From an uncultured Flavobacteriales bacterium (GTDB lineage Bacteria; Bacteroidota; Bacteroidia; Flavobacteriales_D; Parvicellaceae): a stretch of DNA of 64,000 nt. Where the stretch lies: contig CALSRM010000003.1 in NCBI GenBank assembly GCA_943788755.1, positions 1,426,001 to 1,490,000 on the forward strand. The letters run 5' to 3'. A model generated the notes under the pieces. The model made no database searches. It worked only from the letters and a program-made list of their open reading frames with translations, and was not told where the DNA came from. Position numbers and translations under genes: made by a program. Below are positions 1 to 64,000 of the stretch, in pieces; positions within the stretch are counted from its first letter, which is position 1, and every line of letters begins with the position of its first letter.

Positions 1-338
1 ATGAAAAAGTTACTATATCCTTTGAATCTAAATTCATATCCGTCAAAATTTAACAGCGTGGAATCAATAGTTTTTGAATTGATGTTTACGTCGTGAACAT
101 CAAGATAAATGAAAGGTGTTTTATCCAAAAAGAACTTAATACCCGAATTTTGTTTGTTTACTACCTGATAATTTAATTCAGAGAGGTTATCCGTTTCAGT
201 AACTGGGGTAATATAGATTTTTTTATCAAGTTGAATTGATTGTGTTTTCTCATTGAAAACCAATGGTTCTCCAGCGTGGACTGAAAAACTAGCGATAAAA
301 AATAAAAGGCTAAAAATTTTATTGTACATCTTACTCAT
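1..338 (-). CDS. N-terminal fragment of a secreted or membrane sensor-like protein (partial)
   Basis: The reverse strand is open from an ATG at 338 (a second in-frame ATG is at 329) to the window edge, giving about 112 residues. Residues 5-22 form a signal peptide (KIFSLLFFIASFSVHAG). The following part is a beta-rich soluble stretch. Length and style resemble the extracellular domain that begins 7TM-DISM sensor proteins, which in Bacteroidota often neighbour SpoIIE-type phosphatases like the gene just upstream, but I recognise no motif that proves this. It lies 46 bases after the phosphatase stop on the same strand, so the two are probably co-transcribed. The 3' part is outside the window. 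Confidence 0.55.
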   Translation of the reverse strand, partial: MSKMYNKIFSLLFFIASFSVHAGEPLVFNEKTQSIQLDKKIYITPVTETDNLSELNYQVVNKQNSGIKFFLDKTPFIYLDVHDVNINSKTIDSTLLNFDGYEFRFKGYSNFF

Positions 339-384
339 GTGTAAATTGTTTTTAGAATAATTAATGAAGGACATAATAAAGGGC

Positions 385-1878
385 TTAAAAACAGACGCCG
401 ATAACCAATATGTCATCTACTTGCTCAGTGTCTCCTTTCCAGTTTTCTAGTTCGGTATCGAGCCTAGATATTTGCTCATTAGGAGATAAAGATTGAATTT
501 CTTGCAGCAGTACTTTGAACTTTTTATTCATAAATTTTTTATCTTTTGGACCTCCAAATTGGTCAGGAAAACCATCGGAAAACATGTAGAAACAATCACC
601 TTTGTTAATTTCAAATTCATGAGTTGTAAAACCATTTTTACTGTAAGAACTTCCACCACCAATAGGATATCGATTTCCTTTTGTTTCTTCGATATTTTCT
701 CCATTGATTTTAATTAGTGGCCGAAAAGCTCCAGCATACTGCATCTTATTGTTTTTTAAATCGAAGGAGCAAAGGGCCATGTCCATGCCATCTTTACTCT
801 CTTGGTCATATCTTTTTGAACTCAGTGCATCAAGCACAGCTTCGTCTAGTTTTTCTAAAATATACCCTGGGTTAGATTTTTTTTTATGAGATATTGCATT
901 TAGTTTGGAGAAACCAATCATACTCATTAAAGCACCTGGAACTCCATGGCCCGTGCAGTCGACTGCAGCGAGTAATAGCTTTCCATCAATCTCTTTGAAC
1001 CAATAAAAATCTCCCGATACAATATCACGTGGTTTGTAATAAACAAAAGAATTAGGTAAAGTATCTTGAATCTGTTCCGTATGCGGTAAAAGCGATTCTT
1101 GAATTTTACGTGCATAGTTTATAGAATCCGTGATATCCCTATTTTTTAGCTCAATAACTCTGTTTTTCTCAACAATAGATTGAGTCAGTTTATCCTCTTC
1201 ACGAAGGATTCTTCTGGCATAGGGAATTAATAGCAGTGCCATAAAAAGTATAACAGCTAATGAAATCAGTGCTTGCGTTTTATATTGGTTAAAAACCATA
1301 TCCCTGAAGTAACCAAATTCTACATCCGCTTCCAGCAGACCTACAGTTTTATTCTTTGAATCTATTATAGGGAAAAAAGCGGATAACCATTCCCCATTTT
1401 CAGTTTTGTATCTTGGGATTGTTCCTCCTTCATTCATTTTTTCTAATAAGATTTCAGGAAACATTTCGTATTCATGACGGAAATTCACATTAGTATCAGA
1501 ACTAACACCGAAATAAAAAATTTCTTCCTCAGCATTGTATATAAGAGTATATAGCGGTGTATTCAGCTTGTTTTGCTCATGCACTTTTCTTAACATTGAA
1601 TGAATTTCAGAATATTGAGCATTCTCATCTGCAGATGTTATGTCATCTTTCCATGGGTGATCTTTCATTAACTTGTTGTGCACATCACCATCAATATTTA
1701 TTGCTAATGAAGAGGCAAGGGCTTGTAATTTCTCATATTCTTCTTCTTCATATAAATTCAATTGATTTATATATCCAAAAACGATAAAAAAGGTAGTAAT
1801 CCCAATAATACTCAAATAAATGAGGAACATTATTCTTGTAGTTACATTACCTAATATTTGTTGAAATAAATTACTCAA
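385..1878 (-). CDS. Membrane-anchored SpoIIE/PP2C-type serine phosphatase
   Basis: 497 residues. A first membrane helix (about 17-37), an extracytoplasmic sensor-like domain (about 38-200) and a second helix (about 203-221) are followed by a coiled coil ending in NYARKIQESLLP, the usual linker before SpoIIE phosphatase domains. The catalytic domain (about 270-497) shows the metal-binding motifs SGDFYW, AAVDCTGHGVPGALMSM and FYMFSDGFPDQFGG. It should dephosphorylate a serine or threonine on a partner, typically an anti-sigma-antagonist STAS protein; no such partner is adjacent. The start is TTG at 1878, just behind a good promoter; the alternative ATG at 1830 would begin directly in the first helix. 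Function is confident; the signal sensed is unknown. Confidence 0.88.
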   Translation of the reverse strand: MSNLFQQILGNVTTRIMFLIYLSIIGITTFFIVFGYINQLNLYEEEEYEKLQALASSLAINIDGDVHNKLMKDHPWKDDITSADENAQYSEIHSMLRKVHEQNKLNTPLYTLIYNAEEEIFYFGVSSDTNVNFRHEYEMFPEILLEKMNEGGTIPRYKTENGEWLSAFFPIIDSKNKTVGLLEADVEFGYFRDMVFNQYKTQALISLAVILFMALLLIPYARRILREEDKLTQSIVEKNRVIELKNRDITDSINYARKIQESLLPHTEQIQDTLPNSFVYYKPRDIVSGDFYWFKEIDGKLLLAAVDCTGHGVPGALMSMIGFSKLNAISHKKKSNPGYILEKLDEAVLDALSSKRYDQESKDGMDMALCSFDLKNNKMQYAGAFRPLIKINGENIEETKGNRYPIGGGSSYSKNGFTTHEFEINKGDCFYMFSDGFPDQFGGPKDKKFMNKKFKVLLQEIQSLSPNEQISRLDTELENWKGDTEQVDDILVIGVCF

Positions 1879-1897
1879 AGCGAATGTGATTGATTAT

Positions 1898-1928
1898 CAA
1901 AATTAAGACTATCTGATTGTTTAGCAAA
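1898..1928 (-). promoter_or_regulatory. Bacteroidota-type promoter of the phosphatase gene
   Basis: On the reverse strand, TTTG (1928-1925), 19 bases, then TAATTTTG (1905-1898), a full match to the TTG-N19-TAnnTTTG consensus of Bacteroidota sigma-ABfr promoters. The start site should fall near 1894, about 15 bases before the TTG start codon. Confidence 0.6.
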
Positions 1929-1951
1929 TAATAAGGGATGCAATATTACAG

Positions 1952-3094
1952 TCAATGGCCTTTTTTTCCTTTATATAGAGGCAAATGCACTAGTTTACTT
2001 TCGTCAGGTCCATTGTACAAAATAATATTCCTATTTGGTCGCAGGCCTATTCTTTTGAGAGCAGACAAGTTTGAAGAAATTATCCAAGCGTCATATCCTT
2101 CCCAGAAATGTTTTAATCGAGTACCCATATCACTATAAAAAAGAACATCATCTTGTAGCTTAATTCTCTTATCGTAAGGAGGATTCGTGATAATGATTCC
2201 ATTTTCAGCAGCCTTTTCTAGACTAAAAAAGTCGGCTTGATTGAATGTTATGTTTTTTCGAAGTTCTCTAAAAGAAGACATATTATTTTTTGCAATCCTT
2301 ACTGTCTGCTCCGAAATATCATAGCCATAAATTTTCACATCGCTCGTTGTGATAGCATCTTTGGCTTCAAAGTAGAGCATGTCCCATAATTCTATATCAA
2401 AATCCCTCCATTTTTGAAAAGCAAAATCATCTCTTAAAATACCCGGAGCGATATTTAGAGCTTTCATACCAGCTTCTATACAGAGAGTTCCTGAGCCACA
2501 CATTGGATCGATAAAGGGAGTTTTTCCGTCCCATTCAGAAAGGTGTACCATTCCTGCAGCTAAAATCTCATTGATAGGTGCATCTCCTGTTGTTTTTCGA
2601 TAGCCTCTTTTAAAAAGAGGAGTTCCTGAACTATTCAATAAAATAGAACATTTGTTTTCAGAGATTCGAATAACAATTTTTAAATCAGGATCATATTTGT
2701 CAACATCAGGTCTGTCATTTGTTTTTTCTCTAAACTGATCTACAATGGCGTCCTTACATTTTAATGCCGCAAATTGTGAATGATTAAAATAAGATGAGTT
2801 GACAATTGCTTGAACAGAAAAAGTTTTCTTTAAATCAAGGTATCCACTCCAATCTATTTCTGAAACTCCGGCGTAAAGTTCTTCAGTAGATTTAGCCTTG
2901 AATTGATGTATGGGTTTCAGTATGTCTAAAGCAGTTCTAAGCCAAAGGTTACTTTTATAAAGTATTTCTTTGTCACCCGAGTATTCTACAGCTCTTTTGG
3001 CAACCTTAACGTGTTCTGCACCTAGTTGTTTTAATTCTTCTGCAAGAACTTCTTCTAGTCCAGCATAGGTTCTTGCAACTAAATTCATTTTCAT
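1952..3094 (-). CDS. THUMP-domain class I RNA methyltransferase (RlmL N-terminal/YpsC family)
   Basis: 380 residues, the usual length for the single-domain family. The N-terminal third (about 45-160) matches a THUMP RNA-binding domain. The Rossmann methyltransferase domain carries the SAM-binding motif FIDPMCGSGTLCIEAGM (about residue 190-210), an acidic motif KIYGYDIS and the amino-methyltransferase signature NPPYDKR, which indicates N2-guanine methylation of rRNA as in RlmL. The protein acts in the cytoplasm on 23S rRNA by family inference. Two ATG codons (3094 and 3088) are equally possible starts. It ends 73 bases before the phosphatase start. Confidence 0.9.
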   Translation of the reverse strand: MKMNLVARTYAGLEEVLAEELKQLGAEHVKVAKRAVEYSGDKEILYKSNLWLRTALDILKPIHQFKAKSTEELYAGVSEIDWSGYLDLKKTFSVQAIVNSSYFNHSQFAALKCKDAIVDQFREKTNDRPDVDKYDPDLKIVIRISENKCSILLNSSGTPLFKRGYRKTTGDAPINEILAAGMVHLSEWDGKTPFIDPMCGSGTLCIEAGMKALNIAPGILRDDFAFQKWRDFDIELWDMLYFEAKDAITTSDVKIYGYDISEQTVRIAKNNMSSFRELRKNITFNQADFFSLEKAAENGIIITNPPYDKRIKLQDDVLFYSDMGTRLKHFWEGYDAWIISSNLSALKRIGLRPNRNIILYNGPDESKLVHLPLYKGKKGH

Positions 3095-3103
3095 AATGCA
3101 GTA

Positions 3104-3916
3104 TTATTCTTCGTTTTTATTTTCTTCCTCGTCGTCTTCATCTATCACTTCAAAATCGACATACATATCATCATCTATATCGGTTTCCTCAGGCTCATTT
3201 TTAGCCAGAGGGGTTCCAGTATTTCCAAAAGGAGAGTTTCCTCCAAAGGGGTTATTTTTTCCCATGTTTCCAAATTTCCCCAATGGGTTTTTAGGCTTCC
3301 TTTTTGGTGCGGGTTTTCCAGTTAATAAAGCTACTATTGTTTGAAATAAAAATCCCGTAGCATTTATACCTTTAAAAATCATATTAATTAAAAAGAAGAA
3401 TCCAATTATACCGATTATCCATCCTATTATAACCGTATTATAAAAATCATTAATACTTTCTAAAAACCATTGATTGATAGGGTTTTGAATTAATGGAAGG
3501 TAATTAAATGAAATAGCATATAAAATTAATGTAAGCCCAATTAAATGGGGCTCGTACTTTGAAACATTGCTTGAATTACTATTTCCTAAATTAGACCGCA
3601 ATTGAGACATCATTTTACTTCTTTCTATTTTTCCCGCTAGGTATAAATATAAAACGATACCTCCAATAATAATGTATAATGGCCCCTGCTTAGGATCAAT
3701 ATTTTTCTTTAAGATAAATTCTAAAGCCTTAATGGCTGTTAGCGAGGCTAAAAAATAGAATTGTGCTGCTTTTATGGTATAATTTAGGATAGTATTTTGT
3801 ATGTTATTCTCCTTGTTGCCGAATGCATATTTTGGCATTAAGGCAATGAAAAACCAGATGATGCTAAAAACTATGTAGATAATCCCTAAAAAGAAAATGT
3901 AACTGAGTATTTCCAT
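3104..3916 (-). CDS. Hypothetical polytopic membrane protein with acidic tail
   Basis: 270 residues from ATG 3916. A longer frame from a TTG at 3925 is less likely because that codon overlaps the -7 promoter box. Four to five hydrophobic helices span roughly residues 3-195. After them comes a Lys/Pro-rich stretch, a low-complexity Gly/Asn/Phe segment with repeated NPFG-like units, and a strongly acidic C-terminus (Asp/Glu runs). No enzymatic motif was recognised. It ends 9 bases before the methyltransferase start on the same strand, so the two are probably one transcript. Confidence 0.75.
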   Translation of the reverse strand: MEILSYIFFLGIIYIVFSIIWFFIALMPKYAFGNKENNIQNTILNYTIKAAQFYFLASLTAIKALEFILKKNIDPKQGPLYIIIGGIVLYLYLAGKIERSKMMSQLRSNLGNSNSSNVSKYEPHLIGLTLILYAISFNYLPLIQNPINQWFLESINDFYNTVIIGWIIGIIGFFFLINMIFKGINATGFLFQTIVALLTGKPAPKRKPKNPLGKFGNMGKNNPFGGNSPFGNTGTPLAKNEPEETDIDDDMYVDFEVIDEDDEEENKNEE

Positions 3917-3922
3917 GAGTCG

Positions 3923-3951
3923 CAAAAATACTTTTAATAACCGAAAGCAAA
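3923..3951 (-). promoter_or_regulatory. Promoter with its -7 box 6 bases before the ATG
   Basis: Reverse strand TTG (3950-3948, preceded by more Ts), 17 bases, then TATTTTTG (3930-3923). The ATG at 3916 follows after only CGACTC, so the transcript would have almost no leader. The box also rules against the TTG at 3925 as start codon. Confidence 0.55.
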
Positions 3952-4053
3952 AATCAATTTTATAAAAAGGTATCGCTAAGAGTCATATAATTCAAAACCA
4001 ATAGGTACATTCGCATAATTAAAATTTAAAAACCTCTATTTAAAACACTAAAA

Positions 4054-6696
4054 ATGAAAAAGTTATTATTTATTATAACAGCCTTTATATTCTCTTTAAA
4101 TAGCCTTGCTTACGAAGGGATGTGGATTCCGTCTTTATTGAAAGCATTAGAAAATGATATGCAAGCGCAAGGAATGAAATTGACTGCCGAAGATATATAT
4201 TCAATTAACCAGTCAAGTTTGAAAGATGCGATTGTTCATTTTGGTGGAGGTTGTACGGCAGAGGTTGTTTCTAAAAATGGATTAATTCTTACGAATCACC
4301 ACTGTGGATATAGCCAGATTCAACAACATAGTTCTTTGGAGAATAATTATTTGAAAGATGGATTTTGGGCAATGTCTTCTTCCGAGGAATTAAGAAACCC
4401 AGGATTGACCGCAACTTTTATTGTTCGAATTGAAGATGTTACAGAAAGAGTAGGTAGAGGAATTACAAATGAAATGGATGCTCAGACTGCATATAAAATG
4501 AGATACGAGACAAGTTTGAAGATTGCTAAAGAAGCAAAAGAAGGAAATGGTTACGAAGCGGTAGTTAAGCCTTTTAATTATGGAAATGATTATTATATGA
4601 TTGTAACAGAAACGTATAATGATGTGCGTCTAGTAGGTGCTCCTCCAAGTGCAATTGGAAAATTTGGCGGCGATACAGATAACTGGGTTTGGCCTCGACA
4701 TACTGGAGATTTTTCCGTGTTTAGAATTTATGCAGGAAAAGATAATAAACCAGCAGCCATTTCAGATGATAATATTCCTTATACACCAAAGAAGCATTTG
4801 CCAGTTTCTATGGAAGGTGTTGAAGAAAATGATTTTACAATGGTATTTGGTTTTCCTGGTAGAACCCAACAATATCTTACTTCATATGCTTTAGATACTT
4901 ATATCAACAAAGTTAATCCAACGAGGATAGCTATGCGAGAGCAAAGTTTAAATATAATTGATGCTGCTATGGCATCAGATGAGAACACTAAAATTCAATA
5001 TGCATCAAAGCAATCTAGAATTAGTAATGCTTATAAAAAATGGATAGGTCAGAATTTAGGATTAAAGAAAAAAGATGCTGTTGGTAAAAAGCAAGCTTTA
5101 GAGGCGGAGTATATGAAAAGAGTTCCAAAAGATGGGCCTTATAGCAATGTATTAGCAGATTTAAAGCAAAAACAAATTGATATTGAAAGTTCTGAAGTAG
5201 CTTACAATCTATTTTGGGAGATATGGTATTATGGTCCTGAAATAATTCGTTTTTCAAACGGATTTGACAAATTAGAAGGACCGGAATTTACAGCTTTGGT
5301 AGAGAGTAAAAAAGAAAATATTCAAGCATATTTTAAAAATTATAAATTAGAAATAGATAAAAAAATATTTATCCAATTAGTTGATATGTACGTTGGATTT
5401 TTACCTGATAACTTGAGACCAGAACTCAACTCTAAGTATGCGAATGATTATGATGCTTATGCTGAATATTTATACAAGAAATCAAATTTTACTTCTAAGG
5501 AAAAGGTTGAAAAGTTTTTAAACTTGAGCGAAGCTAAAATGAAAAAGAAATTGGTAAAAGATCCTGCTTACTTACTTTCTAAAGCAATAATAGAGAATAA
5601 TGAAATGAACATTAAGCCTGAATATTTTCAACATTATGTTGAGATTGATGCCTTAATGAAGAAATTTGTAAAAGCACAACAAGAGTATTTTCCAGAGAAA
5701 ACATTTTGGGCTGATGCAAACAGCACGTTACGTTTGACTTACGGAAAAGTAGAAGGAACTTTTCCTAGAGACGGAATGGCTTATACTTGGTTTACTACGC
5801 TAGATGGAATTATTGAAAAGAACAATACAGGAAATGCAGATTTTGAAATTCCATCTCGAATGAGGGATTTATGGGAAAAGAAAGATTATGGTCCTTATGC
5901 TACAAATGGTGATTTAAGAATCTGCTTTTTAGGCTCTAATCACACAACGGGAGGTAATTCAGGAAGTCCAGTCATTAATGGAGAAGGACACTTGGTAGGG
6001 ATTAACTTTGACAGAAGCTGGGAAAGCACAATGAGTGACGTAATGTTTGATGGAGAAATTTGTCGAAATATAATGGTAGATATTAAGTATGTACTTTGGG
6101 TAATGGACAAATATGCTGGTGCTAAGTATTTGGTTGATGAAATGACTTTAGTAGATGCAGAGTGGAGAATAAATCAAGAGCAAGTAGGTGTTAAAACGCA
6201 TTTAAGTCAATACACTAATAGATTAAGAGATGTGCCATCTGATTTATATGCACTATTAGGTCGTGCTGAAATCTATTTAAACCTGGGGCAAAATGATAAG
6301 GCAATAGAGGATATGAACAAAGCGATTGAATTGCATCCGAAAAGTACATCTGCATTGAATATGAGGGGTGGTTTTTTTGCAAAAATTGGAAGACAGAGAG
6401 AAGCTATGGCTGATATACAGGCATCTCTAAAGGTCGATAAGAATAATCTAGAAGGTTATTTTGTTAGAGGGTTAATTTATGCTGATTTGGGTAAATACGA
6501 GGAAGCAATTAAAGATTTTGATAAAGTAATTCAAATGGATTATACTTTTTATAAAGCGTATTATGATAGAGGAGTTTGTTATGAAGGCTTAGGAGATGTT
6601 GATGAAGCTTGCAAGAATTTCGAAATTGCCAAATTGATGGGTGATAAGAAAGCAGCAGACATGTACCACATAGGCTGTGAATTTGGAGCGTGGTAG
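4054..6696 (+). CDS. S46-family dipeptidyl-peptidase (DPP11-type) with C-terminal TPR domain
   Basis: 880 residues with a signal peptide at 1-19. The S46 catalytic triad is visible: His in ILTNHHCGYSQIQ (about residue 80), Asp in the block NWVWPRHTGDFSVFR (about residue 220), and Ser636 in TGGNSGSPV. Residue 654, 18 after the serine (INFDRSWE), is Arg. In the family Arg here marks DPP11, which removes dipeptides with Asp or Glu at P1, while Gly marks DPP7 (hydrophobic P1). The protein should work in the periplasm on imported peptides. Unlike the usual ~720-residue enzymes, it continues into about 150 residues of three to four TPR repeats. It converges tail-to-tail with the next gene, stop codons touching. 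Confidence 0.92.
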   Translation: MKKLLFIITAFIFSLNSLAYEGMWIPSLLKALENDMQAQGMKLTAEDIYSINQSSLKDAIVHFGGGCTAEVVSKNGLILTNHHCGYSQIQQHSSLENNYLKDGFWAMSSSEELRNPGLTATFIVRIEDVTERVGRGITNEMDAQTAYKMRYETSLKIAKEAKEGNGYEAVVKPFNYGNDYYMIVTETYNDVRLVGAPPSAIGKFGGDTDNWVWPRHTGDFSVFRIYAGKDNKPAAISDDNIPYTPKKHLPVSMEGVEENDFTMVFGFPGRTQQYLTSYALDTYINKVNPTRIAMREQSLNIIDAAMASDENTKIQYASKQSRISNAYKKWIGQNLGLKKKDAVGKKQALEAEYMKRVPKDGPYSNVLADLKQKQIDIESSEVAYNLFWEIWYYGPEIIRFSNGFDKLEGPEFTALVESKKENIQAYFKNYKLEIDKKIFIQLVDMYVGFLPDNLRPELNSKYANDYDAYAEYLYKKSNFTSKEKVEKFLNLSEAKMKKKLVKDPAYLLSKAIIENNEMNIKPEYFQHYVEIDALMKKFVKAQQEYFPEKTFWADANSTLRLTYGKVEGTFPRDGMAYTWFTTLDGIIEKNNTGNADFEIPSRMRDLWEKKDYGPYATNGDLRICFLGSNHTTGGNSGSPVINGEGHLVGINFDRSWESTMSDVMFDGEICRNIMVDIKYVLWVMDKYAGAKYLVDEMTLVDAEWRINQEQVGVKTHLSQYTNRLRDVPSDLYALLGRAEIYLNLGQNDKAIEDMNKAIELHPKSTSALNMRGGFFAKIGRQREAMADIQASLKVDKNNLEGYFVRGLIYADLGKYEEAIKDFDKVIQMDYTFYKAYYDRGVCYEGLGDVDEACKNFEIAKLMGDKKAADMYHIGCEFGAW

Positions 6697-7371
6697 TTAG
6701 TCCTCTGTCAATAATTTTGTAACATTCTTATAGCTTAAATTCTTGGTTACAAGGTTCTTTATTGCTTCATAATGTTCATCATTCTTCAGGGTTATTTTTT
6801 GAAGGGATATTTGGGGTGTACAATAAATAGTTATCGTTTTAGATTTATCATGTAATTCAAAATCAGCTAGATCATCCCAAATAATTAGCATTGTTTTAGA
6901 AGGGTATCCGTATAAAACACCTTTGCTACAATATCCAACTAGAAAGCCTGCTTTGAGATAATGATAAATTAGCGTAATTGCGATCATTAAAGCAAGGGAA
7001 AAGAGTATCGTTTTATTATATCCTGAGATTCCTTGGTTAGAATTATAAATATTACTTAAAAGAAAAATAAATCCTATACTAGCTACCATTGCGTACCTCA
7101 GTATTGATTTTGTGTTATTTATGTGAAGAGCTTTCTTTTTTTTTACTTTCCATAGTTGATCATCATTTATTTCTATTTGGTGCGCTTTTTTTTGCAGAAA
7201 AACAACAGCCACAAAAAGAAGGGGAAAGAAATGTGCATAGTTCAGGATAATTTCGGGCAACGGTAAATGGAAAATAGAAGCAATATTTTCTAAATTAAGA
7301 CCGATACAAACTAATACGAAAGCAACAATAGTAATCGTGTTTTTATTTTTAGTGACTTGCTCAGCAATCAT
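6697..7371 (-). CDS. Membrane protein with bPH-like C-terminal domain (second paralogue)
   Basis: 224 residues. Four hydrophobic helices (two near 14-58, two near 92-140) precede a soluble C-terminal domain of about 75 residues with the pattern GVLYGYPSKTMLIIWDDLADFEL, followed by beta strands. This looks like a bacterial PH-like domain with the conserved Trp-Asp/Lys-Asp/Ile turn. It is a tandem duplicate of the gene immediately upstream, with which it overlaps by 4 bases (ATGA), implying translational coupling. No function is recognised; membrane association of a PH-like fold is the main inference. Confidence 0.75.
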   Translation of the reverse strand: MIAEQVTKNKNTITIVAFVLVCIGLNLENIASIFHLPLPEIILNYAHFFPLLFVAVVFLQKKAHQIEINDDQLWKVKKKKALHINNTKSILRYAMVASIGFIFLLSNIYNSNQGISGYNKTILFSLALMIAITLIYHYLKAGFLVGYCSKGVLYGYPSKTMLIIWDDLADFELHDKSKTITIYCTPQISLQKITLKNDEHYEAIKNLVTKNLSYKNVTKLLTED

Positions 7372-7997
7372 TTTGAAACGGCTTGTTCGAGAATTAATAT
7401 AGAATTTTTCAGTTGCTTTCCTACCTGTAATTTAATCGTTTTTATGGGTTGATTGGACTTGCATGTAATAATAATTTCGTTGTTTTTTTTGTCAACATCA
7501 TATTTAGCTATGTCCTTCCAGATGATTAGTTTAGTGTCAAATTTAGAACCAAAAATGATGCCCTTGTCAGCCAGCCCAAGGTTCCAATTTCGTTCTAATA
7601 CTATAAATTTTAACGCAAGGGCAAGAACACCTCCAATGCCATAATCATAAATTAGAGGCATTATGTTGCCTTTGTATTCGTAGTCGATATAAAAGTGTAA
7701 AGCAGTTAATCCACCCAATAATATAAAGCCAATTATTTTAAGTGAATAGTTAAACTGAAGTGAACTGTATTTATTTGCTTTCCAGGCAAAATAAGGTTTT
7801 ACAGATGTTTTGTTTTGCATCATTTGTCGCATTAGAATTAATACTGCAATGGCTTGAATTAGAATGGCAATTATTATGTAGGTAGAATACATTGGAAACG
7901 CATGGTTTAAACTATAAGAAATAAAAATACAAAACAGTATAATCCCTAAAAGTAATTGTATGCATTCCAGTTTCTTATTTGCAAGTTGAGTAATCAT
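7368..7997 (-). CDS. Membrane protein with bPH-like C-terminal domain (first paralogue)
   Basis: 209 residues. The layout copies that of the downstream neighbour: two N-terminal helices (about 13-55), a charged linker, two more helices (about 84-135), then a soluble domain with GIIFGSKFDTKLIIWKDIAKYDV and alternating beta strands. The shared signature is a G-I/V-L/I-F/Y-G start and LIIW(K/D)D(I/L)A. The paralogues are similar in fold but divergent in sequence, suggesting an old duplication kept for a heteromeric complex. The ATG at 7997 opens the pair; 179 bases separate it from divergent panB. Confidence 0.75.
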   Translation of the reverse strand: MITQLANKKLECIQLLLGIILFCIFISYSLNHAFPMYSTYIIIAILIQAIAVLILMRQMMQNKTSVKPYFAWKANKYSSLQFNYSLKIIGFILLGGLTALHFYIDYEYKGNIMPLIYDYGIGGVLALALKFIVLERNWNLGLADKGIIFGSKFDTKLIIWKDIAKYDVDKKNNEIIITCKSNQPIKTIKLQVGKQLKNSILILEQAVSK

Positions 7998-8094
7998 CTT
8001 AATATTCTACAAAAAAAGTATAATTTCGACAGAGAATAAAGGAATGGATAAAGTTCGTTATAATTTTTCATATCAATGCTAATAAAAAGGAGAG

Positions 8095-8117
8095 AAGTAT
8101 ATTGTTTTAATATACTT
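8095..8117. promoter_or_regulatory. Perfect inverted repeat upstream of panB
   Basis: AAGTATATT, five bases, AATATACTT: a perfect 9-base inverted repeat between the divergent starts at 7997 and 8177, about 30 bases upstream of the panB -7 box. With no gene ending here it is not a terminator; an operator-like site is possible but unproven. Confidence 0.3.
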
Positions 8118-8146
8118 AAAACGATAGTCGTAAATACAAATTAGTT

Positions 8147-8154
8147 TATTTTTG
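8147..8154 (+). promoter_or_regulatory. -7 promoter box of panB
   Basis: TATTTTTG matches the TAnnTTTG box and lies 22 bases before the panB ATG. No good TTG is seen about 19 bases upstream, so the promoter is incomplete as judged by consensus. Confidence 0.4.
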
Positions 8155-8176
8155 CGCATATTCTAAAACTCAGAAA

Positions 8177-8992
8177 ATGTCTGTTCATAAAGAAGTGAAA
8201 AGAGTAACCACCCACGTATTGCAAGAAATGAAGCTTCGCGGGGAGAAAATATCCATGCTAACTGCCTATGATTATTCTATGGCAAGTATTGTAGACCAAT
8301 CTGGAATGGATATAATTTTGGTCGGAGATTCTGCCTCAAATGTAATGGCTGGGCATGAAACTACACTTCCTATAACGCTAGATCAAATGATTTATCATGC
8401 AGCTTCTGTAATAAGAGCTGTAAATAGAGCATTGGTTGTTGTTGATTTACCATTTGGAACCTACCAAGGAGATTCAAAAGAAGCACTACGTTCCGCTGTT
8501 CGTATTATGAAAGAAGCTGAAGCACATGCTGTTAAGTTGGAAGGTGGCCGTGAAATTAAAGATTCGGTTGATAGAATTTTATCTGCAGGAATACCGGTGA
8601 TGGGGCATTTAGGATTAACTCCACAGTCGATATATAAGTTTGGTACATACACGGTTCGCGCAAAAGGAAAGGATGAGGCAGAGATTTTAATCGAAGATGC
8701 CAAAATTCTTGAAGAGGCAGGTTGTTTCGCTTTAATTTTAGAAAAAGTTCCAGCTGAATTAGCCGCAAAAGTAGCCAAAGAAGTTACTATTCCAGTTATT
8801 GGAATAGGTGCTGGTGGTGACATAGATGGACAAGTATTAGTGGTGCATGATATGTTAGGGATTACGCAAGAATTTTCTCCACGATTTTTAAGAAGGTATC
8901 ATAATTTATATGAAGAAATGAGTGGTGCTTTTAAAAATTATATTAGCGATGTTAAGAGCGGAGATTTCCCTAATGAAAAGGAGCAGTATTAA
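8177..8992 (+). CDS. panB: 3-methyl-2-oxobutanoate hydroxymethyltransferase
   Basis: 271 residues, the usual PanB length. It transfers a hydroxymethyl group from methylene-tetrahydrofolate to 2-oxoisovalerate, giving ketopantoate, the first committed step to pantothenate and coenzyme A. Family motifs are visible in order: [10 protein letters not shown] near residue 28, [17 protein letters not shown], the PFGTYQ segment, [19 protein letters not shown], and [24 protein letters not shown] near the end with the catalytic glutamate region ([10 protein letters not shown]) before it. It acts in the cytoplasm. Other pan genes are not in the window. A near-perfect inverted repeat follows the stop. Confidence 0.97.
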
Positions 8993-8994
8993 AT

Positions 8995-9046
8995 AATTGT
9001 ATGATGTATTAAGTAGACTCAAAACAACTTAATACTTTATACAATT
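8995..9046. repeat. AT-rich inverted repeat (copy 1 of an intergenic family)
   Basis: Arm 8995-9014 (starting AATTGTAT, ending TATTAAGT) pairs with 9027-9046 (starting ACTTAATA, ending ATACAATT), 20 bases with two mismatches and a 12-base loop. The unit TATAAAGTATTA recurs in a similar hairpin at 43186-43229. It may end panB transcripts or be a dispersed repeat. Confidence 0.6.
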
Positions 9047-9062
9047 ATACTTTATACATATA

Positions 9063-9746
9063 ATGATGAGTTTAAAAGTACTATACGAAGACAACCACAT
9101 CATTGCCGTGCTAAAAGTAGCAGGTGATTTGGTGCAAGCGGATAAAACGGAAGATGAGACTTTGGCGGATAAGGTAAAAGCTTATATAAAAAAGAAGTTC
9201 AATAAGCCTGGGGATGTATATTTAGGGATTATTCATCGATTGGATAGGCCTGTGGGAGGAGTTATTGTTTTTGCTAGGACAAGTAAAGCATTGGTTCGAA
9301 TGAATAAGCTTTTTCAAGATAAACAAATTCAGAAAACATACTGGGCAATTGTAGAATCAAAACCACCTGAAATAGAGGAAACATTAGTTCATTACTTAAA
9401 GAAAAACCAAGAGAAAAATAAATCTCGCGGATATGATAAAGAAGTAAAAGGAAGTAAGCGAGCTGAATTGGATTACAAGCTTTTAGGAAGAAGTAAAAAC
9501 TATTATTATTTAGTGATAGATCCAAAAACGGGACGTCATCATCAGATTAGGGTTCAATTAAGCACAGCAGGGTGCATTATTAAAGGAGATGTTAAGTATG
9601 GAGGAAAAAGAACCAATAGAGATGGTTCAATTCATTTGCATGCTCGAAGTATTAGCTTTATCCATCCAATTCAAGATAAGCCGTTAACGATTACAGCTAA
9701 TCCTCCTTCTGATCCACTTTGGGATGAAATGCTCACTTTAGTTTAG
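9063..9746 (+). CDS. RluA-family pseudouridine synthase
   Basis: 227 residues, the single-domain form without an S4 domain. It isomerises uridine to pseudouridine in rRNA or tRNA. The catalytic motif is IIHRLDRPVGGVIVFARTSKA (about residues 60-80), in which the Asp of HRLD is the nucleophile. LVIDPKTGRHHQIRVQLS (about 155-172) is the second conserved block, and GGKRTNRDGSIHLHARSISF a third. The ATG is doubled at 9063/9066. The exact RNA target cannot be told from sequence. It lies 70 bases after panB, behind a hairpin. Confidence 0.93.
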   Translation: MMSLKVLYEDNHIIAVLKVAGDLVQADKTEDETLADKVKAYIKKKFNKPGDVYLGIIHRLDRPVGGVIVFARTSKALVRMNKLFQDKQIQKTYWAIVESKPPEIEETLVHYLKKNQEKNKSRGYDKEVKGSKRAELDYKLLGRSKNYYYLVIDPKTGRHHQIRVQLSTAGCIIKGDVKYGGKRTNRDGSIHLHARSISFIHPIQDKPLTITANPPSDPLWDEMLTLV

Positions 9747-9810
9747 TAATTGACGTGAAAAAAAATGTTAAAAAAAATCAAGAAGTTTTATCCAAAATTT
9801 AAAAAAAGAA

Positions 9811-9818
9811 TACATTTG
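9811..9818 (+). promoter_or_regulatory. -7 promoter box of gdhA
   Basis: TACATTTG is an exact TAnnTTTG match 37 bases before the gdhA ATG. A TTTTA about 20 bases upstream may serve as a weak -33 element. Confidence 0.5.
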
Positions 9819-9855
9819 CCCAACCTATATTTTAATTATAAAATAAACAACTTAA

Positions 9856-11205
<1,350 letters not shown>

Positions 11206-11227
11206 CAGGAGAAAAAATTAAAACTGA

Positions 11228-11258
11228 AGCTCTCTATCGAAAGGTAGGGAGCTTTTTT
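11228..11258 (+). terminator. Intrinsic terminator of gdhA
   Basis: An 11-base-pair stem (AGCTCTCTATC with GGTAGGGAGCT, including G-U pairs) closes on a stable GAAA loop and runs into six Ts. It starts 23 bases after the gdhA stop. Confidence 0.85.
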
Positions 11259-11259
11259 G

Positions 11260-11595
11260 CTATACAAACCAATATTTGGTCGTATCTATCTCAAAAAGTT
11301 GTTGCGTTTCGCTGTATTTCTCAAATGCAGAAACCAAAATTGTTTTCATTTCAGCTTCGGAAATAATTTGACTTACTGGCTTTTCATTATTAAGTAGAAT
11401 TGACTTTATGCTATCGTTAATTTTTTGATCCCAATGTTCGAATGCTATTTCCCTCACTTCATCATCAGAAGGGTTTTTAAATTCTAAAATAGTTCGAATA
11501 GCGTCTTTTGCTTCTTCTGTATAGTCATCACCAGATTCAAGAATAATAATCAATTCTTTTAAAGTATGGTTGGAGTATCTTTTAATCAAGCTCAC
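11260..11595 (-). CDS. Small hypothetical protein downstream of meaB
   Basis: 111 residues, soluble, charged and mostly helical, with no signal peptide or membrane segment. It begins with GTG at 11595, three bases after the meaB stop, so the two are almost certainly co-translated. The N-terminal half contains a helix-turn-helix-like pattern of acidic helices (ELIIILESGDDYTEEAKDAI), but no family is recognised. A role linked to meaB is suggested by position only. It ends within a couple of bases of the gdhA terminator, converging on gdhA. Confidence 0.7.
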   Translation of the reverse strand: MSLIKRYSNHTLKELIIILESGDDYTEEAKDAIRTILEFKNPSDDEVREIAFEHWDQKINDSIKSILLNNEKPVSQIISEAEMKTILVSAFEKYSETQQLFEIDTTKYWFV

Positions 11596-11598
11596 GCT

Positions 11599-12615
11599 TT
11601 AAAGTTTTGCAAGTAATAAATGAGCTGCTTTAAAAGGACTTAAAGAACCGTCAGTAACCTCTTTTTCTAATTTTTTAATCTCTTTAGAGATTTCTGGATT
11701 ATTGAAAAAGCTTCTTTTTAATTCTTTATTAATGGTTTCATACATCCAATATTTTGCTTGGTTTTGCCTTTTGTGATTAAAAAAACCATTCGTTATAGTG
11801 TGGTTCTTGTATGATTCAATGGTATTCCAAATGTCTTCAATCCCGGAATTGTCATATGCACTGCAAATGCTTACCGGGGGAATCCAATTGCTTTCACTGG
11901 CAGGGAAAAGGTGCAATGCGTTTTTATATTCAGTTTTAGCCCTTTTCGAATTTTCTATATTGTCGCCATCTGCTTTTGTTATAACAACTGCATCTGCCAT
12001 CTCCATAATACCACGTTTTATGCCTTGTAGTTCATCTCCAGCTCCAGCGAGCATCAATAGTAAGAAAAAATCTACCATTCCGTGTACGGCAATTTCAGAT
12101 TGTCCAACACCTACTGTTTCAATTAGTATAGTGTCATATCCAGCAGCTTCGCATAATATTATAGTTTCTCTTGTGTTTCTTGCTACGCCTCCTAAAGAAT
12201 CTTTAGCTGGCGATGGTCTTACATAGGCATTTTTATTTGCAGATAAATCCTCCATTCGGGTTTTGTCACCTAATATGGAGCCTCCACTTTTTTGACTACT
12301 CGGATCAATTGCTAAAACAGCAACTTTTCTTTCTTGAGTTGTTAGAAAAGTGCCAAATGATTCAATAAATGTGCTTTTACCAACGCCTGGAACACCTGTA
12401 ACTCCTATGCGAATGGATTTTCCACTGTGTGGTAGGCATTCTTCAATTATTTGCTCAGCAAGTTCTCTGTGTCTTGGATTTGCACTTTCAATAAGCGTTA
12501 TTGCAGCACTTAACAAAGATATGTCTCCAGATAAAATTCCAGCAACATATTTTTCCAACGAAATTTCATCCCGTTTTTTTAAATGAAAATTCTTATTGAT
12601 ACTTTCGTCACTCAT
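11599..12615 (-). CDS. meaB: Methylmalonyl-CoA mutase-associated GTPase MeaB
   Basis: 338 residues, typical of the MeaB/ArgK G3E GTPases. It chaperones adenosylcobalamin loading and protects methylmalonyl-CoA mutase. The P-loop GVTGVPGVGKSTFIES is at about residue 70, the switch and base motifs include VLAIDPSSQKSGGSILGDKTRM, DTILIETVGVGQSE and DAVVITKADGDN (guanine specificity). No mutase subunit is present in the window. It starts with ATG 12615, 54 bases from the divergent acetyltransferase start, and a TAACTTTA box one mismatch from consensus lies just upstream. Confidence 0.95.
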   Translation of the reverse strand: MSDESINKNFHLKKRDEISLEKYVAGILSGDISLLSAAITLIESANPRHRELAEQIIEECLPHSGKSIRIGVTGVPGVGKSTFIESFGTFLTTQERKVAVLAIDPSSQKSGGSILGDKTRMEDLSANKNAYVRPSPAKDSLGGVARNTRETIILCEAAGYDTILIETVGVGQSEIAVHGMVDFFLLLMLAGAGDELQGIKRGIMEMADAVVITKADGDNIENSKRAKTEYKNALHLFPASESNWIPPVSICSAYDNSGIEDIWNTIESYKNHTITNGFFNHKRQNQAKYWMYETINKELKRSFFNNPEISKEIKKLEKEVTDGSLSPFKAAHLLLAKL

Positions 12616-12669
12616 TTGGTCTAAAGTTAATACTTTGCATTAAATTATAAAAAATAATACAAGTTGAAT

Positions 12670-13113
12670 ATGAAATGGAGTTGTAAAGCATTTAAAGAGT
12701 TGTCGCTAGATGAGTTTCATGATATAATTCAATTGCGTGAAATTGTATTTGTTGTTGAACAAGATTGTCCATATTTAGATGTCGATGGCAAGGATAAAGA
12801 CGCATTGCATGTGTTTGGAAAGTATGAAGGAAATATTGTTGCTACCACACGTATTTTAAAACCAGGAATATCTTATGATGAGGTTGCCATTGGCAGAGTA
12901 GTTACTTCTCCAACTGTTAGAGGAATGGGAATGGGTAAACAGTTAATGGAGGAATCCATGAAATTTGTACAGCTTCACTTTGGTAAGGTTCCAGTTCGAA
13001 TCTCTGCTCAAACATATCTGTTAAAATATTACAAATCCTTTGGGTTTATAGAAACTGGGCAGGAGTACTTAGAGGATAATATTCCTCATTTTGAAATGCT
13101 TTACGAGCCTTAG
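12670..13113 (+). CDS. elaA: ElaA-like GNAT acetyltransferase
   Basis: 147 residues from ATG 12670; the longer frame from TTG 12664 adds only two residues. The fold is GNAT. The acetyl-CoA binding motif is IGRVVTSPTVRGMGMGKQLMEES (about residues 78-100), and the N-terminal IIQLREIVFVVEQDCPYLDVDGKD block is characteristic of the ElaA subgroup. The C-terminal YKSFGFIETGQEYLEDNIPHFEM is also diagnostic. The substrate is unknown for the family. The gene overlaps the next one tail-to-tail by 4 bases. Confidence 0.9.
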   Translation: MKWSCKAFKELSLDEFHDIIQLREIVFVVEQDCPYLDVDGKDKDALHVFGKYEGNIVATTRILKPGISYDEVAIGRVVTSPTVRGMGMGKQLMEESMKFVQLHFGKVPVRISAQTYLLKYYKSFGFIETGQEYLEDNIPHFEMLYEP

Positions 13114-14048
13114 TTTAGTTGAAATAAATTATCTAGTTCTCTTAGGTTAAATGTTCTTCCTGTATAATAATTCGTTTCTTTTTTGCCTTTAACTTTAAAA
13201 AATGCTGGAAACTCATTGCCTGCTTGTTTTCTAAATTCATCTTTGGAAATTCTAATATAAGGGAAGTCACATCTGTTTCTTTCAATAAATGCTTCGGTAT
13301 CTATTTTGTTTCCAGGAAAAACGAGCACAATTTGGGTAGAATTTAATCTAGCTCTTTTCGAAACACCTAGCTTAATTGCTGCAAGATTACAATAGTAGCA
13401 GGAAGTACTTAAAAAGGCAAAAAGCACTTCAGGTCTTACTGCTATTCCTGAGTCGGAACATTCTTTATAAATATTATCCCAGTTAAGAGTAGGATTCGCA
13501 ATGGAGGTTGTGTGTTTTTGGAAATCATCAATGTAAATAGGATTTATTATGAATAAGGGAATGCCAATTATTACTGCTAAGCAGGAGTTTATTGTCATGT
13601 TTTTCAACCTGCTGAATGAATTCTTCTTGCTTTGCTTTTTTGGACTGACAGCAAAAATTATAAGATACAATACCCCTGCTAATGTTATCCACTTATTAAA
13701 TAAAAAAAAGGTAAATTCATTTGCATATAACCCATCAATAGGTTTTCCAAAAAAGTCAATTAAATAAAAACTGCTAAGTAAAAGAATTGATAGGGAGAGT
13801 AATTTAATGTGAATTGATTTGAGTAAAAGTGAAATTGCAATAATAAATTCTACAATAACAATTGCGCTGGTTGCTACAGGTGCAATTTCCCAATTGAAAA
13901 TGCTGCTTTCAACTAAAGAAAACACTATAGGCTCAATAAAAATTATCTTTGTAATACTTGAAGCTAGAAGTATTAGTGCTGCTAATATGTTAAACAGGAA
14001 GTACAAGAGATTTAAGAAAGGAAAAAGCCCTAATGATTGAGGGCTCAT
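13110..14048 (-). CDS. DoxX/MauE-like membrane protein fused to a thioredoxin-fold domain
   Basis: 312 residues. Four hydrophobic helices at about 8-145 resemble the four-helix MauE/DoxX module. A fifth hydrophobic stretch near 155-170 follows. The C-terminal part (about 195-312), predicted outside the cytoplasmic membrane, has a thioredoxin-like pattern with a CYYC active site in FLSTSCYYCNLAAIKLG and a late cis-Pro-like segment NEFPAFF. Known MauE/thioredoxin fusions make or shuffle disulfides in exported proteins; that is an inference here. The upstream gene on the same strand encodes a Cys-rich lipoprotein, a plausible substrate. Confidence 0.8.
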   Translation of the reverse strand: MSPQSLGLFPFLNLLYFLFNILAALILLASSITKIIFIEPIVFSLVESSIFNWEIAPVATSAIVIVEFIIAISLLLKSIHIKLLSLSILLLSSFYLIDFFGKPIDGLYANEFTFFLFNKWITLAGVLYLIIFAVSPKKQSKKNSFSRLKNMTINSCLAVIIGIPLFIINPIYIDDFQKHTTSIANPTLNWDNIYKECSDSGIAVRPEVLFAFLSTSCYYCNLAAIKLGVSKRARLNSTQIVLVFPGNKIDTEAFIERNRCDFPYIRISKDEFRKQAGNEFPAFFKVKGKKETNYYTGRTFNLRELDNLFQLN

Positions 14049-14064
14049 CTGGAGTTTATTGAGT

Positions 14065-14271
14065 TTAATCTAGGCTACAACTTACAGCTGTTCCTACATA
14101 AATGGCATTTAATTCATTACATGCCGATTCTGCATCTTTTTTGGTTTCATTTTCAATTGCGAATGAAGCACTATCTGCACTATCTGAACAAGTACAAGTC
14201 CAATCTTTTTTGCATGAAGTTGTTCCTGCAAACAATGCAACAACTCCAAATGCTACGATAATTTTTTTCAT
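14065..14271 (-). CDS. Small Cys-rich lipoprotein
   Basis: 68 residues. The signal sequence ends in the lipobox TTSC with Cys20 as lipidation site. The mature peptide, about 49 residues, has four further cysteines (26, 28, 51, 65), enough for two disulfides, and an acidic Ser/Asp-rich middle. No family is recognised. It is read 16 bases ahead of the MauE-thioredoxin gene on the same strand, and has its own consensus promoter with a hairpin in the 5' leader. It may be an outer-membrane-anchored partner or substrate of that redox protein. Confidence 0.75.
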   Translation of the reverse strand: MKKIIVAFGVVALFAGTTSCKKDWTCTCSDSADSASFAIENETKKDAESACNELNAIYVGTAVSCSLD

Positions 14272-14305
14272 AATAGTATTTAGATTAATTTAACTTAAAG
14301 CTAAT

Positions 14306-14345
14306 ATAATATATTACTGCTTAAGAGCAAAGTAAAATATATTAT
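14306..14345 (-). promoter_or_regulatory. Hairpin in the 5' leader of the small lipoprotein
   Basis: ATAATATATTACTGCT at 14306-14321 pairs with 14326-14345, apart from two 2-base A bulges, with a 4-base loop. In the transcript predicted from the promoter at 14350-14379 it forms the very 5' end of the leader. It could stabilise the mRNA. Confidence 0.4.
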
Positions 14346-14349
14346 GTAG

Positions 14350-14379
14350 CAAATATACCGAACTATTATTTTGTAACAA
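14350..14379 (-). promoter_or_regulatory. Consensus promoter of the lipoprotein-MauE operon
   Basis: Reverse strand TTG (14379-14377), 19 bases, TATATTTG (14357-14350): a complete match to the Bacteroidota consensus. It gives a leader of about 70 bases before the ATG at 14271. Confidence 0.7.
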
Positions 14380-14424
14380 TTGAATATATAATTCATTATA
14401 TGAGATATCAGAACGGCAGGGTTG

Positions 14425-14455
14425 TTGATTTTGATAAGATTATAATGTAAATTTG
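14425..14455 (+). promoter_or_regulatory. Promoter abutting the MORN gene start
   Basis: TTG (14425-14427), 20 bases, TAAATTTG (14448-14455). The ATG at 14461 comes only 5 bases later, so the mRNA would be leaderless or nearly so. Confidence 0.6.
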
Positions 14456-14460
14456 TATGT

Positions 14461-15003
14461 ATGCAATGGATTGTATTAATTTTTCAGTTATTTTTAGTAA
14501 CATTAATGGGGTTTGGTCAAAGTCAGGGAGATGGAAATAAGACAGATTCAAAAGGTAGAAAGCAGGGGAAGTGGGTTAAGTTTCATGAAGGTACTGAAAA
14601 GAAAAGGTATACAGGGACGTTTGAAAATGATATTCCTATTGGGAAGTTTACATATTATTACCTAACAGGGGAAGTTTCAGCAGTTACAGATTTTATTAAG
14701 GATGATAATACGGCATATACCCGAATGTATCATTTAAACGGAAAAGTGATGGCTGCAGGAAAATATACAGATAAAAAGAAAGATAGTACTTGGTTGTCTT
14801 TTAATGATAGAAAAGAAATCATGAGTAAAGAAAATTATCTTAAAGGAAAACTAAATGGAGAAAGCATCGTTTACTACCCTAGTGATCCGTCAAAAGGAAA
14901 AGTAAAAAGATATGAAATCACGAACTATGAAGGTGGCTTAAAGCACGGTAAGTGGATTCAGTTTTATAGTTCAGGTAAAACTAAAAGCAGAAGGTGTTTA
15001 TAA
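14461..15003 (+). CDS. MORN-repeat exported protein, frameshifted (5' part)
   Basis: The open frame encodes 180 residues: a signal peptide (about 1-20) followed by MORN-type repeats of the form G-K-W-x-x-F/Y-(x)n-G (KQGKWVKFHEG, GKFTYYYLTGE, KHGKWIQFYSSG). The frame stops abnormally at 15003 within a repeat. Deleting one A from the run at 14977-14980 continues it as GKLKAEGVYKDGNF and on to 15236, with one further correction. The intact gene would encode about 257 residues. MORN proteins of this kind in Bacteroidota are periplasmic or surface proteins of unknown role. Whether this is a pseudogene or an assembly error is open. Confidence 0.7.
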   Translation: MQWIVLIFQLFLVTLMGFGQSQGDGNKTDSKGRKQGKWVKFHEGTEKKRYTGTFENDIPIGKFTYYYLTGEVSAVTDFIKDDNTAYTRMYHLNGKVMAAGKYTDKKKDSTWLSFNDRKEIMSKENYLKGKLNGESIVYYPSDPSKGKVKRYEITNYEGGLKHGKWIQFYSSGKTKSRRCL

Positions 15004-15236
15004 AGATGGAAATTTTGACGGAAGGGTTAAATGGTACTTCTCAAATGGTAAGGTAGAAATAGAAGGTTACTATAAACATGCTGTTAAATATGGCTATTGG
15101 AAGTACTATGAAAATGATGGTGCATTTAAAAGATAAGGTTTATTACAGGAATGGTCAAGTAATTAAAGACGATGTATTAGAGAGGCATTTGGATAGATTA
15201 AAGAAAGCAAAAACAGAACAAAAAACTAAGCTATAA
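14981..15236 (+). pseudogene. Out-of-frame 3' remainder of the MORN gene
   Basis: Reading from 14981 gives further MORN repeats (KAEGVYKDGNFDGRVKWYF, GYYKHAVKYGYWKYYENDG) up to a stop at 15134. Deleting one A of the AAAA run at 15128-15131 lets the frame continue as KDKVYYRNGQVIKDDVLERH to a natural stop at 15234-15236. That stop overlaps the ATG of the next gene (TAATG), which supports this as the ancestral end. It is not translated in the sequence as given. Confidence 0.65.
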
Positions 15237-15905
15237 TGAATAGATTATTATATACCGTATTTGCATTTATAACCTTATTCTTCGGATGTAAAAAATCGAA
15301 CAATGAATCCGTTCGTTATTATTACAGTTACTTTCCCTTTAGAGCTAGATGCTTGGATAGAATATGACGTTTTGGATATTGTTCATTCTCAATTAGGCAG
15401 TGATACCGCAGAGTATCAGTTGAAAGAAATAACTACTGAGGAATTCTTAGATAATGAAGGCAGATTAACTTATCGAGTCGAGCGATATTGGAGAGATGAT
15501 AGTAATGCTAATTGGAGTATTAAAGATATTTGGTACAGTAATAAAACATCAACGACTGCTGAGAAAGTTGAAGAAAATGTGCGGTTTACAAAATTAATTT
15601 TCCCAATAAATACTGCAAAATATTGGGATGGGAATGCTTTTAACAACTTGGAAGAGTGGGAATATTCCTATGATAGTTTGCATCAACCTAAATTAATAAA
15701 CAACCTAAGTTTCGATTCAACAATTACGGTAATACAGCGAGACAATGAAAATGTTGTGCAATATGAAAAAGTAAAAGAGGTTTATGCGGTTGATATAGGA
15801 CTGATTTACAAAAGTCATATTGATTTAGATATTAACTTAGCCAATATATTGGATATAAACAGTGGGAGAGAATTGGAAATGACTCTAACAGCCTACGGTA
15901 AATGA
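15236..15905 (+). pseudogene. Lipoprotein gene with a +1 frameshift
   Basis: The natural start is ATG 15236, with a lipoprotein signal ending LFFGCKKSNNESV. The frame runs off after about 35 residues. Deleting one base in TTTCCCTTT (15332-15340) joins it to the long open frame that continues to 15905 (FPLELDAWIEYDVLDIVHSQL). Read alone, that long frame could start at an internal ATG at 15303 and give 200 residues with no export signal. The mature part is beta-rich and of unknown family. The stop overlaps the ATG of the subtilase by 4 bases (ATGA), so MORN gene, lipoprotein and protease form one operon. Confidence 0.65.
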
Positions 15906-17554
15906 AAATAACTATTATCCTCGTTATTTGTTTCCCCCTTTCCTTTTTTGCACAGAATTCGAGTTTTTGGATATCTTTCACAGATAAAAACAATTCTCCC
16001 TATTCTATTTCTCAACCATCTGAGTTTCTATCACAGAAGAGTATTGAAAGGAGAACGAATGCAGGTATTACTATTTTAACAAACGATCTTCCTGTAAACA
16101 AAACTTACATTGATTCTATATTGCTGTCTGGAAATTTTAAGCTATTACAATCTTCTAAATGGTTTAATGCTATTGCGATTAGTACGGATGATACGACATC
16201 ATTAAATACTATTTTAAATTACTCTTTTGTTTCTAATGTGGTGCAAGTTAAATCTTTGAAACAAGACAAGATTATTGATAAGTTCGAAGAGATTGCAATT
16301 TCAAAAAATGAAATTAATTTAATGAGTATTCCACATTATCCATATGGATATTCGTATAATCAATTAGCAATGCACGAGGCAGATAAAATGCAAGACTTAG
16401 GTTTTAGAGGGCAGGGAATGCATATAGCTATAATTGATGCAGGTTTTTTCGGAGCAAATGAATTAAATGCGTTAGAAGAAGTTTTTAATGATGGAAGAAT
16501 ATTATCCACCCGTGATTTTGTTAATGGAGGAGAATCTGTATATGAAGATCATCAGCATGGAACGATGGTGCTGTCAGTTATTGCAGGTTCAATTGATGGT
16601 GAGTTTAAAGGAACTGCTCCTTTGGCTAGCTTTCATTTATTAAGATCTGAGGATGTAGGTTCTGAAACGCTATTAGAGGAGTATAATTGGATTGCTGCAG
16701 CTGAATATGCAGATTCTGTAGGAGTAGATATAATAAATACCTCATTGGGGTATACAACATTTGATGATAGTCTTCAGAACCATACATATGCTGATTTGGA
16801 TGGGAATACTACGGTTGTTGCAAAAGCTGCAGATATTGCGGCGTCAAAAGGGATTTTATTATGTATTAGTGCTGGAAATTCCGGTGCTTCTGCATGGCAA
16901 TATATAAGTACTCCAGCTGATGCAGATAGCGTCCTTGCCGTTGCTGCGGCTGATAGTAATGGGACATATGCCTTTTTTAGTAGTGTTGGTCCAGCATCAG
17001 ATAATGATATAAAGCCGAACGTAGCTTCTGTTGGTTGGAATACCTATTTAATATCTCCATTTACAGATGAGGTTATTCAAGGAAATGGGACTTCTTTTAG
17101 TGCTCCGATGATGACAGGTATGGTTGCTTGTTTATGGCAATCGTTACCAGGTAAAACGAATATTGAGATAATGCGATTAGTAGAGGAAAGCTCTAGTCAG
17201 TATAGCAGTCCAGATAGTTTATTGGGGTATGGATTGCCAAATGTATTTAATGCTTATAGTAAAGAAACTGGAGTTGTTTACAGTCATCCTAGAGAAGATC
17301 TAATTGAAGATGTATTTCCTATTCCTGTTACAGATTTGGTTAATATAATTTTCGTTAGTAAGGTTAGTCAGGGAGTAGTAATTCGACTTTATTCGGAGAA
17401 AGGAGATTTAATAGTTTCAGTATCGGATACAGTTTTACAGGGAAAGAATAAGCTTGTATTGAGTCAATTAAACGCTTTACCTTCGGGGAGTTACATTATT
17501 GAAGTCGAATCTGCAGAAGGAAATAGAGCAACTACCACTATTGTGGTTATTTGA
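15902..17554 (+). CDS. Subtilisin-like (S8) protease secreted by the type IX system
   Basis: 550 residues. A signal peptide (about 1-17) and an N-terminal propeptide-like region (about 20-150) precede the S8 catalytic domain. The triad is seen in IAIIDAGFFG (Asp), HQHGTMVLS (His) and GNGTSFSAPMMTG (Ser). The oxyanion Asn is in LLCISAGNSGAS. The last 90 or so residues (from about 460) form a beta domain with FPIPVTDLVNI near its start and PSGSYIIEVES near its end, typical of type A C-terminal sorting domains for type IX secretion. The mature enzyme should be surface-bound or released. It overlaps the FAH gene tail-to-tail by 8 bases. Confidence 0.9.
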   Translation: MKITIILVICFPLSFFAQNSSFWISFTDKNNSPYSISQPSEFLSQKSIERRTNAGITILTNDLPVNKTYIDSILLSGNFKLLQSSKWFNAIAISTDDTTSLNTILNYSFVSNVVQVKSLKQDKIIDKFEEIAISKNEINLMSIPHYPYGYSYNQLAMHEADKMQDLGFRGQGMHIAIIDAGFFGANELNALEEVFNDGRILSTRDFVNGGESVYEDHQHGTMVLSVIAGSIDGEFKGTAPLASFHLLRSEDVGSETLLEEYNWIAAAEYADSVGVDIINTSLGYTTFDDSLQNHTYADLDGNTTVVAKAADIAASKGILLCISAGNSGASAWQYISTPADADSVLAVAAADSNGTYAFFSSVGPASDNDIKPNVASVGWNTYLISPFTDEVIQGNGTSFSAPMMTGMVACLWQSLPGKTNIEIMRLVEESSSQYSSPDSLLGYGLPNVFNAYSKETGVVYSHPREDLIEDVFPIPVTDLVNIIFVSKVSQGVVIRLYSEKGDLIVSVSDTVLQGKNKLVLSQLNALPSGSYIIEVESAEGNRATTTIVVI

Positions 17555-18161
17555 TGTTTAAATCAAGCATTTTTCTATCTCCGATATATCCAATTAATTG
17601 ATCTCCAATTTTCACTGGGCCTACACCAACCGGCGTCCCTGTGAATATTAAGTCCCCAATTTTCAGCGTCATAAATCGGGAGAGATAACAGATTAAATGA
17701 TCGAAATCAAAAAGCATATCTTTTGAATTTCCTTTCTGAACCAATTCTCCATTTTTTTCTAATGAGAAGGTTATATCGTTTATGTTTTTAAATTCACTTT
17801 TTCGAATTAATTCTCTTGATAATGGCGCTGAATAATCAAAAGCTTTTGCTTTTTCCCAGGGAAGACCTTTAGCTTTGCATTCAAGCTGAATGTCTCTTGC
17901 AGTAAAGTCAATTCCTAAACCAATTTCATTGTAATAAGTTCCCGCAAATTTTTCAGAAATATTTTTTCCTAATTTACAAATTTTGATAACAAGTTCAACT
18001 TCGTAATGAAGGTCTTTTGTGAAATTTGGATAGAAAAATGGTTGTTTTTTTGGTAGCAATGCAGAATCTGGTTTCATAAAATATACTGGTTCTGTAGGTA
18101 TAGAATTCCCTAATTCCTTAGCATGTTTCGCGTAGTTTCTTCCAATACAGATAATTTTCAT
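17547..18161 (-). CDS. FAH-family hydrolase (acylpyruvase/fumarylpyruvate hydrolase-like)
   Basis: 204 residues, the compact form of the fumarylacetoacetase superfamily, close in layout to YcgM/FAHD1. It hydrolyses a C-C bond in acylpyruvates or decarboxylates oxaloacetate. Visible motifs: ICIGRNYAKHAKELG at the start, PVYFMKPDSAL, the metal-ligand glutamates in LHYEVELVIKI, GIDFTARDIQ, and the C-terminal DLIFTGTPVGVGPV. The exact substrate is not determined by the sequence. A two-base gap separates it from the exonuclease gene, which is read first, so the two are co-transcribed. Confidence 0.9.
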   Translation of the reverse strand: MKIICIGRNYAKHAKELGNSIPTEPVYFMKPDSALLPKKQPFFYPNFTKDLHYEVELVIKICKLGKNISEKFAGTYYNEIGLGIDFTARDIQLECKAKGLPWEKAKAFDYSAPLSRELIRKSEFKNINDITFSLEKNGELVQKGNSKDMLFDFDHLICYLSRFMTLKIGDLIFTGTPVGVGPVKIGDQLIGYIGDRKMLDLNIK

Positions 18162-18163
18162 GA

Positions 18164-18925
18164 TTACATTTCTTCTTTAATTTTCCTAAATTTATTTTTG
18201 GTGTCTAGCGTGAAATCTCCTTTCATTAACCAATTGAAATACCCCGGTTCTTTTTTAAAGATATCTACCACAGGTATCCCTTTATGCTTCCCAAAATTAA
18301 AAATAGGTATGTCTTCCTCATTGATTGCAATTCTTTTGGAAAAGTCTAAGGTTTTCGCCCCCATGGTTGTGAAATCACTTAAAAAATCTACATCACCTTG
18401 TATATTGTCATATTTTCCTATTTGCGCTTCCAATACTTCTAAAGTAGCTAATGTGTCAGCTTCTGCACTGTGAGCGTTAGTAAGGTCTTTGTCGCAGTAA
18501 AATTTATAAGCAGCAACTAGTGTTCTTTGCTCCATTTTGTGAAAAACATTTTGTATATCAACAAACTTTTTTTTGTCAAACTCTGGATCTATTCCAGATC
18601 TTAACATTTCTTCAACTAGCAAAGGAATGTCAAATCGATTGGAATTAAAGCCGGCCAAATCAGCGTCAGTAATAAAAGTTTTTATTTCTTCAGCAATATC
18701 TTTAAATTTAGGACAGTCTAAAATGTCAACGTCATAGATCCCGTGTATTTCCGAAACAACAATAGGGATTGGCATTTCTGGATTTACTTTTTTAGAATAA
18801 GATTCTTTTGAGCCATCTGGATTTAATTTAATGATAGCTATTTCAACTATTCGATCTTTTGCTGTATTTGTTCCAGTTGTTTCTAGATCAAAGAATGCAA
18901 GTGGTCTGCTCAATTGTAAATTCAT
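18164..18925 (-). CDS. DEDDh 3'-5' exonuclease (DnaQ-like) with C-terminal ExoX-like extension
   Basis: 253 residues. The exonuclease domain (about 5-165) contains the DEDDh signatures FFDLETTG (Exo I), AGFNSNRFDIPLL (Exo II) and AHSAEADTLATLEV (Exo III). The C-terminal 60 residues have the block FGKHKGIPVVDIFKKEPGYFNWLMKGDF seen in ExoX-like and DUF3820-type proteins, where it probably binds nucleic acid. It should degrade single-stranded or duplex DNA ends in repair rather than proofread replication. The gene is preceded by a TPR/PD40 gene, with only 3 bases between. Confidence 0.9.
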   Translation of the reverse strand: MNLQLSRPLAFFDLETTGTNTAKDRIVEIAIIKLNPDGSKESYSKKVNPEMPIPIVVSEIHGIYDVDILDCPKFKDIAEEIKTFITDADLAGFNSNRFDIPLLVEEMLRSGIDPEFDKKKFVDIQNVFHKMEQRTLVAAYKFYCDKDLTNAHSAEADTLATLEVLEAQIGKYDNIQGDVDFLSDFTTMGAKTLDFSKRIAINEEDIPIFNFGKHKGIPVVDIFKKEPGYFNWLMKGDFTLDTKNKFRKIKEEM

Positions 18926-18928
18926 GTT

Positions 18929-20467
18929 TTATTTTGAAAGTTTAAATAATTTTTTAATCTCGCCTTTATCTGCGTCAAATTCAGAAACTACAAGTTTAAC
19001 TATTTTTAACTCATAACCATCTGCTTCAATTTCTAATTCATAAGTCCCGGGATCAAGAATCATTGTAATTTCACCTGTATGCTTATTACTTATATAGGTC
19101 CTGGGTTCATCTTCATTATCCATGAATATAGTAATCATTCCATTTGCTATTTTAGCATTGGAGGCAAGGTCGTTAAGATCAATAATGAACAATGCTTCTC
19201 TAACTTCAATCTCTTCAAAAGTGACTCTGTACAAATCTAAATCTCCAAATCCTTCTTCTCTTACAGCTGTAATATATGCGTGTTTTTCGTCATCAGCAAA
19301 GCTTATGGTCTTTTCATCATAAGATGTATTAAGCGGATACCCTAAATTCTCAGGAGCTCCCCATTCCTTATTTTTATTGTCCCATTTAGATTTGTACAAG
19401 TCATAACCACCCATCCCTGCGCGACCATTGGAACAAAAATAGAGTGTTTTTCCATCCGGAGATAGAGTAGGGTAATCTTCATTTAGAGAAGTGTTTATAG
19501 TGGATAAGTTTTGCGGCATTCCCCAAGTTCCGTCAGGAAGTTGCTTGGTCATATAAATATCTAGGCCTCCATTTCCTCCAGATCTGTTACTTGCGTAAAT
19601 AAAAGCAGTTCCATCACTAGAAATTGAAGACGATGTTTCAAGGTATTTGGTGTTTACTCCTTCCTTTATTTTTTTCTTTTTACTATAATTAGAGCCTTTT
19701 CTTTCAGCTTCATAAATATTGCCGTTTTCTCCTGTTACGAAATTATCTATGTAAACGAATAATTTTGATCCATCATCGCAGATTCCTACACATTCTTCAT
19801 CATAGATACTATTTAATGATTTAAGGTTCTTCGCTCCAGAAAATTTCGACCCATCAAAAGAACAGATATAGATATCTGAGGGATAGTAACCATCAAATTC
19901 TATTGAACCCTTTCCTTCTTTTCTGCGAGAAGTGAAGACAAGTGTCTTTTCATCTTTTGTAACGAATGGACTATAGTCAGGGAATTCAGAATTGATGAAT
20001 CTACCCATATTTTCAAATAAGACATTGATAGGCTTACCTATCATATCTAAGGCAATGGTGTAGTTTTCAATTAAGTTGGGTGTTTCTGCTCTATGCTTAC
20101 CAGGATGTTTTTGATACTCTTTTAACATTTCTATAGCTTTGCTATAATTATTGGCATGCGTGTAAGCTAAAGCAAGATAATATAGGGTTTCATTGTCTTT
20201 TGATTCTAAATCTTTTACTCTTTCCAAATATTTTATGGCGGCCGATTTATCTATGTTACTATTTAGGTAGCATAAAGCCAAGTGCGTTAATACTTTTTTG
20301 CTTTTTGGGTCAAGTTTCAGTTGTTTTTTGTATTCAGGAATGGCCCCTAAAAAATTTCCAGCTTTAAATAAATCTTCAGCATGTCGAGGGTCAGGTGTTT
20401 GCGACCAAGAAAGTTGAGAGTTAATACATAAAGTAAGTATTAAAGCTATTTTAAGTTTTAGATACAT
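18929..20467 (-). CDS. TPR plus PD40 beta-propeller exported protein
   Basis: 512 residues from ATG 20467; a frame from TTG 20500 exists but would put 11 extra residues before the signal peptide. After the signal (about 1-22, ending SWS) come TPR units (about 25-140) and then PD40/WD40-like blades marked by repeated S.DG..L.F.S.R..G patterns (ISSDGTAFIYASNRSGGNGG, LSPDGKTLYFCSNGRAG). The final 90 residues form a beta domain (carboxypeptidase-regulatory-like). It is similar to PorE-type proteins of the gliding/T9SS envelope, but the OmpA domain is absent. A paralogue lies directly upstream. Confidence 0.85.
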   Translation of the reverse strand: MYLKLKIALILTLCINSQLSWSQTPDPRHAEDLFKAGNFLGAIPEYKKQLKLDPKSKKVLTHLALCYLNSNIDKSAAIKYLERVKDLESKDNETLYYLALAYTHANNYSKAIEMLKEYQKHPGKHRAETPNLIENYTIALDMIGKPINVLFENMGRFINSEFPDYSPFVTKDEKTLVFTSRRKEGKGSIEFDGYYPSDIYICSFDGSKFSGAKNLKSLNSIYDEECVGICDDGSKLFVYIDNFVTGENGNIYEAERKGSNYSKKKKIKEGVNTKYLETSSSISSDGTAFIYASNRSGGNGGLDIYMTKQLPDGTWGMPQNLSTINTSLNEDYPTLSPDGKTLYFCSNGRAGMGGYDLYKSKWDNKNKEWGAPENLGYPLNTSYDEKTISFADDEKHAYITAVREEGFGDLDLYRVTFEEIEVREALFIIDLNDLASNAKIANGMITIFMDNEDEPRTYISNKHTGEITMILDPGTYELEIEADGYELKIVKLVVSEFDADKGEIKKLFKLSK

Positions 20468-20507
20468 GGTTGTTGACAAAGTAAGCAAATTAAGTACCAA
20501 ATATAAT

Positions 20508-20540
20508 AAAGACTCATTTCTATTGTCGAAATGAGTCTTT
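20508..20540. terminator. Bidirectional stem-loop between the two PD40 genes
   Basis: AAAGACTCATTTC (20508-20520) and its perfect complement (20528-20540) form a 13-base-pair stem with a 7-base loop. Transcripts of the upstream paralogue, read leftwards, would end here, and the following sequence is A/T-rich. Confidence 0.75.
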
Positions 20541-20578
20541 ATTTAATACAGGTTTTAAAAGTAATTTTATTCTTAAAA

Positions 20579-22711
20579 TTAGAATGCTTTCAGTTTTATG
20601 TATTGGAATTTACCATACTTTTCTGTGTCCTTAAAGTCACCCTTATACTTGGGGCCTTGCACAACAGAGTTAATAGCTACAATTTTCACTGTCGATAGGT
20701 CTACTCCCGCTGTTTTTAATTTATTTATTAACATTTCTTTGGCTTCGCTGCTTCTATAGGTAGATAGTTTTTTATTTGAACCAAAAGTTCTTGTAGGAAC
20801 ATACGAAGCACTGCCTTCGATTTCAATATTAACGGTTCCTTTTTGTTCTAGTATACTTTTAATTCCGCTTAAAAATGTTTTAAATCTCACTTCTTCTGAC
20901 ACTAAGCCCTTCTCATTATACCCATAGAATTTTTGGAAAGATATAGGTTCAATAATATCAACAGTGTCAATGGTGTGAACAGTGTCAATGGCGTTTTGAG
21001 CTATGGTTGTGTCTACTTTTGTTTCGCTTAATGAAAGACCTCCAAGTGTAATAACTTTATCAATTACATGATAGTCTGAGTTGCAAGGAACTTTAAATTC
21101 AGTTTCATGAAAAGTGGTTTCATCTCTAAGGTATTCCACTAAATATTCATGGCAAGGTATTAATGCGAAAATATAGGATCCGGTTCTTCTGTTAGGTATA
21201 TAATTCATAGATTCAGCATCCTCAGTTAAATCAGTTACCCATATTGATATTCCTGCAGGAATTTGAGGTTCTGAACCTTTGTCAATATAACCTTTAAGTA
21301 TAGATATTGGTTCAAGAATTGCAGTATCTAGCTTTATAAAGTAGATGTCTTTTTCACCTATTCCTCCATCATGTGCAGAAGAATAAAAACCTTTTTTCCC
21401 ATCAATTGTTGTGGAGAAGAAGACATCATCACCAACAGTATTAAGAGGGTATCCCATGTTAAGAGGTATTCCCCAAGTTCCATCTTCTCCTTTCTTAGTA
21501 AAGAAAATGTCAAATCCTCCCATACTCTTATTCCCATTAGAACTAAAGTAAAGTGTTTTGCCATCTGGATGAAAGAAAGGTGAATCTTCATCATATTCAG
21601 AATTAATAGGAGTGCCAATATTTACAGCTTTACTCCATTCATTATTCGGAAGTTTCACACTTCTGTAAATATCTCTGCCCCCAAGCCCTCCCGGACGATC
21701 ACTTACAAAGTAAAGTGTTTTTCCATCTGCAGACAATGTTGCGTGGGTTTCCCAGTATGATGTGTTAATATCTACTTCAGTGTTTTTGCCGCCTAAGTAT
21801 TTTAAGTCTCCATAATCAAAGCCTTCTCTTTCTGAAATATAAATATTTCCATCGCCATTGTCATCTTTATAAATAAATAAAAATTGTCCATCCCCAGAAA
21901 CGCTAATCGTTGCTTGGTTGCTTCTTGGACTGCTGAAATTCATTAGCTTTGGTTGTTCCCATGTGCCTGTTTCCTTATTTTTGTAGGCAACATATACATC
22001 TTCATAATGTTTACCATCTTGTGGAGTAAAGTTAAATTCATTAGAAACTTGATTACTATCTGTTCTCAGTCTTCTAGAAGTAAAAAAAATGGCACTTTCG
22101 TCTGCAGTTATAACAGGATTAAAATCAGAAAATGCGCTATTAATTGGAATGCCTATATTGGTTATTTTGAAGTTCTTTTTAGCAGTAACTTCTATTTTCG
22201 CATTAATCGAGTAAATAGAATGCATTTCATTTTTATTGAAAAGGGTGTGCTTGGATTTTACTTCTTCTTTAAAATGCTTATATTCAAACAAAGCTTCGTC
22301 AAACCTTTCATTTAGATGGTATGCTTGACCTAAGTAGTGGTGTGCTTCAAAAGGTGCGTTCGTTTCACCTGATGAAAATGGGTCATATCTCGGAGAAACA
22401 TTTTCTCCCGCAACGATGAGGTATTTTAAAGCTTTATTCCTGTCCAGGCTTGAGTTAAGATAACACAGCCCTAGTTTATAATTTATATTAGCATTGGTTG
22501 GTTGCTCTTCGATTAAATTCAACCATATTTTAGTTGCAAATTCATACAGTTGGTCCTCCATAAGTGTATTTGCTGTTTCAAATTTTTGCTTGAAAGATGC
22601 ATTCTTAAGGTTTTTTTCAAGATCAGCTGGATCAATTTGAGAAAAATGAGTTCCGAAGAGGCCAAACGAAAGAAGAATAAATAAAAAACGATATTTTATG
22701 CTGTTAATCAT
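20579..22711 (-). CDS. TPR, PD40 and OmpA-like exported protein (PorE-like)
   Basis: 710 residues. A signal peptide (about 1-25) is followed by TPR-like helices (about 30-160), PD40 propeller blades (about 180-470) with motifs such as LSADGKTLYFVSDRPGGLGG and FHPDGKTLYFSSNGNKSMGG, a short beta domain, and a C-terminal region (about 600-710) that looks OmpA-like (EIEGSASYVPTR, STYRSSEAKEMLI). It lacks the usual NxxLSxxRA peptidoglycan motif and has a longer insert, so peptidoglycan binding is uncertain. It is in the same style as PorE, which links the T9SS to peptidoglycan, but the assignment is only by layout. The ATG at 22711 is followed by a good signal. Confidence 0.85.
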   Translation of the reverse strand: MINSIKYRFLFILLSFGLFGTHFSQIDPADLEKNLKNASFKQKFETANTLMEDQLYEFATKIWLNLIEEQPTNANINYKLGLCYLNSSLDRNKALKYLIVAGENVSPRYDPFSSGETNAPFEAHHYLGQAYHLNERFDEALFEYKHFKEEVKSKHTLFNKNEMHSIYSINAKIEVTAKKNFKITNIGIPINSAFSDFNPVITADESAIFFTSRRLRTDSNQVSNEFNFTPQDGKHYEDVYVAYKNKETGTWEQPKLMNFSSPRSNQATISVSGDGQFLFIYKDDNGDGNIYISEREGFDYGDLKYLGGKNTEVDINTSYWETHATLSADGKTLYFVSDRPGGLGGRDIYRSVKLPNNEWSKAVNIGTPINSEYDEDSPFFHPDGKTLYFSSNGNKSMGGFDIFFTKKGEDGTWGIPLNMGYPLNTVGDDVFFSTTIDGKKGFYSSAHDGGIGEKDIYFIKLDTAILEPISILKGYIDKGSEPQIPAGISIWVTDLTEDAESMNYIPNRRTGSYIFALIPCHEYLVEYLRDETTFHETEFKVPCNSDYHVIDKVITLGGLSLSETKVDTTIAQNAIDTVHTIDTVDIIEPISFQKFYGYNEKGLVSEEVRFKTFLSGIKSILEQKGTVNIEIEGSASYVPTRTFGSNKKLSTYRSSEAKEMLINKLKTAGVDLSTVKIVAINSVVQGPKYKGDFKDTEKYGKFQYIKLKAF

Positions 22712-22756
22712 AGTTTTTCGGGATATACAAAATGTGTTTTGTCTTCTTAGAATAAA

Positions 22757-24112
22757 TTAAATTTCTCTGTCAATGTCGAATTTTTCCAAGTAATCAGCAA
22801 CTCTTTTTACAAAGCTTCCGCCTAATGCGCCATCAACTATTCTATGGTCGTATGAGTGTGATAAAAACATCATGTGTCTAATTGCAATAGCATCTCCCTG
22901 TGGAGTTTCTATTACTGCAGGCTTCTTTCTTATAGCTCCAAGAGCTAAAATGGCACTTTGCGGTTGGTTGATAATTGGAGTTCCCATTACGTTTCCAAAA
23001 GTTCCAACATTTGTAACTGTGTATGTTCCTCCCTGTATTTGATCTGGGTTTAAACTGTTGTTTCTAGCGCTATTAGCAAGGCTATTAACTTGTTTAGCTA
23101 GTCCAACTAAGTTTAATCTTTCTGCATTATGAATAACAGGTACAATTAAATTTCCTGAAGGAAGAGCTGTAGCCATTCCAAGATTAATGTCTTTTTTGAT
23201 GACAACATTGTTTCCATCTAACATTGCATTCACTTTAGGGAAGTCTTTTAGCGCTTTTACTACAGCTTCCATAAAAATTGGTGTAAAAGTTAATTTTTCA
23301 CCTTCTTTTTTCAGGAATTCATCTTTCATTTTTTTACGCCACATTACGATGTTTGTAACATCAGCTTCCACAAAGGAAGTAACGTGAGGAGAAACGTGAA
23401 CTGACATTACCATATGATCAGCAATCAGTTTACGCATACGGTCCATTTCAACTATTTCATCATGTGGACCAATTGGGACTGGAGGAGCTTTGTAAAATGG
23501 AGTCAATTGACCATTGCTACTTGGGGCAATAGCTTCAGGAGCTGCTACAGAAGCTTTAATTGGCGCTTCGATAAGAGGGGCAGAGGTACCCGTTCGTGTA
23601 TTAACATAACCTAAAATATCCTTTTTAGTAACCCGACCATCTTGGCCAGTTCCTGAAACGGATTCAAGTTCTCCAACAGAAATACCTTCAGTTTTAGCAA
23701 TGCTTCTAACTAATGGGGAATAAAACCTTCCACTAGGTCCATTTTTTGGAACACCAACACCATTTTTGCTAACTTCAATTTGTGTAAGTAATTCTTCTTG
23801 GATTTGTTCATTTGCAACTTCAACTGTTTCTGTTTTGGCTATAGCTGGTGCGCTAACAATAGTCTCTTCACCCTCTGCACCGATTATAGCAAATACAGCT
23901 CCTACTTGAACAACATCTCCGTCGTTAAAAAGCTTTTGTTTTAGCACTCCAGAAGCAGGAGCAGGAACCTCAGAATCAACCTTGTCGGTCGCAATCTCAA
24001 CAATCGGCTCATCTTCTTCAATTGTATCTCCAACTTCTTTTAACCATGCAGTAATGGTTGCTTCTGCTACACTTTCTCCCATTTTAGGAAGTAATACCTC
24101 TAAATCAGCCAT
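22757..24112 (-). CDS. 2-oxo acid dehydrogenase E2 (dihydrolipoamide acyltransferase)
   Basis: 451 residues from ATG 24112; a frame reaching to 24139 crosses into the promoter box. The lipoyl domain (about 1-75) has the modified lysine in EIATDKVDSEVP. A linker and a peripheral-subunit-binding domain follow (about 135-175, FYSPLVRSIAKTEGI and GQDGRVTKKDI). The catalytic domain (about 220-451) ends in HSYDHRIVDGALGGSF, where the His is catalytic. It belongs to the pyruvate, branched-chain or 2-oxoglutarate dehydrogenase complexes; the lipoyl and core sequence look most like the branched-chain/pyruvate type. The E1 and E3 genes are not in the window. Confidence 0.92.
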   Translation of the reverse strand: MADLEVLLPKMGESVAEATITAWLKEVGDTIEEDEPIVEIATDKVDSEVPAPASGVLKQKLFNDGDVVQVGAVFAIIGAEGEETIVSAPAIAKTETVEVANEQIQEELLTQIEVSKNGVGVPKNGPSGRFYSPLVRSIAKTEGISVGELESVSGTGQDGRVTKKDILGYVNTRTGTSAPLIEAPIKASVAAPEAIAPSSNGQLTPFYKAPPVPIGPHDEIVEMDRMRKLIADHMVMSVHVSPHVTSFVEADVTNIVMWRKKMKDEFLKKEGEKLTFTPIFMEAVVKALKDFPKVNAMLDGNNVVIKKDINLGMATALPSGNLIVPVIHNAERLNLVGLAKQVNSLANSARNNSLNPDQIQGGTYTVTNVGTFGNVMGTPIINQPQSAILALGAIRKKPAVIETPQGDAIAIRHMMFLSHSYDHRIVDGALGGSFVKRVADYLEKFDIDREI

Positions 24113-24136
24113 GTCTTTTTTAATAGATTTACGTCG

Positions 24137-24167
24137 CAAAAATAGGTTAAAAAAATAGGAATAACAA
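24137..24167 (-). promoter_or_regulatory. Promoter of the E2 gene
   Basis: Reverse strand TTG (24167-24165), 20 bases, TATTTTTG (24144-24137). The ATG lies 24 bases beyond the box. Confidence 0.65.
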
Positions 24168-24191
24168 GAACTTTATCCTTGTAAAATAGTA

Positions 24192-24449
24192 TTAATTTCC
24201 TAGTTTTTTTATATTTCTGCAAATGGTTTTAAAATCTCTTAAGAGTACATAATCTTTGGCATAAATAAGGTTCAATTTTTTCTTGATTTCAGGAGAATGT
24301 ATCTTGATATTATCTAACAAACTGATAATTCCATTTTTTATTAACGGAAGCTGTTGATTTTTACTTTGTTTACTGTATCCTACCCAAGTTTTTTTTCCAA
24401 ATAGGGTACTGAAAATATTTCCCAAAAACTTAATCGGAGATTTCACTAC
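24192..24449 (-). pseudogene. Out-of-frame C-terminal remainder of the glycosyltransferase
   Basis: An 84-residue frame begins MKSPIKFLGNIFSTLFGKKT and continues with WVGYS and a Lys-rich tail. The N-terminal words look like the usual end of the membrane-embedded GT2/UndP-type proteins of Bacteroidota. Deleting one base in the A-run 24450-24455 (a T-run on the coding strand) fuses it in frame to the upstream gene as FFIFVVKSPIKF. It is therefore the 3' end of that gene, not a separate protein. Confidence 0.65.
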
Positions 24450-26127
24450 AAAAAATAAAAAAGGGAAATGTCGAAAGGAAAATAATGCTCGAACAAACGT
24501 CTAAAATTCGTTTTTTTCTTTTATTGTTTGGTTTGTCAATGCTGTTTACATCTAACAGATACAAATCTCCAGCTGTATTGATGGAATTACTCCCAATTAA
24601 AAAGAGGCTGTCAGGTTGCGCAATTTTATAATCAACTTCTCGATTAGATTTGATTGTTGCCATTTGCTCGATGATTTGCTGTGCACTAATATCTTTTGCA
24701 CAAAATATTACTTCATCAATTTTGTTAATATGAATGAAATCTTCTAGTTGATTTAGTGTTCCATCGTAATCATCTGAATTGTTATTATGCAAAGAAAGTA
24801 TTGCTTTGTAGCCAACTTTCGTTGTTTGTGTTAATAAAGCATGAATCCTTTCGGCTTCCACTTTTTCACCAATAATTACCAATCGTTTTTTACCTGTATT
24901 TCCAATTTCAAAGCCTTTAAATCCAATTATATGTAAAACGAATCTTGAAAATAAAAGAGATAGGGTAGTTCCCATTGCTCCTAATAAAATAATGATTCTT
25001 GAAAATTGAACAGATTTAGGAAGTAAACCATAAATAATCAGGATGAGTGCAGTTCCGATAATAGCCCCAATCAAGGATTTTACAGGTTTTATTGGCCTGT
25101 CATGGGCTCCTGATAAAAAAGCAACTAGGACCCAAACAAAACTATATATGGGAAGCGCCCAAGCTATAACTTCAAGAGGAAACTCCTTGTTAGAAAAAAG
25201 TTGGTAAGCAATTGTGATTCCAAAGATTGAAGCAAGTACTAGGCAAAAGTCCAATAACGGAAATGCTGATTTCTTAAAAAAACGGGTTGTAATGGCCATA
25301 GATGCCCTTAAGTAAATTGCAAGGTTGATTAGTAAAGAAAAGCTTTTGGCATTTTTCTCTGAGAAGTGTTTTTTAGCAAAAATGACCATCGCATTGTAAA
25401 ATACAAAAACATAATTAACCGAACTTTTTTTAGTACTTTCTCCTTTATAGTGAATTATTCTTGTTTTAGGGAAGTAATAATTTTTATAACCCCCTAAAAT
25501 AATTCTATAGGATAAGTCTATATCTTCTCCATACATGAAAAAATCTTCATCGAGAAATCCAACTTTATCTAATACAGTTTTTCGCATTAACATAAATGCA
25601 CCGGATAAAATTTCTATTTCATTGGTTTCCTTTTGAGGAAGGTAACCTAAATGGTATTTACCAAATTTTTTCGATCTCGGAAACAAAGAAGAAAGTCCAA
25701 ATATTTTATAAAAAGCTACACTAGGAGTCGGTAGACCTCTTTTCGATTCGGGTAAAAACTTACCTTTTCCATCCAACATTTCAACACCTAAACCACCTGC
25801 ATTCTTATGAGAGTCCATGAATTCAATACACTTAATGAATGTATCTTCTTCCACCACAGTGTCTGGATTTAGCAACAGTACGTATTCCCCTTTGGCTATT
25901 CGCATAGCTTGGTTGTTTGCCTTAGAAAAGCCCGTATTTTCTTTATTAGCTATAAGAAGAACTTCTGGGAATTTACTCTGCACCATAACAACAGAATCAT
26001 CAATAGAGTTGTTGTCAACTACAAATATTTCTGTTTCTAAATTCTTAGATGCAGATTTCACCGAATTCAAGCACTGCTCTAGGAAGTACTCAACATTGTA
26101 ATTAACTATGATTATCGAAAGTTTCAA
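24430..26127 (-). CDS. GT2 glycosyltransferase with a sugar-transferase-like membrane tail, frameshifted
   Basis: 565 residues as sequenced. The N-terminal domain (about 1-240) is a GT-A family 2 glycosyltransferase with SIIIVNYNVEYFLEQCL, VVDNNS, LLLNPDTVVEE and the acceptor block FMYGEDIDLSYRI. A central membrane region (about 275-400) and a Rossmann-like part (KKRLVIIGEKVEAERIH, about 418-505) resemble WbaP/UndP-sugar transferase relatives. KRILDVCSSIIF then starts the usual final membrane segment, but the frame ends early with SEISD. One extra base in the 24450-24455 A-run explains this; the repaired protein is about 648 residues. It is probably a lipopolysaccharide or cell-surface sugar transferase. 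Confidence 0.8.
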   Translation of the reverse strand: MKLSIIIVNYNVEYFLEQCLNSVKSASKNLETEIFVVDNNSIDDSVVMVQSKFPEVLLIANKENTGFSKANNQAMRIAKGEYVLLLNPDTVVEEDTFIKCIEFMDSHKNAGGLGVEMLDGKGKFLPESKRGLPTPSVAFYKIFGLSSLFPRSKKFGKYHLGYLPQKETNEIEILSGAFMLMRKTVLDKVGFLDEDFFMYGEDIDLSYRIILGGYKNYYFPKTRIIHYKGESTKKSSVNYVFVFYNAMVIFAKKHFSEKNAKSFSLLINLAIYLRASMAITTRFFKKSAFPLLDFCLVLASIFGITIAYQLFSNKEFPLEVIAWALPIYSFVWVLVAFLSGAHDRPIKPVKSLIGAIIGTALILIIYGLLPKSVQFSRIIILLGAMGTTLSLLFSRFVLHIIGFKGFEIGNTGKKRLVIIGEKVEAERIHALLTQTTKVGYKAILSLHNNNSDDYDGTLNQLEDFIHINKIDEVIFCAKDISAQQIIEQMATIKSNREVDYKIAQPDSLFLIGSNSINTAGDLYLLDVNSIDKPNNKRKKRILDVCSSIIFLSTFPFFIFCSEISD

Positions 26128-26262
26128 TTATTAATTTACTGATGATTGGGCAAATATAACAATTCCTCCAACGGTTTTTACTTGTGTTTATTTCTTGCTT
26201 TGAAAAAAAAAGTTCTATTTTTAAAGTAGATCTTTCCTTTGGACAATATTTATCTAATTAAC

Positions 26263-26673
26263 ATGAAAGTACATTTAAAAAAATTGCAAGACAAATTACA
26301 ATTCGAAGGAATTAACCCAAGTAAAGATTCATTGAGTATTGGAGCAGCTGAAAGTATAGGAGGTACTAATGTTGGCACTCGACCAATGGAACTCATGTTG
26401 CATGCTATTGCTGGTTGCGCTAGTATTGATGTTTGCTTAATTCTTGAAAAACAAAGACAGGTTATAAGGTCTTACGAAGTAATAACTAAGGGAGGAAGAT
26501 TAGAGGGGCTTCCTGCATATTTTGAGGCTATTCATATGGATTTTATTTTCTCAGGAAATTTGGATGATAAAAAAGTCAAAAGAGCGTTAGAACTATCCGT
26601 TGAAAAGTACTGCTCAGTTGCCAAAACAATTGATGAAAAGGTGAAAATTACGTATGCGTATAGAATAAATTAA
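26263..26673 (+). CDS. OsmC-family peroxide-handling protein
   Basis: 136 residues from ATG 26263, as the TTG upstream at 26239 would only add a non-conserved tail. OsmC/Ohr members reduce organic hydroperoxides with a reactive Cys pair. The first Cys region is AIAGCASIDVCLILEKQRQ and the second is VEKYCSVAKTI near the end, both typical of the YhfA-type branch. Cytoplasmic; partner thiol unknown. It diverges from the glycosyltransferase and converges with recR. Confidence 0.88.
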   Translation: MKVHLKKLQDKLQFEGINPSKDSLSIGAAESIGGTNVGTRPMELMLHAIAGCASIDVCLILEKQRQVIRSYEVITKGGRLEGLPAYFEAIHMDFIFSGNLDDKKVKRALELSVEKYCSVAKTIDEKVKITYAYRIN

Positions 26674-26741
26674 AAAGAACTTGAAGCAATAGTTTCATTG
26701 CGAAAAACTTCAATAATTAACTCGAAATGACATGGAAAACC

Positions 26742-27359
26742 CTACTTGGCTAAACTATTTTCAAAAGGAGACCGATTCAGGATGGATCGACCAAGGGTAA
26801 CTTCATCTGTGAATTCTAATTCGTTTCCAATACCAATACCTCTAGAAATAACGCTAACGTTAACATTACAATCTTTTAGTTTTCTAAAAAGAAAAAAATT
26901 GGTGGTATCACCTTCCATAGTAGCGCTTAGCGCTAAAATGATTTCTTTAGAATCCTGTGAACTTGCTCTTTCAACTAGGCTTGCAATATGCAAATCATCT
27001 GGTCCAATTCCGTCCATTGGAGATATTATACCTCCAAGAATATGGTAAAGTCCTTTGTATTGCTGTGTAGCTTCAATTGCAAGGATGTCTCTGATGTCTT
27101 GAATAACGCAGATTGTCGATTCATCTCTTTGTGGATTAGCACAAATATTACATAAATCCGCATCGCTTATGTTTTTACACTTCTTACAAAATTTTATTTC
27201 GTTTTTTAAACGTGTCATTGCCATTGTAAAGGCTTGAACATCGCTTTCAGAACGGTTCAGCATATCAAGGACTAAACGTAATGCAGTTCTCTTGCCTACT
27301 CCAGGAAGAGAAGCCATTTGTTCTACGGCATTATTCAATAATTTAGAATGGAAATCCAT
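26742..27359 (-). CDS. recR: Recombination mediator RecR
   Basis: 205 residues, the usual length. RecR works with RecO (and RecF) to load RecA on gapped DNA. The helix-hairpin-helix SLPGVGKRTALRLVLDML is at about residue 17, followed by the zinc-finger motif (CKKCKNISDADLCNIC) and the TOPRIM domain with LIVVI-type block TICVIQDIRDILAIE and the HILGGIISPMDGIGPDDL core. The ATG at 27359 follows a promoter box by only 4 bases. Confidence 0.97.
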   Translation of the reverse strand: MDFHSKLLNNAVEQMASLPGVGKRTALRLVLDMLNRSESDVQAFTMAMTRLKNEIKFCKKCKNISDADLCNICANPQRDESTICVIQDIRDILAIEATQQYKGLYHILGGIISPMDGIGPDDLHIASLVERASSQDSKEIILALSATMEGDTTNFFLFRKLKDCNVNVSVISRGIGIGNELEFTDEVTLGRSILNRSPFENSLAK

Positions 27360-27363
27360 GCAG

Positions 27364-27396
27364 CAAAAATAGTAGATATTGAGATTGAATAACCAA
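27364..27396 (-). promoter_or_regulatory. Promoter of recR, box 4 bases before the ATG
   Basis: Reverse strand TTG (27396-27394), 22 bases, TATTTTTG (27371-27364), then CTGC and ATG. The predicted transcript would be leaderless. Confidence 0.6.
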
Positions 27397-27507
27397 CAAG
27401 TTTGAAATGTTATTAACGATATTTTGTTCTTTTTTCTCGTTCAGTATTCTTTGTGAAAGATTATTCAAATAATTCTGAACTAGGAACTGAAAATAAAAAA
27501 CTAAGAA

Positions 27508-28968
27508 CTATTTTTTCAATCCAAATATCACAGCTTGTTCCTCCATCATTTCTAAAATCAAGTCAATTTCTCTTTTGTGTGTTCTAAAAGATAAAATGGC
27601 AAAACGTAAAGTATAAATACCTTCTATTCTAGTTGATGAAATAAAGATTCTTCCATCATTGTGAAGACCTTCAAGTATTTTTTCGTTGAGTTTATTCAAA
27701 TTTTCATCAGAAGTATTTTCTTTCCAAAATCGGAAAGTTTGTACAGATAATTCATGCTCTTTCCCAACCTCTATATAAGGGGTCTCCTTTAGTTTTTGAT
27801 AAGCGTATTTGGTTAAAAGATATTTTTCTAAAATAGCATCTTTAAATGGTTTTAATCCGTGAACCATTAATGGTAACCACATCCTTAAGCCTCTAAAGTT
27901 CCTGGATAATTCAGGAGAGACATCTGCGGGTGACCATTCATCAGGAGCTTTATACGCATCTTGCATATAGTTAGCCGTGTAGTAATGAGAATGCAACATT
28001 GCTTTTCTATCCTTTACTAAGACCATTCCTGTTCCGTACGGTAGAAATAACCCTTTATGTGGGTCAATTACTAACGAATCTGCTTTTTCGATTCCTTTAA
28101 ACTTATCTTTCAGTTCGTCAATGAGATAGAAATATCCTCCGTAAGCGCCGTCAACATGAAACCAGCAATTATTCTGCTGTGAGATTTCAGATAATTTATC
28201 TAGGTCGTCAACTATTCCAGTATCTGTTGTTCCTACTGAGCCAATTATTAAAAATGGCTTTAGCCCTTTTAATTTATCTTTTTCAATTTGATGAGACAGG
28301 AAATTAGTATCCAAATGATAATTCTCTTTCAGTGGAATATTTCTGTAAATACATTCTCCTAAGCCGGCAATTCGGATGGCCTTATTAAGGCTATGGTGCA
28401 TTTGAGATGAACCATATATTACAGTTGTTTCGAAGTCTTTTCCTTTTATGCAGTGCGCATCTCTTGCAGAAACGATTGCAATAAGGTTTCCAATACTTCC
28501 ACCAGTTGTCAGATTTCCTCCGTATTCTCCAGTAAAGCCAAATTGTTTGGCTGTCCAATCAATTAAATGGTTTTCTAGTCTAATTGCTCCTGGATTTCCA
28601 AAGTATATTCCAGAATATTTATTCGTAATTGCAGCTATTAAATCTCCATATCCCGCAAGTGGTATGCCACCACCTGGTATGTAGCCAAGATGTCCGCCAG
28701 AAGCTGGTTGAAGTCCTGTGTTATTCACTGATCTTTCATAAAGACGAAGTAAATCTTCTAGTTTGTATCCGTTTTCAGTGATAGGGAAGTCATAGATTTC
28801 TTTACTAGGTTCGGAGTCAGCTACCCATGAATTCTTACCTTCTAATTCATCCAAGAAGTTGAATAGATAGTCTCTTATGGCAGTGTCATACTCTTTTCTT
28901 TCATTAGAAGTTAAGTCCAATTGTCGTGCCGATTTTTCGAGTTGTTTGAGCTGGTGTTCTAGGTTCAT
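27508..28968 (-). CDS. PLP-dependent group II decarboxylase (glutamate/aromatic amino acid type)
   Basis: 486 residues from ATG 28968. The open frame goes further upstream to 29082, but that part overlaps the divergent transporter and the promoter box, so 28968 is preferred. PLP-binding features: TTGGSIGNLIAIVSARD near residue 130, HVDGAYGGYF with the PLP-contacting Asp, and the catalytic lysine in SLVIDPHKGLFLPYGTG. The enzyme removes CO2 from an L-amino acid; the substrate (aromatic amino acid, tyrosine or glutamate) is not decided by these motifs. It is divergent from a sodium-coupled transporter, which could bring in the substrate. Confidence 0.88.
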   Translation of the reverse strand: MNLEHQLKQLEKSARQLDLTSNERKEYDTAIRDYLFNFLDELEGKNSWVADSEPSKEIYDFPITENGYKLEDLLRLYERSVNNTGLQPASGGHLGYIPGGGIPLAGYGDLIAAITNKYSGIYFGNPGAIRLENHLIDWTAKQFGFTGEYGGNLTTGGSIGNLIAIVSARDAHCIKGKDFETTVIYGSSQMHHSLNKAIRIAGLGECIYRNIPLKENYHLDTNFLSHQIEKDKLKGLKPFLIIGSVGTTDTGIVDDLDKLSEISQQNNCWFHVDGAYGGYFYLIDELKDKFKGIEKADSLVIDPHKGLFLPYGTGMVLVKDRKAMLHSHYYTANYMQDAYKAPDEWSPADVSPELSRNFRGLRMWLPLMVHGLKPFKDAILEKYLLTKYAYQKLKETPYIEVGKEHELSVQTFRFWKENTSDENLNKLNEKILEGLHNDGRIFISSTRIEGIYTLRFAILSFRTHKREIDLILEMMEEQAVIFGLKK

Positions 28969-29018
28969 AGGTGATACTAATAAATCAACGTGGAAATCTA
29001 ATTTGTAACGGTTTTCTA

Positions 29019-29026
29019 CAAACATA
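29019..29026 (-). promoter_or_regulatory. -7 box of the decarboxylase gene
   Basis: Reverse strand TATGTTTG, an exact TAnnTTTG match, 50 bases before ATG 28968. It lies in the short gap to the divergent symporter and supports the shorter decarboxylase start. No TTG at the right distance is seen. Confidence 0.4.
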
Positions 29027-29047
29027 AGAAAACCTTTTCTTTGTTGC

Positions 29048-30583
29048 ATGTCAAATACGTTGATCATATCTGTAATAGTCATTTACTTTTTAGTACTTCT
29101 GTTTATTGCATGGCTAACAAGTAGGAACGCAGATAATGACTCTTTCTTTTTAGGTGAAAAAAAATCTCCTTGGTACATAGTTTCTTTTGGAATGATAGGA
29201 GCTTCATTATCGGGAGTTACTTTTATATCAGTACCAGGAGGAGTGGGCGGAGGTCAGTTTAGCTATATGCAAATGGTGTTTGGCTATTTTATCGGCTACC
29301 TTGTAGTTTCTTATGTTTTGATGCCTATTTATTATAAAATGAATTTGATATCTATTTATGAATACTTAAAGCATCGTTTTGGTTTCTGGAGTTATAAAAC
29401 AGGAGCGGCATTTTTCTTAGTGTCCAGGATTTTAGGTGCTTCTATCCGGTTATTATTAGTTGCAAGCGTATTGCAGCAAATACTATTTGATGACTGGGGA
29501 ATCCCTTTTTGGGTAACAGTAGTTTTTTCAGTCTTACTTATATGGATATATACCAATAAAGGAGGAATTAAAACAATCATCTGGACAGATACGCTTCAAA
29601 CAGCGTTTATGCTTTTCGCTGTATTAGCTACTGTTTGGCTAGTTAGTGATGCACTTAACTTATCTGATAAAGCCGGGCTTGTAAAATCAATTTCAAATAG
29701 TAAGTATAGTCAGATTTTTTACTTTGACGATTGGCACAGTGGAAATTATTTCTGGAAACACTTTTTGGGTGGAATGTTTATTACCATTGGGATGACCGGT
29801 TTGGATCAAGATATGATGCAAAAGAATTTAAGTTGTAAAAACATCAAGGATGCCCAAAAAAATATGATGAGCATGGCGGTTGTTTTAGTAGTTGTTAACC
29901 TTGTTTTTGTAGCAATGGGAGCATTGTTGTTTATGTATAACGCATCTACTGGAATTGGGAATGATGTACTCGAAGCAGGTAGAACGGATTTGCTCTTTTC
30001 ATCAATTGCAATGGAAGGTTCAATGGGAGTAACAGTTGGGTTGTTGTTTTTGTTGGGGTTAATTGCAGCAGCTTATAGCAGTGCTGATTCTGCACTTACT
30101 TCTTTGACAACTTCGTTTTCAGTAGACTTTTTGAATGTAAAAGAAAAAAAGCATGGACCTGTTTCTTCAGATGAATTAACTCATAATTTTAAAGAAGGAA
30201 ATGGAGAACAAGAAAAATTAAGGAAGTTAGTTCATATAGGGATGTCAATAGTACTTGTATTGGTTGTGGTATTATTACGCTACACTACTGAAGACTCAGC
30301 AATATGGTTATTGATTAAACTAGCAGGCTTTACATATGGTCCTCTTATTGGATTGTTCTTTTTTGGAATCCTGACTAAACGGAAATTAACAGACACTTTA
30401 GTGCCAATTATCTGTGTTTTGGTTGGAGGAGTAATGGCTACAATTTGGTACTTGGCAAGTAACGATATTGTTTGCTGGTTTGGAGAGTACAAGTTTGGCG
30501 CTGAATTGATAATTTACAATGCGCTGCTCTCGTTTGGTGCTTTATTTTTGATTAGTAAGCAAAACCCGAAAGCTTTAAATTAA
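29048..30583 (+). CDS. Sodium/solute symporter (SSS family)
   Basis: 511 residues with about 13 membrane helices, the usual SSS (SLC5) topology. The FIAWLTSRNADNDSFFLGEKKSPW start and GASLSGVTFISVPGGVG block (sodium-binding region, about residue 52-68) are characteristic; further markers are MPIYYKMNLISIYEYLKHRFG and GLIAAAYSSADSALTSLTTSF. It probably imports an organic solute with Na+ across the cytoplasmic membrane. The substrate is unknown; the divergent decarboxylase gene suggests an amino acid or derivative, by position only. No promoter is obvious. Confidence 0.92.
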   Translation: MSNTLIISVIVIYFLVLLFIAWLTSRNADNDSFFLGEKKSPWYIVSFGMIGASLSGVTFISVPGGVGGGQFSYMQMVFGYFIGYLVVSYVLMPIYYKMNLISIYEYLKHRFGFWSYKTGAAFFLVSRILGASIRLLLVASVLQQILFDDWGIPFWVTVVFSVLLIWIYTNKGGIKTIIWTDTLQTAFMLFAVLATVWLVSDALNLSDKAGLVKSISNSKYSQIFYFDDWHSGNYFWKHFLGGMFITIGMTGLDQDMMQKNLSCKNIKDAQKNMMSMAVVLVVVNLVFVAMGALLFMYNASTGIGNDVLEAGRTDLLFSSIAMEGSMGVTVGLLFLLGLIAAAYSSADSALTSLTTSFSVDFLNVKEKKHGPVSSDELTHNFKEGNGEQEKLRKLVHIGMSIVLVLVVVLLRYTTEDSAIWLLIKLAGFTYGPLIGLFFFGILTKRKLTDTLVPIICVLVGGVMATIWYLASNDIVCWFGEYKFGAELIIYNALLSFGALFLISKQNPKALN

Positions 30584-30587
30584 TCGT

Positions 30588-30595
30588 TACATTTG
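30588..30595 (+). promoter_or_regulatory. -7 box of the PKD lipoprotein gene
   Basis: TACATTTG, an exact box 32 bases before the ATG at 30628. No clear -33 TTG is found. Confidence 0.4.
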
Positions 30596-30627
30596 ATACT
30601 ACTTATAAATTAGACTAACCTATCTTT

Positions 30628-31311
30628 ATGAAGTGCTTAGCCATACTGCTTCCGCTCTTTTTATTTTATTCTTGTAAAAAGAATGAACTTATTGCTTGCA
30701 TAAGCTCCATGGATGAGAAATACGAGTTAGATGATAAAGTTACTTTTTTAGCCAATTGTTCAGAGAATGGATTTGGTTATTATTGGGATTTTGGAGATGG
30801 AAATAATTCAAATGAAAAACACCCAGAGCATATATATGCATCGCCCGGAACTTACACGGTAGAATTAAAAGTATATTCTAAAAATAATAAATCTTTTGAA
30901 TCTGATTTTAAAACTGTAATAGTTAAAGATTTCCCTGTATCAGTTGTAATAACCTCTATTGTCTTGTCGTCTTTTCCAGAACTTAATTGGTTAGAAAATT
31001 CTTGGGATGTTGGTGGTTTACCTGATATTCGATTTCAAATAGTAGATGGGATAACCACCTATTTGGATGGTGCAGAGGTTGCTCAGGATGCTGATTTTAA
31101 TCTATCGTATACATACTATAATGACTTTCCCATTACACTTCCGTATGACTTAAATTACTTGATAAATGTTCTTGATGAAGATGGAATTACCGATGAATTA
31201 ATTTCCGTAATAAATTTTAATCCTACATCATATTCATTGGATGAAGAATCAAGTGTTACAATTATTGATGAGGATTGTACTCTAATCTTAAAATTAGATT
31301 GGGTGTATTAA
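30628..31311 (+). CDS. PKD-domain lipoprotein
   Basis: 227 residues. The lipoprotein signal ends at LFYSC (Cys16). One PKD domain (about 25-110) is clear from YYWDFGDGNNSNEKHPEHIYASPGTYTVELKV, an Ig-like fold common in surface adhesion or glycan-binding proteins. The rest (about 112-227) is beta-rich and of unknown family. It is probably an outer-membrane-anchored periplasmic or surface protein. It converges with pyrD, 17 bases between stops. Confidence 0.85.
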   Translation: MKCLAILLPLFLFYSCKKNELIACISSMDEKYELDDKVTFLANCSENGFGYYWDFGDGNNSNEKHPEHIYASPGTYTVELKVYSKNNKSFESDFKTVIVKDFPVSVVITSIVLSSFPELNWLENSWDVGGLPDIRFQIVDGITTYLDGAEVAQDADFNLSYTYYNDFPITLPYDLNYLINVLDEDGITDELISVINFNPTSYSLDEESSVTIIDEDCTLILKLDWVY

Positions 31312-31328
31312 TTATGAATGTAAAAAGC

Positions 31329-32363
31329 TTATTTCTTATTCAAAACAGCCTTGTTGATTCTTTTAACAAGATTTGGACCTTCGTAAATAAAACCAGTATA
31401 TATCTGAACTAAATCTGCACCAGCTTCTAGTTTTTCCAGAGCATCTTCTTCAGAGTGAATACCTCCTACACCGATAATTGGAAATGCTTTCTTAGATTTT
31501 GTAGCTAGGTATCGAATTATTTCAGTAGATCTTTCTCTTACGGGTTTCCCACTTAGTCCACCATTGCCAATTTTTTCAACGGCCTCCTTCGACGTTTTTA
31601 GACCATCTCTGCTTGTTTCCGTATTGGTGGCAACCACACCATCAATACCTGTATTGGCAATTAGCTCAATAATTTCATCCAAAGCATTGTGGTCCAAATT
31701 TGGTGCTATTTTTAAAAGTATTGGACGTTGAACTTTTTTGGTAGCGTTAATTATTTTTAATTCACCTAATAGTTCCGTTAAAAAGTCAGTGTCTTGCAGT
31801 TTGGTTAGATTTTTAACATTAGGACAGCTTACATTCACTACAAAATAATCAACTGCATCGTGCAAGGCATTAAAGTTGTAGACATAATCAGCTATTGCAT
31901 CATCATTTGAGGTTACAGTATTTTTACCGATGTTTCCTCCAATAATCAAATTGGTTCTTTTCTTTTTAAGGTTTTCTACAATTGCATCAACTCCGATGTT
32001 GTTAAATCCCATTCTATTTATCAGAGCCTCATCTTTTTTTAAGCGAAACATTCTCGGTTTAGGATTTCCAGCCTGTGGTTTTGGAGTGGCAGTGCCTATC
32101 TCAATAAATCCGAAACCGTAATTTTCCAATTGATTAATTAGGACAGCATTTTTATCAAATCCAGCAGCAATTCCAATTGGGTTCTTAAATTTTAGGCCAA
32201 AAAGCTCTCTTTCTAACTTTTTGTCTTCAATATCGAAGATCATTTTATTGATAGCTGCAACGCCTGGAATTGCATTAGTAAATCGAATTAATTTAAAGAC
32301 AAAGTGATGAATTTTTTCTGGATCAAATAAAAAGAAAAAAGGTCTTAATATCACTTTATACAT
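31329..32363 (-). CDS. pyrD: Dihydroorotate dehydrogenase, class 2 (quinone-linked)
   Basis: 344 residues. It oxidises dihydroorotate to orotate in pyrimidine synthesis, passing electrons to quinone at the membrane. The class 2 N-terminal helical extension ([21 protein letters not shown]) is present. FMN-binding and catalytic motifs are [40 protein letters not shown] (catalytic Ser next to Cys) and [16 protein letters not shown] and [28 protein letters not shown] promoter for it lies in the last bases of the upstream tlpA-like gene. Confidence 0.96.
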
Positions 32364-32384
32364 GCCGTAAGTCTTAATTTACGA

Positions 32385-32417
32385 CAAAAATACTACTTAT
32401 TAATTAACTCATTCAAA
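32385..32417 (-). promoter_or_regulatory. Promoter of pyrD inside the 3' end of the redoxin gene
   Basis: Reverse strand TTTG (32417-32414), 21 bases, TATTTTTG (32392-32385), 21 bases before the pyrD ATG. The redoxin gene stops at 32393, so the upstream half of this promoter lies in its coding sequence. Confidence 0.55.
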
Positions 32418-32965
32418 ATTGAGTAGACTTCTTCTGTATTCCAATCATGTGCTCCTTTCATTTTATGGGTAATGATTTTATTTTTGTCTATGATGATTGT
32501 TGTTGGATAGCTATTTGTTTGAAGTTGAGAAGGAGTTTGACCTATAGCAGTGTATATAGGAAGCTTGTAATTATTGTCTTTTGCAAATTCTTTTAGGATT
32601 TTGATAGATTCATTTGGGCTAACGAGGATAAACTCGATATCCTTTTCATATTTCTCGTATAAGCTATTTATGGATGGTAATTCGGTTCTGCATGGTCCAC
32701 ACCATGTTGCCCATATGTTAATGAAAATTGGCTTATCAGTATCGGATAACCACATTTTCTCATTGTAAATATCCTGAATGTTCCAGTCAGCTGATAAAAA
32801 GTTGTCACTACTTTTATACTTGTTCATGTTGGGAGAGGATAGAAACAGACCTCCAATCCAAGTTCTTGTGGCTCCTCCCCAAGGCGTTAAATATAAAAAA
32901 GCTAGAATTAAACCAAATCCAATCCAAAATAGTAAATCTGATTTTTTCTTTTTTGATAGTTTCAT
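32393..32965 (-). CDS. TlpA/ResA-like thiol-disulfide oxidoreductase, membrane-anchored
   Basis: 190 residues. One N-terminal helix (about 11-40) anchors the protein, with the catalytic domain outside the membrane. The thioredoxin active site is NIWATWCGPCRTELPSINSL (about residues 82-100). EFILVSPNES, a SYPTTIIIDKN cis-Pro block and the C-terminal helix complete the fold. It probably reduces disulfides in exported or c-type cytochrome maturation substrates. The ATG at 32965 follows a TACTTTTG box by 4 bases. Confidence 0.92.
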   Translation of the reverse strand: MKLSKKKKSDLLFWIGFGLILAFLYLTPWGGATRTWIGGLFLSSPNMNKYKSSDNFLSADWNIQDIYNEKMWLSDTDKPIFINIWATWCGPCRTELPSINSLYEKYEKDIEFILVSPNESIKILKEFAKDNNYKLPIYTAIGQTPSQLQTNSYPTTIIIDKNKIITHKMKGAHDWNTEEVYSILNELINK

Positions 32966-32969
32966 GCTT

Positions 32970-32977
32970 CAAAAGTA
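32970..32977 (-). promoter_or_regulatory. -7 box 4 bases before the redoxin ATG
   Basis: Reverse strand TACTTTTG, then AAGC and ATG. It matches TAnnTTTG exactly, but no -33 TTG lies at a proper distance. A near-leaderless transcript is implied if it is used. Confidence 0.4.
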
Positions 32978-33122
32978 AAATATTCTTGATTAGTAGAATG
33001 TCACATATGTTTCAAAGGATATGTTTATTTGTTGATATTTCTAGCTATTTGTTGGTGAATTCAGTACAATAAAAGCAACTGTTTAGGTGATAATTGCTAT
33101 TTTCGTCAACTCAATTCATTTC

Positions 33123-33869
33123 ATGATTAAAGGAAAGAAAATAGTAGTAGTTATGCCTGCGTATAATGCGGCAGATACATTAGAGAAAACGTATAAGGAA
33201 ATCCCTTTTGAAATAGTGGATGAAGTTATTTTGGTTGATGATCATGGCACCGATAACACCTCTGAATTAGCTAAAGGATTGGGAGTAAATCATGTGATTC
33301 GCCATGATGAGAATAAAGGCTACGGTGGGAACCAAAAGACTTGTTATAATAAAGCTTTGGAAATTGGAGCTGATATTGTGGTAATGCTTCATCCTGATTA
33401 TCAATATACTCCCCAATTAATCCACAGTATGTCTTATTTGATTGCAAATGAAGTTTATCCTGTTGTTTTGGGGTCTCGAATACTAGGAAAAGGAGCATTA
33501 AAGGGAGGTATGCCTTATTATAAATATGTAGCAAATAGAATTTTGACATTGTCACAAAATATTCTTGTTGGTCAAAAATTATCTGAGTACCATACCGGGT
33601 TCAGGGCATTTTCTAAAGAGGTATTAGAGGCTATCCGATACAATGAAAATTCAGATGACTTTGTTTTTGACAATCAAATGCTTTCTCAGATTATATATAA
33701 TGATTTTGAAATAGCAGAGGTTACTTGCCCAACTAAATATTTCGAAGAAGCTTCTTCAATCAACTTTAGTAGAAGTGTAACTTACGGCCTGGGAGTTTTA
33801 GGAACATCATTTAAACACTTTTTTACAAGAATTGGCGTTTACAAATGGAATTTGTTAAACAAAAAATAA
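33123..33869 (+). CDS. GT2 glycosyltransferase (polyprenyl-phosphate sugar transferase-like)
   Basis: 248 residues from ATG 33123. The upstream GTG at 33087 is not preferred. GT-A family 2 motifs: VVVMPAYNAADTLEKTY, ILVDDHGTDNT and the DXD-like block VVMLHPDYQYTPQ (Asp-Tyr in place of a full DXD), and HTGFRAFSKE. This resembles dolichyl- or undecaprenyl-phosphate sugar synthases, which make the lipid-linked donor for the GT39-type enzyme two genes downstream. It is cytoplasmic or membrane-associated. Confidence 0.85.
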   Translation: MIKGKKIVVVMPAYNAADTLEKTYKEIPFEIVDEVILVDDHGTDNTSELAKGLGVNHVIRHDENKGYGGNQKTCYNKALEIGADIVVMLHPDYQYTPQLIHSMSYLIANEVYPVVLGSRILGKGALKGGMPYYKYVANRILTLSQNILVGQKLSEYHTGFRAFSKEVLEAIRYNENSDDFVFDNQMLSQIIYNDFEIAEVTCPTKYFEEASSINFSRSVTYGLGVLGTSFKHFFTRIGVYKWNLLNKK

Positions 33870-33872
33870 ATT

Positions 33873-34538
33873 GTGATTGATTCTATACTAAAAAATATAA
33901 AGAAGCAGCCCTATTTCTTTTTACTCTATTTCGCTTTTTTGTCCATTTTTATTTTGATTCTTTTTAAATTTTCCAAAACTGATGCTACGTTATGGGCGAA
34001 TCAATATTGGTCACCTTTTCAAGATGTATTTTATAAATACATGACTTATTTGGGAGATTTTGCAATGGCTGCAGTGGTTGTTTTCGGTCTTTTGTTTTGG
34101 AAGTTTAAATATGCTGTTATAGCAATGCTTAGTTTTGTTGCGACTGCTGGTATTACACAGTTTTTAAAAAAAATAATCTATCCAGATCTACTTAGACCTT
34201 CAATAGAGATGTGGGATGAGATGCAATCAAAGGTGTTGCATTTAGTTGATGGAGTAGAGCAGTTATTAGGCTATACATTTCCTAGCGGCCATACAACTTC
34301 AGCCTTTAGCATTTTTTGTTTGCTAGCATTATTGACAAAGAATAAGTGGTTAGGATTTATTTGCATCGTTTTTGCCGCTTTAATTGGGTACTCTAGAATT
34401 TATTTATGCCAGCATTTTTTCGAAGATGTTTTTACGGGGGCTTTAATAGGGGGTGTGGGTTCATTATTGGTTTATTCATTTTTTGAGAATAAAACTTTTG
34501 GGAATTGGGGTGAAAAGTCTTTGCTGAAATTGAAATGA
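33873..34538 (+). CDS. PAP2-type membrane phosphatase
   Basis: 221 residues from GTG 33873, 3 bases after the previous stop. About six membrane helices. The three phosphatase signatures are present: KKIIYPDLLRPS (KX6RP), FPSGHTTSAF (PSGH) and SRIYLCQHFFEDV (SRX5HX3D). It hydrolyses a lipid phosphate such as undecaprenyl pyrophosphate or a lipid A/phospholipid phosphate on the periplasmic side. It sits between two glycosyltransferases that use polyprenyl-phosphate sugars, so recycling of the carrier is the simplest role. It overlaps the next gene by 4 bases (ATGA). Confidence 0.9.
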   Translation: MIDSILKNIKKQPYFFLLYFAFLSIFILILFKFSKTDATLWANQYWSPFQDVFYKYMTYLGDFAMAAVVVFGLLFWKFKYAVIAMLSFVATAGITQFLKKIIYPDLLRPSIEMWDEMQSKVLHLVDGVEQLLGYTFPSGHTTSAFSIFCLLALLTKNKWLGFICIVFAALIGYSRIYLCQHFFEDVFTGALIGGVGSLLVYSFFENKTFGNWGEKSLLKLK

Positions 34539-36280
34539 AGACATTCCTAGAAAAACCATATGGGTATCAAATACTTTTAGCCATTGTAGGTCTGGTTTTT
34601 TTTCTGCCTTATTTAGGTAGTGTTCATTTATTTGACTGGGATGAAATAAATTTTGCGGAATCTTCTCGTGAAATGTTAATTACTAAAAACTTTTTCCAGG
34701 TTCAAATTAATTTTGAACCATTCATGGAGAAACCTCCATTTTTTTTCTGGTTGCAGTCAATATCAATGTTTGTTTTTGGAGTAACAGAGTTTGCTGCAAG
34801 GTTTCCCAATGCTATTTTTGGAGTGTTAACAATGCTTACCCTGTTTAAGATTGGAAGAAACCTTCATTCTGAAAAATTTGGGTTAATATGGGCATTGATA
34901 TATTTTGGTTCGTTTCTTCCTAATTTATATTATAAATCCGGGATTATCGACCCCGTTTTCAACTACTTTATTTTTACCTCAATTTATTATTTAATTAGGC
35001 TTATCAATAGTGATAAGTGGAAGGAGCAAAACAAGTTTGCCGCATTATCCGGTTTGTTTGTTGGTTTGGCTATTATTACAAAAGGACCTGTAGGTCTATT
35101 GTTGTTGATGTTATCGTTTGGTGTGTATTGGGTTTTCAATAGATTTAAAAGAGTGGCTTCCGTTAAGAGTTTCTTAATTTTTATTGTTACAATATTTGCT
35201 GTTTCGTTCCTTTGGTTCGGGTATGAGTTAGTTCAAAATGGACCTTGGTTTATTGTTGAGTTTATTAAGTATCAAATAGATTTATTTACTACTCCTGTTG
35301 CTGGACATTCACAACCTTTCTATTATCATTTTGTTGTTGTGTTAATTGGTTGTTTTCCATTGTCAATAATAGCAATTCCTAGATTTTTGAATATGAAGGA
35401 ACAAGACACTTTTGATCCGATGGCAATTGAATTTGAAAAGTGGATGAAAATATTGTTTTGGGTTGTCATGATTTTGTTTAGCATTTCAACTACGAAGATT
35501 GTGCACTACTCTTCGATGTCATACTTGCCACTTAGTTATTTGGCTGCAACTTATTTGTTTAATATTTCCGAAAAAAAATTAGAGGTAAAAAAATGGATGT
35601 TGGTTACTATCGTTTTTTTTGGATTCGTTTTTTCTTCCCTTCTAACTTTATTGCCAATTATTCTTGATAGAAAAGATGATTGGCTAATACCTAGTTTAAA
35701 AGATCCTTTTGCCGCAGCGCAATTATCTGTTGATATTCCAATATCGGGATGGGAATTTTTAATTGGGATATTCTATTTTATTTCCATTGTTTTTGGAATT
35801 TATTTATTATCCAGATTGCAAGTAGTAAAATCTGTTTTAGTATTGTCCATAAGTACTGCATTTTGTCTGCTTGTTTTTACAAGGGTTATGGTGCCAAAAA
35901 TTGAAAGTTTTACGCAAGGGCCAATGATTAGTTTTTATGAAAACTTAAAAAGGCAAGATGTTTATGTTACTCCGGTAAACATGAAAAGCTATGCGCAATA
36001 TTTTTATTCAGATATGCAGCCATTAAAAGAATCTGCTGTTTTAAAGAATTATAAGAAACAGCTGCTGAAAAAATATCAGGCAACTTCTTTCAACGATTTA
36101 ACGCAAAAAGATAAAACAATTTTTAATTCGGAAATTATTCATTACCTAATGTTTGATCCCGTTGATAAACCAACTTATTTTGTCGTTCGTTTCAATCAAA
36201 AAGATCGAATGGATAGTAATCCAAAATGCGAGTTTCTATATCAAAAAGGTGGTTTTGCTTTTTATAAGAGGAAAGAGTAA
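34535..36280 (+). CDS. GT39-like membrane glycosyltransferase (ArnT/PMT family)
   Basis: 581 residues with about 11-12 membrane helices. The first loop bears the family signature HLFDWDEINFAESSREM (the catalytic acidic residue region), and the second the FMEKPPFFFWLQSIS block typical of ArnT. It transfers a sugar from a polyprenyl-phosphate donor to lipid A or another acceptor on the periplasmic face. The three genes from 33123 form one translationally linked operon: donor synthase, carrier phosphatase, transferase. The acceptor is unknown. It ends 5 bases before the stop of the convergent Kunitz-like gene. Confidence 0.9.
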   Translation: MKTFLEKPYGYQILLAIVGLVFFLPYLGSVHLFDWDEINFAESSREMLITKNFFQVQINFEPFMEKPPFFFWLQSISMFVFGVTEFAARFPNAIFGVLTMLTLFKIGRNLHSEKFGLIWALIYFGSFLPNLYYKSGIIDPVFNYFIFTSIYYLIRLINSDKWKEQNKFAALSGLFVGLAIITKGPVGLLLLMLSFGVYWVFNRFKRVASVKSFLIFIVTIFAVSFLWFGYELVQNGPWFIVEFIKYQIDLFTTPVAGHSQPFYYHFVVVLIGCFPLSIIAIPRFLNMKEQDTFDPMAIEFEKWMKILFWVVMILFSISTTKIVHYSSMSYLPLSYLAATYLFNISEKKLEVKKWMLVTIVFFGFVFSSLLTLLPIILDRKDDWLIPSLKDPFAAAQLSVDIPISGWEFLIGIFYFISIVFGIYLLSRLQVVKSVLVLSISTAFCLLVFTRVMVPKIESFTQGPMISFYENLKRQDVYVTPVNMKSYAQYFYSDMQPLKESAVLKNYKKQLLKKYQATSFNDLTQKDKTIFNSEIIHYLMFDPVDKPTYFVVRFNQKDRMDSNPKCEFLYQKGGFAFYKRKE

Positions 36281-36285
36281 AATGT

Positions 36286-36528
36286 TTAATTATTACATTG
36301 ACATTCTTCACAAGCTTGTCTGGTTTCAAAACCAATTGCGTTACATCCACTATAGCCGGTAAGTTCGCATGAGTTTGTGCTTTTATTGTAAAGCCAGCTT
36401 TCCCAATATGCCATGCAAGTAACTCCCGATGGTAATTCATCACTACACTCGGAAGGTTTAGCTGTTGCACATGCTTTACCGTATGAGTTAAGGCATAGTA
36501 GTGCTAAAACTGATAAAAGACTCTTCAT
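36286..36528 (-). CDS. Small secreted Kunitz/BPTI-like Cys-rich protein
   Basis: 80 residues from ATG 36528. After a signal peptide (about 1-19) the mature protein has Cys at 20, 28, 38, 54, 62, 73, 76 and 78. The spacing 38-(15)-54-(7)-62 is exactly that of C14, C30 and C38 in bovine pancreatic trypsin inhibitor, with the same landmarks: YNK, an aromatic-x-G-C pair (GYSGC) and GFET. The stretch after Cys62 is two residues shorter than in BPTI, and there are extra cysteines. The residue at the P1 position is Met39, which suggests a chymotrypsin- or elastase-like target. It follows ridA by 7 bases. Inhibitor function is inferred. Confidence 0.75.
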   Translation of the reverse strand: MKSLLSVLALLCLNSYGKACATAKPSECSDELPSGVTCMAYWESWLYNKSTNSCELTGYSGCNAIGFETRQACEECQCNN

Positions 36529-36535
36529 TGTATGG

Positions 36536-36913
36536 TTACTTAATTGCAATAAAGCTAATTTCTACATTAACCCTTTTCGGTAAACAGGAAACCTCTACCG
36601 TTTCTCTTGCTGGAGGATTGGTAGGGAAGTACTTTCCGTAAACCTCATTTACTTGCAAAAAACTATCCATACTACTTAAAAAGATAGAGCATTTTACAAT
36701 GTTTTCAAAAGTCATATTAGCCTCTATTAATACGGCTTTAATATTTTGCATCACTTGTTCCGTTTCAATTTCAATAGAAGACATCTCAAATTCTCCGGTA
36801 GCTGCGTTAATTGCAATTTGCCCACTAGCATACAATGTGTTTCCTGCTAAAACCGCTTGGCTATAAGGCCCAATAGGAGCAGGTGCACTTTTGGAATAAA
36901 TTATTTTTTTCAT
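36536..36913 (-). CDS. ridA: RidA-family enamine/imine deaminase
   Basis: 125 residues, full length. RidA hydrolyses reactive 2-aminoacrylate-type enamines released by PLP enzymes. Motifs: SKSAPAPIGPYSQAVLAG at the start (substrate-pocket Tyr), LYASGQIAINAATGE, and the C-terminal PARETVEVSCLPKRVNVEISFIA with the conserved Arg that binds the carboxylate and the Glu region. Cytoplasmic trimer by family. It lies 10 bases after lptD and probably shares its transcript. Confidence 0.95.
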   Translation of the reverse strand: MKKIIYSKSAPAPIGPYSQAVLAGNTLYASGQIAINAATGEFEMSSIEIETEQVMQNIKAVLIEANMTFENIVKCSIFLSSMDSFLQVNEVYGKYFPTNPPARETVEVSCLPKRVNVEISFIAIK

Positions 36914-36923
36914 AGTTTCTTAT

Positions 36924-39542
36924 TTATCTAACTCCACTGTCAAACCAAGCCCTTCTTCTTTGCAGTTTTAAGTCTTGAAGTAGCGCTGATTTTACATTAA
37001 TTTGAACACTGTAGCTTTTCATAAAACCAAACGGTATCCATCTGAAACTAGCTTCCCAACAGTGCAAGTTTCTATTAATGTTAATAGAAGAATAACTGAA
37101 TTTTTTTCTTGTGAAATCATAATTAGTTCCAAATTCGATTTTCCAATTCTTAGAAAGGCTTAAATCGCCATTTATGCTTAAGGTTTGCGTGACAAATATA
37201 GTGTCTATGCCCTCAGAAATTATTCTGTTTCTATCAATTTTATAATTAAAAGCAATTGTCCAAGGAATACTAAAGTCTAAATATGCATCTGGATTAATGT
37301 TGATGATGTCCAAATCGGTTTCTGTACCTTTTTTACTTGCATAGGCACCTTTATGTCCTTTTTTACTTTTAAGTCTCAGGTTCAAAGCTAAATTTATATT
37401 TTTAATAGTCCCCAATTTTCCATTTACATTATATTGCAATCTATCATGTTTAGTTCCGTTGTTATAATCGTAAGGGTCTAAGTTTCCACCAAATCGTAAG
37501 CTAAGGTTTTTGTATAGAGTAGTTCTTCCAGACATACGAATATTGTCAAGTTTTATCGAGTCTTTATTAAAATCATAAGATGAGTTGAATGTAATGTTTT
37601 CTAATATTTTAAATCTATTGAATGGACTTTTTCCTGTTGTATCATTCAGGTTTTTTTGTTTCATTTCAAATGCGTTAATTAAATTAAAATTAATTCGATT
37701 AGACTCCCCTGTTGAAGGTCTTCCAAAAACTCCATTTTGATAAGGAGAGTATTCGATTTCTTCCACCGATGAATTGTTCTCTATTTGGTAATTATTTATA
37801 TAGTTAATATCTGGTCGATAGGAATAATTGAGATTTGGAGTTATGCTGTGTCTGAATTTAGTTTCTTTTAATCCAGTTAAGATTTTTGCAAAACGGTAAA
37901 AAGCATAAATCTTTGTCGTTAAACTAGCGCTAAAGCTGTGCCAGTAGGGGGCTGAAAATTTTTGAATTGTATCGGTTATTTCTTGAGTCAATAGTGGGTT
38001 CCAATTTTTCTGAATTTGATCTAAATAAAACAAAGATGTCAATTGGTATGAAGGGTTAAGCGTAATCGTTTTATTAAGAAATTTGAAAGAAGTTGATGCA
38101 TTAATATTATGTCGCATTCCATTACGCATACTATCCGGAAAGGTGCTTAGGTTATTTAGGTTTACATCAGAATCTTTCAGAGAAAGTTCATTTTTGAGAG
38201 TGGTATTGTAGTTCAATCCTATTTTGTTTATTTCTTTTTTAAAGCCACTTTCAATTGCATTTTTTGAGCTAATAAACTTAAAAGGGTAAAACCGATTTAT
38301 ATTGTAGGTTATTTCGGGAAGGGCGAAAGTAATGTCACGCGAGCTCTTATTTTGGTTATGCCGCGCGTTAATAGATAAATTTGACCGAACTTTTCCTTTA
38401 AATAAATTTATTTTACTTCCCCATGAGATGTTTGAATTGAAATTATTAGCCAGGTAATCAATTGTGTTAACGTTGTTAAAATCATTTTGGAAATTTGTAG
38501 ATGTTCCGGCATTAATTGTGGCACTAAATGTTTTCCCAGGTTTTGATTTTATATCTTGATTATGTGTCCAGCGTATAAAAAATTCGGAAGTTTTTGAAAA
38601 ATCAATAAATTCAGATTCTCCTCGTATAACCTCTCTAAAGCTTAGATTGAATTTTCCATTATATTTGTATTTGTTTTTATAAGAAGTAATATTCTTTATT
38701 CCCCAACTCCCTTTGGAATAGATGTCTCCAAGTATTTGCGTTGCTATTTTGTCATTTTTAAATTTATGATAATAACCACCACCAAGCAAGTAGATTCCCA
38801 ATGTAGATTTTCCATATGTCGGGATTACAATTCCATTTGCCCCTTTAGCCTTATTAGGGAAATATCCAAAAGGTAAACCTAGCGGAGTTGGGACGTCTGC
38901 AATGAATAGGTTTACAGGGCCTGATATAATCTTATCATTAGGTTTTATTATTGCTTTCCTCATTTTAAAATAATAATGGGGATGGCCTAAGTCGCACGTT
39001 GTATACAGAGCTGTATCAATATGAATATTACCATTTCGTTGTCTTTTAACTTTAGCCCCTAGGATGTAGCTTTCACCTTCTTGAAGCTTAACCTGATAGG
39101 TGATTCCTCTTTTTGATTCGAAATTAAATCTCAGACTATCGGCTTTAGTTTTTGTTCCTCCATCCGCTAGTTCTGGTATACCAATGTTATTTCCTGCGGA
39201 GTCGATGCATAATCTTGCGAAGACTTCTTTTGTTTCAAAGTCAAATTCAATGTAACATGCATCGAGTACTATTTCATCGTAATCAATATGTGCTTCATTA
39301 TAAAGGCGTGCTTTTTGATTAAGCATGTCCATTACTATCGAATCCTTTGCATGATAAGATAATGGAGATTCAAGCTCGCTTTCAAGGTGGGCAGTAGAAT
39401 CGTTTTGTTGTTGAGCAGAGTAATTACCCGGGTTGATTGTTAACAATGCACCGATAATAATTAACCGTACAGCCCAAACAACCTTAGGTAGTTTGGGCCT
39501 AAATTTGAAGATGGTCTTTTGTATTGTTTTTGATGCGTGCAA
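36924..39542 (-). CDS. lptD: LPS-assembly outer-membrane protein LptD (Bacteroidetes type)
   Basis: 872 residues. The N-terminal signal (about 20-43) is followed by an OstA-like jelly-roll domain (about 60-225) with DYDEIVLDACYIEFDFE and TYQVKLQEGESYILGAKVK. The rest is a long series of amphipathic strands, with conserved PLGLPFGYFPNKAKGANGIVIP at the start of the barrel. It inserts lipopolysaccharide into the outer leaflet together with LptE. The only start in reach is TTG 39542, which is only 10 bases from the divergent amidase ATG; a downstream start would remove the signal. The gene is followed by ridA and the Kunitz-like gene. Confidence 0.88.
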   Translation of the reverse strand: MHASKTIQKTIFKFRPKLPKVVWAVRLIIIGALLTINPGNYSAQQQNDSTAHLESELESPLSYHAKDSIVMDMLNQKARLYNEAHIDYDEIVLDACYIEFDFETKEVFARLCIDSAGNNIGIPELADGGTKTKADSLRFNFESKRGITYQVKLQEGESYILGAKVKRQRNGNIHIDTALYTTCDLGHPHYYFKMRKAIIKPNDKIISGPVNLFIADVPTPLGLPFGYFPNKAKGANGIVIPTYGKSTLGIYLLGGGYYHKFKNDKIATQILGDIYSKGSWGIKNITSYKNKYKYNGKFNLSFREVIRGESEFIDFSKTSEFFIRWTHNQDIKSKPGKTFSATINAGTSTNFQNDFNNVNTIDYLANNFNSNISWGSKINLFKGKVRSNLSINARHNQNKSSRDITFALPEITYNINRFYPFKFISSKNAIESGFKKEINKIGLNYNTTLKNELSLKDSDVNLNNLSTFPDSMRNGMRHNINASTSFKFLNKTITLNPSYQLTSLFYLDQIQKNWNPLLTQEITDTIQKFSAPYWHSFSASLTTKIYAFYRFAKILTGLKETKFRHSITPNLNYSYRPDINYINNYQIENNSSVEEIEYSPYQNGVFGRPSTGESNRINFNLINAFEMKQKNLNDTTGKSPFNRFKILENITFNSSYDFNKDSIKLDNIRMSGRTTLYKNLSLRFGGNLDPYDYNNGTKHDRLQYNVNGKLGTIKNINLALNLRLKSKKGHKGAYASKKGTETDLDIININPDAYLDFSIPWTIAFNYKIDRNRIISEGIDTIFVTQTLSINGDLSLSKNWKIEFGTNYDFTRKKFSYSSININRNLHCWEASFRWIPFGFMKSYSVQINVKSALLQDLKLQRRRAWFDSGVR
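39500..39507 (+). promoter_or_regulatory. -7 box of the amidase gene inside lptD
   Basis: TAAATTTG, an exact match, lies in the first codons of lptD (on its other strand) 45 bases before the amidase ATG. No good -33 TTG is visible. Confidence 0.4.
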
Positions 39543-39552
39543 AATCAGAATA

Positions 39553-40719
39553 ATGAATAAAACGAACTTATTATATAATTCTTATGCGAAGAAACGTATT
39601 TTTTTGACGATTCTTATCAGTATGGCTCTGCTGTTTTCAAATACTGTCTATTCACAAATAGGTTTAGGAATTAAAACGGTAGTAATAGATGCTGGTCATG
39701 GCGGTAAAGACCCTGGAGCTGTTGCTAAAACTAACTTACAAGAAAAGGATGTGGTTTTGGATGTAAGTCTTCAGTTAGGAAAGTTAATAAGTGCAAGGTT
39801 TCCAAAGGTCAAGGTAGTTTATACACGTTCAACGGATGTATTTATCGGACTGAGTAAAAGGGCTAAAATAGCGAACGATGCTGGAGCTGATTTATTTATT
39901 TCAATTCATTCAAATGCGGCAGCAAATACATCTGCCAAAGGCTTTGAGTCATTTGTATTAGGATTGCACAAATCGGAAGCAGCTTTGGAGGTAGCAAAAT
40001 GGGAAAATTCCTCAATTTTAATGGAGGAAGATCATGAACAAAAATATGAAAGTTTCGATCCAAACGATCCAGATGCTTACATAGCACTTTCACTCCGTCA
40101 AAATGCTTTTTTAGATCAAAGTTTAAAATTAGCACATCTTTTCCAGAAAAATTGCGTAGGAGATTTACAAAGGCCGGATAGAGGGGTGAAACAAGCAGGT
40201 TTTTTGGTTTTATATAAAACAACTATGCCTTCAGTACTGGTTGAACTAGGTTTTTTGTCTAATGTAGAGGAGGAAAAGTTTTTGGCGAGCAAAAACGGAA
40301 GGAGTTTAATTGCAAAAGAGTTATTTGATGCATTTGCGACCTATAAAGAACAAAATGATAAGGTTGATGGAACGCTTAAATCGGATTTGGAAGACCAAGT
40401 AAAATCTGTAAATGCAAGGAAGAATGACAAAGTTGATTTTTCTGAAGGGAATCAAAGTATTGTATTTAGAGTTCAAATAGCAACTTCCACAATTAAACTT
40501 GAATTGAAACCATTTAATTTTAAAGGAATGAACGATGTAGATAGAATTGAGAGTGGTAATAAGCACAAATATATTGTTGGAAAATATAGTTCAATTGAAG
40601 AGGCAAAAAGCCGGCAGACGGAAGTAAGGAAGGTTGGTTACGAATCTGCCTTTGTAATAGCTTATGAAAACGGAAAAAGAGTAGATTTGCAAAAAGCAAT
40701 TGAAAAAAGTAAAATGTAG
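39553..40719 (+). CDS. N-acetylmuramoyl-L-alanine amidase (Amidase_3)
   Basis: 388 residues from ATG 39553. The open frame extends back to 39433 but that would put 40 residues of unrelated sequence before the signal peptide (about 15-37). The amidase_3 domain (about 43-265) has the zinc ligands in VVIDAGHGGKDPGAV (His), the LQEKDVVLDVSLQLG Glu, and ISIHSNAA (His), and the catalytic Glu in MPSVLVELGFLSN. A SPOR-like domain seems to follow at about 310-388. It cleaves the amide bond between MurNAc and L-Ala in peptidoglycan, in the periplasm, as in cell separation. It is the first gene of a five-gene set. Confidence 0.93.
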   Translation: MNKTNLLYNSYAKKRIFLTILISMALLFSNTVYSQIGLGIKTVVIDAGHGGKDPGAVAKTNLQEKDVVLDVSLQLGKLISARFPKVKVVYTRSTDVFIGLSKRAKIANDAGADLFISIHSNAAANTSAKGFESFVLGLHKSEAALEVAKWENSSILMEEDHEQKYESFDPNDPDAYIALSLRQNAFLDQSLKLAHLFQKNCVGDLQRPDRGVKQAGFLVLYKTTMPSVLVELGFLSNVEEEKFLASKNGRSLIAKELFDAFATYKEQNDKVDGTLKSDLEDQVKSVNARKNDKVDFSEGNQSIVFRVQIATSTIKLELKPFNFKGMNDVDRIESGNKHKYIVGKYSSIEEAKSRQTEVRKVGYESAFVIAYENGKRVDLQKAIEKSKM

Positions 40720-40783
40720 CTTTGCTTTATGCAATATTCTGCACTAATTGTAAACAAAATGGGGGATATGAAAATTGGTTGAT

Positions 40784-41827
40784 ATGAAAATAAGAAAAGA
40801 ATTTATTGTTGGTGTTGTTGCTTCAATAGCAATTTCAGGATTAATTTTAGGATTTTTCTTTTTGAAAGGAGAAATTTTATGGAATAATACGCAATCATAT
40901 TTTGCCATTTTCCCAAAGGCTGATGGGCTAACAACAAGCAGTAAGGTTTCATTGAATGGGGTTAACGTTGGTTCAGTCTCCGAAGTCGGTTTATACCCGG
41001 AAAATCCAGCTGAGGTGCTTGTTCGATTTGAAATTAAAGATACATTAGTGAGTATTCCATTAGGTTCTATAGCAAAATTAGAAGCTGATTTGTTAGGCAC
41101 CGGCTATATAACATTACACTATAACGATCAGGAAACTACTTTTCATGATGTAGGAGATACTCTGTCTGTTGGGGTGCAGGAGAGTTTGCAAGGAGAAATT
41201 GATAAAAGAATTCAGCCCTTAATGATTAAAATGAATCAATTGGTAGGAACTGCAGACACTGCGATAACAGTAATTCAATCTATTTTTAGTAATAATACGG
41301 ATAATTTAAATGAATCATTCGATGGACTGCAAAGAACAATTGAAAATTTTGAAAGTATTTCGAATGAACTAGATTCTTTAATGATAACTATGTCAGCCAG
41401 TAGATATAAGATTAGTTCGATACTTACCAATATAAATTCTATAACAGGAAATCTTAAAGAAAGTAATGCGAAAATAACTGCTGTTCTGACTAATGTCAAT
41501 GATATTACAGATACAATTAAGGAAATGCAGTTAATTGGTGTTGTAAATGATGCAAGAGCTGCTTTGAATGGGGTGAACATACTGTTAGATGAAATTCAGA
41601 ATGGAGATGGAACATTAACCAAGTTGATGCAGGATTCTGTATTATATGAGAATATGAATATTATGGTGGAGGAAGCCGGAAGATTGGTAGAAAATATTCA
41701 AGAACATCCGAATAGATACCTTCAGTTTGCTATATTTGGAGGTAAAGACAAAGGATTCTTGAGCTCAAAGGATGAAAAAATAGTGAAGAAGTGGGTTAAA
41801 GACACGCTTCGAGATAGAATGGATTAA
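40784..41827 (+). CDS. MCE/MlaD-family lipid-binding protein
   Basis: 347 residues from ATG 40784. One N-terminal helix (about 8-30) anchors it; a single MCE domain (about 37-115) has YFAIFPKADGLTTSSKVSLNGVNVGSVSEVGL, the conserved MCE opening. A long helical region (about 140-300) follows. MlaD-type proteins bind phospholipids in the periplasm as part of an ABC lipid-transport complex; the ATPase and permease are not adjacent. In Bacteroidota the MCE gene is often found after the amidase. Confidence 0.9.
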   Translation: MKIRKEFIVGVVASIAISGLILGFFFLKGEILWNNTQSYFAIFPKADGLTTSSKVSLNGVNVGSVSEVGLYPENPAEVLVRFEIKDTLVSIPLGSIAKLEADLLGTGYITLHYNDQETTFHDVGDTLSVGVQESLQGEIDKRIQPLMIKMNQLVGTADTAITVIQSIFSNNTDNLNESFDGLQRTIENFESISNELDSLMITMSASRYKISSILTNINSITGNLKESNAKITAVLTNVNDITDTIKEMQLIGVVNDARAALNGVNILLDEIQNGDGTLTKLMQDSVLYENMNIMVEEAGRLVENIQEHPNRYLQFAIFGGKDKGFLSSKDEKIVKKWVKDTLRDRMD

Positions 41828-41836
41828 TAAATCAGC

Positions 41837-43171
41837 ATGGTGGCAAGTATTATTTTTATTTTATTAATTGTTGTTGGAACTGCATTGTTTGGGCTAAATG
41901 TAATGCGAATTCGAAAGAATATTTTATTAGGAAAAGACCTTAATCGTTCAGATAAAAAAGGAGAGCGTTGGAAAACAATGATTTTAGTGGCATTAGGTCA
42001 AAAAAAGATGTTTCAAAGACCAATTCCGGCCTTATTACACTTTTGCATTTACGCAGCTTTTATTATCACGCAAATAGAATTATTAGAAATTTTTGTTGAT
42101 GGATTTTCTGGATCTCATAGAGTTTTCGCGAGTTCTTTAGGAGGGTTTTATACATTTCTAATAAGTTTTATTGAAGTTCTTTCAGTTCTGGCCTTAATTG
42201 CAACATTTGCATTTTTGGCGCGGAGAAACTTATTGAAAATACCCCGTTTTCATATGAGCGAGATGACGGGTTGGCCAAAGTTAGATGGTAACATCATTCT
42301 TTACATGGAGATTGTGTTAGTGCTCTGTATTCTTACCATGAATGGTGCTGATGAAGCATTAATGAATGTTGGCCATTCACATGCAGTTGGGTTATCAGGA
42401 GATACTTATGGGTTTGCTGTTTCAAGTATTATTGGTCCTAGTATTTTTGGAGGAATGGATGTAGGAAGCTTGGAGCTATTAGAACGAATAGGTTGGTGGG
42501 GTCACATCATAATGGTATTTACTTTTTTGAATTATTTACCAATTTCAAAGCATTTCCATGTATTACTTGCGTTTCCTAATGTTTATTATTCAAATTTGAA
42601 AAAGAAGGGGCAGTTTACAAATATGGGATCTGTTAAGAAAGAGGTTGAAATGATGTTTGATCCCAATGCAGATCCGTATGCAGCTCCTCCGGAACCCATA
42701 GGCGAGCCCGAAAGGTTTGGTGCAAAGGATGTAACTGACCTAACATGGAAAAGTTTGATGGATGCATATACTTGCACAGAATGTGGAAGGTGTTCTTCAA
42801 TATGTCCTGCAAGCCAAACGGGCAAAAAACTTTCTCCTCGAAAAATAATAATGGATACGAGAGATCGATTAGAAGAGGTTGGGAAAAATATTCGTAAACA
42901 TGGAAAAGATCATGTTGACGGTAAATCATTATTAGGTGATTATATAACGGAAGAAGAACTTTGGGCATGTACGTCATGTAATGCATGTGTTCAAGCTTGT
43001 CCAGTTAATATAGATCCGTTAACTATCATTATTGATTTAAGAAGATATTTGGTTATGGAAGAATCAAAAGTTCCTTCCGAATTGGCAACTATGCTTACAA
43101 ATATTGAGAATAATGGAGCTCCATGGCAATTCTCTCCGATGGATAGGTTAAAGTGGGCTGATGAAGATTAA
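41837..43171 (+). CDS. Membrane (Fe-S) oxidoreductase, HdrD/GlpC-like
   Basis: 444 residues. The N-terminal part (about 1-225) has five membrane helices of the heterodisulfide-reductase-like cytochrome/quinone type. The C-terminal part has two 4Fe-4S motifs: CTECGRCSSICPASQTGKKL (about residue 312-331) and CTSCNACVQACPVNIDP (about 377-393). Together with the next gene, whose CCG domains bind a heterodisulfide or flavin-type site, it may form an electron-transfer complex of unknown substrate. It starts 9 bases after the MCE gene. Confidence 0.88.
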   Translation: MVASIIFILLIVVGTALFGLNVMRIRKNILLGKDLNRSDKKGERWKTMILVALGQKKMFQRPIPALLHFCIYAAFIITQIELLEIFVDGFSGSHRVFASSLGGFYTFLISFIEVLSVLALIATFAFLARRNLLKIPRFHMSEMTGWPKLDGNIILYMEIVLVLCILTMNGADEALMNVGHSHAVGLSGDTYGFAVSSIIGPSIFGGMDVGSLELLERIGWWGHIIMVFTFLNYLPISKHFHVLLAFPNVYYSNLKKKGQFTNMGSVKKEVEMMFDPNADPYAAPPEPIGEPERFGAKDVTDLTWKSLMDAYTCTECGRCSSICPASQTGKKLSPRKIIMDTRDRLEEVGKNIRKHGKDHVDGKSLLGDYITEEELWACTSCNACVQACPVNIDPLTIIIDLRRYLVMEESKVPSELATMLTNIENNGAPWQFSPMDRLKWADED

Positions 43172-43185
43172 CACATTAAGAAATT

Positions 43186-43229
43186 GTATAAAGTAGTATG
43201 TAATTTTCGAGACACGTAATACTTTATAC
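43186..43229. repeat. AT-rich inverted repeat (copy 2)
   Basis: GTATAAAGTAGTATGT (43186-43201) pairs with ACGTAATACTTTATAC (43214-43229) with one mismatch and one G-U pair, loop 12 bases. It shares TATAAAGTATTA-like arms with the hairpin at 8995-9046. Confidence 0.55.
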
Positions 43230-43246
43230 TTCATGCAAAATTAGAT

Positions 43247-44038
43247 ATGAGTGAAAAAATTAAAGTACCTACAGTAGCACAAATGATAGCAGCGGGAGAG
43301 GTTCCTGATATTTTGTTTTGGGTTGGATGCGCGGGGAGTTTTGACGATCGAGCAAAAAAAATTACTAAAGCTGTTATAAAGATATTACATGGCTGTAAAA
43401 TAAAATTTGCTGTTTTAGGAACGGAAGAATCTTGTACTGGGGATCCAGCGAAAAGAGCAGGAAATGAGTTTGCTTTTATGATGTCTGCTATGCAAAATAT
43501 TCAAGTTTTAAATGGTTATGAGATTAAAAAAATTGTAACTGCTTGTCCGCACTGTTTTAATACAATTAAAAACGAGTATCCGGAGCTAGGAGGTAAGTAT
43601 GAAGTAATTCATCACACACAGCTGATAAATGGATTAATGAAGGAAGGGAAACTTTCTGTTTCTGGTGGCGATTTTAAAGGAAAGAAAATCACTTTCCATG
43701 ATCCTTGTTATTTAGGAAGAGCGAATGATGTTTATGAAGCGCCGAGAGAAGTGTTGCAAAAGCTAGATGCGGAATTGGTTGAAATGAAAAACTGCAAAGC
43801 AAAAGGTTTGTGTTGTGGAGCTGGAGGTGCTCAGATGTTTAAGGAGGCAGAGAAAGGAAATAAAGAAGTTAACGTTAAGCGTACAGAAGATGTGTTGGAA
43901 ACAAAGTCAAATATTGTCGCAACTGGCTGTCCATTTTGCAATACAATGATGACAGATGGAATTAAGCATTTTAATAAGGAAGAGGATGTTGAAGTACTCG
44001 ATGTTGCTGAAATGATTGCTAATGCTATGGACTTATAA
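43247..44038 (+). CDS. CCG-domain (Fe-S)-binding oxidoreductase, HdrB-like
   Basis: 263 residues. Two CCG-type cysteine domains: CAGSFDDRAKK with CPHCFNTIKNEYPELGG, then HDPCYLGRANDVY, KGLCCGAGGAQMF and GCPFCNTMMTDGI. The family (HdrB, GlpC C-terminal part, LutA) binds special Fe-S clusters for disulfide or hydride chemistry. Cytoplasmic, probably partnered with the upstream membrane Fe-S protein. It starts 75 bases after that gene, with a hairpin between, and ends one base before the next ATG. Confidence 0.88.
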   Translation: MSEKIKVPTVAQMIAAGEVPDILFWVGCAGSFDDRAKKITKAVIKILHGCKIKFAVLGTEESCTGDPAKRAGNEFAFMMSAMQNIQVLNGYEIKKIVTACPHCFNTIKNEYPELGGKYEVIHHTQLINGLMKEGKLSVSGGDFKGKKITFHDPCYLGRANDVYEAPREVLQKLDAELVEMKNCKAKGLCCGAGGAQMFKEAEKGNKEVNVKRTEDVLETKSNIVATGCPFCNTMMTDGIKHFNKEEDVEVLDVAEMIANAMDL

Positions 44039-44039
44039 T

Positions 44040-44525
44040 ATGAAAGTCGAATTAACATCTCAACCAGATAATGCCAAAGTGTGGGTATATCAATCAAGTT
44101 TAGAATTGACTGATAGTGATTTAGCACAAATAAAAGAGCTTGGAGATTTTTTTCTAGGCCAGTGGGAGAGCCATAACTTACCTGTTAATGGCTCCATAGA
44201 TGTTTACGACAATCATTTTATTGTTATTTCAGCATTTAGTGATGAAGACGCTATGTGTGGTAGAGCACAGGATTCTCAAATGAGATTGATTAAAGAGTTA
44301 GAGGAGGTAGTTGAAGGCAAACTAACAGATAGAATGTTAGTTTTTTACCAAGAAGATGATGAATTAAAGTCATTTCATTTTTCTGAATTAGAACAATTAT
44401 TGTCAGATAATAAAATAACAAGCGAAACTATTGTTTTTAATAGTTTGGTAGCAACTAAACAGGAATTTGAAAACTCTTGGAAAGTGGCTGTGAAGCTTAC
44501 TTGGTTAAACCAGTTTGTGCAATGA
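44040..44525 (+). CDS. Conserved hypothetical protein downstream of the HdrB-like gene
   Basis: 161 residues from ATG 44040; the longer frame from 44016 overlaps the HdrB-like gene. The protein is soluble, acidic and without membrane segments. Central text: FFLGQWESHNLPVNGSIDVYDNHFIVISAFSDEDAMCGRAQ. I recognise it as the Bacteroidota protein often annotated as an ABC transporter ATPase, but it has no Walker motifs, so that name is not supported. It ends the amidase-MCE-Fe-S set, followed by a two-way terminator. Confidence 0.8.
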   Translation: MKVELTSQPDNAKVWVYQSSLELTDSDLAQIKELGDFFLGQWESHNLPVNGSIDVYDNHFIVISAFSDEDAMCGRAQDSQMRLIKELEEVVEGKLTDRMLVFYQEDDELKSFHFSELEQLLSDNKITSETIVFNSLVATKQEFENSWKVAVKLTWLNQFVQ

Positions 44526-44570
44526 AATAGATTTTAGATCGCTCCCGATAACTATTGAGAGCTCTTAAAC

Positions 44571-44605
44571 AAAAGACACTAGACTTTATAAATCTAGTGT
44601 CTTTT
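44571..44605. terminator. Bidirectional terminator between convergent genes
   Basis: AAAAGACACTAGA (44571-44583) and its perfect complement (44593-44605) form a 13-base-pair stem with A- and T-tracts on both sides. It serves the plus gene ending at 44525 and the minus gene ending at 44619. Confidence 0.85.
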
Positions 44606-44618
44606 GTCTTTTAATTTC

Positions 44619-46127
44619 TTACTTTAATAAATCTTCTCTAGATTTTGGTCGGTCGCTTACTTTCCAATGGAATCCTTCTAGTTTTTTTTCTTTTTCTGAT
44701 AAACTTGAAATAGGAGACATTTTAGAAGAAGGCTTTGTAATAAACTTAATAGTCTGAATTTGACTACTGTCTAATTTGATTTCAATATTGGTGCAAATTG
44801 ACTTATTCATATCTGTAACCGGTTTTCCTTCATCTCCTAAAAAATAGATTGTTTCCCCGTTTCCATTAACAAAAATCTGGTCTAATTCATTATTCTCAAA
44901 ATAACCTGTGATGGTTTTTCCTTTTATCTGATTGTAATTATTTGTGTCGACTTCAGATACAATTAATGCTTCATATTCAATAAATAGATTGCTGATTTTT
45001 CCTCCACTTTTTTTAAGCGTTATTGTCTCACCGGTAAGCTGGTTTTCATCAGACCAAATAATTGGGTCAATAAACATGTGCATTAATGAATCTTGTTCAT
45101 TGTATGCAATTGAATCACATCTAGCCTGAAGGTCTTTTTTGAATAATGCAACGTTATGAAAGCCTCTAAAAGATTGTCTTTTAGTTGCAGAATCAATTTT
45201 AAATGTCAATGTATCCGCATGCAAGTATAAGGTGTCCAAGTCTTCTATTTGCGTGAAGATTGCATTACGTGTGACTAATGAAGAATCATTTTTTTCATCA
45301 TGTATCGCTATATCTCCATTTATGATTACGTTATTAATTGTATCTGTAATTTGTACATTTCCATAAGCTTCTCCAATTCCAATATTTCGATCGTAATAAA
45401 TACTATCTCCTTCTAGTTTTTGTTCTTTAGAAATGATATACGTATTGCTCCAAAATGAAGAAATTTCATTTTGTGTATCATACCATCCATGCTCACAATA
45501 AATAAGATTCTCATCAGAACGAATGAATGTAGGTCCATGAAAATAAGAAACTTCCATAAGAGTGTTATAGGTGAGTGTGTCAGATTCTATTGTGTATTCA
45601 GGGTTAATTAGACGGACACTGTCCTTAAAAAACAGCGTTTCTGTCTTACTGTTGTATGTTCCAGTTCTGCTAGAAAGTTTATTGCTATTCTCAGAGCTTA
45701 CTATAGTCCCTCCAGAATGATAGGTAGCAACTCCAGAATTTAAATCGTAATTCAATATGTTCGTCGTTAGTTTTAAATCTTTCTCTTTGAAAAAGATATT
45801 ACCCCTTAATTTAGCTAGTTTTTCATCACCTGAATAGAAGAGGGAATCACCTGTTATTGAAATGGTATCTCCTTGGTTAATTTTAATGTTTCCATAAGCT
45901 TCTAAAGAATTATCCTCTTGAAAAATGAGTGCACTATCGCAATACATTAAAGCTTCATCATGTTCGAAAATTACATTTCCCTGTAATACTTGAGCATCAG
46001 ATACTCTATCATCTCTGTATAGTCTATCTGCTTGTTTAATAGTTACCTGTGTTTTATTGCTTTCATTTTGAGCGGCCAGATTACCAATGGAAAACAGAAT
46101 TAATGCTATGTGAAGAATATATCTCAA
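44619..46127 (-). CDS. LptA/OstA-like periplasmic protein
   Basis: 502 residues, with a signal peptide at 1-19. Repeated beta-strand patterns such as QVLQGNVIFEHDEALMYCDSALIF, LEAYGNIKINQGDTISITGDSLFY and AYGNVQITDTINNVIINGD mark three to four OstA-type beta-jelly-roll units. It should be part of the periplasmic bridge that carries lipopolysaccharide to LptD. The start is a TTG at 46127. A TAnnTTCG-like box lies further upstream. Confidence 0.85.
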   Translation of the reverse strand: MRYILHIALILFSIGNLAAQNESNKTQVTIKQADRLYRDDRVSDAQVLQGNVIFEHDEALMYCDSALIFQEDNSLEAYGNIKINQGDTISITGDSLFYSGDEKLAKLRGNIFFKEKDLKLTTNILNYDLNSGVATYHSGGTIVSSENSNKLSSRTGTYNSKTETLFFKDSVRLINPEYTIESDTLTYNTLMEVSYFHGPTFIRSDENLIYCEHGWYDTQNEISSFWSNTYIISKEQKLEGDSIYYDRNIGIGEAYGNVQITDTINNVIINGDIAIHDEKNDSSLVTRNAIFTQIEDLDTLYLHADTLTFKIDSATKRQSFRGFHNVALFKKDLQARCDSIAYNEQDSLMHMFIDPIIWSDENQLTGETITLKKSGGKISNLFIEYEALIVSEVDTNNYNQIKGKTITGYFENNELDQIFVNGNGETIYFLGDEGKPVTDMNKSICTNIEIKLDSSQIQTIKFITKPSSKMSPISSLSEKEKKLEGFHWKVSDRPKSREDLLK

Positions 46128-46219
46128 TGTTATTAAAGGTCGAAAAACGCTGAATCCTTCTCTTTAGTGTGCGAAGTTACAGATTTTGGTATATTTGATT
46201 AAGAGCCGTAAAGGGCAAT

Positions 46220-46255
46220 AAAAAAGTACTCTGAAATTTTTCAGAGTACTTTTTT
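46220..46255 (-). terminator. Terminator of purA
   Basis: AAAAAAGTACTCTGAAA and its complement flank a very short loop, giving at least a 10-base-pair GTACTCTGAA stem with flanking A and T tracts, 21 bases after the purA stop. It would work in both directions. Confidence 0.8.
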
Positions 46256-46275
46256 TAATTTTTTTACATATAACT

Positions 46276-47553
46276 TTATGCCAATACCTTATCTCTTTGA
46301 ATTGTTTGACTTCTGTCGGGTCCAACAGAAACAATAGAGATTGGAGTTTCTAATTCTGCTTCTAAATAAGCAATGTAGTCAACTAATTCTTTAGGGAATT
46401 CAGCTTCACTTGTGATTTTTGTTGTGTCAACGTTCCATCCTTTTTTCTCAATATAAACTGGTTCAACACTATCGTCTATATTATAGGGGAAATAATCTAT
46501 TTTATTTCCGTTGTGAATATAATGTGTACAAACCTTAATAGATTCAAAAGAGTCTAATACGTCTCCTTTCATCATTGATAATTCGGTAACACCGTTTATC
46601 ATAATCGCGTATTTTAATGCAGGAAGGTCAATCCATCCACATCTTCTTTCTCTACCTGTTGTAGCACCAAATTCAAATCCAAGCTTTCTAATTTTTTCTC
46701 CAGTTTCATTGTCTTCTTCACTTGGAAATGGTCCACTTCCAACTCTCGTACAATAAGCTTTAAAAATACCCACAATGCGTTCAATTTTATTTGGAGCAAT
46801 TCCTAAACCAGTGCATGTTCCAGCAGTTATTGTATTGGAAGAAGTAACAAAAGGGTAGGTTCCGAAATCAACATCAAGCATCGTTCCTTGTGCGCCTTCA
46901 GCCAAAATGTTTTTTCCAGCTTTGATAGCGTTATTTAAGTAATGCTCGCTATCAATAGCGGTTAATCCTTTTATTGTTTCTATTCCTTGGTAGAATTCAA
47001 CTTCCATTTCATCTAGATTGTAGTCCATGTCATAAAAGTTCAGCATGTTTTTGTGCTTGTTGACAAGGTTTACATATTTTTCATGAAAATCTGCTTCAAA
47101 GATATCTCCAATTCTTAAACCGTTACGACCTGTTTTGTCCATGTAGGTTGGTCCAATTCCTTTCAAAGTCGATCCGATTTTAGCCTTTCCTTTGGCCATT
47201 TCAGATGCTTTGTCAAGTAATTTATGCGAAGGAAGAATCAAGTGCGCTTTTTTAGAAATAAGCATTTGTTCTTTAACATCAATACCCATTTTTAAAAGCT
47301 TGTCGATCTCTACTTTTAAAATAACTGGATCAATAACAACACCGTTCCCAACAACGTTTTTTACCCCTTTATGAAAGATTCCAGATGGAATGGTATGTAA
47401 AACATGTTTGATTCCTTCAAATTCAAGTGTGTGTCCAGCATTTGGCCCTCCTTGAAAGCGAGCAATTATATCGTATTTTGGAGTAAGGACATCAACTATT
47501 TTCCCTTTTCCTTCGTCTCCCCATTGAAGACCTAAAAGTACATCTACCGCCAT
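46276..47553 (-). CDS. purA: Adenylosuccinate synthetase
   Basis: 425 residues. It joins IMP and aspartate with GTP to form adenylosuccinate, the first step from IMP to AMP. The P-loop GLQWGDEGKGKIVD is at residue 8, followed by GPNAGHTLEFEGIKHVLH with the catalytic His, IGSTLKGIGPTYMDKTGRNG, LAEGAQGTMLDVDFGTYPFVTSSN and GATTGRERRCGWIDLPAL. Cytoplasmic. It follows the STAS gene by 10 bases on the same strand. Confidence 0.97.
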   Translation of the reverse strand: MAVDVLLGLQWGDEGKGKIVDVLTPKYDIIARFQGGPNAGHTLEFEGIKHVLHTIPSGIFHKGVKNVVGNGVVIDPVILKVEIDKLLKMGIDVKEQMLISKKAHLILPSHKLLDKASEMAKGKAKIGSTLKGIGPTYMDKTGRNGLRIGDIFEADFHEKYVNLVNKHKNMLNFYDMDYNLDEMEVEFYQGIETIKGLTAIDSEHYLNNAIKAGKNILAEGAQGTMLDVDFGTYPFVTSSNTITAGTCTGLGIAPNKIERIVGIFKAYCTRVGSGPFPSEEDNETGEKIRKLGFEFGATTGRERRCGWIDLPALKYAIMINGVTELSMMKGDVLDSFESIKVCTHYIHNGNKIDYFPYNIDDSVEPVYIEKKGWNVDTTKITSEAEFPKELVDYIAYLEAELETPISIVSVGPDRSQTIQRDKVLA

Positions 47554-47563
47554 TTAAATTTTG

Positions 47564-47920
47564 TTATAATGAGTTAGTTAGAATTTCATTTGCTTGCCCA
47601 ACACTATCTTTAATAGTGAATACAGTATTGAGTTTAGAGATTAATAATAATTTTTTTATTTTTTCAGGAACATTTACAATTACAGCATCTCCTCCCATAT
47701 TCCTTGCCTTTGTAAGCAGTTGAATAAAGCAATTCAAACCATTACTATTAATGTATTCTATATTTTCTATGTCTAAAACAATCTTATTAATTTTATCCGA
47801 AAGAGTGTTTTCCACTTCCGATATTAGTCTGTTGGTTTGCTCATTGTCAAGAATTCTCCCACTTAATTTTAAAAGTATAATCGAGTTTTCTACTGTTATT
47901 GTAAATGAGAACTTATCCAT
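47564..47920 (-). CDS. STAS-domain protein (anti-sigma-factor antagonist-like)
   Basis: 118 residues from ATG 47920; earlier ATGs at 47947 and 47977 overlap the Fur gene and add unrelated residues. The whole protein is a STAS domain with KIVLDIENIEYINSNGLNCFIQLL as core. The residue normally phosphorylated is the Ser in YINSNGLN. In partner-switching, a SpoIIE-type phosphatase would activate it by dephosphorylation; one such phosphatase lies at 385-1878, but a link is not shown. The gene begins 10 bases after the Fur-like stop. Confidence 0.82.
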   Translation of the reverse strand: MDKFSFTITVENSIILLKLSGRILDNEQTNRLISEVENTLSDKINKIVLDIENIEYINSNGLNCFIQLLTKARNMGGDAVIVNVPEKIKKLLLISKLNTVFTIKDSVGQANEILTNSL

Positions 47921-47930
47921 TTCAATTTGA

Positions 47931-48374
47931 TTATTTACGTTTACCATAAAAATAAAGAGAGTGGTTTTCAATTTCAATATCGAAAATTTCTTCTAATGTT
48001 TGTTTAATTTGTTGAATTCTTGGGTCGCAAAACTCTATTACTTCGTCATTTTCTAAAATGATGTGGTCATGTTGTTTAAACTCATGAGCCTTTTCGAAGT
48101 GGGAAATGTTTTTTCCAAATTGATGTTTTCTCACTAAGCTGCAATTTAGAAGAAGCTCCATTGTATTGTACAGTGTAGCTCGGCTTACTCTATAATTTTT
48201 ATTTTTCATATTGACATAAAGAGCTTCTATATCAAAATGACCAGGAAAGTCATAAATTTCAGTTAGTATCGCAAATCGTTCGGGAGTTTTCCTGTGGCCT
48301 TTTTCTTCTAAGTAATCGCAAAAAATTGCTTCTACTTTTTCCTGAACAGTTAACGGTACTTCTACTTCTTTCAT
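47931..48374 (-). CDS. Fur-family transcriptional regulator
   Basis: 147 residues with the Fur winged-helix (about 20-90; [25 protein letters not shown] and [23 protein letters not shown]). The regulatory metal-binding block is shortened and unusual: [22 protein letters not shown], with His residues but with no CxxC pair for a structural zinc, either here or at the C-terminus. It may be a Fur/PerR relative sensing iron, peroxide or another cue. It is the first gene of the fur-STAS-purA set. Confidence 0.9.
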
Positions 48375-48487
48375 TTATGAAGAAATTGATTTATCAATCA
48401 ATGTCCAAAGGTAAGCTTTCGAAGAAGACGTAACATGTTTTTTATTTTAAAAGATATTAAGAAAATAAAGGGGTTTTACACATTTCC

Positions 48488-48561
48488 CATCCCTATTATA
48501 GCTATTGCAAGCTTTTCTTTTTAGAAAAGTCCGAGGACCTCGTGATTTTATCGGTGGGATG
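48488..48561. ncRNA. Candidate structured element between rsh and the Fur gene
   Basis: The gap 48375-48607 holds CATCCC (48488-48493) pairing with GGGATG (48556-48561). Inside that are a 7-base-pair stem CTTTTCT/AGAAAAG at 48512-48529 and a near-palindrome CGAGGACCTCG at 48532-48542. A further AACCTTT/AAAGGTT pair spans the rsh stop (48573-48609). The folded domain could be a riboswitch-like leader of the Fur gene, a small RNA or part of the rsh terminator. It matches no class I recognise. Confidence 0.25.
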
Positions 48562-48607
48562 ACTTCAGGTTTAACCTTTGTAATCAAGCTATATTTAAAA
48601 CGAAAGG

Positions 48608-50812
48608 TTATTCTTCGGTCGCGTCAACTCTTTCAATGGTGTTAACCCCTTCGATATTTTTTAGGGTTTTTATTAATTCCGTTAAATGATTGATATCACT
48701 AATGTATAGCATTACTTTTCCCTCGAAAATACCGTCGTTTGAATCAAAACTAACAGCTTTCATGTTTACCCCTTTTTCACTAGAGATAATGGATGTAACT
48801 TGATTAACAAGACCAATGTCGTCTATGCCAGTAAATCGTATGCCAGTTAAAAAATCTGCTAATTCTTTACTTTTCCATCTAGCATTAATTACACGATAAG
48901 CATAATTCGCTCGCATCTGCTTAGCATTTGGGCAGTTATTACGATGTATTTTGATTCCATCACTTATTGTTACGAAACCGAACACATTATCGCCAGGGAT
49001 GGGGTTACAACAAGGGGAAAGTGTATAGTCCATTTGTCCAATGTTCTCTCCAATTATTAATTCCTCTTTCTTTCCAGCTACCTTTTTATATAGCGCTTCG
49101 AATGACTCTTTAATTGTTTTGGTGATCGAGCCATGTTTAAGATTCCCTCCTTTAATAACAAGTGGTTTAATCTTTTTGAGGTCCAGTTTTCCCAACGCAA
49201 TTTGAACGTACATTTCTGTGTGTTCAACTAGCTCATAAAGTTTTAATAATTCTTTTATGTTTGGTTCTGTAAAATGTACCTTTAAACTGTTCAGTTTTCG
49301 CGTTAGAATTTCCTTACCATCATTGGCAATTTTTTTCCTTTCGTCTTTTAAAGAAGATTTGATTTTTGCTTTCGCTTTTGATGTAACTACATAGTTTAGC
49401 CAATCCTCCTTAGGTGTTTGTTTTTTAGATGTAATTATTTCAATTTGATCTCCACTTTTAAGTTTGTGGCTAAGCGGAACTAACTTATGATTGACTTTAG
49501 CTCCAATACATTTAGAGCCTACTTCCGTATGTATTTCAAAAGCAAAATCAAGCGCTGTTGCATTTAGCGGAAGTGTTTTTAAATCTCCGTTAGGCGTAAA
49601 AATAAAAATTTCTTTAGTATATAGATTTAACTTGAAATCATCTACAAAATCTAAAGCATCACTATCTTTATTTTCGATAAGATCACGAACTTGGCTTATC
49701 CATTTGTCAAACCCGCTTGTTTTGTCGTTTTCTTCTTTGTACTTCCAATGTGCTGCAAAACCTTTTTCAGCAATTTCGTCCATTCGTTTCGTCCGAATTT
49801 GAATTTCTACCCATTTTCCAGTTGGACTCATTACAGTTGTGTGCAGCGATTCGTAACCATTTTGTTTTGGGTGTGATATCCAATCTCTTAATCTTTTCGG
49901 GTTTGGTTTGTAATTATCTGTTACTATCGAATAAGCTTTCCAACATTCAGATTTTTCATTTTCGACTTCTGCATCAATGATTATTCTGACAGCGAAAACG
50001 TCAAATATTTCCTCAAACTGGACTTCTTTTTTATGAATTTTATTCCAAATGGAATGAATAGATTTTGGACGACCTTTAATTGTGTAATTAAGCCCTTGTG
50101 CGTTCAATTCTTTTTTTATGGGTCCACAAAATTTTTGAATAAACCGTTCACGTACTTCCTTTGTTTTATCTAGTTTCACTTCAATCTCTTCGTATTCTTC
50201 TGAATGTGTGTATTTCAATGAAAGATCATCCAAAGCAGATTTAATACCATTTAATCCAAGTCTGTGCGCTAGTGGTGCATAAATAAAAGAAGTCTCGGAA
50301 GCAATTTTCAACTTTTTGTCTTCACGCATCGACCCAAGAGTCCGCATGTTGTGTAGTCGATCTGCCAGTTTTATTAAAATAACTCTTAAATCTTCAGGAA
50401 TGGTAAGAAGCATCTTTCTGAAGTTCTCTGCCTGAGCAGATTTACTCAAATCAAAAGCTCCAGAAAGTTTGGTTAAACCATCAATAATTTCCCGACACTT
50501 TATACCGAACATCGATTCAATATCGTCCAAGGTAATATCCGTATCTTCAACAGTGTCATGCAATAAAGCACATGCAATAGAAGTTGCACCTAGCCCTAAT
50601 TCTTCTGCACAAATTCTTGCTACAGCTATCGGATGAAAGATGTAAGGTTCTCCTGATTTTCGTCGCATTTCCTTATGTGCTTCAACGGCAACGTTAAATG
50701 CTTTACGAATAAATTGTGTGTCTTTTTTTGTTCGTTCAACTTTCATCGAACGTAATAAACCTCTATATGCGTTTAGAATCTCTTTCCTTTCTTTCTCTTC
50801 GTCAATTCGCAT
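48608..50812 (-). CDS. rsh: RelA/SpoT-homolog (p)ppGpp synthetase/hydrolase
   Basis: 734 residues from ATG 50812; the frame extends to 50887, but that part overlaps the upstream gene and lacks conservation. Order of domains: HD hydrolase (about 20-170) with ALLHDTVEDTD intact, so degradation of ppGpp is possible; synthetase (about 210-340) with RPKSIHSIWNKI and FDVFAVRIII; TGS (about 400-460) with IFTPNGDLKTLPLNATALDFAF; helical, zinc-finger-like CCNPIPGDNVFGF region and ACT (about 655-734). The enzyme makes and degrades the alarmone in starvation. It is probably bifunctional. Confidence 0.95.
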   Translation of the reverse strand: MRIDEEKERKEILNAYRGLLRSMKVERTKKDTQFIRKAFNVAVEAHKEMRRKSGEPYIFHPIAVARICAEELGLGATSIACALLHDTVEDTDITLDDIESMFGIKCREIIDGLTKLSGAFDLSKSAQAENFRKMLLTIPEDLRVILIKLADRLHNMRTLGSMREDKKLKIASETSFIYAPLAHRLGLNGIKSALDDLSLKYTHSEEYEEIEVKLDKTKEVRERFIQKFCGPIKKELNAQGLNYTIKGRPKSIHSIWNKIHKKEVQFEEIFDVFAVRIIIDAEVENEKSECWKAYSIVTDNYKPNPKRLRDWISHPKQNGYESLHTTVMSPTGKWVEIQIRTKRMDEIAEKGFAAHWKYKEENDKTSGFDKWISQVRDLIENKDSDALDFVDDFKLNLYTKEIFIFTPNGDLKTLPLNATALDFAFEIHTEVGSKCIGAKVNHKLVPLSHKLKSGDQIEIITSKKQTPKEDWLNYVVTSKAKAKIKSSLKDERKKIANDGKEILTRKLNSLKVHFTEPNIKELLKLYELVEHTEMYVQIALGKLDLKKIKPLVIKGGNLKHGSITKTIKESFEALYKKVAGKKEELIIGENIGQMDYTLSPCCNPIPGDNVFGFVTISDGIKIHRNNCPNAKQMRANYAYRVINARWKSKELADFLTGIRFTGIDDIGLVNQVTSIISSEKGVNMKAVSFDSNDGIFEGKVMLYISDINHLTELIKTLKNIEGVNTIERVDATEE

Positions 50813-50831
50813 AATATTTTGGGTTTTAGGA

Positions 50832-52103
50832 TTATTTTGCCGGTAATACTTTAGTTGACACTTCTCCAAATCCAACACGAATACCATCCTTTTCAGAGTA
50901 ACCTCTCATAATTACGGTATCATTGTCATTGATGAATTTTCTTTCAGAACCATCGGGCATTGGGAATGGTTTTGTTCCTTTCCAAGATATTTCTAACATA
51001 GAACCATACATCCCTTCTTTAGGGCCACTAATAGTTCCAGAGCCATAACAATCTCCATTGTTAATGTCACAACCATTAACTGTGTGATGCGCCAATTGTT
51101 GGTTCATGTTCCAGTACATGTATTTGTAATTAGATTTCCCAACAGAAACTTCTTCGCCACCTTCCGGCTGAATTAAAACTTCTAGGTTTATATCAATGTG
51201 TTTGTTACCCTCATATTCTAAGTAGGGGAATACTTTAGGGTCTTGAATTGGTCCAGCAGTTCTAAATGGTTCTAAAGCATCTAAGGTAACAATCCATGGC
51301 GATAATGACGAAGCAAAGTTTTTACCTAAAAAAGGTCCTAATGGCACATATTCCCATCCTTGAATATCTCTTGCACTCCAATCGTTAAACAATGCCATTC
51401 CAAAAATATAATCATCTGCTTCTTCGGTAGATATTGAATCCCCAAGAGGGTTTGCATCAAACGTAATGAATGCGGTTTCTAGTTCGAAATCTAGTAAATT
51501 GCTATTGCCAAATACAGGAACTTCTGCTGTAGGAGGTTTCTTTTGTCCTTTTGGTCTGTGTATAGGAGTTTCTGAAACAATAATAGAACTTGATCTACCA
51601 TGATATCCAACTGGAATGTGTTTCCAGTTAGGCAATAAAGCATTATTCGGATCTCTAAAAAGGCAACCAACGTTATAGGCATGTTGTTCTGAAGAGTAAA
51701 AATCGGTGTAATCCCTAATGTTTACGGGAAGATACATCTTTGCATCCGATTGATTGAATAAGATTTGGTTCAACTCTTCTGTATTTTGCTGTAACTCTTG
51801 ATTCGTCTCATCCAGTAAGTCAGAAATTCTATTTCTTAGTTGACGAACAGCCATTTTTCCATGCTGCATCATTTTATTTAGAAAGTTGTAATCAAAGTCT
51901 TCTAATGCAAAAGGAGTATCGTTTAAGTATCCTAATTCAAACAGGTTTTTTAAATCAAGAATTTTTTCTCCAATAGCAATACCAACTCTCGGTGAATCTG
52001 TTAATACAGAGAAAACACCAAAAGGAAGGTTTTGAATTGTGAAATCACTATTTACGGGTACGCTTACCCATGACTTCAAATTTGGGTTGTTGGCTTTTAT
52101 CAT
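50832..52103 (-). CDS. fahA: Fumarylacetoacetase
   Basis: 423 residues, full-length FAH. It splits fumarylacetoacetate into fumarate and acetoacetate in tyrosine breakdown. N-terminal SH3-like domain (about 1-120) and catalytic domain with DYTDFYSSEQHAYNVG, PVGYHGRSSSI, the metal-binding Glu pair in LLDFELETAFIT, NDWSARDIQGWEYVPLGPFLGKN and GDCYGSGTISGP. The gene follows glyA by 12 bases, in one operon with it, and precedes rsh by 19 bases. Another member of the superfamily is at 17547. Confidence 0.96.
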   Translation of the reverse strand: MIKANNPNLKSWVSVPVNSDFTIQNLPFGVFSVLTDSPRVGIAIGEKILDLKNLFELGYLNDTPFALEDFDYNFLNKMMQHGKMAVRQLRNRISDLLDETNQELQQNTEELNQILFNQSDAKMYLPVNIRDYTDFYSSEQHAYNVGCLFRDPNNALLPNWKHIPVGYHGRSSSIIVSETPIHRPKGQKKPPTAEVPVFGNSNLLDFELETAFITFDANPLGDSISTEEADDYIFGMALFNDWSARDIQGWEYVPLGPFLGKNFASSLSPWIVTLDALEPFRTAGPIQDPKVFPYLEYEGNKHIDINLEVLIQPEGGEEVSVGKSNYKYMYWNMNQQLAHHTVNGCDINNGDCYGSGTISGPKEGMYGSMLEISWKGTKPFPMPDGSERKFINDNDTVIMRGYSEKDGIRVGFGEVSTKVLPAK

Positions 52104-52115
52104 TTATTATTGGTA

Positions 52116-53390
52116 TTAAAATTTAAATATTGGAAGAGGACTCATCAAAGCATTTACTTCTTTTTTTACCTCCTCAATTATAGTGTCATTTTCGTAGTTT
52201 TCAATGACTCTATCAACTAATTCAACAATTATTTGTATTTCTTCTGTGTTAACGCCTCTTGTAGTAATAGCAGGAGTTCCTACTCTAATTCCGCTTGTTA
52301 CAAATGGAGATTCTGTATCAAATGGAACCATATTTTTATTAACCGTAATATCTGCTTTTACTAAAGCATTTTCAGCATCTTTTCCTGTAATATTTTTTGA
52401 TCTTAAATCAATTAACATGGAGTGGTTGTCTGTTCCTCCAGAAATAACTTTATAACCTCTTTTCACAAAGGCGTCAGCCATAGTTTGCGCATTTAAAATT
52501 ATTTGCTTACCATAAGCTTTGAAATTATCTGAAAGCGCTTCTCCAAACGCAATTGCTTTAGCCGCAATAACGTGCTCCAGCGGTCCACCTTGAGAACCTG
52601 GAAAAACAGCAGAGTCTAACAATCCAGACATCTTTCTTAGGTTTCCATTTTTCCATTTTATTCCAAAGGGGTTTTCGAAATCTTTTCCCATCATAATAAC
52701 TCCACCTCTAGGGCCTCTCAATGTTTTGTGAGTAGTAGTCGTTACGATATGGCAATGCGGCATTGGATCGTTTAATATTTTCGCAGCAATTAATCCAGCA
52801 GGATGCGAAATATCTGCCAATAATAAAGCACCCACTTTATCTGCTATTTCTCTAAAACGTTTGTAGTCCCAATCTCTAGAATATGCAGATGCACCACAAA
52901 TAATAAGCTTTGGTTGTTCTTCAATAGCTTTTGCTTCTATTTTATCGTAATCAACAACACCTGTTTCTTCTTCTACTCCGTAAAATGATGGAGCATATAG
53001 TTTTCCAGAAAAGTTAACAGAAGATCCATGTGTTAAATGTCCTCCATGCGATAAATCGAAACCTAAGATTTTGTCACCAGGGTTTAAACAAGCTAGCATA
53101 ACAGCAGCATTCGCTTGGGACCCTGAATGTGGTTGGACATTTGCCCATGCTGCTCCAAACAATTCTTTTAATCTGTCGATTGCTAGTTGTTCTACCTTAT
53201 CGACAACTTCACACCCTCCATAATAGCGTTTGTTGGGGAGTCCTTCGGCATATTTATTTGTAAGAATAGATCCTTGTGCTTTCGTAACATTTTCGCTTAC
53301 AAAATTTTCGGAAGCAATCAATTCGATTCCGTTGATTTGTCTTTTTTTTTCTTCTTCAATTAAATCGAAGATTTGCGTGTCTCTTTGCAT
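52116..53390 (-). CDS. glyA: Serine hydroxymethyltransferase
   Basis: 424 residues from ATG 53390; a TTG at 53411 would include the -7 promoter box, so it is rejected. It interconverts serine and glycine with tetrahydrofolate as one-carbon carrier. Motifs include [43 protein letters not shown] and the PLP-lysine block [18 protein letters not shown]. Cytoplasmic, PLP-dependent, dimer or tetramer. The next gene, fahA, is in the same operon. Confidence 0.97.
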
Positions 53391-53408
53391 CCTAATTAAA
53401 TTTGAGTA

Positions 53409-53416
53409 CAAATTTA
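53409..53416 (-). promoter_or_regulatory. -7 box of glyA
   Basis: Reverse strand TAAATTTG, exact match, with the ATG 18 bases after it. The -33 element is not clear. The box overlaps a TTG codon that would otherwise extend the frame. Confidence 0.45.
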
Positions 53417-53500
53417 ATTATTTGCTTTGAGAAATGACCATTTGGTTTAATTAAAAAGCATCTAATATTAACATCCCACAAATATTTCGAAAAGCGTTGA

Positions 53501-54016
53501 TTAATTTTCTTGTTCAACTTTAAAACTAAGATGAAGTTTAAAGGCCAATATAAGAATTAATGTAGGCAACGATGATTGCAAAAAGTGCATTAAGCCAAGG
53601 GAAATTAGATAGGTGTTTTCCTGCCAGTTGTAACCTGAATATAAGAACCTCAATCCATAAATTAGTAATGCTGAAGCGAAGATGATTCCGTACAATGTAA
53701 CGGCATATTTAATAATTACCTTTTTCTTATAAATAATGTAAGAAATGACAATACTGAAGATTAAAAAGTAGAAACTAAATAGCATGGTGAACAACCATTT
53801 CAAGTTGCTTAAAGTTTTTATCGATTTTCCTTCTAATAGTTTCTCCATCAATGAGTCAGAGTAATTATTAACCATTGGAAAACCATCTGCACTAAAATTA
53901 CTTAGATAGTGGATTTGGTAATCTAAGTTTTTAAATACGTAGTCTCGCATAAAATCAGAATAAAACAATATAAATCCCAAAATAAATAAGAGTGTTATTT
54001 TAAGTGATTTATTCAC
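53501..54016 (-). CDS. Exosortase F-associated membrane protein
   Basis: 171 residues from GTG 54016, whose GTGA overlaps the xrtF stop by 4 bases. The frame goes on upstream to a TTG at 54067 inside xrtF, which is not the likely start. Helices are seen near 7-24, 86-107, 115-135 and 146-163, with a periplasmic loop after the first. I recognise the layout (short helix, loop with DYQIHYLSNF and LFSFYFLIFSIVISYII) as the membrane protein found beside XrtF in Flavobacteriia. Its job is not known; it may support substrate recognition or transfer by XrtF. Confidence 0.8.
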   Translation of the reverse strand: MNKSLKITLLFILGFILFYSDFMRDYVFKNLDYQIHYLSNFSADGFPMVNNYSDSLMEKLLEGKSIKTLSNLKWLFTMLFSFYFLIFSIVISYIIYKKKVIIKYAVTLYGIIFASALLIYGLRFLYSGYNWQENTYLISLGLMHFLQSSLPTLILILAFKLHLSFKVEQEN

Positions 54017-54591
54017 TTGATTTTGGTTTGTGTAATCCCCGATAATTTCTGAACCCACCAGTACCAAAGCATGAAAATTAGTCCATAAACAACAACTTGA
54101 AAAGTGATGTTATGGTTGAAATCTAACGCTTTGGGGTTTTCAGCAGACATGATTGTAAGTAAGGCTATTCGAACGGCATTTGCTGTATGAACAATAAGTA
54201 TTCCTAATGGTATAAACCATAGTTTCTTTTTCCAGGGTCCAGGGAAAGCTAAAATGAATAATGTGAATAATCCAAAAATCTTTACTCCATTGCAAGGTTC
54301 GCCGATCCAAACACCATGATTAAAAAAGGTGCCTTTTACAGATGTTATTACTATTTCAGTAGAGGTATCTAAGATTGGTTCATAACCAAATATACTTACA
54401 AATACATTTGCGTATTTAGCTAAACCAACCGAAATATTCTTTTGAATATCAACTTGATTAGCATCTGAAGAGAATAGCTTATCTAGGTTATATATATTGT
54501 GATAGAGGCTAAACCATAAAATAGCAAGTCCAGAAAAAATAAGGATGAACTTAATAAATGGGTTTTCGAAAAGTTTTTTCACGCCAAACAT
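54013..54591 (-). CDS. xrtF: Exosortase XrtF
   Basis: 192 residues with about five membrane helices. The three catalytic residues of exosortases are seen in order: Cys100 in WIGEPCNGVKIFG, Arg141 in TANAVRIALLTI and His160 in DFNHNITFQ. Exosortases cut short C-terminal signals (motif, helix, basic tail) of surface proteins and join the product to another envelope component. Start ATG 54591 is 14 bases after the stop of a tiny gene that encodes a matching substrate. The downstream gene is translationally coupled. XrtF-like systems belong to Flavobacteriia. Confidence 0.88.
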   Translation of the reverse strand: MFGVKKLFENPFIKFILIFSGLAILWFSLYHNIYNLDKLFSSDANQVDIQKNISVGLAKYANVFVSIFGYEPILDTSTEIVITSVKGTFFNHGVWIGEPCNGVKIFGLFTLFILAFPGPWKKKLWFIPLGILIVHTANAVRIALLTIMSAENPKALDFNHNITFQVVVYGLIFMLWYWWVQKLSGITQTKIK

Positions 54592-54605
54592 TTTTGAGTG
54601 AGAAC

Positions 54606-54830
54606 TTATTTCTTTTTTATGCTGTCGTAAGCTTTTTTTCCACCAAAAGCTGCACCTATTGCAATTAAGAAACTAATGCCTCCGTCAATAGGCACGCATG
54701 GAGGGGGCCAACAAGGAGCTGCTCCTCCAGCAGGGCCGCCAGGAGGTGCTCCTCCAGCTGGTTGTCCCAGTGCGACGCATGCAAGCATTATAAGTGATAT
54801 TGTTAATAGTATTTTGATATAATTCTGCAT
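54606..54830 (-). CDS. Tiny PID-CTERM protein, candidate XrtF substrate
   Basis: 74 residues from ATG 54830. Signal peptide about 1-22. Then a Gly/Pro/Ala-rich linker (about 24-39), two cysteines framing WPPP (Cys40, Cys45), the sorting motif VPIDGG (PIDG at 47-50), a hydrophobic segment (52-62) and a basic tail with FGGKKAYDSIKKK. This is the tripartite layout of exosortase targets: motif, membrane helix, positive tail. It is the first gene of the operon that encodes XrtF. After cleavage near the motif only about 25 residues would be left, almost a carrier peptide. Substrate status is inferred from architecture and adjacency. Confidence 0.82.
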   Translation of the reverse strand: MQNYIKILLTISLIMLACVALGQPAGGAPPGGPAGGAAPCWPPPCVPIDGGISFLIAIGAAFGGKKAYDSIKKK

Positions 54831-54841
54831 TATTAAGCCTA

Positions 54842-54849
54842 CAAATATA
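54842..54849 (-). promoter_or_regulatory. -7 box of the exosortase operon
   Basis: Reverse strand TATATTTG, exact match, 11 bases before the PID-CTERM ATG, giving a leader shorter than 10 bases. A TTTG upstream has a poor spacing. Confidence 0.45.
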
Positions 54850-54919
54850 ATTATTGATAACAAAGAAACTTGTTTTTTTTCTACAAAACATTATTATATT
54901 GATGAGGATTGACCATAAC

Positions 54920-54938
54920 TTATGCGAAAACCGCATAA
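54920..54938. promoter_or_regulatory. Short stem-loop between divergent promoters
   Basis: TTATGCG (54920-54926), five bases, CGCATAA (54932-54938). It lies between the exosortase and wzc promoters and has no T-tract. It could be an operator or a hairpin without function. Confidence 0.3.
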
Positions 54939-55000
54939 ATAGTGTTAAAGGGGGTTGATCAGTAAATTACAAACCGTTTTTAATGATTAAGAACTGTTAT

Positions 55001-55034
55001 TTTGTTTTTTGGTTCAAAAGCAATGTTATATTTG
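55001..55034 (+). promoter_or_regulatory. Promoter of the surface polysaccharide cluster
   Basis: TTTG (55001-55004), 22 bases, TATATTTG (55027-55034). The start site should be near 55040, about 25 bases before the TTG start of wzc. This is probably the promoter for the wzc-wzm-wzt genes. Confidence 0.65.
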
Positions 55035-55063
55035 TAGTTGAATAATAATTCAATTTAAAATAA

Positions 55064-57430
55064 TTGAGGGACTCGTTACAAAATATAAAGGAAGAGAAAC
55101 TGATAAGTCTAGAGGACTTAAAATGGATTTGGAGTGCTATAGTTAAGGGTTGGTATCTCTTTATATTAATGCCAGTTATTGTTGGTGCCGTTGGCTTTTT
55201 TTACTCCTATAGAATTACCCCAGAATATTCTGCCAAAATTCAAATTCTTTTGAAATCTAATGATGTCTACGATTACCAATCTTCCATACAGAAAAGTGTA
55301 GGATACGCTCAATCGTATACTGATATTAGAACCCAACAAAGAATTTTGAGTTCTTATGATTTGATTGAAAGAACGTTGTCTAAACTGGATTTCGACATTT
55401 CGTATTATATAGTAGGTCGCGTAAACACGAAAGAGTTTTTTGAGAATATGCCTTTCCATGTGGATATGGAGGTAATTAACAATGGGATTTATGAAATTCC
55501 AATTGAAATTAAAATAATTGATGAAGAAACTTTTGCATTAGAGTTTATGTTGAGAAATTCGAAAGTTATTCGACAGCATAAATTTAATGAAACTGTAATC
55601 ACAAATGAGTATATTATTGAGGTTGAAAGTAGTGATCGGATAAATAAGGCTTCAGTAGCTAACTTGGCTCACATTAATTACCGAATTAAAGCACATGCTA
55701 AAAGTTATTGGGTAGGCAGGATTATGTCAGGAATGACAATAAATAATTTAGAATATACAAGTATTTTGGACATTACGTTAACGGATGAAGTGCCACAGCG
55801 AGCAAAGATGTTCTTGGATACATTAGCACTGGAGTATATCGATTATACATTGACAAGTGAGTTTACGGTAAACGACAATACTTTAGAGTATATTAATAGA
55901 CAATTGGATGAGGTTGTGGAAGTGTTGGATTCAATCGAATTGGAGGTGGATAGTGTTCGAGAGGATAAAGGAATCTTAGATTTATCGAAAGAATCTTCTG
56001 CGTATTTTTCTCAAATGGTAACTGCTGAATCTATACTTAAAGGGTTGCAACTTGATTTGCAATCGATAGATAATTTGAAGAATTATATTATCAATACTAA
56101 GGAAGATAATCTTTTACCTCCTTCCTTTTATGTTTTAAAAAACGACGTGTATTTAGCTAAAGCTTTGAGTGAATTTTACAATGGTCAGATAGCTAGAGTA
56201 AATTTGAAGTATGATGTGAAAGAAGGACATATGGGTTTGGCTAAATTGGATGAGAAAATGAATCTCCAAAGAATAGATATTTTAACTTACATTGAAAATA
56301 CGAAAATAGCCATAGAAGAAAAAATTGAAGAAGTGAAATTACAATTGTATTATTATGAGGGCTTGGTGAAGAAAATTCCAAAATCACAAAGCGATATGTT
56401 ATCTATAGCGCGAAGAATGCAAGTAAACGAGAAACTGTATATGTATTTATTGGAGAAAAGAGCGAACACCTATATTGCAAAATCGGGTATTGTTCCGCAA
56501 ACAAAGGTGATTGAAAAGGCTCGAATTGGTGGTTTGGTGAGTAAAAATAAAGATTCCGTTTTATTGATGTTTGTGATTATTGGACTTGTGCTTGCAGGCG
56601 TTTTTTCTTTATTGAAATATTTATGGTACCACACTTTTGAAAATTCAAAAGAATTGGCTCAGAATACAAGCATTCCTTTATTAGGTAGCCTTCCTTTTGT
56701 AGGAGAGGAAGAGTTGAAATCGGGTGTGCTGCAATCATCTAAGTCGAATATCATTGAGGCGCTAAGAGGGATTCGTACATCTCTTAGCTACATGAATGTA
56801 AATGGTGAATCTAAAGTGCTTCTTGTTACATCCATTCATCCAGGAGAAGGTAAAACTTTTACCTCTAATAACTTGGCTTCTATTTATGCACGTTCCGGAA
56901 AGAAAGTTGTTTTAATTGATTTTGATTTGCATAAACCAAAAGTGCATAAGGTACTCAACTTGGATAACTCTATTGGAAGTTCGGTTTACTTATCAGGGAA
57001 TACAGCGATTGAGAATGTAGTACAAAAAGAGGTTGAAGAAAATTTAGATGTAATAACTAGTGGTCCGGTTCCTCCAAATGCATCTGAATTAATGTTGTCA
57101 AACCAGGTAGAAGAAATGTTTGAATATTTAAAAGAGAAGTATGATTATGTTTTTATTGACACTCCTCCAATTGGTTATATTAGTGATGGTGTCGTATTAT
57201 TAAAGCACGTGGATGCTTCCATTTTTGTTATGAATACCAAAATGGCCAATAAAAAAGGATTGAAGTATTTAGAAGAAATTGTAGAGAAAAGTCAATTAAC
57301 CAATAATGGAATTGTGTTAAATGGAGTTCGTTTGAAGCGTTGGAAATACTATTACGGGAAGTATGGCTATGGCTATGGCTATGGCTATCGGATATGGGTA
57401 CGGCTACGGTTACGGTGGAGATGGTTCTAA
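55064..57430 (+). CDS. wzc: Wzc-like polysaccharide co-polymerase/tyrosine kinase, 3' end frameshifted
   Basis: 788 residues as read. Start is TTG 55064, because the codon before it is a stop. Wzz domain with helix about 29-48, then a coiled-coil periplasmic region and a second helix near 505-525. The BY-kinase domain has Walker A TSIHPGEGKTFTSNNLA (near 590-605), A' VLIDFDLHKPK and B YVFIDTPPIGYISD. The normal tyrosine-rich tail starts at KYYYGKYGYGYG and turns into an Arg/Trp run because of one extra base (C at 57389). Deleting it restores GYGYGYGYGGDGSKGK with stop TAG at 57438-57440, 3 bases before the next ATG. It controls polymer length and export. Confidence 0.92.
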   Translation: MRDSLQNIKEEKLISLEDLKWIWSAIVKGWYLFILMPVIVGAVGFFYSYRITPEYSAKIQILLKSNDVYDYQSSIQKSVGYAQSYTDIRTQQRILSSYDLIERTLSKLDFDISYYIVGRVNTKEFFENMPFHVDMEVINNGIYEIPIEIKIIDEETFALEFMLRNSKVIRQHKFNETVITNEYIIEVESSDRINKASVANLAHINYRIKAHAKSYWVGRIMSGMTINNLEYTSILDITLTDEVPQRAKMFLDTLALEYIDYTLTSEFTVNDNTLEYINRQLDEVVEVLDSIELEVDSVREDKGILDLSKESSAYFSQMVTAESILKGLQLDLQSIDNLKNYIINTKEDNLLPPSFYVLKNDVYLAKALSEFYNGQIARVNLKYDVKEGHMGLAKLDEKMNLQRIDILTYIENTKIAIEEKIEEVKLQLYYYEGLVKKIPKSQSDMLSIARRMQVNEKLYMYLLEKRANTYIAKSGIVPQTKVIEKARIGGLVSKNKDSVLLMFVIIGLVLAGVFSLLKYLWYHTFENSKELAQNTSIPLLGSLPFVGEEELKSGVLQSSKSNIIEALRGIRTSLSYMNVNGESKVLLVTSIHPGEGKTFTSNNLASIYARSGKKVVLIDFDLHKPKVHKVLNLDNSIGSSVYLSGNTAIENVVQKEVEENLDVITSGPVPPNASELMLSNQVEEMFEYLKEKYDYVFIDTPPIGYISDGVVLLKHVDASIFVMNTKMANKKGLKYLEEIVEKSQLTNNGIVLNGVRLKRWKYYYGKYGYGYGYGYRIWVRLRLRWRWF
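57362..57388 (+). repeat. TATGGC hexanucleotide repeat coding for the Tyr-Gly tail of Wzc
   Basis: Four TATGGC units and a final TAT (57362-57388) encode Tyr-Gly repeats. A single C at 57389 directly after them breaks the frame. The unit length of six cannot itself change the frame. Confidence 0.8.
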
Positions 57431-57443
57431 AGGGAAATAGTTC

Positions 57444-58283
57444 ATGGGAAAGTGGGACAAGGAAATTACACCAAAGAAATCACTATTTGATTTAAATATA
57501 AATCAAATATGGAAATTTAGAGATTTACTGTTTTTATTTGTTTGGAGAGATTTTGTTTCGGTTTACAAGCAAACTATCTTAGGCCCATTGTGGTTTTTTA
57601 TACAACCTATTTTAACTTCAATCACTTTTACGATTATTTTTGGAAATTTTGCTCAAATTTCGACAGATGGGATGCCTAAAATAATATTCTACATGGCAGG
57701 CATTACTATGTGGAATTATTTTGCTGATTGCCTAAATAAAACCTCTAACACTTTTGTCGTAAACCAAGGATTGTTTGGTAAGGTTTATTTCCCAAGGTTA
57801 ATTGTTCCGCTTTCTATTATTGTTACCAACCTTTTAAAGTTTGGAATCCAAATAATCCTTTTTATTGTGTTTTGGACTTATTTTTATGTAACGACTGATA
57901 CAATGCAGCCTAACTGGTATATACTTATTTTTCCTCTGTTAATTATTATTATGGCAGCTTTAGGACTAGGGTTTGGTATGGTGATTTCTGCTTTAACTAC
58001 CAAGTATCGTGATTTAACGTTTTTAATCGGATTTGGGGTTCAATTATTAATGTATGGATCTCCAGTTATCTATCCAATATCAACTGTCCCGGAAAAATAC
58101 CAATGGATTATTAAGTTAAATCCGATGACCAGTATAATAGACACGTTTAAACATGCATTTATGGGAACTGGTTCGTTTGATGGATACAACCTCTTGTACA
58201 GCGGTGTTTTTGCAATATGTATTTTAATGTTGGGATTAGTAGTGTTTAATAAGGTAGAGAAATCATTTATTGATACGGTTTAA
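57444..58283 (+). CDS. wzm: Polysaccharide ABC exporter permease
   Basis: 279 residues with six membrane helices, the ABC-2 permease of a Wzm/Wzt exporter. Motifs: FVWRDFVSVYKQTILGPLWFFIQPILTS near the start (the usual RDxxxRYRxSxLGxxW-like box), FFGIHPIV-type PVIYPISTVP near the third periplasmic loop, and a C-terminal VFNKVEKSFIDTV. It exports a lipid-linked polymer across the cytoplasmic membrane. It follows wzc by 3 bases in the restored frame and precedes wzt by 3 bases. Confidence 0.93.
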   Translation: MGKWDKEITPKKSLFDLNINQIWKFRDLLFLFVWRDFVSVYKQTILGPLWFFIQPILTSITFTIIFGNFAQISTDGMPKIIFYMAGITMWNYFADCLNKTSNTFVVNQGLFGKVYFPRLIVPLSIIVTNLLKFGIQIILFIVFWTYFYVTTDTMQPNWYILIFPLLIIIMAALGLGFGMVISALTTKYRDLTFLIGFGVQLLMYGSPVIYPISTVPEKYQWIIKLNPMTSIIDTFKHAFMGTGSFDGYNLLYSGVFAICILMLGLVVFNKVEKSFIDTV

Positions 58284-58286
58284 AAG

Positions 58287-59567
58287 ATGAGTGAAGTAGT
58301 TTTAAAAATAGAGAATGTTTCTAAACAGTACCGATTAGGACTTGTTGGAACAGGTACTTTGGGTCATGATTTAAAACGATGGTGGTATTTGGTGCGGGGT
58401 AAAGATGACCCTTATTTGGAGATTAGCGAAGTAAATGATACAGAGGTAAAAGGGGGCCAATATGTTAATGCGTTGGCAGCTATTAACCTTGAAATAAAAA
58501 AAGGAGAAGTTGTAGGGATTATTGGTGAAAATGGAGCGGGTAAATCCACTTTATTAAAATTATTGTCCGAAGTCACCAATCCCACAACGGGTTCAATAAA
58601 AGTTAAGGGGAAAATTGCTGCGTTATTGGAAGTCGGTACGGGCTTTCACCCAGAGCTTACAGGTAGAGAAAATATATTCTTAAATGGGGCTATTTTAGGA
58701 ATGAATAAAAAGGAAATTGACTCAAGAATCGAAGAAATAATTGATTTTTCTGGAGTTGCTAAATATATTGATACGCCAGTAAAGCGATATTCAAGTGGTA
58801 TGAAAGTCCGATTAGGATTTGCTGTTGCAGCTCATTTAGAACCAGATATTTTGATTGTGGATGAAGTATTAGCCGTTGGGGATGCTGAATTTCAATCTAA
58901 AAGTATTGGGAAGATGAAAGATGTTGCATCCGAGGGTAGGACTGTTTTGTTCGTTAGCCACAATATTGTGTCAATTAAATCTCTATGTGATAGAGTTATT
59001 GTCCTGGATAAAGGAGAGGTTGTGTGTAGAGGAGGAGTTGATGAAGCAGTTTCCTATTATTTAAACTCTGCGAAGGAAAGTATCGCTATTCCATTATGTG
59101 ATAGAGAGGATAGGCAAGGAAATGGTAAAATTAAAATTACAGATTGTTATTTTATTGATGATGCAGGAATGAAATCTAAGGAACTAATCTCAGGTTTATC
59201 TGGAAAGCTGATATTAGAGTATGAGAAAAGTGGACAGCTGAACCCTCAAGATCTGTTTGTAGGAGTGAATTTTTTTGATGAAAATGATATTGTTCAAACT
59301 GTTATAGCCAATGACGAACTTGGAGTAAAATTTGATGAAATTGACAATAAGGGGTTTTTTACAATTGAGTTTGAAAAGTTAGCTTTTCGAGCGGGTAGAT
59401 ATCATTATTCTCTTTTTATCAGTGAAAAGCTTAACAATTCTGCAGAACACGTCAAACTAGATGTTATTCAGAATGCTGGGGAATTTTTAGTTGCTCAAGG
59501 AGATTTTTGGGGAGTAGGAAATGTTAATCGACCTAAAGGGTTTATTATGGATGTTAAAATGTATTAG
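58287..59567 (+). CDS. wzt: Polysaccharide ABC exporter ATPase with C-terminal carbohydrate-binding domain
   Basis: 426 residues. The ATPase part (about 1-250) carries Walker A GIIGENGAGKSTLLKLLS, the ABC signature YSSGMKVRLGFAVA, Walker B ILIVDEVLAVGD and the H-loop VLFVSHN. The extra C-terminal 150 residues (about 275-426) match the Wzt_C beta-sandwich that recognises the capped end of the polymer. So export length or capping may be controlled here. It pairs with the upstream wzm. The next gene follows in 14 bases. Confidence 0.94.
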   Translation: MSEVVLKIENVSKQYRLGLVGTGTLGHDLKRWWYLVRGKDDPYLEISEVNDTEVKGGQYVNALAAINLEIKKGEVVGIIGENGAGKSTLLKLLSEVTNPTTGSIKVKGKIAALLEVGTGFHPELTGRENIFLNGAILGMNKKEIDSRIEEIIDFSGVAKYIDTPVKRYSSGMKVRLGFAVAAHLEPDILIVDEVLAVGDAEFQSKSIGKMKDVASEGRTVLFVSHNIVSIKSLCDRVIVLDKGEVVCRGGVDEAVSYYLNSAKESIAIPLCDREDRQGNGKIKITDCYFIDDAGMKSKELISGLSGKLILEYEKSGQLNPQDLFVGVNFFDENDIVQTVIANDELGVKFDEIDNKGFFTIEFEKLAFRAGRYHYSLFISEKLNNSAEHVKLDVIQNAGEFLVAQGDFWGVGNVNRPKGFIMDVKMY

Positions 59568-59581
59568 CGTATCATAAGTTT

Positions 59582-60337
59582 ATGGGAGAACTGGTTAAAA
59601 TATCTATTTATGGAGACTCTTTAGCTTTACCGCGAAAAGGAGTAGTAAAGTATAAAGAACGCTATTTTTTTCTAGTTCAAGAATGGTTTAAAAAAAATCA
59701 TAACACAGGAAGTTTTCAATTGATTGATAGAGCTAAAGGAGCAGCGACTGTTATCGAGATATTAAAAGCTTATGAGCATGATGAGGGATATTTTGAATTT
59801 CCAAGGGATGTAGTAATGTTTCATTTTGGGGTGGTAGATTGCGCTCCAAGACCTATAAATGAGAGTAAAAGACAGAAAATATCTAAATTACCTTCATTTT
59901 TTAAGAAAATTGTAATTCGTTATTTGCATAATAATAGGAGTAAAATTATAAAAAAGGGGAAAGAATATGTAAAAACTGAAAAAGATGTTTTTCTAAAAGA
60001 AACTAGTAAATTATTAGAAAAGGCTTCTAAAGACTATAAGAAAGTATATGTAATAAATATTTCCCCTACTAATACTGACACCGAGGTTCATTCTCCAGGG
60101 TTAACAAAGAACATTAAGATTTATAATGAAATACTAAAACAGACCGTTAATGCTTTAAGAGCGAAGAGCGTTTATTTAATAGATATTAATAAATATATAT
60201 CAGAACGCTTTGAAAAAATAGATGAATATATTTTAAAAGAGGATGGACATCATATTACTCCACTAACAAATTCTGTAATCGCTAAAATGATAATTGAAAT
60301 AGAATTGGGCAATATGGTAACACAATTTGGAAAATAA
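59582..60337 (+). CDS. SGNH/GDSL-type esterase-like protein of the polysaccharide cluster
   Basis: 251 residues without a signal peptide. Block I GDSL is seen as KISIYGDSLALP (nucleophile Ser13 in the GDS motif) near the N-terminus. HFGVVDCAPRP fits block III in a loose form, and EDGHHITPLTN gives the Asp and His of block V. It may add or remove an O-acetyl group on a sugar or its precursor, in the cytoplasm. The middle is Lys-rich and helical. It is probably part of the modification step of the exported polymer. Confidence 0.75.
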   Translation: MGELVKISIYGDSLALPRKGVVKYKERYFFLVQEWFKKNHNTGSFQLIDRAKGAATVIEILKAYEHDEGYFEFPRDVVMFHFGVVDCAPRPINESKRQKISKLPSFFKKIVIRYLHNNRSKIIKKGKEYVKTEKDVFLKETSKLLEKASKDYKKVYVINISPTNTDTEVHSPGLTKNIKIYNEILKQTVNALRAKSVYLIDINKYISERFEKIDEYILKEDGHHITPLTNSVIAKMIIEIELGNMVTQFGK

Positions 60338-60341
60338 AGGC

Positions 60342-60548
60342 ATGTGTCAGATCAGTGTCTCAATAATTGTTAGAAAAATTGAAGCCTTTGATATCATGAA
60401 TTTCATCAATTTTTTCATTGAAGAATATTCTGAAAAAATAGTAGTTCTGGGAAATATATTTCTGACATATTATTTCGGAAATAATGACAAAGAAGAGTAT
60501 GTCAGATATAATAATTCTCTCAATTGTTTATCATTAAAGCCAGTTTAA
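60342..60548 (+). CDS. Small hypothetical gene in the polysaccharide cluster
   Basis: 68 residues from ATG 60342. A frame from TTG 60327 would overlap the previous gene. It has no signal peptide and no clear domain; the middle has FINFFIEEYSEKIVVLGNIFLTYYFG, a mixed hydrophobic stretch. It fits between its neighbours with 4 and 1 bases, so it looks like a real small gene or a shortened remnant of one. I do not recognise it. Confidence 0.5.
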   Translation: MCQISVSIIVRKIEAFDIMNFINFFIEEYSEKIVVLGNIFLTYYFGNNDKEEYVRYNNSLNCLSLKPV

Positions 60549-60549
60549 A

Positions 60550-61998
60550 ATGCATATTCAGGAAAAAATTAGAGTGATTAATCAAATAGAAGCCAAGGGG
60601 TTTGATGAGTTTACTTTTGATGAGGTCAATTGGTGGCCCTTAATTCGAATATATTTGTTTGAGAATCATAATATTAATGATTCGCGAGAATCTTCGAAAA
60701 ACGACTTAAAAAAATCATCGAAAATTGAATTAGGATATTTTAAGAGAGTGCTTTGGGATTTAAGGGTGTTGAAAGGAATCTTCTATAAAAAAAAGAAATT
60801 AAACGTAGCTGGTAGCCAAATTTATAAAAAGTGCGATTATGCGTTTGTATCCAATTCAAATAATTATAAATTGAATTTTGAAAAAAAATGGATAAATAGA
60901 TATATCGACCCGTTATTTATTGAAACTAAAGAGAAAAAAAATCTTTTTATTCGTGGTACAAAATATATTGATAACGAGTATGTGGTGAATTCAGCACAGA
61001 GTATTGATTACCTGGAGCAAAAGCTACTTTTTAAAAAGCAATACAATTTATTGTTGAGAACAGTTTTCTTTTTAAAGGAAAGAGAGAAATATTCTGTATT
61101 AAATATTGAAAGAATTACTGAAATTATTAAGTATTTAAAAGAATATTCAGAGTTGAATAACTTTAATTTTAATAAACTCTCTGATTGGATTGACATTGCG
61201 ATTTACCATTCTGAAATTGCGACTATATTGTTTGGGAAGGTTACACCAAGTGTCTTTATTCAATATTGCTATTATTTCCCAATGCAATTTGGCTATAATT
61301 TAGCTGCGTCAAGTATGAAAATCATCTCCGTTGATTACCAACATGGGAATCAAAATAAATGGCATTATGGTTATGGGTCCTGGAAAAATGTGCCTAATAA
61401 TGGGTTTTCTATTTTGCCGAATGAGTTTTGGGTCTATTCAGAGAGGGAAAAAAATAATTTATTAAAAGGATTTAAAAGCACACCTCATGAGGTATTGGTT
61501 AAAGGGAATTATTGGTTTAATTACTGGAGGGGTTACAAATTAAATAATGACAAATTGAACTGGGTACTTGATAAAAAAAGTGAAGGAAAAAAGGTGATAT
61601 TATTTACAGTATCAAGTTATCTTTTGGACCGTGATAACTTTTTTTGGGAGTACTTAAAAACATCTCAAGATGAAAAAACATTCTGGTTGTTTAGGTTGCA
61701 CCCAGCATACCTTAATCTTGAAGATGATTTGAAATTGATATTGAAAGAATGTGGAGTAAGTTTTTATAACATTAAAGAAGCAACAAATGTTGAACTTTAT
61801 GATTTATTGAATATTATCGATTTACATATTACACAAAACTCTTCGGTTGCTGAAGAAGCGTTAAGTTTTGGTCTAAAAACAATAATTTTAGAGCAGGAGT
61901 GGAGTCTTTACTTTGAAGATTATTTGAATGAGGGAAAAATGGTAATGCCTAAATCAGTTAAGGAATTTTCAGAGATATTGAATTTATATACTGATTAG
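60550..61998 (+). CDS. Capsule/surface carbohydrate transferase (GT-B-like)
   Basis: 482 residues, no membrane helix. The C-terminal half (about 265-480) looks like a GT-B sugar or phosphate-sugar transferase domain with DYQHGNQNKWHYGYGS, GNYWFNYWRG, FWLFRLHPAYLNLEDDL and the end-binding block IDLHITQNSSVAEEALSFGLKTI. The family is seen in capsular and O-antigen clusters. It acts in the cytoplasm, possibly attaching an acidic sugar; the donor cannot be told. The N-terminal half is Lys-rich and unfamiliar. Confidence 0.75.
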   Translation: MHIQEKIRVINQIEAKGFDEFTFDEVNWWPLIRIYLFENHNINDSRESSKNDLKKSSKIELGYFKRVLWDLRVLKGIFYKKKKLNVAGSQIYKKCDYAFVSNSNNYKLNFEKKWINRYIDPLFIETKEKKNLFIRGTKYIDNEYVVNSAQSIDYLEQKLLFKKQYNLLLRTVFFLKEREKYSVLNIERITEIIKYLKEYSELNNFNFNKLSDWIDIAIYHSEIATILFGKVTPSVFIQYCYYFPMQFGYNLAASSMKIISVDYQHGNQNKWHYGYGSWKNVPNNGFSILPNEFWVYSEREKNNLLKGFKSTPHEVLVKGNYWFNYWRGYKLNNDKLNWVLDKKSEGKKVILFTVSSYLLDRDNFFWEYLKTSQDEKTFWLFRLHPAYLNLEDDLKLILKECGVSFYNIKEATNVELYDLLNIIDLHITQNSSVAEEALSFGLKTIILEQEWSLYFEDYLNEGKMVMPKSVKEFSEILNLYTD

Positions 61999-62055
61999 TT
62001 GATAAAAAAATAAAAAGGAGTTGTAAGTTAGTGATCTATTAAAAACATACCGAAA

Positions 62056-63072
62056 ATGTTAGATTTAAATGGTAAGTCTGTTTTGATAACTGGAGGGACG
62101 GGTTCTCTTGGTAAAGCACTTACAAAAAGAATATTTAAAGAGTATCCAGAAGTAAAAAGGTTGGTTATTTTTTCAAGAGATGAGCAAAAACAATTTGTAA
62201 TGGCTCAAGAATTCCCACATGAAAAGTACCCTGCAGTTCGATTTTTTATTGGAGACGTTAGAGATAAGGATAGGTTGGTTAGAGCTTTTCAAGGGGTTGA
62301 TTATGTTATCCACGCAGCAGCAATGAAACATGTTCATTTAGCAGAATACAATCCATCTGAATGCATAAAAACCAATGTTAATGGAGCGGAGAACGTAATT
62401 CATGCTAGTTTAGAAACGAAGGTTTCAAGGGTAGTGGCACTGTCAACAGATAAGGCATGTGCCCCAATAAACCTTTATGGCGCAACAAAATTAACTTCAG
62501 ATAAATTATTTGTTGCTGCCAATAATATCAAAGGATGGTCTGATATTAAGTTTTCGGTTGTGAGGTATGGAAATGTGATGGGTTCAAACGGCTCTGTTAT
62601 TCCTTTTTTTATGAATAAACGTAAAGAAGGTTTTTTACCAATTACAGATCCTAGTATGACTCGCTTCAATATACCTCTTGAGGGAGGTGTTGATATGGTT
62701 CTATATGCTTTAGACAATGCATGGGGAGGTGAAATATTCGTTCCAAAAATAGCATCTTATAAAATAGGGGATGTGGCAAAAGCGATAGCTCCTAATATTG
62801 AGCATAAAATTATAGGAATTAGACCAGGTGAAAAAATACATGAAGAAATGATTACGCACTCTGACTCTTTCAACACGTATGATATGGGGAAATATTATGC
62901 AATACTGCCTACCATTCCCAACTGGAGCGTTGATAAATACGTGTCCGAATTTTCAGCAACTAAGGTAGAAGAAGGATTTGAATATAATTCCAACGAAAAT
63001 ACCGAATGGGAAACACCTGAATCTTTAAGAGAATTGATAAAAATACATGTAGACCCTTCATTTGAAGTTTAA
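62056..63072 (+). CDS. pseB: UDP-N-acetylglucosamine 4,6-dehydratase (inverting)
   Basis: 338 residues. The first step to pseudaminic acid: UDP-GlcNAc to the 4-keto-6-deoxy-beta-L-arabino-hexos-4-ulose. NAD(P)-binding motif LITGGTGSLGKALTKRIF at residue 8. The catalytic set shows ALSTDKACAPINLYGATKLTSDKL (Asp-Lys pair and Tyr-x3-Lys). FSVVRYGNVMGSNGSVIPFF and the C-terminal EMITHSDSFNTYDMGKYYAILP confirm PseB. It overlaps the pseC start by one base. The preceding gap of 57 bases has an AAAAAGGAG stretch but no clear promoter. Confidence 0.95.
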   Translation: MLDLNGKSVLITGGTGSLGKALTKRIFKEYPEVKRLVIFSRDEQKQFVMAQEFPHEKYPAVRFFIGDVRDKDRLVRAFQGVDYVIHAAAMKHVHLAEYNPSECIKTNVNGAENVIHASLETKVSRVVALSTDKACAPINLYGATKLTSDKLFVAANNIKGWSDIKFSVVRYGNVMGSNGSVIPFFMNKRKEGFLPITDPSMTRFNIPLEGGVDMVLYALDNAWGGEIFVPKIASYKIGDVAKAIAPNIEHKIIGIRPGEKIHEEMITHSDSFNTYDMGKYYAILPTIPNWSVDKYVSEFSATKVEEGFEYNSNENTEWETPESLRELIKIHVDPSFEV

Positions 63073-64000
63073 TGGGGAAAAAGATAATACCATACGGGAA
63101 ACAGAATATTGAACAAGACGAAATAGATGCCGTTATTAAAACGTTACAGTCTGATTTCTTAACACAAGGGCCCAAAGTTAGAGAGTTTGAAGAAAAGTTT
63201 GCAGAATACGTGGGTGCCAAATATGCAGTTGGAGTTAGCAATGCTACTGCCGGATTACACATTTCTGTGCTCGCTTTAGGTTTAAAAAAAGGTGAAAGAG
63301 TGATAACGACTCCTATAACATTTGCGGCTACAGCTAATTGCGTTAAATATGCAGGGGGAGAGGTTTGGTTTGCTGATATTGACCCAAATACTTATTTATT
63401 AGATTTAAAATCTGTAGAACAACTCATATTATCTCAGCCAGTGGGTTTTTTTAAGGGAATTATCCCCGTTGATTTTGCGGGACTCCCAATTAACTTAGAA
63501 CAATTCAAAATACTAGCAAAGAAACATAACCTTTGGATAATTGAAGATGCATGTCATGCACCTGGTGGCCACTTTACTGATTCATCAAATAATATACAAA
63601 AATGTGGTAATGGGAATTTTGCTGAATTAGCTGTTTTTTCGTTTCACCCTGTCAAGCATATTGCATGTGGCGAAGGAGGTATGGTTACTACCAATTCTGA
63701 AGACTTATATAATAAGTTGCTTAGCCTTAGGTCTCATGGTATCACTAAAGAGAACATGGGCGAAAATCACGGCGGATGGTATTACGAAATGCAAGAACTA
63801 GGCTTTAATTATCGACTAACAGATATTCAATCAGCTTTAGGTATAACACAGCTAAAAAAAAATATTAGCGGTGTAAACAGAAGAAATGAAATAGCAGCCA
63901 TTTATAAAAAAGCTTTTAAAGGAAAAGTGACGTTTCAAGGCTTACTTGAAAATGATTTAAATGCGCATCATTTATTTGTGATTGAAGTTAACAACAGAAA
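63072..64000 (+). CDS. pseC: UDP-4-amino-4,6-dideoxy-N-acetyl-beta-L-altrosamine transaminase (partial)
   Basis: 309 residues before the window edge; the full protein is about 380. PLP-dependent DegT/DnrJ-type aminotransferase. The internal aldimine lysine is in FSFHPVKHIACGEGGMVTT. Other motifs: GVSNATAGLHISVLALGL, TTPITFAATANCVKYAGG and FNYRLTDIQSALGITQL. It takes the product of PseB and adds the 4-amino group from glutamate. Start ATG 63072 overlaps the pseB stop by one base (TAATG). The pathway to pseudaminic acid probably goes on beyond the window. Confidence 0.94.
   Translation, partial: MGKKIIPYGKQNIEQDEIDAVIKTLQSDFLTQGPKVREFEEKFAEYVGAKYAVGVSNATAGLHISVLALGLKKGERVITTPITFAATANCVKYAGGEVWFADIDPNTYLLDLKSVEQLILSQPVGFFKGIIPVDFAGLPINLEQFKILAKKHNLWIIEDACHAPGGHFTDSSNNIQKCGNGNFAELAVFSFHPVKHIACGEGGMVTTNSEDLYNKLLSLRSHGITKENMGENHGGWYYEMQELGFNYRLTDIQSALGITQLKKNISGVNRRNEIAAIYKKAFKGKVTFQGLLENDLNAHHLFVIEVNNR

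Follow-up and report, generated by a model that had tools for sequence, protein, structure and literature searches.

Beside a polysaccharide export cluster in a marine flavobacterial genome lies an exosortase gene, preceded by a gene for a protein of only 74 residues. The locus raises the question of whether so small a protein is a substrate made for this one enzyme and, if so, what the pair does at the cell surface. Exosortases owe their name to the sorting of PEP-CTERM proteins, and members of the superfamily have in common substrate export, membrane retention, and recognition at a motif. The window considered here is the whole 64,000-nucleotide stretch of DNA that was analyzed; the features under discussion are collected in Table 1.

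Table 1. Features of the exosortase operon and the divergent polysaccharide cluster, in window coordinates
Feature	Position	Strand	Basis
XrtX-associated-type membrane protein (partner), 171 aa, GTG start	53501..54016	minus	NF046082 best match, position
XrtX-like exosortase, 192 aa, Cys100/Arg141/His160	54013..54591	minus	TIGR04178, PF09721, NF046081, tree
Mini-gene, 74-aa PID-CTERM protein, putative sole substrate	54606..54830	minus	NF046080 match and conservation
Mini-protein layout: predicted signal peptide 1-22, mature from Q23, CWPPPC 40-45, PIDGG 47-51, then TM and Lys tail			
Bacteroidota -7 box of mini-gene operon, TATATTTG	54842..54849	minus	TAnnTTTG match
-7 box of divergent wzc operon, TATATTTG	55027..55034	plus	TAnnTTTG match
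wzc, polysaccharide co-polymerase/tyrosine autokinase, TTG start, exosortase-linked subfamily	55064..57430	plus	TIGR01007, 173.8 bits, over cut-off
wzm-type polysaccharide ABC permease	57444..58283	plus	Profile match below equivalog cut-offs
wzt-type polysaccharide ABC ATPase	58287..59567	plus	Profile match below equivalog cut-offs
pseB	62056..63072	plus	TIGR03589, 501 bits, over cut-off
pseC	from 63072, continues past window end	plus	Read in L384

The translated mini-gene reads, in order, MQNYIKILLTISLIMLACVALG-QPAGGAPPGGPAGGAAPCWPPPCVPIDGG-ISFLIAIGAAFGG-KKAYDSIKKK, with a Gly/Pro/Ala spacer between Gln23 and CWPPPC and a C-terminal tail of the form KKxY...KKK. The first-pass annotation had described it as a PID-CTERM protein with a Gly/Pro/Ala stretch, CWPPPC, and PIDG, and the NCBIfam PID_CTERM model (NF046080) agrees, matching residues 46 to 69 at 38.8 bits against a cut-off of 26. 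Among 25 homologues, the hydrophobic N-terminus of the predicted signal peptide is followed by an invariant Gln (Gln23), and Cys40, Trp41, Pro42, Pro43, Cys45, Pro47, and Asp-Gly-Gly at 49-51 are equally fixed while the Gly/Pro spacer drifts in length. The string CWPPPC(I/V)P(I/V)DGG is almost invariant across the mini-proteins of the family, with CWPPSTC at one locus. Because the loop is nearly invariant beside a freely varying spacer, we argue that it has a function, perhaps contributing to the recognition site. A chance open reading frame is ruled out, since the gene is kept in nine genera of the family survey and has a within-genus dN/dS of 0.11 to 0.26, in the same range as neighboring genes and indicative of purifying selection. 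Likewise rejected was a lipoprotein reading of the string IMLAC, whose Cys is not conserved, against the invariant Gln23. The mini-gene probably heads a transcript of its own, because at 24 of 26 loci TAnnTTTG occurs 11 to 31 nucleotides 5' of its start, compared with 1.35 expected from shuffling.

The exosortase gene begins 14 nucleotides downstream of the mini-gene (ORF coordinates). Its product belongs to the exosortase superfamily, with 61.3 bits against TIGR04178 (cut-off 23) and 32.9 bits against PF09721 (cut-off 25.7), and the Cys100, Arg141, and His160 read from the sequence at first pass are present and invariant in 25 homologues. Its earlier naming as XrtF is to be revised. The best match among specific exosortase models is XrtX (NF046081), at 143.5 bits under a cut-off of 170; the XrtF model (TIGR04128) gives a lower score of 86.8 bits, under its cut-off of 90. 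In a phylogenetic tree, a branch with support 90 sets the exosortases of the order off from the XrtX enzymes of other classes, and XrtF is separate from them with support 100. True XrtF genes also stand in a different neighborhood, without an adjacent mini-gene, so that model scores, gene neighborhood, and tree together rule out the XrtF identity. The enzyme is best called a member of an XrtX-like sister group, a term we prefer to XrtX proper because no exosortase of the window's family attains the XrtX cut-off of 170.

The third gene, for the membrane partner, starts at a GTG inside the GTGA overlap with the exosortase stop, which bears out the coupling proposed earlier, and it holds the equivalent position in the loci of relatives. 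Its best match is the XrtX-associated family (NF046082), at 37.3 bits and under the cut-off of 75; the XrtF-associated family, to which the protein had first been assigned, yields only 16 bits. AlphaFold models were obtained for the exosortase (pLDDT 87) and for the partner, which is predicted to consist entirely of helices (pLDDT 94); a fold match search of the PDB gave no useful solved structure resembling either protein. Separately, synonymous divergence from genus relatives is higher in the partner gene (pS of ∼0.84) than in the exosortase gene (0.57) or the mini-gene (0.5 to 0.6), hinting at recombination at this gene.

Profile searches of the window genome (97% complete, in five contigs) retrieved a single exosortase and a single PID-CTERM protein over the cut-off. 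The first-pass annotation had suggested looking for further PIDGG tails, and neither the curated PID-CTERM model nor an order-specific profile found a second substrate in this genome. From this one-to-one composition, we infer a single-substrate exosortase system with the mini-protein as its dedicated substrate. In a survey of 39 genomes of the family (Parvicellaceae), many of them incomplete, the exosortase is present in 27 genomes from nine genera, at 28 loci, and the mini-gene lies directly 5' of it at 27 of these. The remaining locus (L025) ends at a contig end, and a second fragment of the same genome (L034) has the mini-gene, which is accordingly found directly upstream in all 27 exosortase-positive genomes. 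The concern that most relatives keeping the exosortase might lack the mini-gene is thus not borne out, and the idea of a self-contained operon of exosortase, substrate, and partner stands. The pairing of enzyme and substrate is well supported.

The pair is seen again in loci of six more families of the order (f2, f3, f59, f64, f65, and f66), where variants of a two-cysteine, Pro-rich loop directly precede the sorting motif: CWTPEC, CWDPEC, CFPPPC, CGPPFGPPC, and CGVAPYPPC. In two genera of f3 (L219, L222, and L224), longer substrates with many extra cysteines, in open frames of about 115 to 195 residues, replace the tiny peptide, and the exosortase and Wzc still adjoin. At L192:5032-5292 and L194:2119-2376, a second mini-gene of the PID-CTERM type, with a CWDxxC loop, has no exosortase near and lies directly 3' of genes for a DegT aminotransferase and a WcaJ-like sugar transferase.

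On the other side of the operon, the divergent wzc-wzm-wzt-pse cluster with its own promoter, as first annotated, was recovered with a -7 box. Beyond PseC, a locus extending past the window (L384) carries apparent pseudaminic acid synthesis genes, an AsnB-type amidotransferase, and glycosyltransferases; genes after PseB were named by sequence rather than by model scores. The amidotransferase gene lies within the polysaccharide cluster, at L384:12255-14000, and a related protein has been discussed alongside the linking sugar of the type IX secretion system (T9SS) (PMC7468200).

All 20 family loci examined have a Wzc gene as the divergent neighbor, and most loci of the order's other families also have a divergent Wzc near the exosortase, in f2 at a distance of a few kilobases. 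Synteny alone is weak evidence, because the downstream flank of glyA, fah, and relA is also kept in most family loci. In genus g9 and family f3, however, the glyA-fah flank differs and Wzc stays. The genomes hold a second, unlinked type of Wzc, and the linked position is always taken by one subfamily: in a Wzc tree from a quick search, with two long branches, an SH-aLRT support of 99 separates the 41 linked Wzcs, drawn from six families, from 19 unlinked ones. Within the family, 26 of the 27 exosortase-positive genomes have the linked Wzc, and in the other one the locus is interrupted by a contig end; none of the 12 negative genomes has it (Fisher, 3e-9), though 7 of these come from a single genus and several are incomplete. 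Co-inheritance of exosortase and Wzc can partly reflect synteny and shared deletion. Taken together, adjacency, co-occurrence, and subfamily membership lend substance to the connection between sorting and polysaccharide export that had been offered at first pass. Near-complete genomes of genus g6 in family f1 (e.g., G017 and G021) lack the exosortase, the mini-gene, and the linked Wzc and retain the unlinked one.

Substrates of this size are not peculiar to the window. PID-CTERM proteins scored over the cut-off in 62 of 392 genomes of a phylum-wide sample, chiefly where an XrtX-type exosortase occurs; most are short open frames of about 60 to 150 residues (e.g., ...AQPGLPSAPSQAPIDGGLGLLAAAGGAYAIKKLRDKK), with at most nine per genome. 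This distribution of predicted proteins suggests that tiny substrates are the rule in Bacteroidota, and the impression that so small a substrate is exceptional can be set aside. In other classes, most PID-CTERM mini-genes lie away from the exosortase. There, 47 of 56 tiny PID-CTERM genes are directly 3' of, and on the same strand as, a T9SS cargo gene, compared with 33 of 219 control genes; the count is rule-based, the controls come from the same, enriched loci, and the sample favors high-scoring matches, mostly from family f25. All 10 of the upstream-encoded proteins tested have a T9SS type A tail (the paired genes are found at loci L226-L245 and L273-L307). Genomes counted in other families have 22 to 122 such tails; for the window genome, the count is at least 128.

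The association with polysaccharide genes may be particular to the order, because elsewhere the tiny substrates are found with genes for T9SS cargo instead. In f25, the XrtX gene (L367, L368, L372, and L378) directly follows genes for nucleotide-sugar dehydrogenases, a Gfo/Idh oxidoreductase, a hexapeptide acyltransferase, and a DegT aminotransferase, an operon that, by protein family and gene order only, looks like a Wbp-type diamino-uronic acid pathway. In Porphyromonas, the linking sugar of the T9SS is a product of the Wbp pathway (PMC7468200), and the gene order in f25 would fit an amino-sugar acceptor. As a further arrangement, in family f37 of another class (L370 and L382), XrtX is accompanied by a divergent Wzc and, some 3 kb downstream, by a gene for T9SS cargo.

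The same search for a paired gene was informative for XrtF. No mini-gene adjoins XrtF at the loci of the Flavobacteriaceae-type family f7, where the neighborhood differs from the window's. Three XrtF genomes have a PID-CTERM-like mini-gene at ribE-pdxA instead, and a further XrtF genome, G059, encodes MKMINKITTVVFVLLGGLSIFAQPPGPGPGPPEPPAPIDGVGLLILLLAAILLGIYVIYKHKLKTKALV at this locus. A profile of this gene run over 119 genomes of f7 found both genes in 79, XrtF only in 3, the mini-gene only in 2, and neither in 35 (Fisher, 3e-24); the 2 mini-gene-only cases are false, being weak matches inside ORFs of nearly 700 residues. Among 30 loci read, ribE adjoins the candidate in 29 and pdxA is near in all 30 (L311:4896-5075, L308, L309, L313-L342, and L363 are loci of this kind). 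The predicted proteins have 60 to 75 residues and are encoded convergently with ribE; they comprise a signal peptide, Gln, a Pro-rich spacer, P[IV]DG, a TM segment, and a Lys tail and have no Cys loop. We consider this gene a candidate for the XrtF substrate. Some of these mini-genes are presumably already called PID-CTERM in public annotation. In Flavobacterium johnsoniae, xrtF and its partner gene are required for colonization and biofilm formation, and the substrates were left to future work (PMC10936215).

How might the three genes of the window act together? The reading we favor, to which we assign slightly less than an even chance, is that of a single-substrate exosortase that tags an envelope glycan of the Wzc-linked cluster with a short peptide. 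The signal peptide would export the 74-residue protein, and the C-terminal helix would retain it in the inner membrane. There, the XrtX-like enzyme, working together with its small membrane partner as a cysteine transpeptidase, would cut at or near PIDGG; thiol chemistry has been proposed for exosortases (PMC1569441). The cut would release a Gln-Gly/Pro-Cys-Trp-Pro-Pro-Pro-Cys peptide of about 25 to 29 residues, probably with an N-terminal pyroglutamate, whose new C-terminus would be joined to an amine on an envelope or lipid-linked glycan from the Wzc-Wzm-Wzt cluster. The product would be a surface glycan bearing a peptide tag, in which the two cysteines probably form a small disulfide-closed Pro loop that could anchor or cross-link partners on the cell surface. 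What the analysis shows of this scheme is the genes and how they are conserved, together with the one-to-one pairing and the linked Wzc subfamily; cleavage, transfer, the glycan acceptor, and the disulfide are its predicted parts, as is the carrier or anchor role suggested at first pass.

Other readings have to be weighed against glycan tagging. The pairing with T9SS cargo in other classes invites the view that the peptide is a surface adaptor for such cargo, itself placed by the exosortase on an anchor of lipid or sugar and holding the cargo by a disulfide or through PorU-type transfer, with Wzc supplying only the carrier glycan. The 47 of 56 tiny genes directly 3' of type A cargo, the tails in 10 of 10 upstream proteins, the abundance of these tails in the window genome, and the Wbp-like XrtX operon of one family, resembling the pathway of the Porphyromonas linking sugar (PMC7468200), all speak for it. 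However, there is no T9SS cargo beside the mini-gene in 20 loci of the order, and the T9SS-paired peptides lack the CWPPPC-type loop; we consider this adaptor role unlikely for the window. It is also conceivable that the association with Wzc is mere synteny, the operon having come to lie beside a capsule cluster by chance, as the equally conserved adjacency of glyA, fah, and relA would allow. Such an accident fits poorly with the loci of g9 and f3, where Wzc is retained next to another downstream flank, and with the behavior of the linked Wzc, which is never the unlinked paralogue and is lost together with the exosortase. We give it a low probability.

Strict pairing with a single Wzc subfamily across divergent promoters could instead mean that the peptide regulates Wzc, its processing switching oligomerization or polymer length, in which case it would not be a product at all. 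A Pro/Gly spacer of variable length is unlike a precise regulatory ligand, though, and neither the XrtF candidate substrates nor the T9SS-paired peptides go with Wzc, so that this role appears quite improbable. That the peptide leaves the cell to act as a small signal or an antimicrobial would be in keeping with a size of about 25 residues, a signal peptide, and two conserved cysteines, but we regard it as very unlikely: the Gly/Pro composition is of low complexity, relatives have structural surface proteins as partners, and no conserved exporter, immunity, or receptor gene adjoins the mini-gene in the loci of the order.

The glycan-tagging reading can be extended to the phylum. Bacteroidota exosortases (XrtX, XrtX-like, and XrtF) might all be peptide-tagging enzymes that place tiny, purpose-made peptides onto envelope glycans through a T9SS-like amino-sugar linkage, as anchors for polysaccharide in this order, for T9SS cargo in other classes, and for the biofilm surface layer in the case of XrtF in F. 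johnsoniae. In this full breadth, we hold the generalization to be possible but doubtful. More narrowly, small purpose-made peptides seem, from the predicted proteins, to be what Bacteroidota exosortases process. Among the papers searched, none mentions PID-CTERM, or XrtX as an exosortase; a 2012 paper on archaeosortases and exosortases may mention tiny dedicated targets. In one order, strict operon pairing ties a tiny substrate to its own enzyme, and the same pairing logic points to a specific gene of about 65 residues as the XrtF substrate. Three surface systems that are usually studied apart, namely, exosortases, Wzc-dependent polymers, and T9SS cargo, are thereby joined.

Among known systems, the PID-CTERM/XrtX set (NF046080, NF046081, and NF046082) has the same trio of a tiny PID-CTERM protein, an exosortase, and an associated membrane protein. 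The order departs from it in that its exosortase and partner score under the curated cut-offs and in that it usually has one substrate per genome, beside the enzyme and with a Cys-Pro loop before PIDGG, whereas in other classes an XrtX genome can carry as many as nine scattered substrates, mostly paired with T9SS cargo. The XrtF system (TIGR04128 and TIGR04127; Fjoh_1448/1449 in F. johnsoniae) is likewise a Bacteroidota exosortase with a small membrane partner, but it forms a separate clade without an adjacent substrate, and its candidate substrate at ribE-pdxA has no Cys loop. The EpsH/XrtA-PEP-CTERM system of Proteobacteria resembles the window in that the exosortase gene stands beside a chain-length determinant and other exopolysaccharide genes (PMC1569441); it differs in having many PEP-CTERM substrates per genome rather than one, and the window Wzc scores well under the TIGR03018 and TIGR03007 cut-offs. 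Finally, the step proposed here is akin to that of the T9SS sortase PorU, by which a protein C-terminus is transpeptidated to an envelope sugar of A-LPS (PMC7468200). PorU, unlike the window's exosortase, is a gingipain-family enzyme of the T9SS attachment complex and acts on large cargo with an 80-residue signal.
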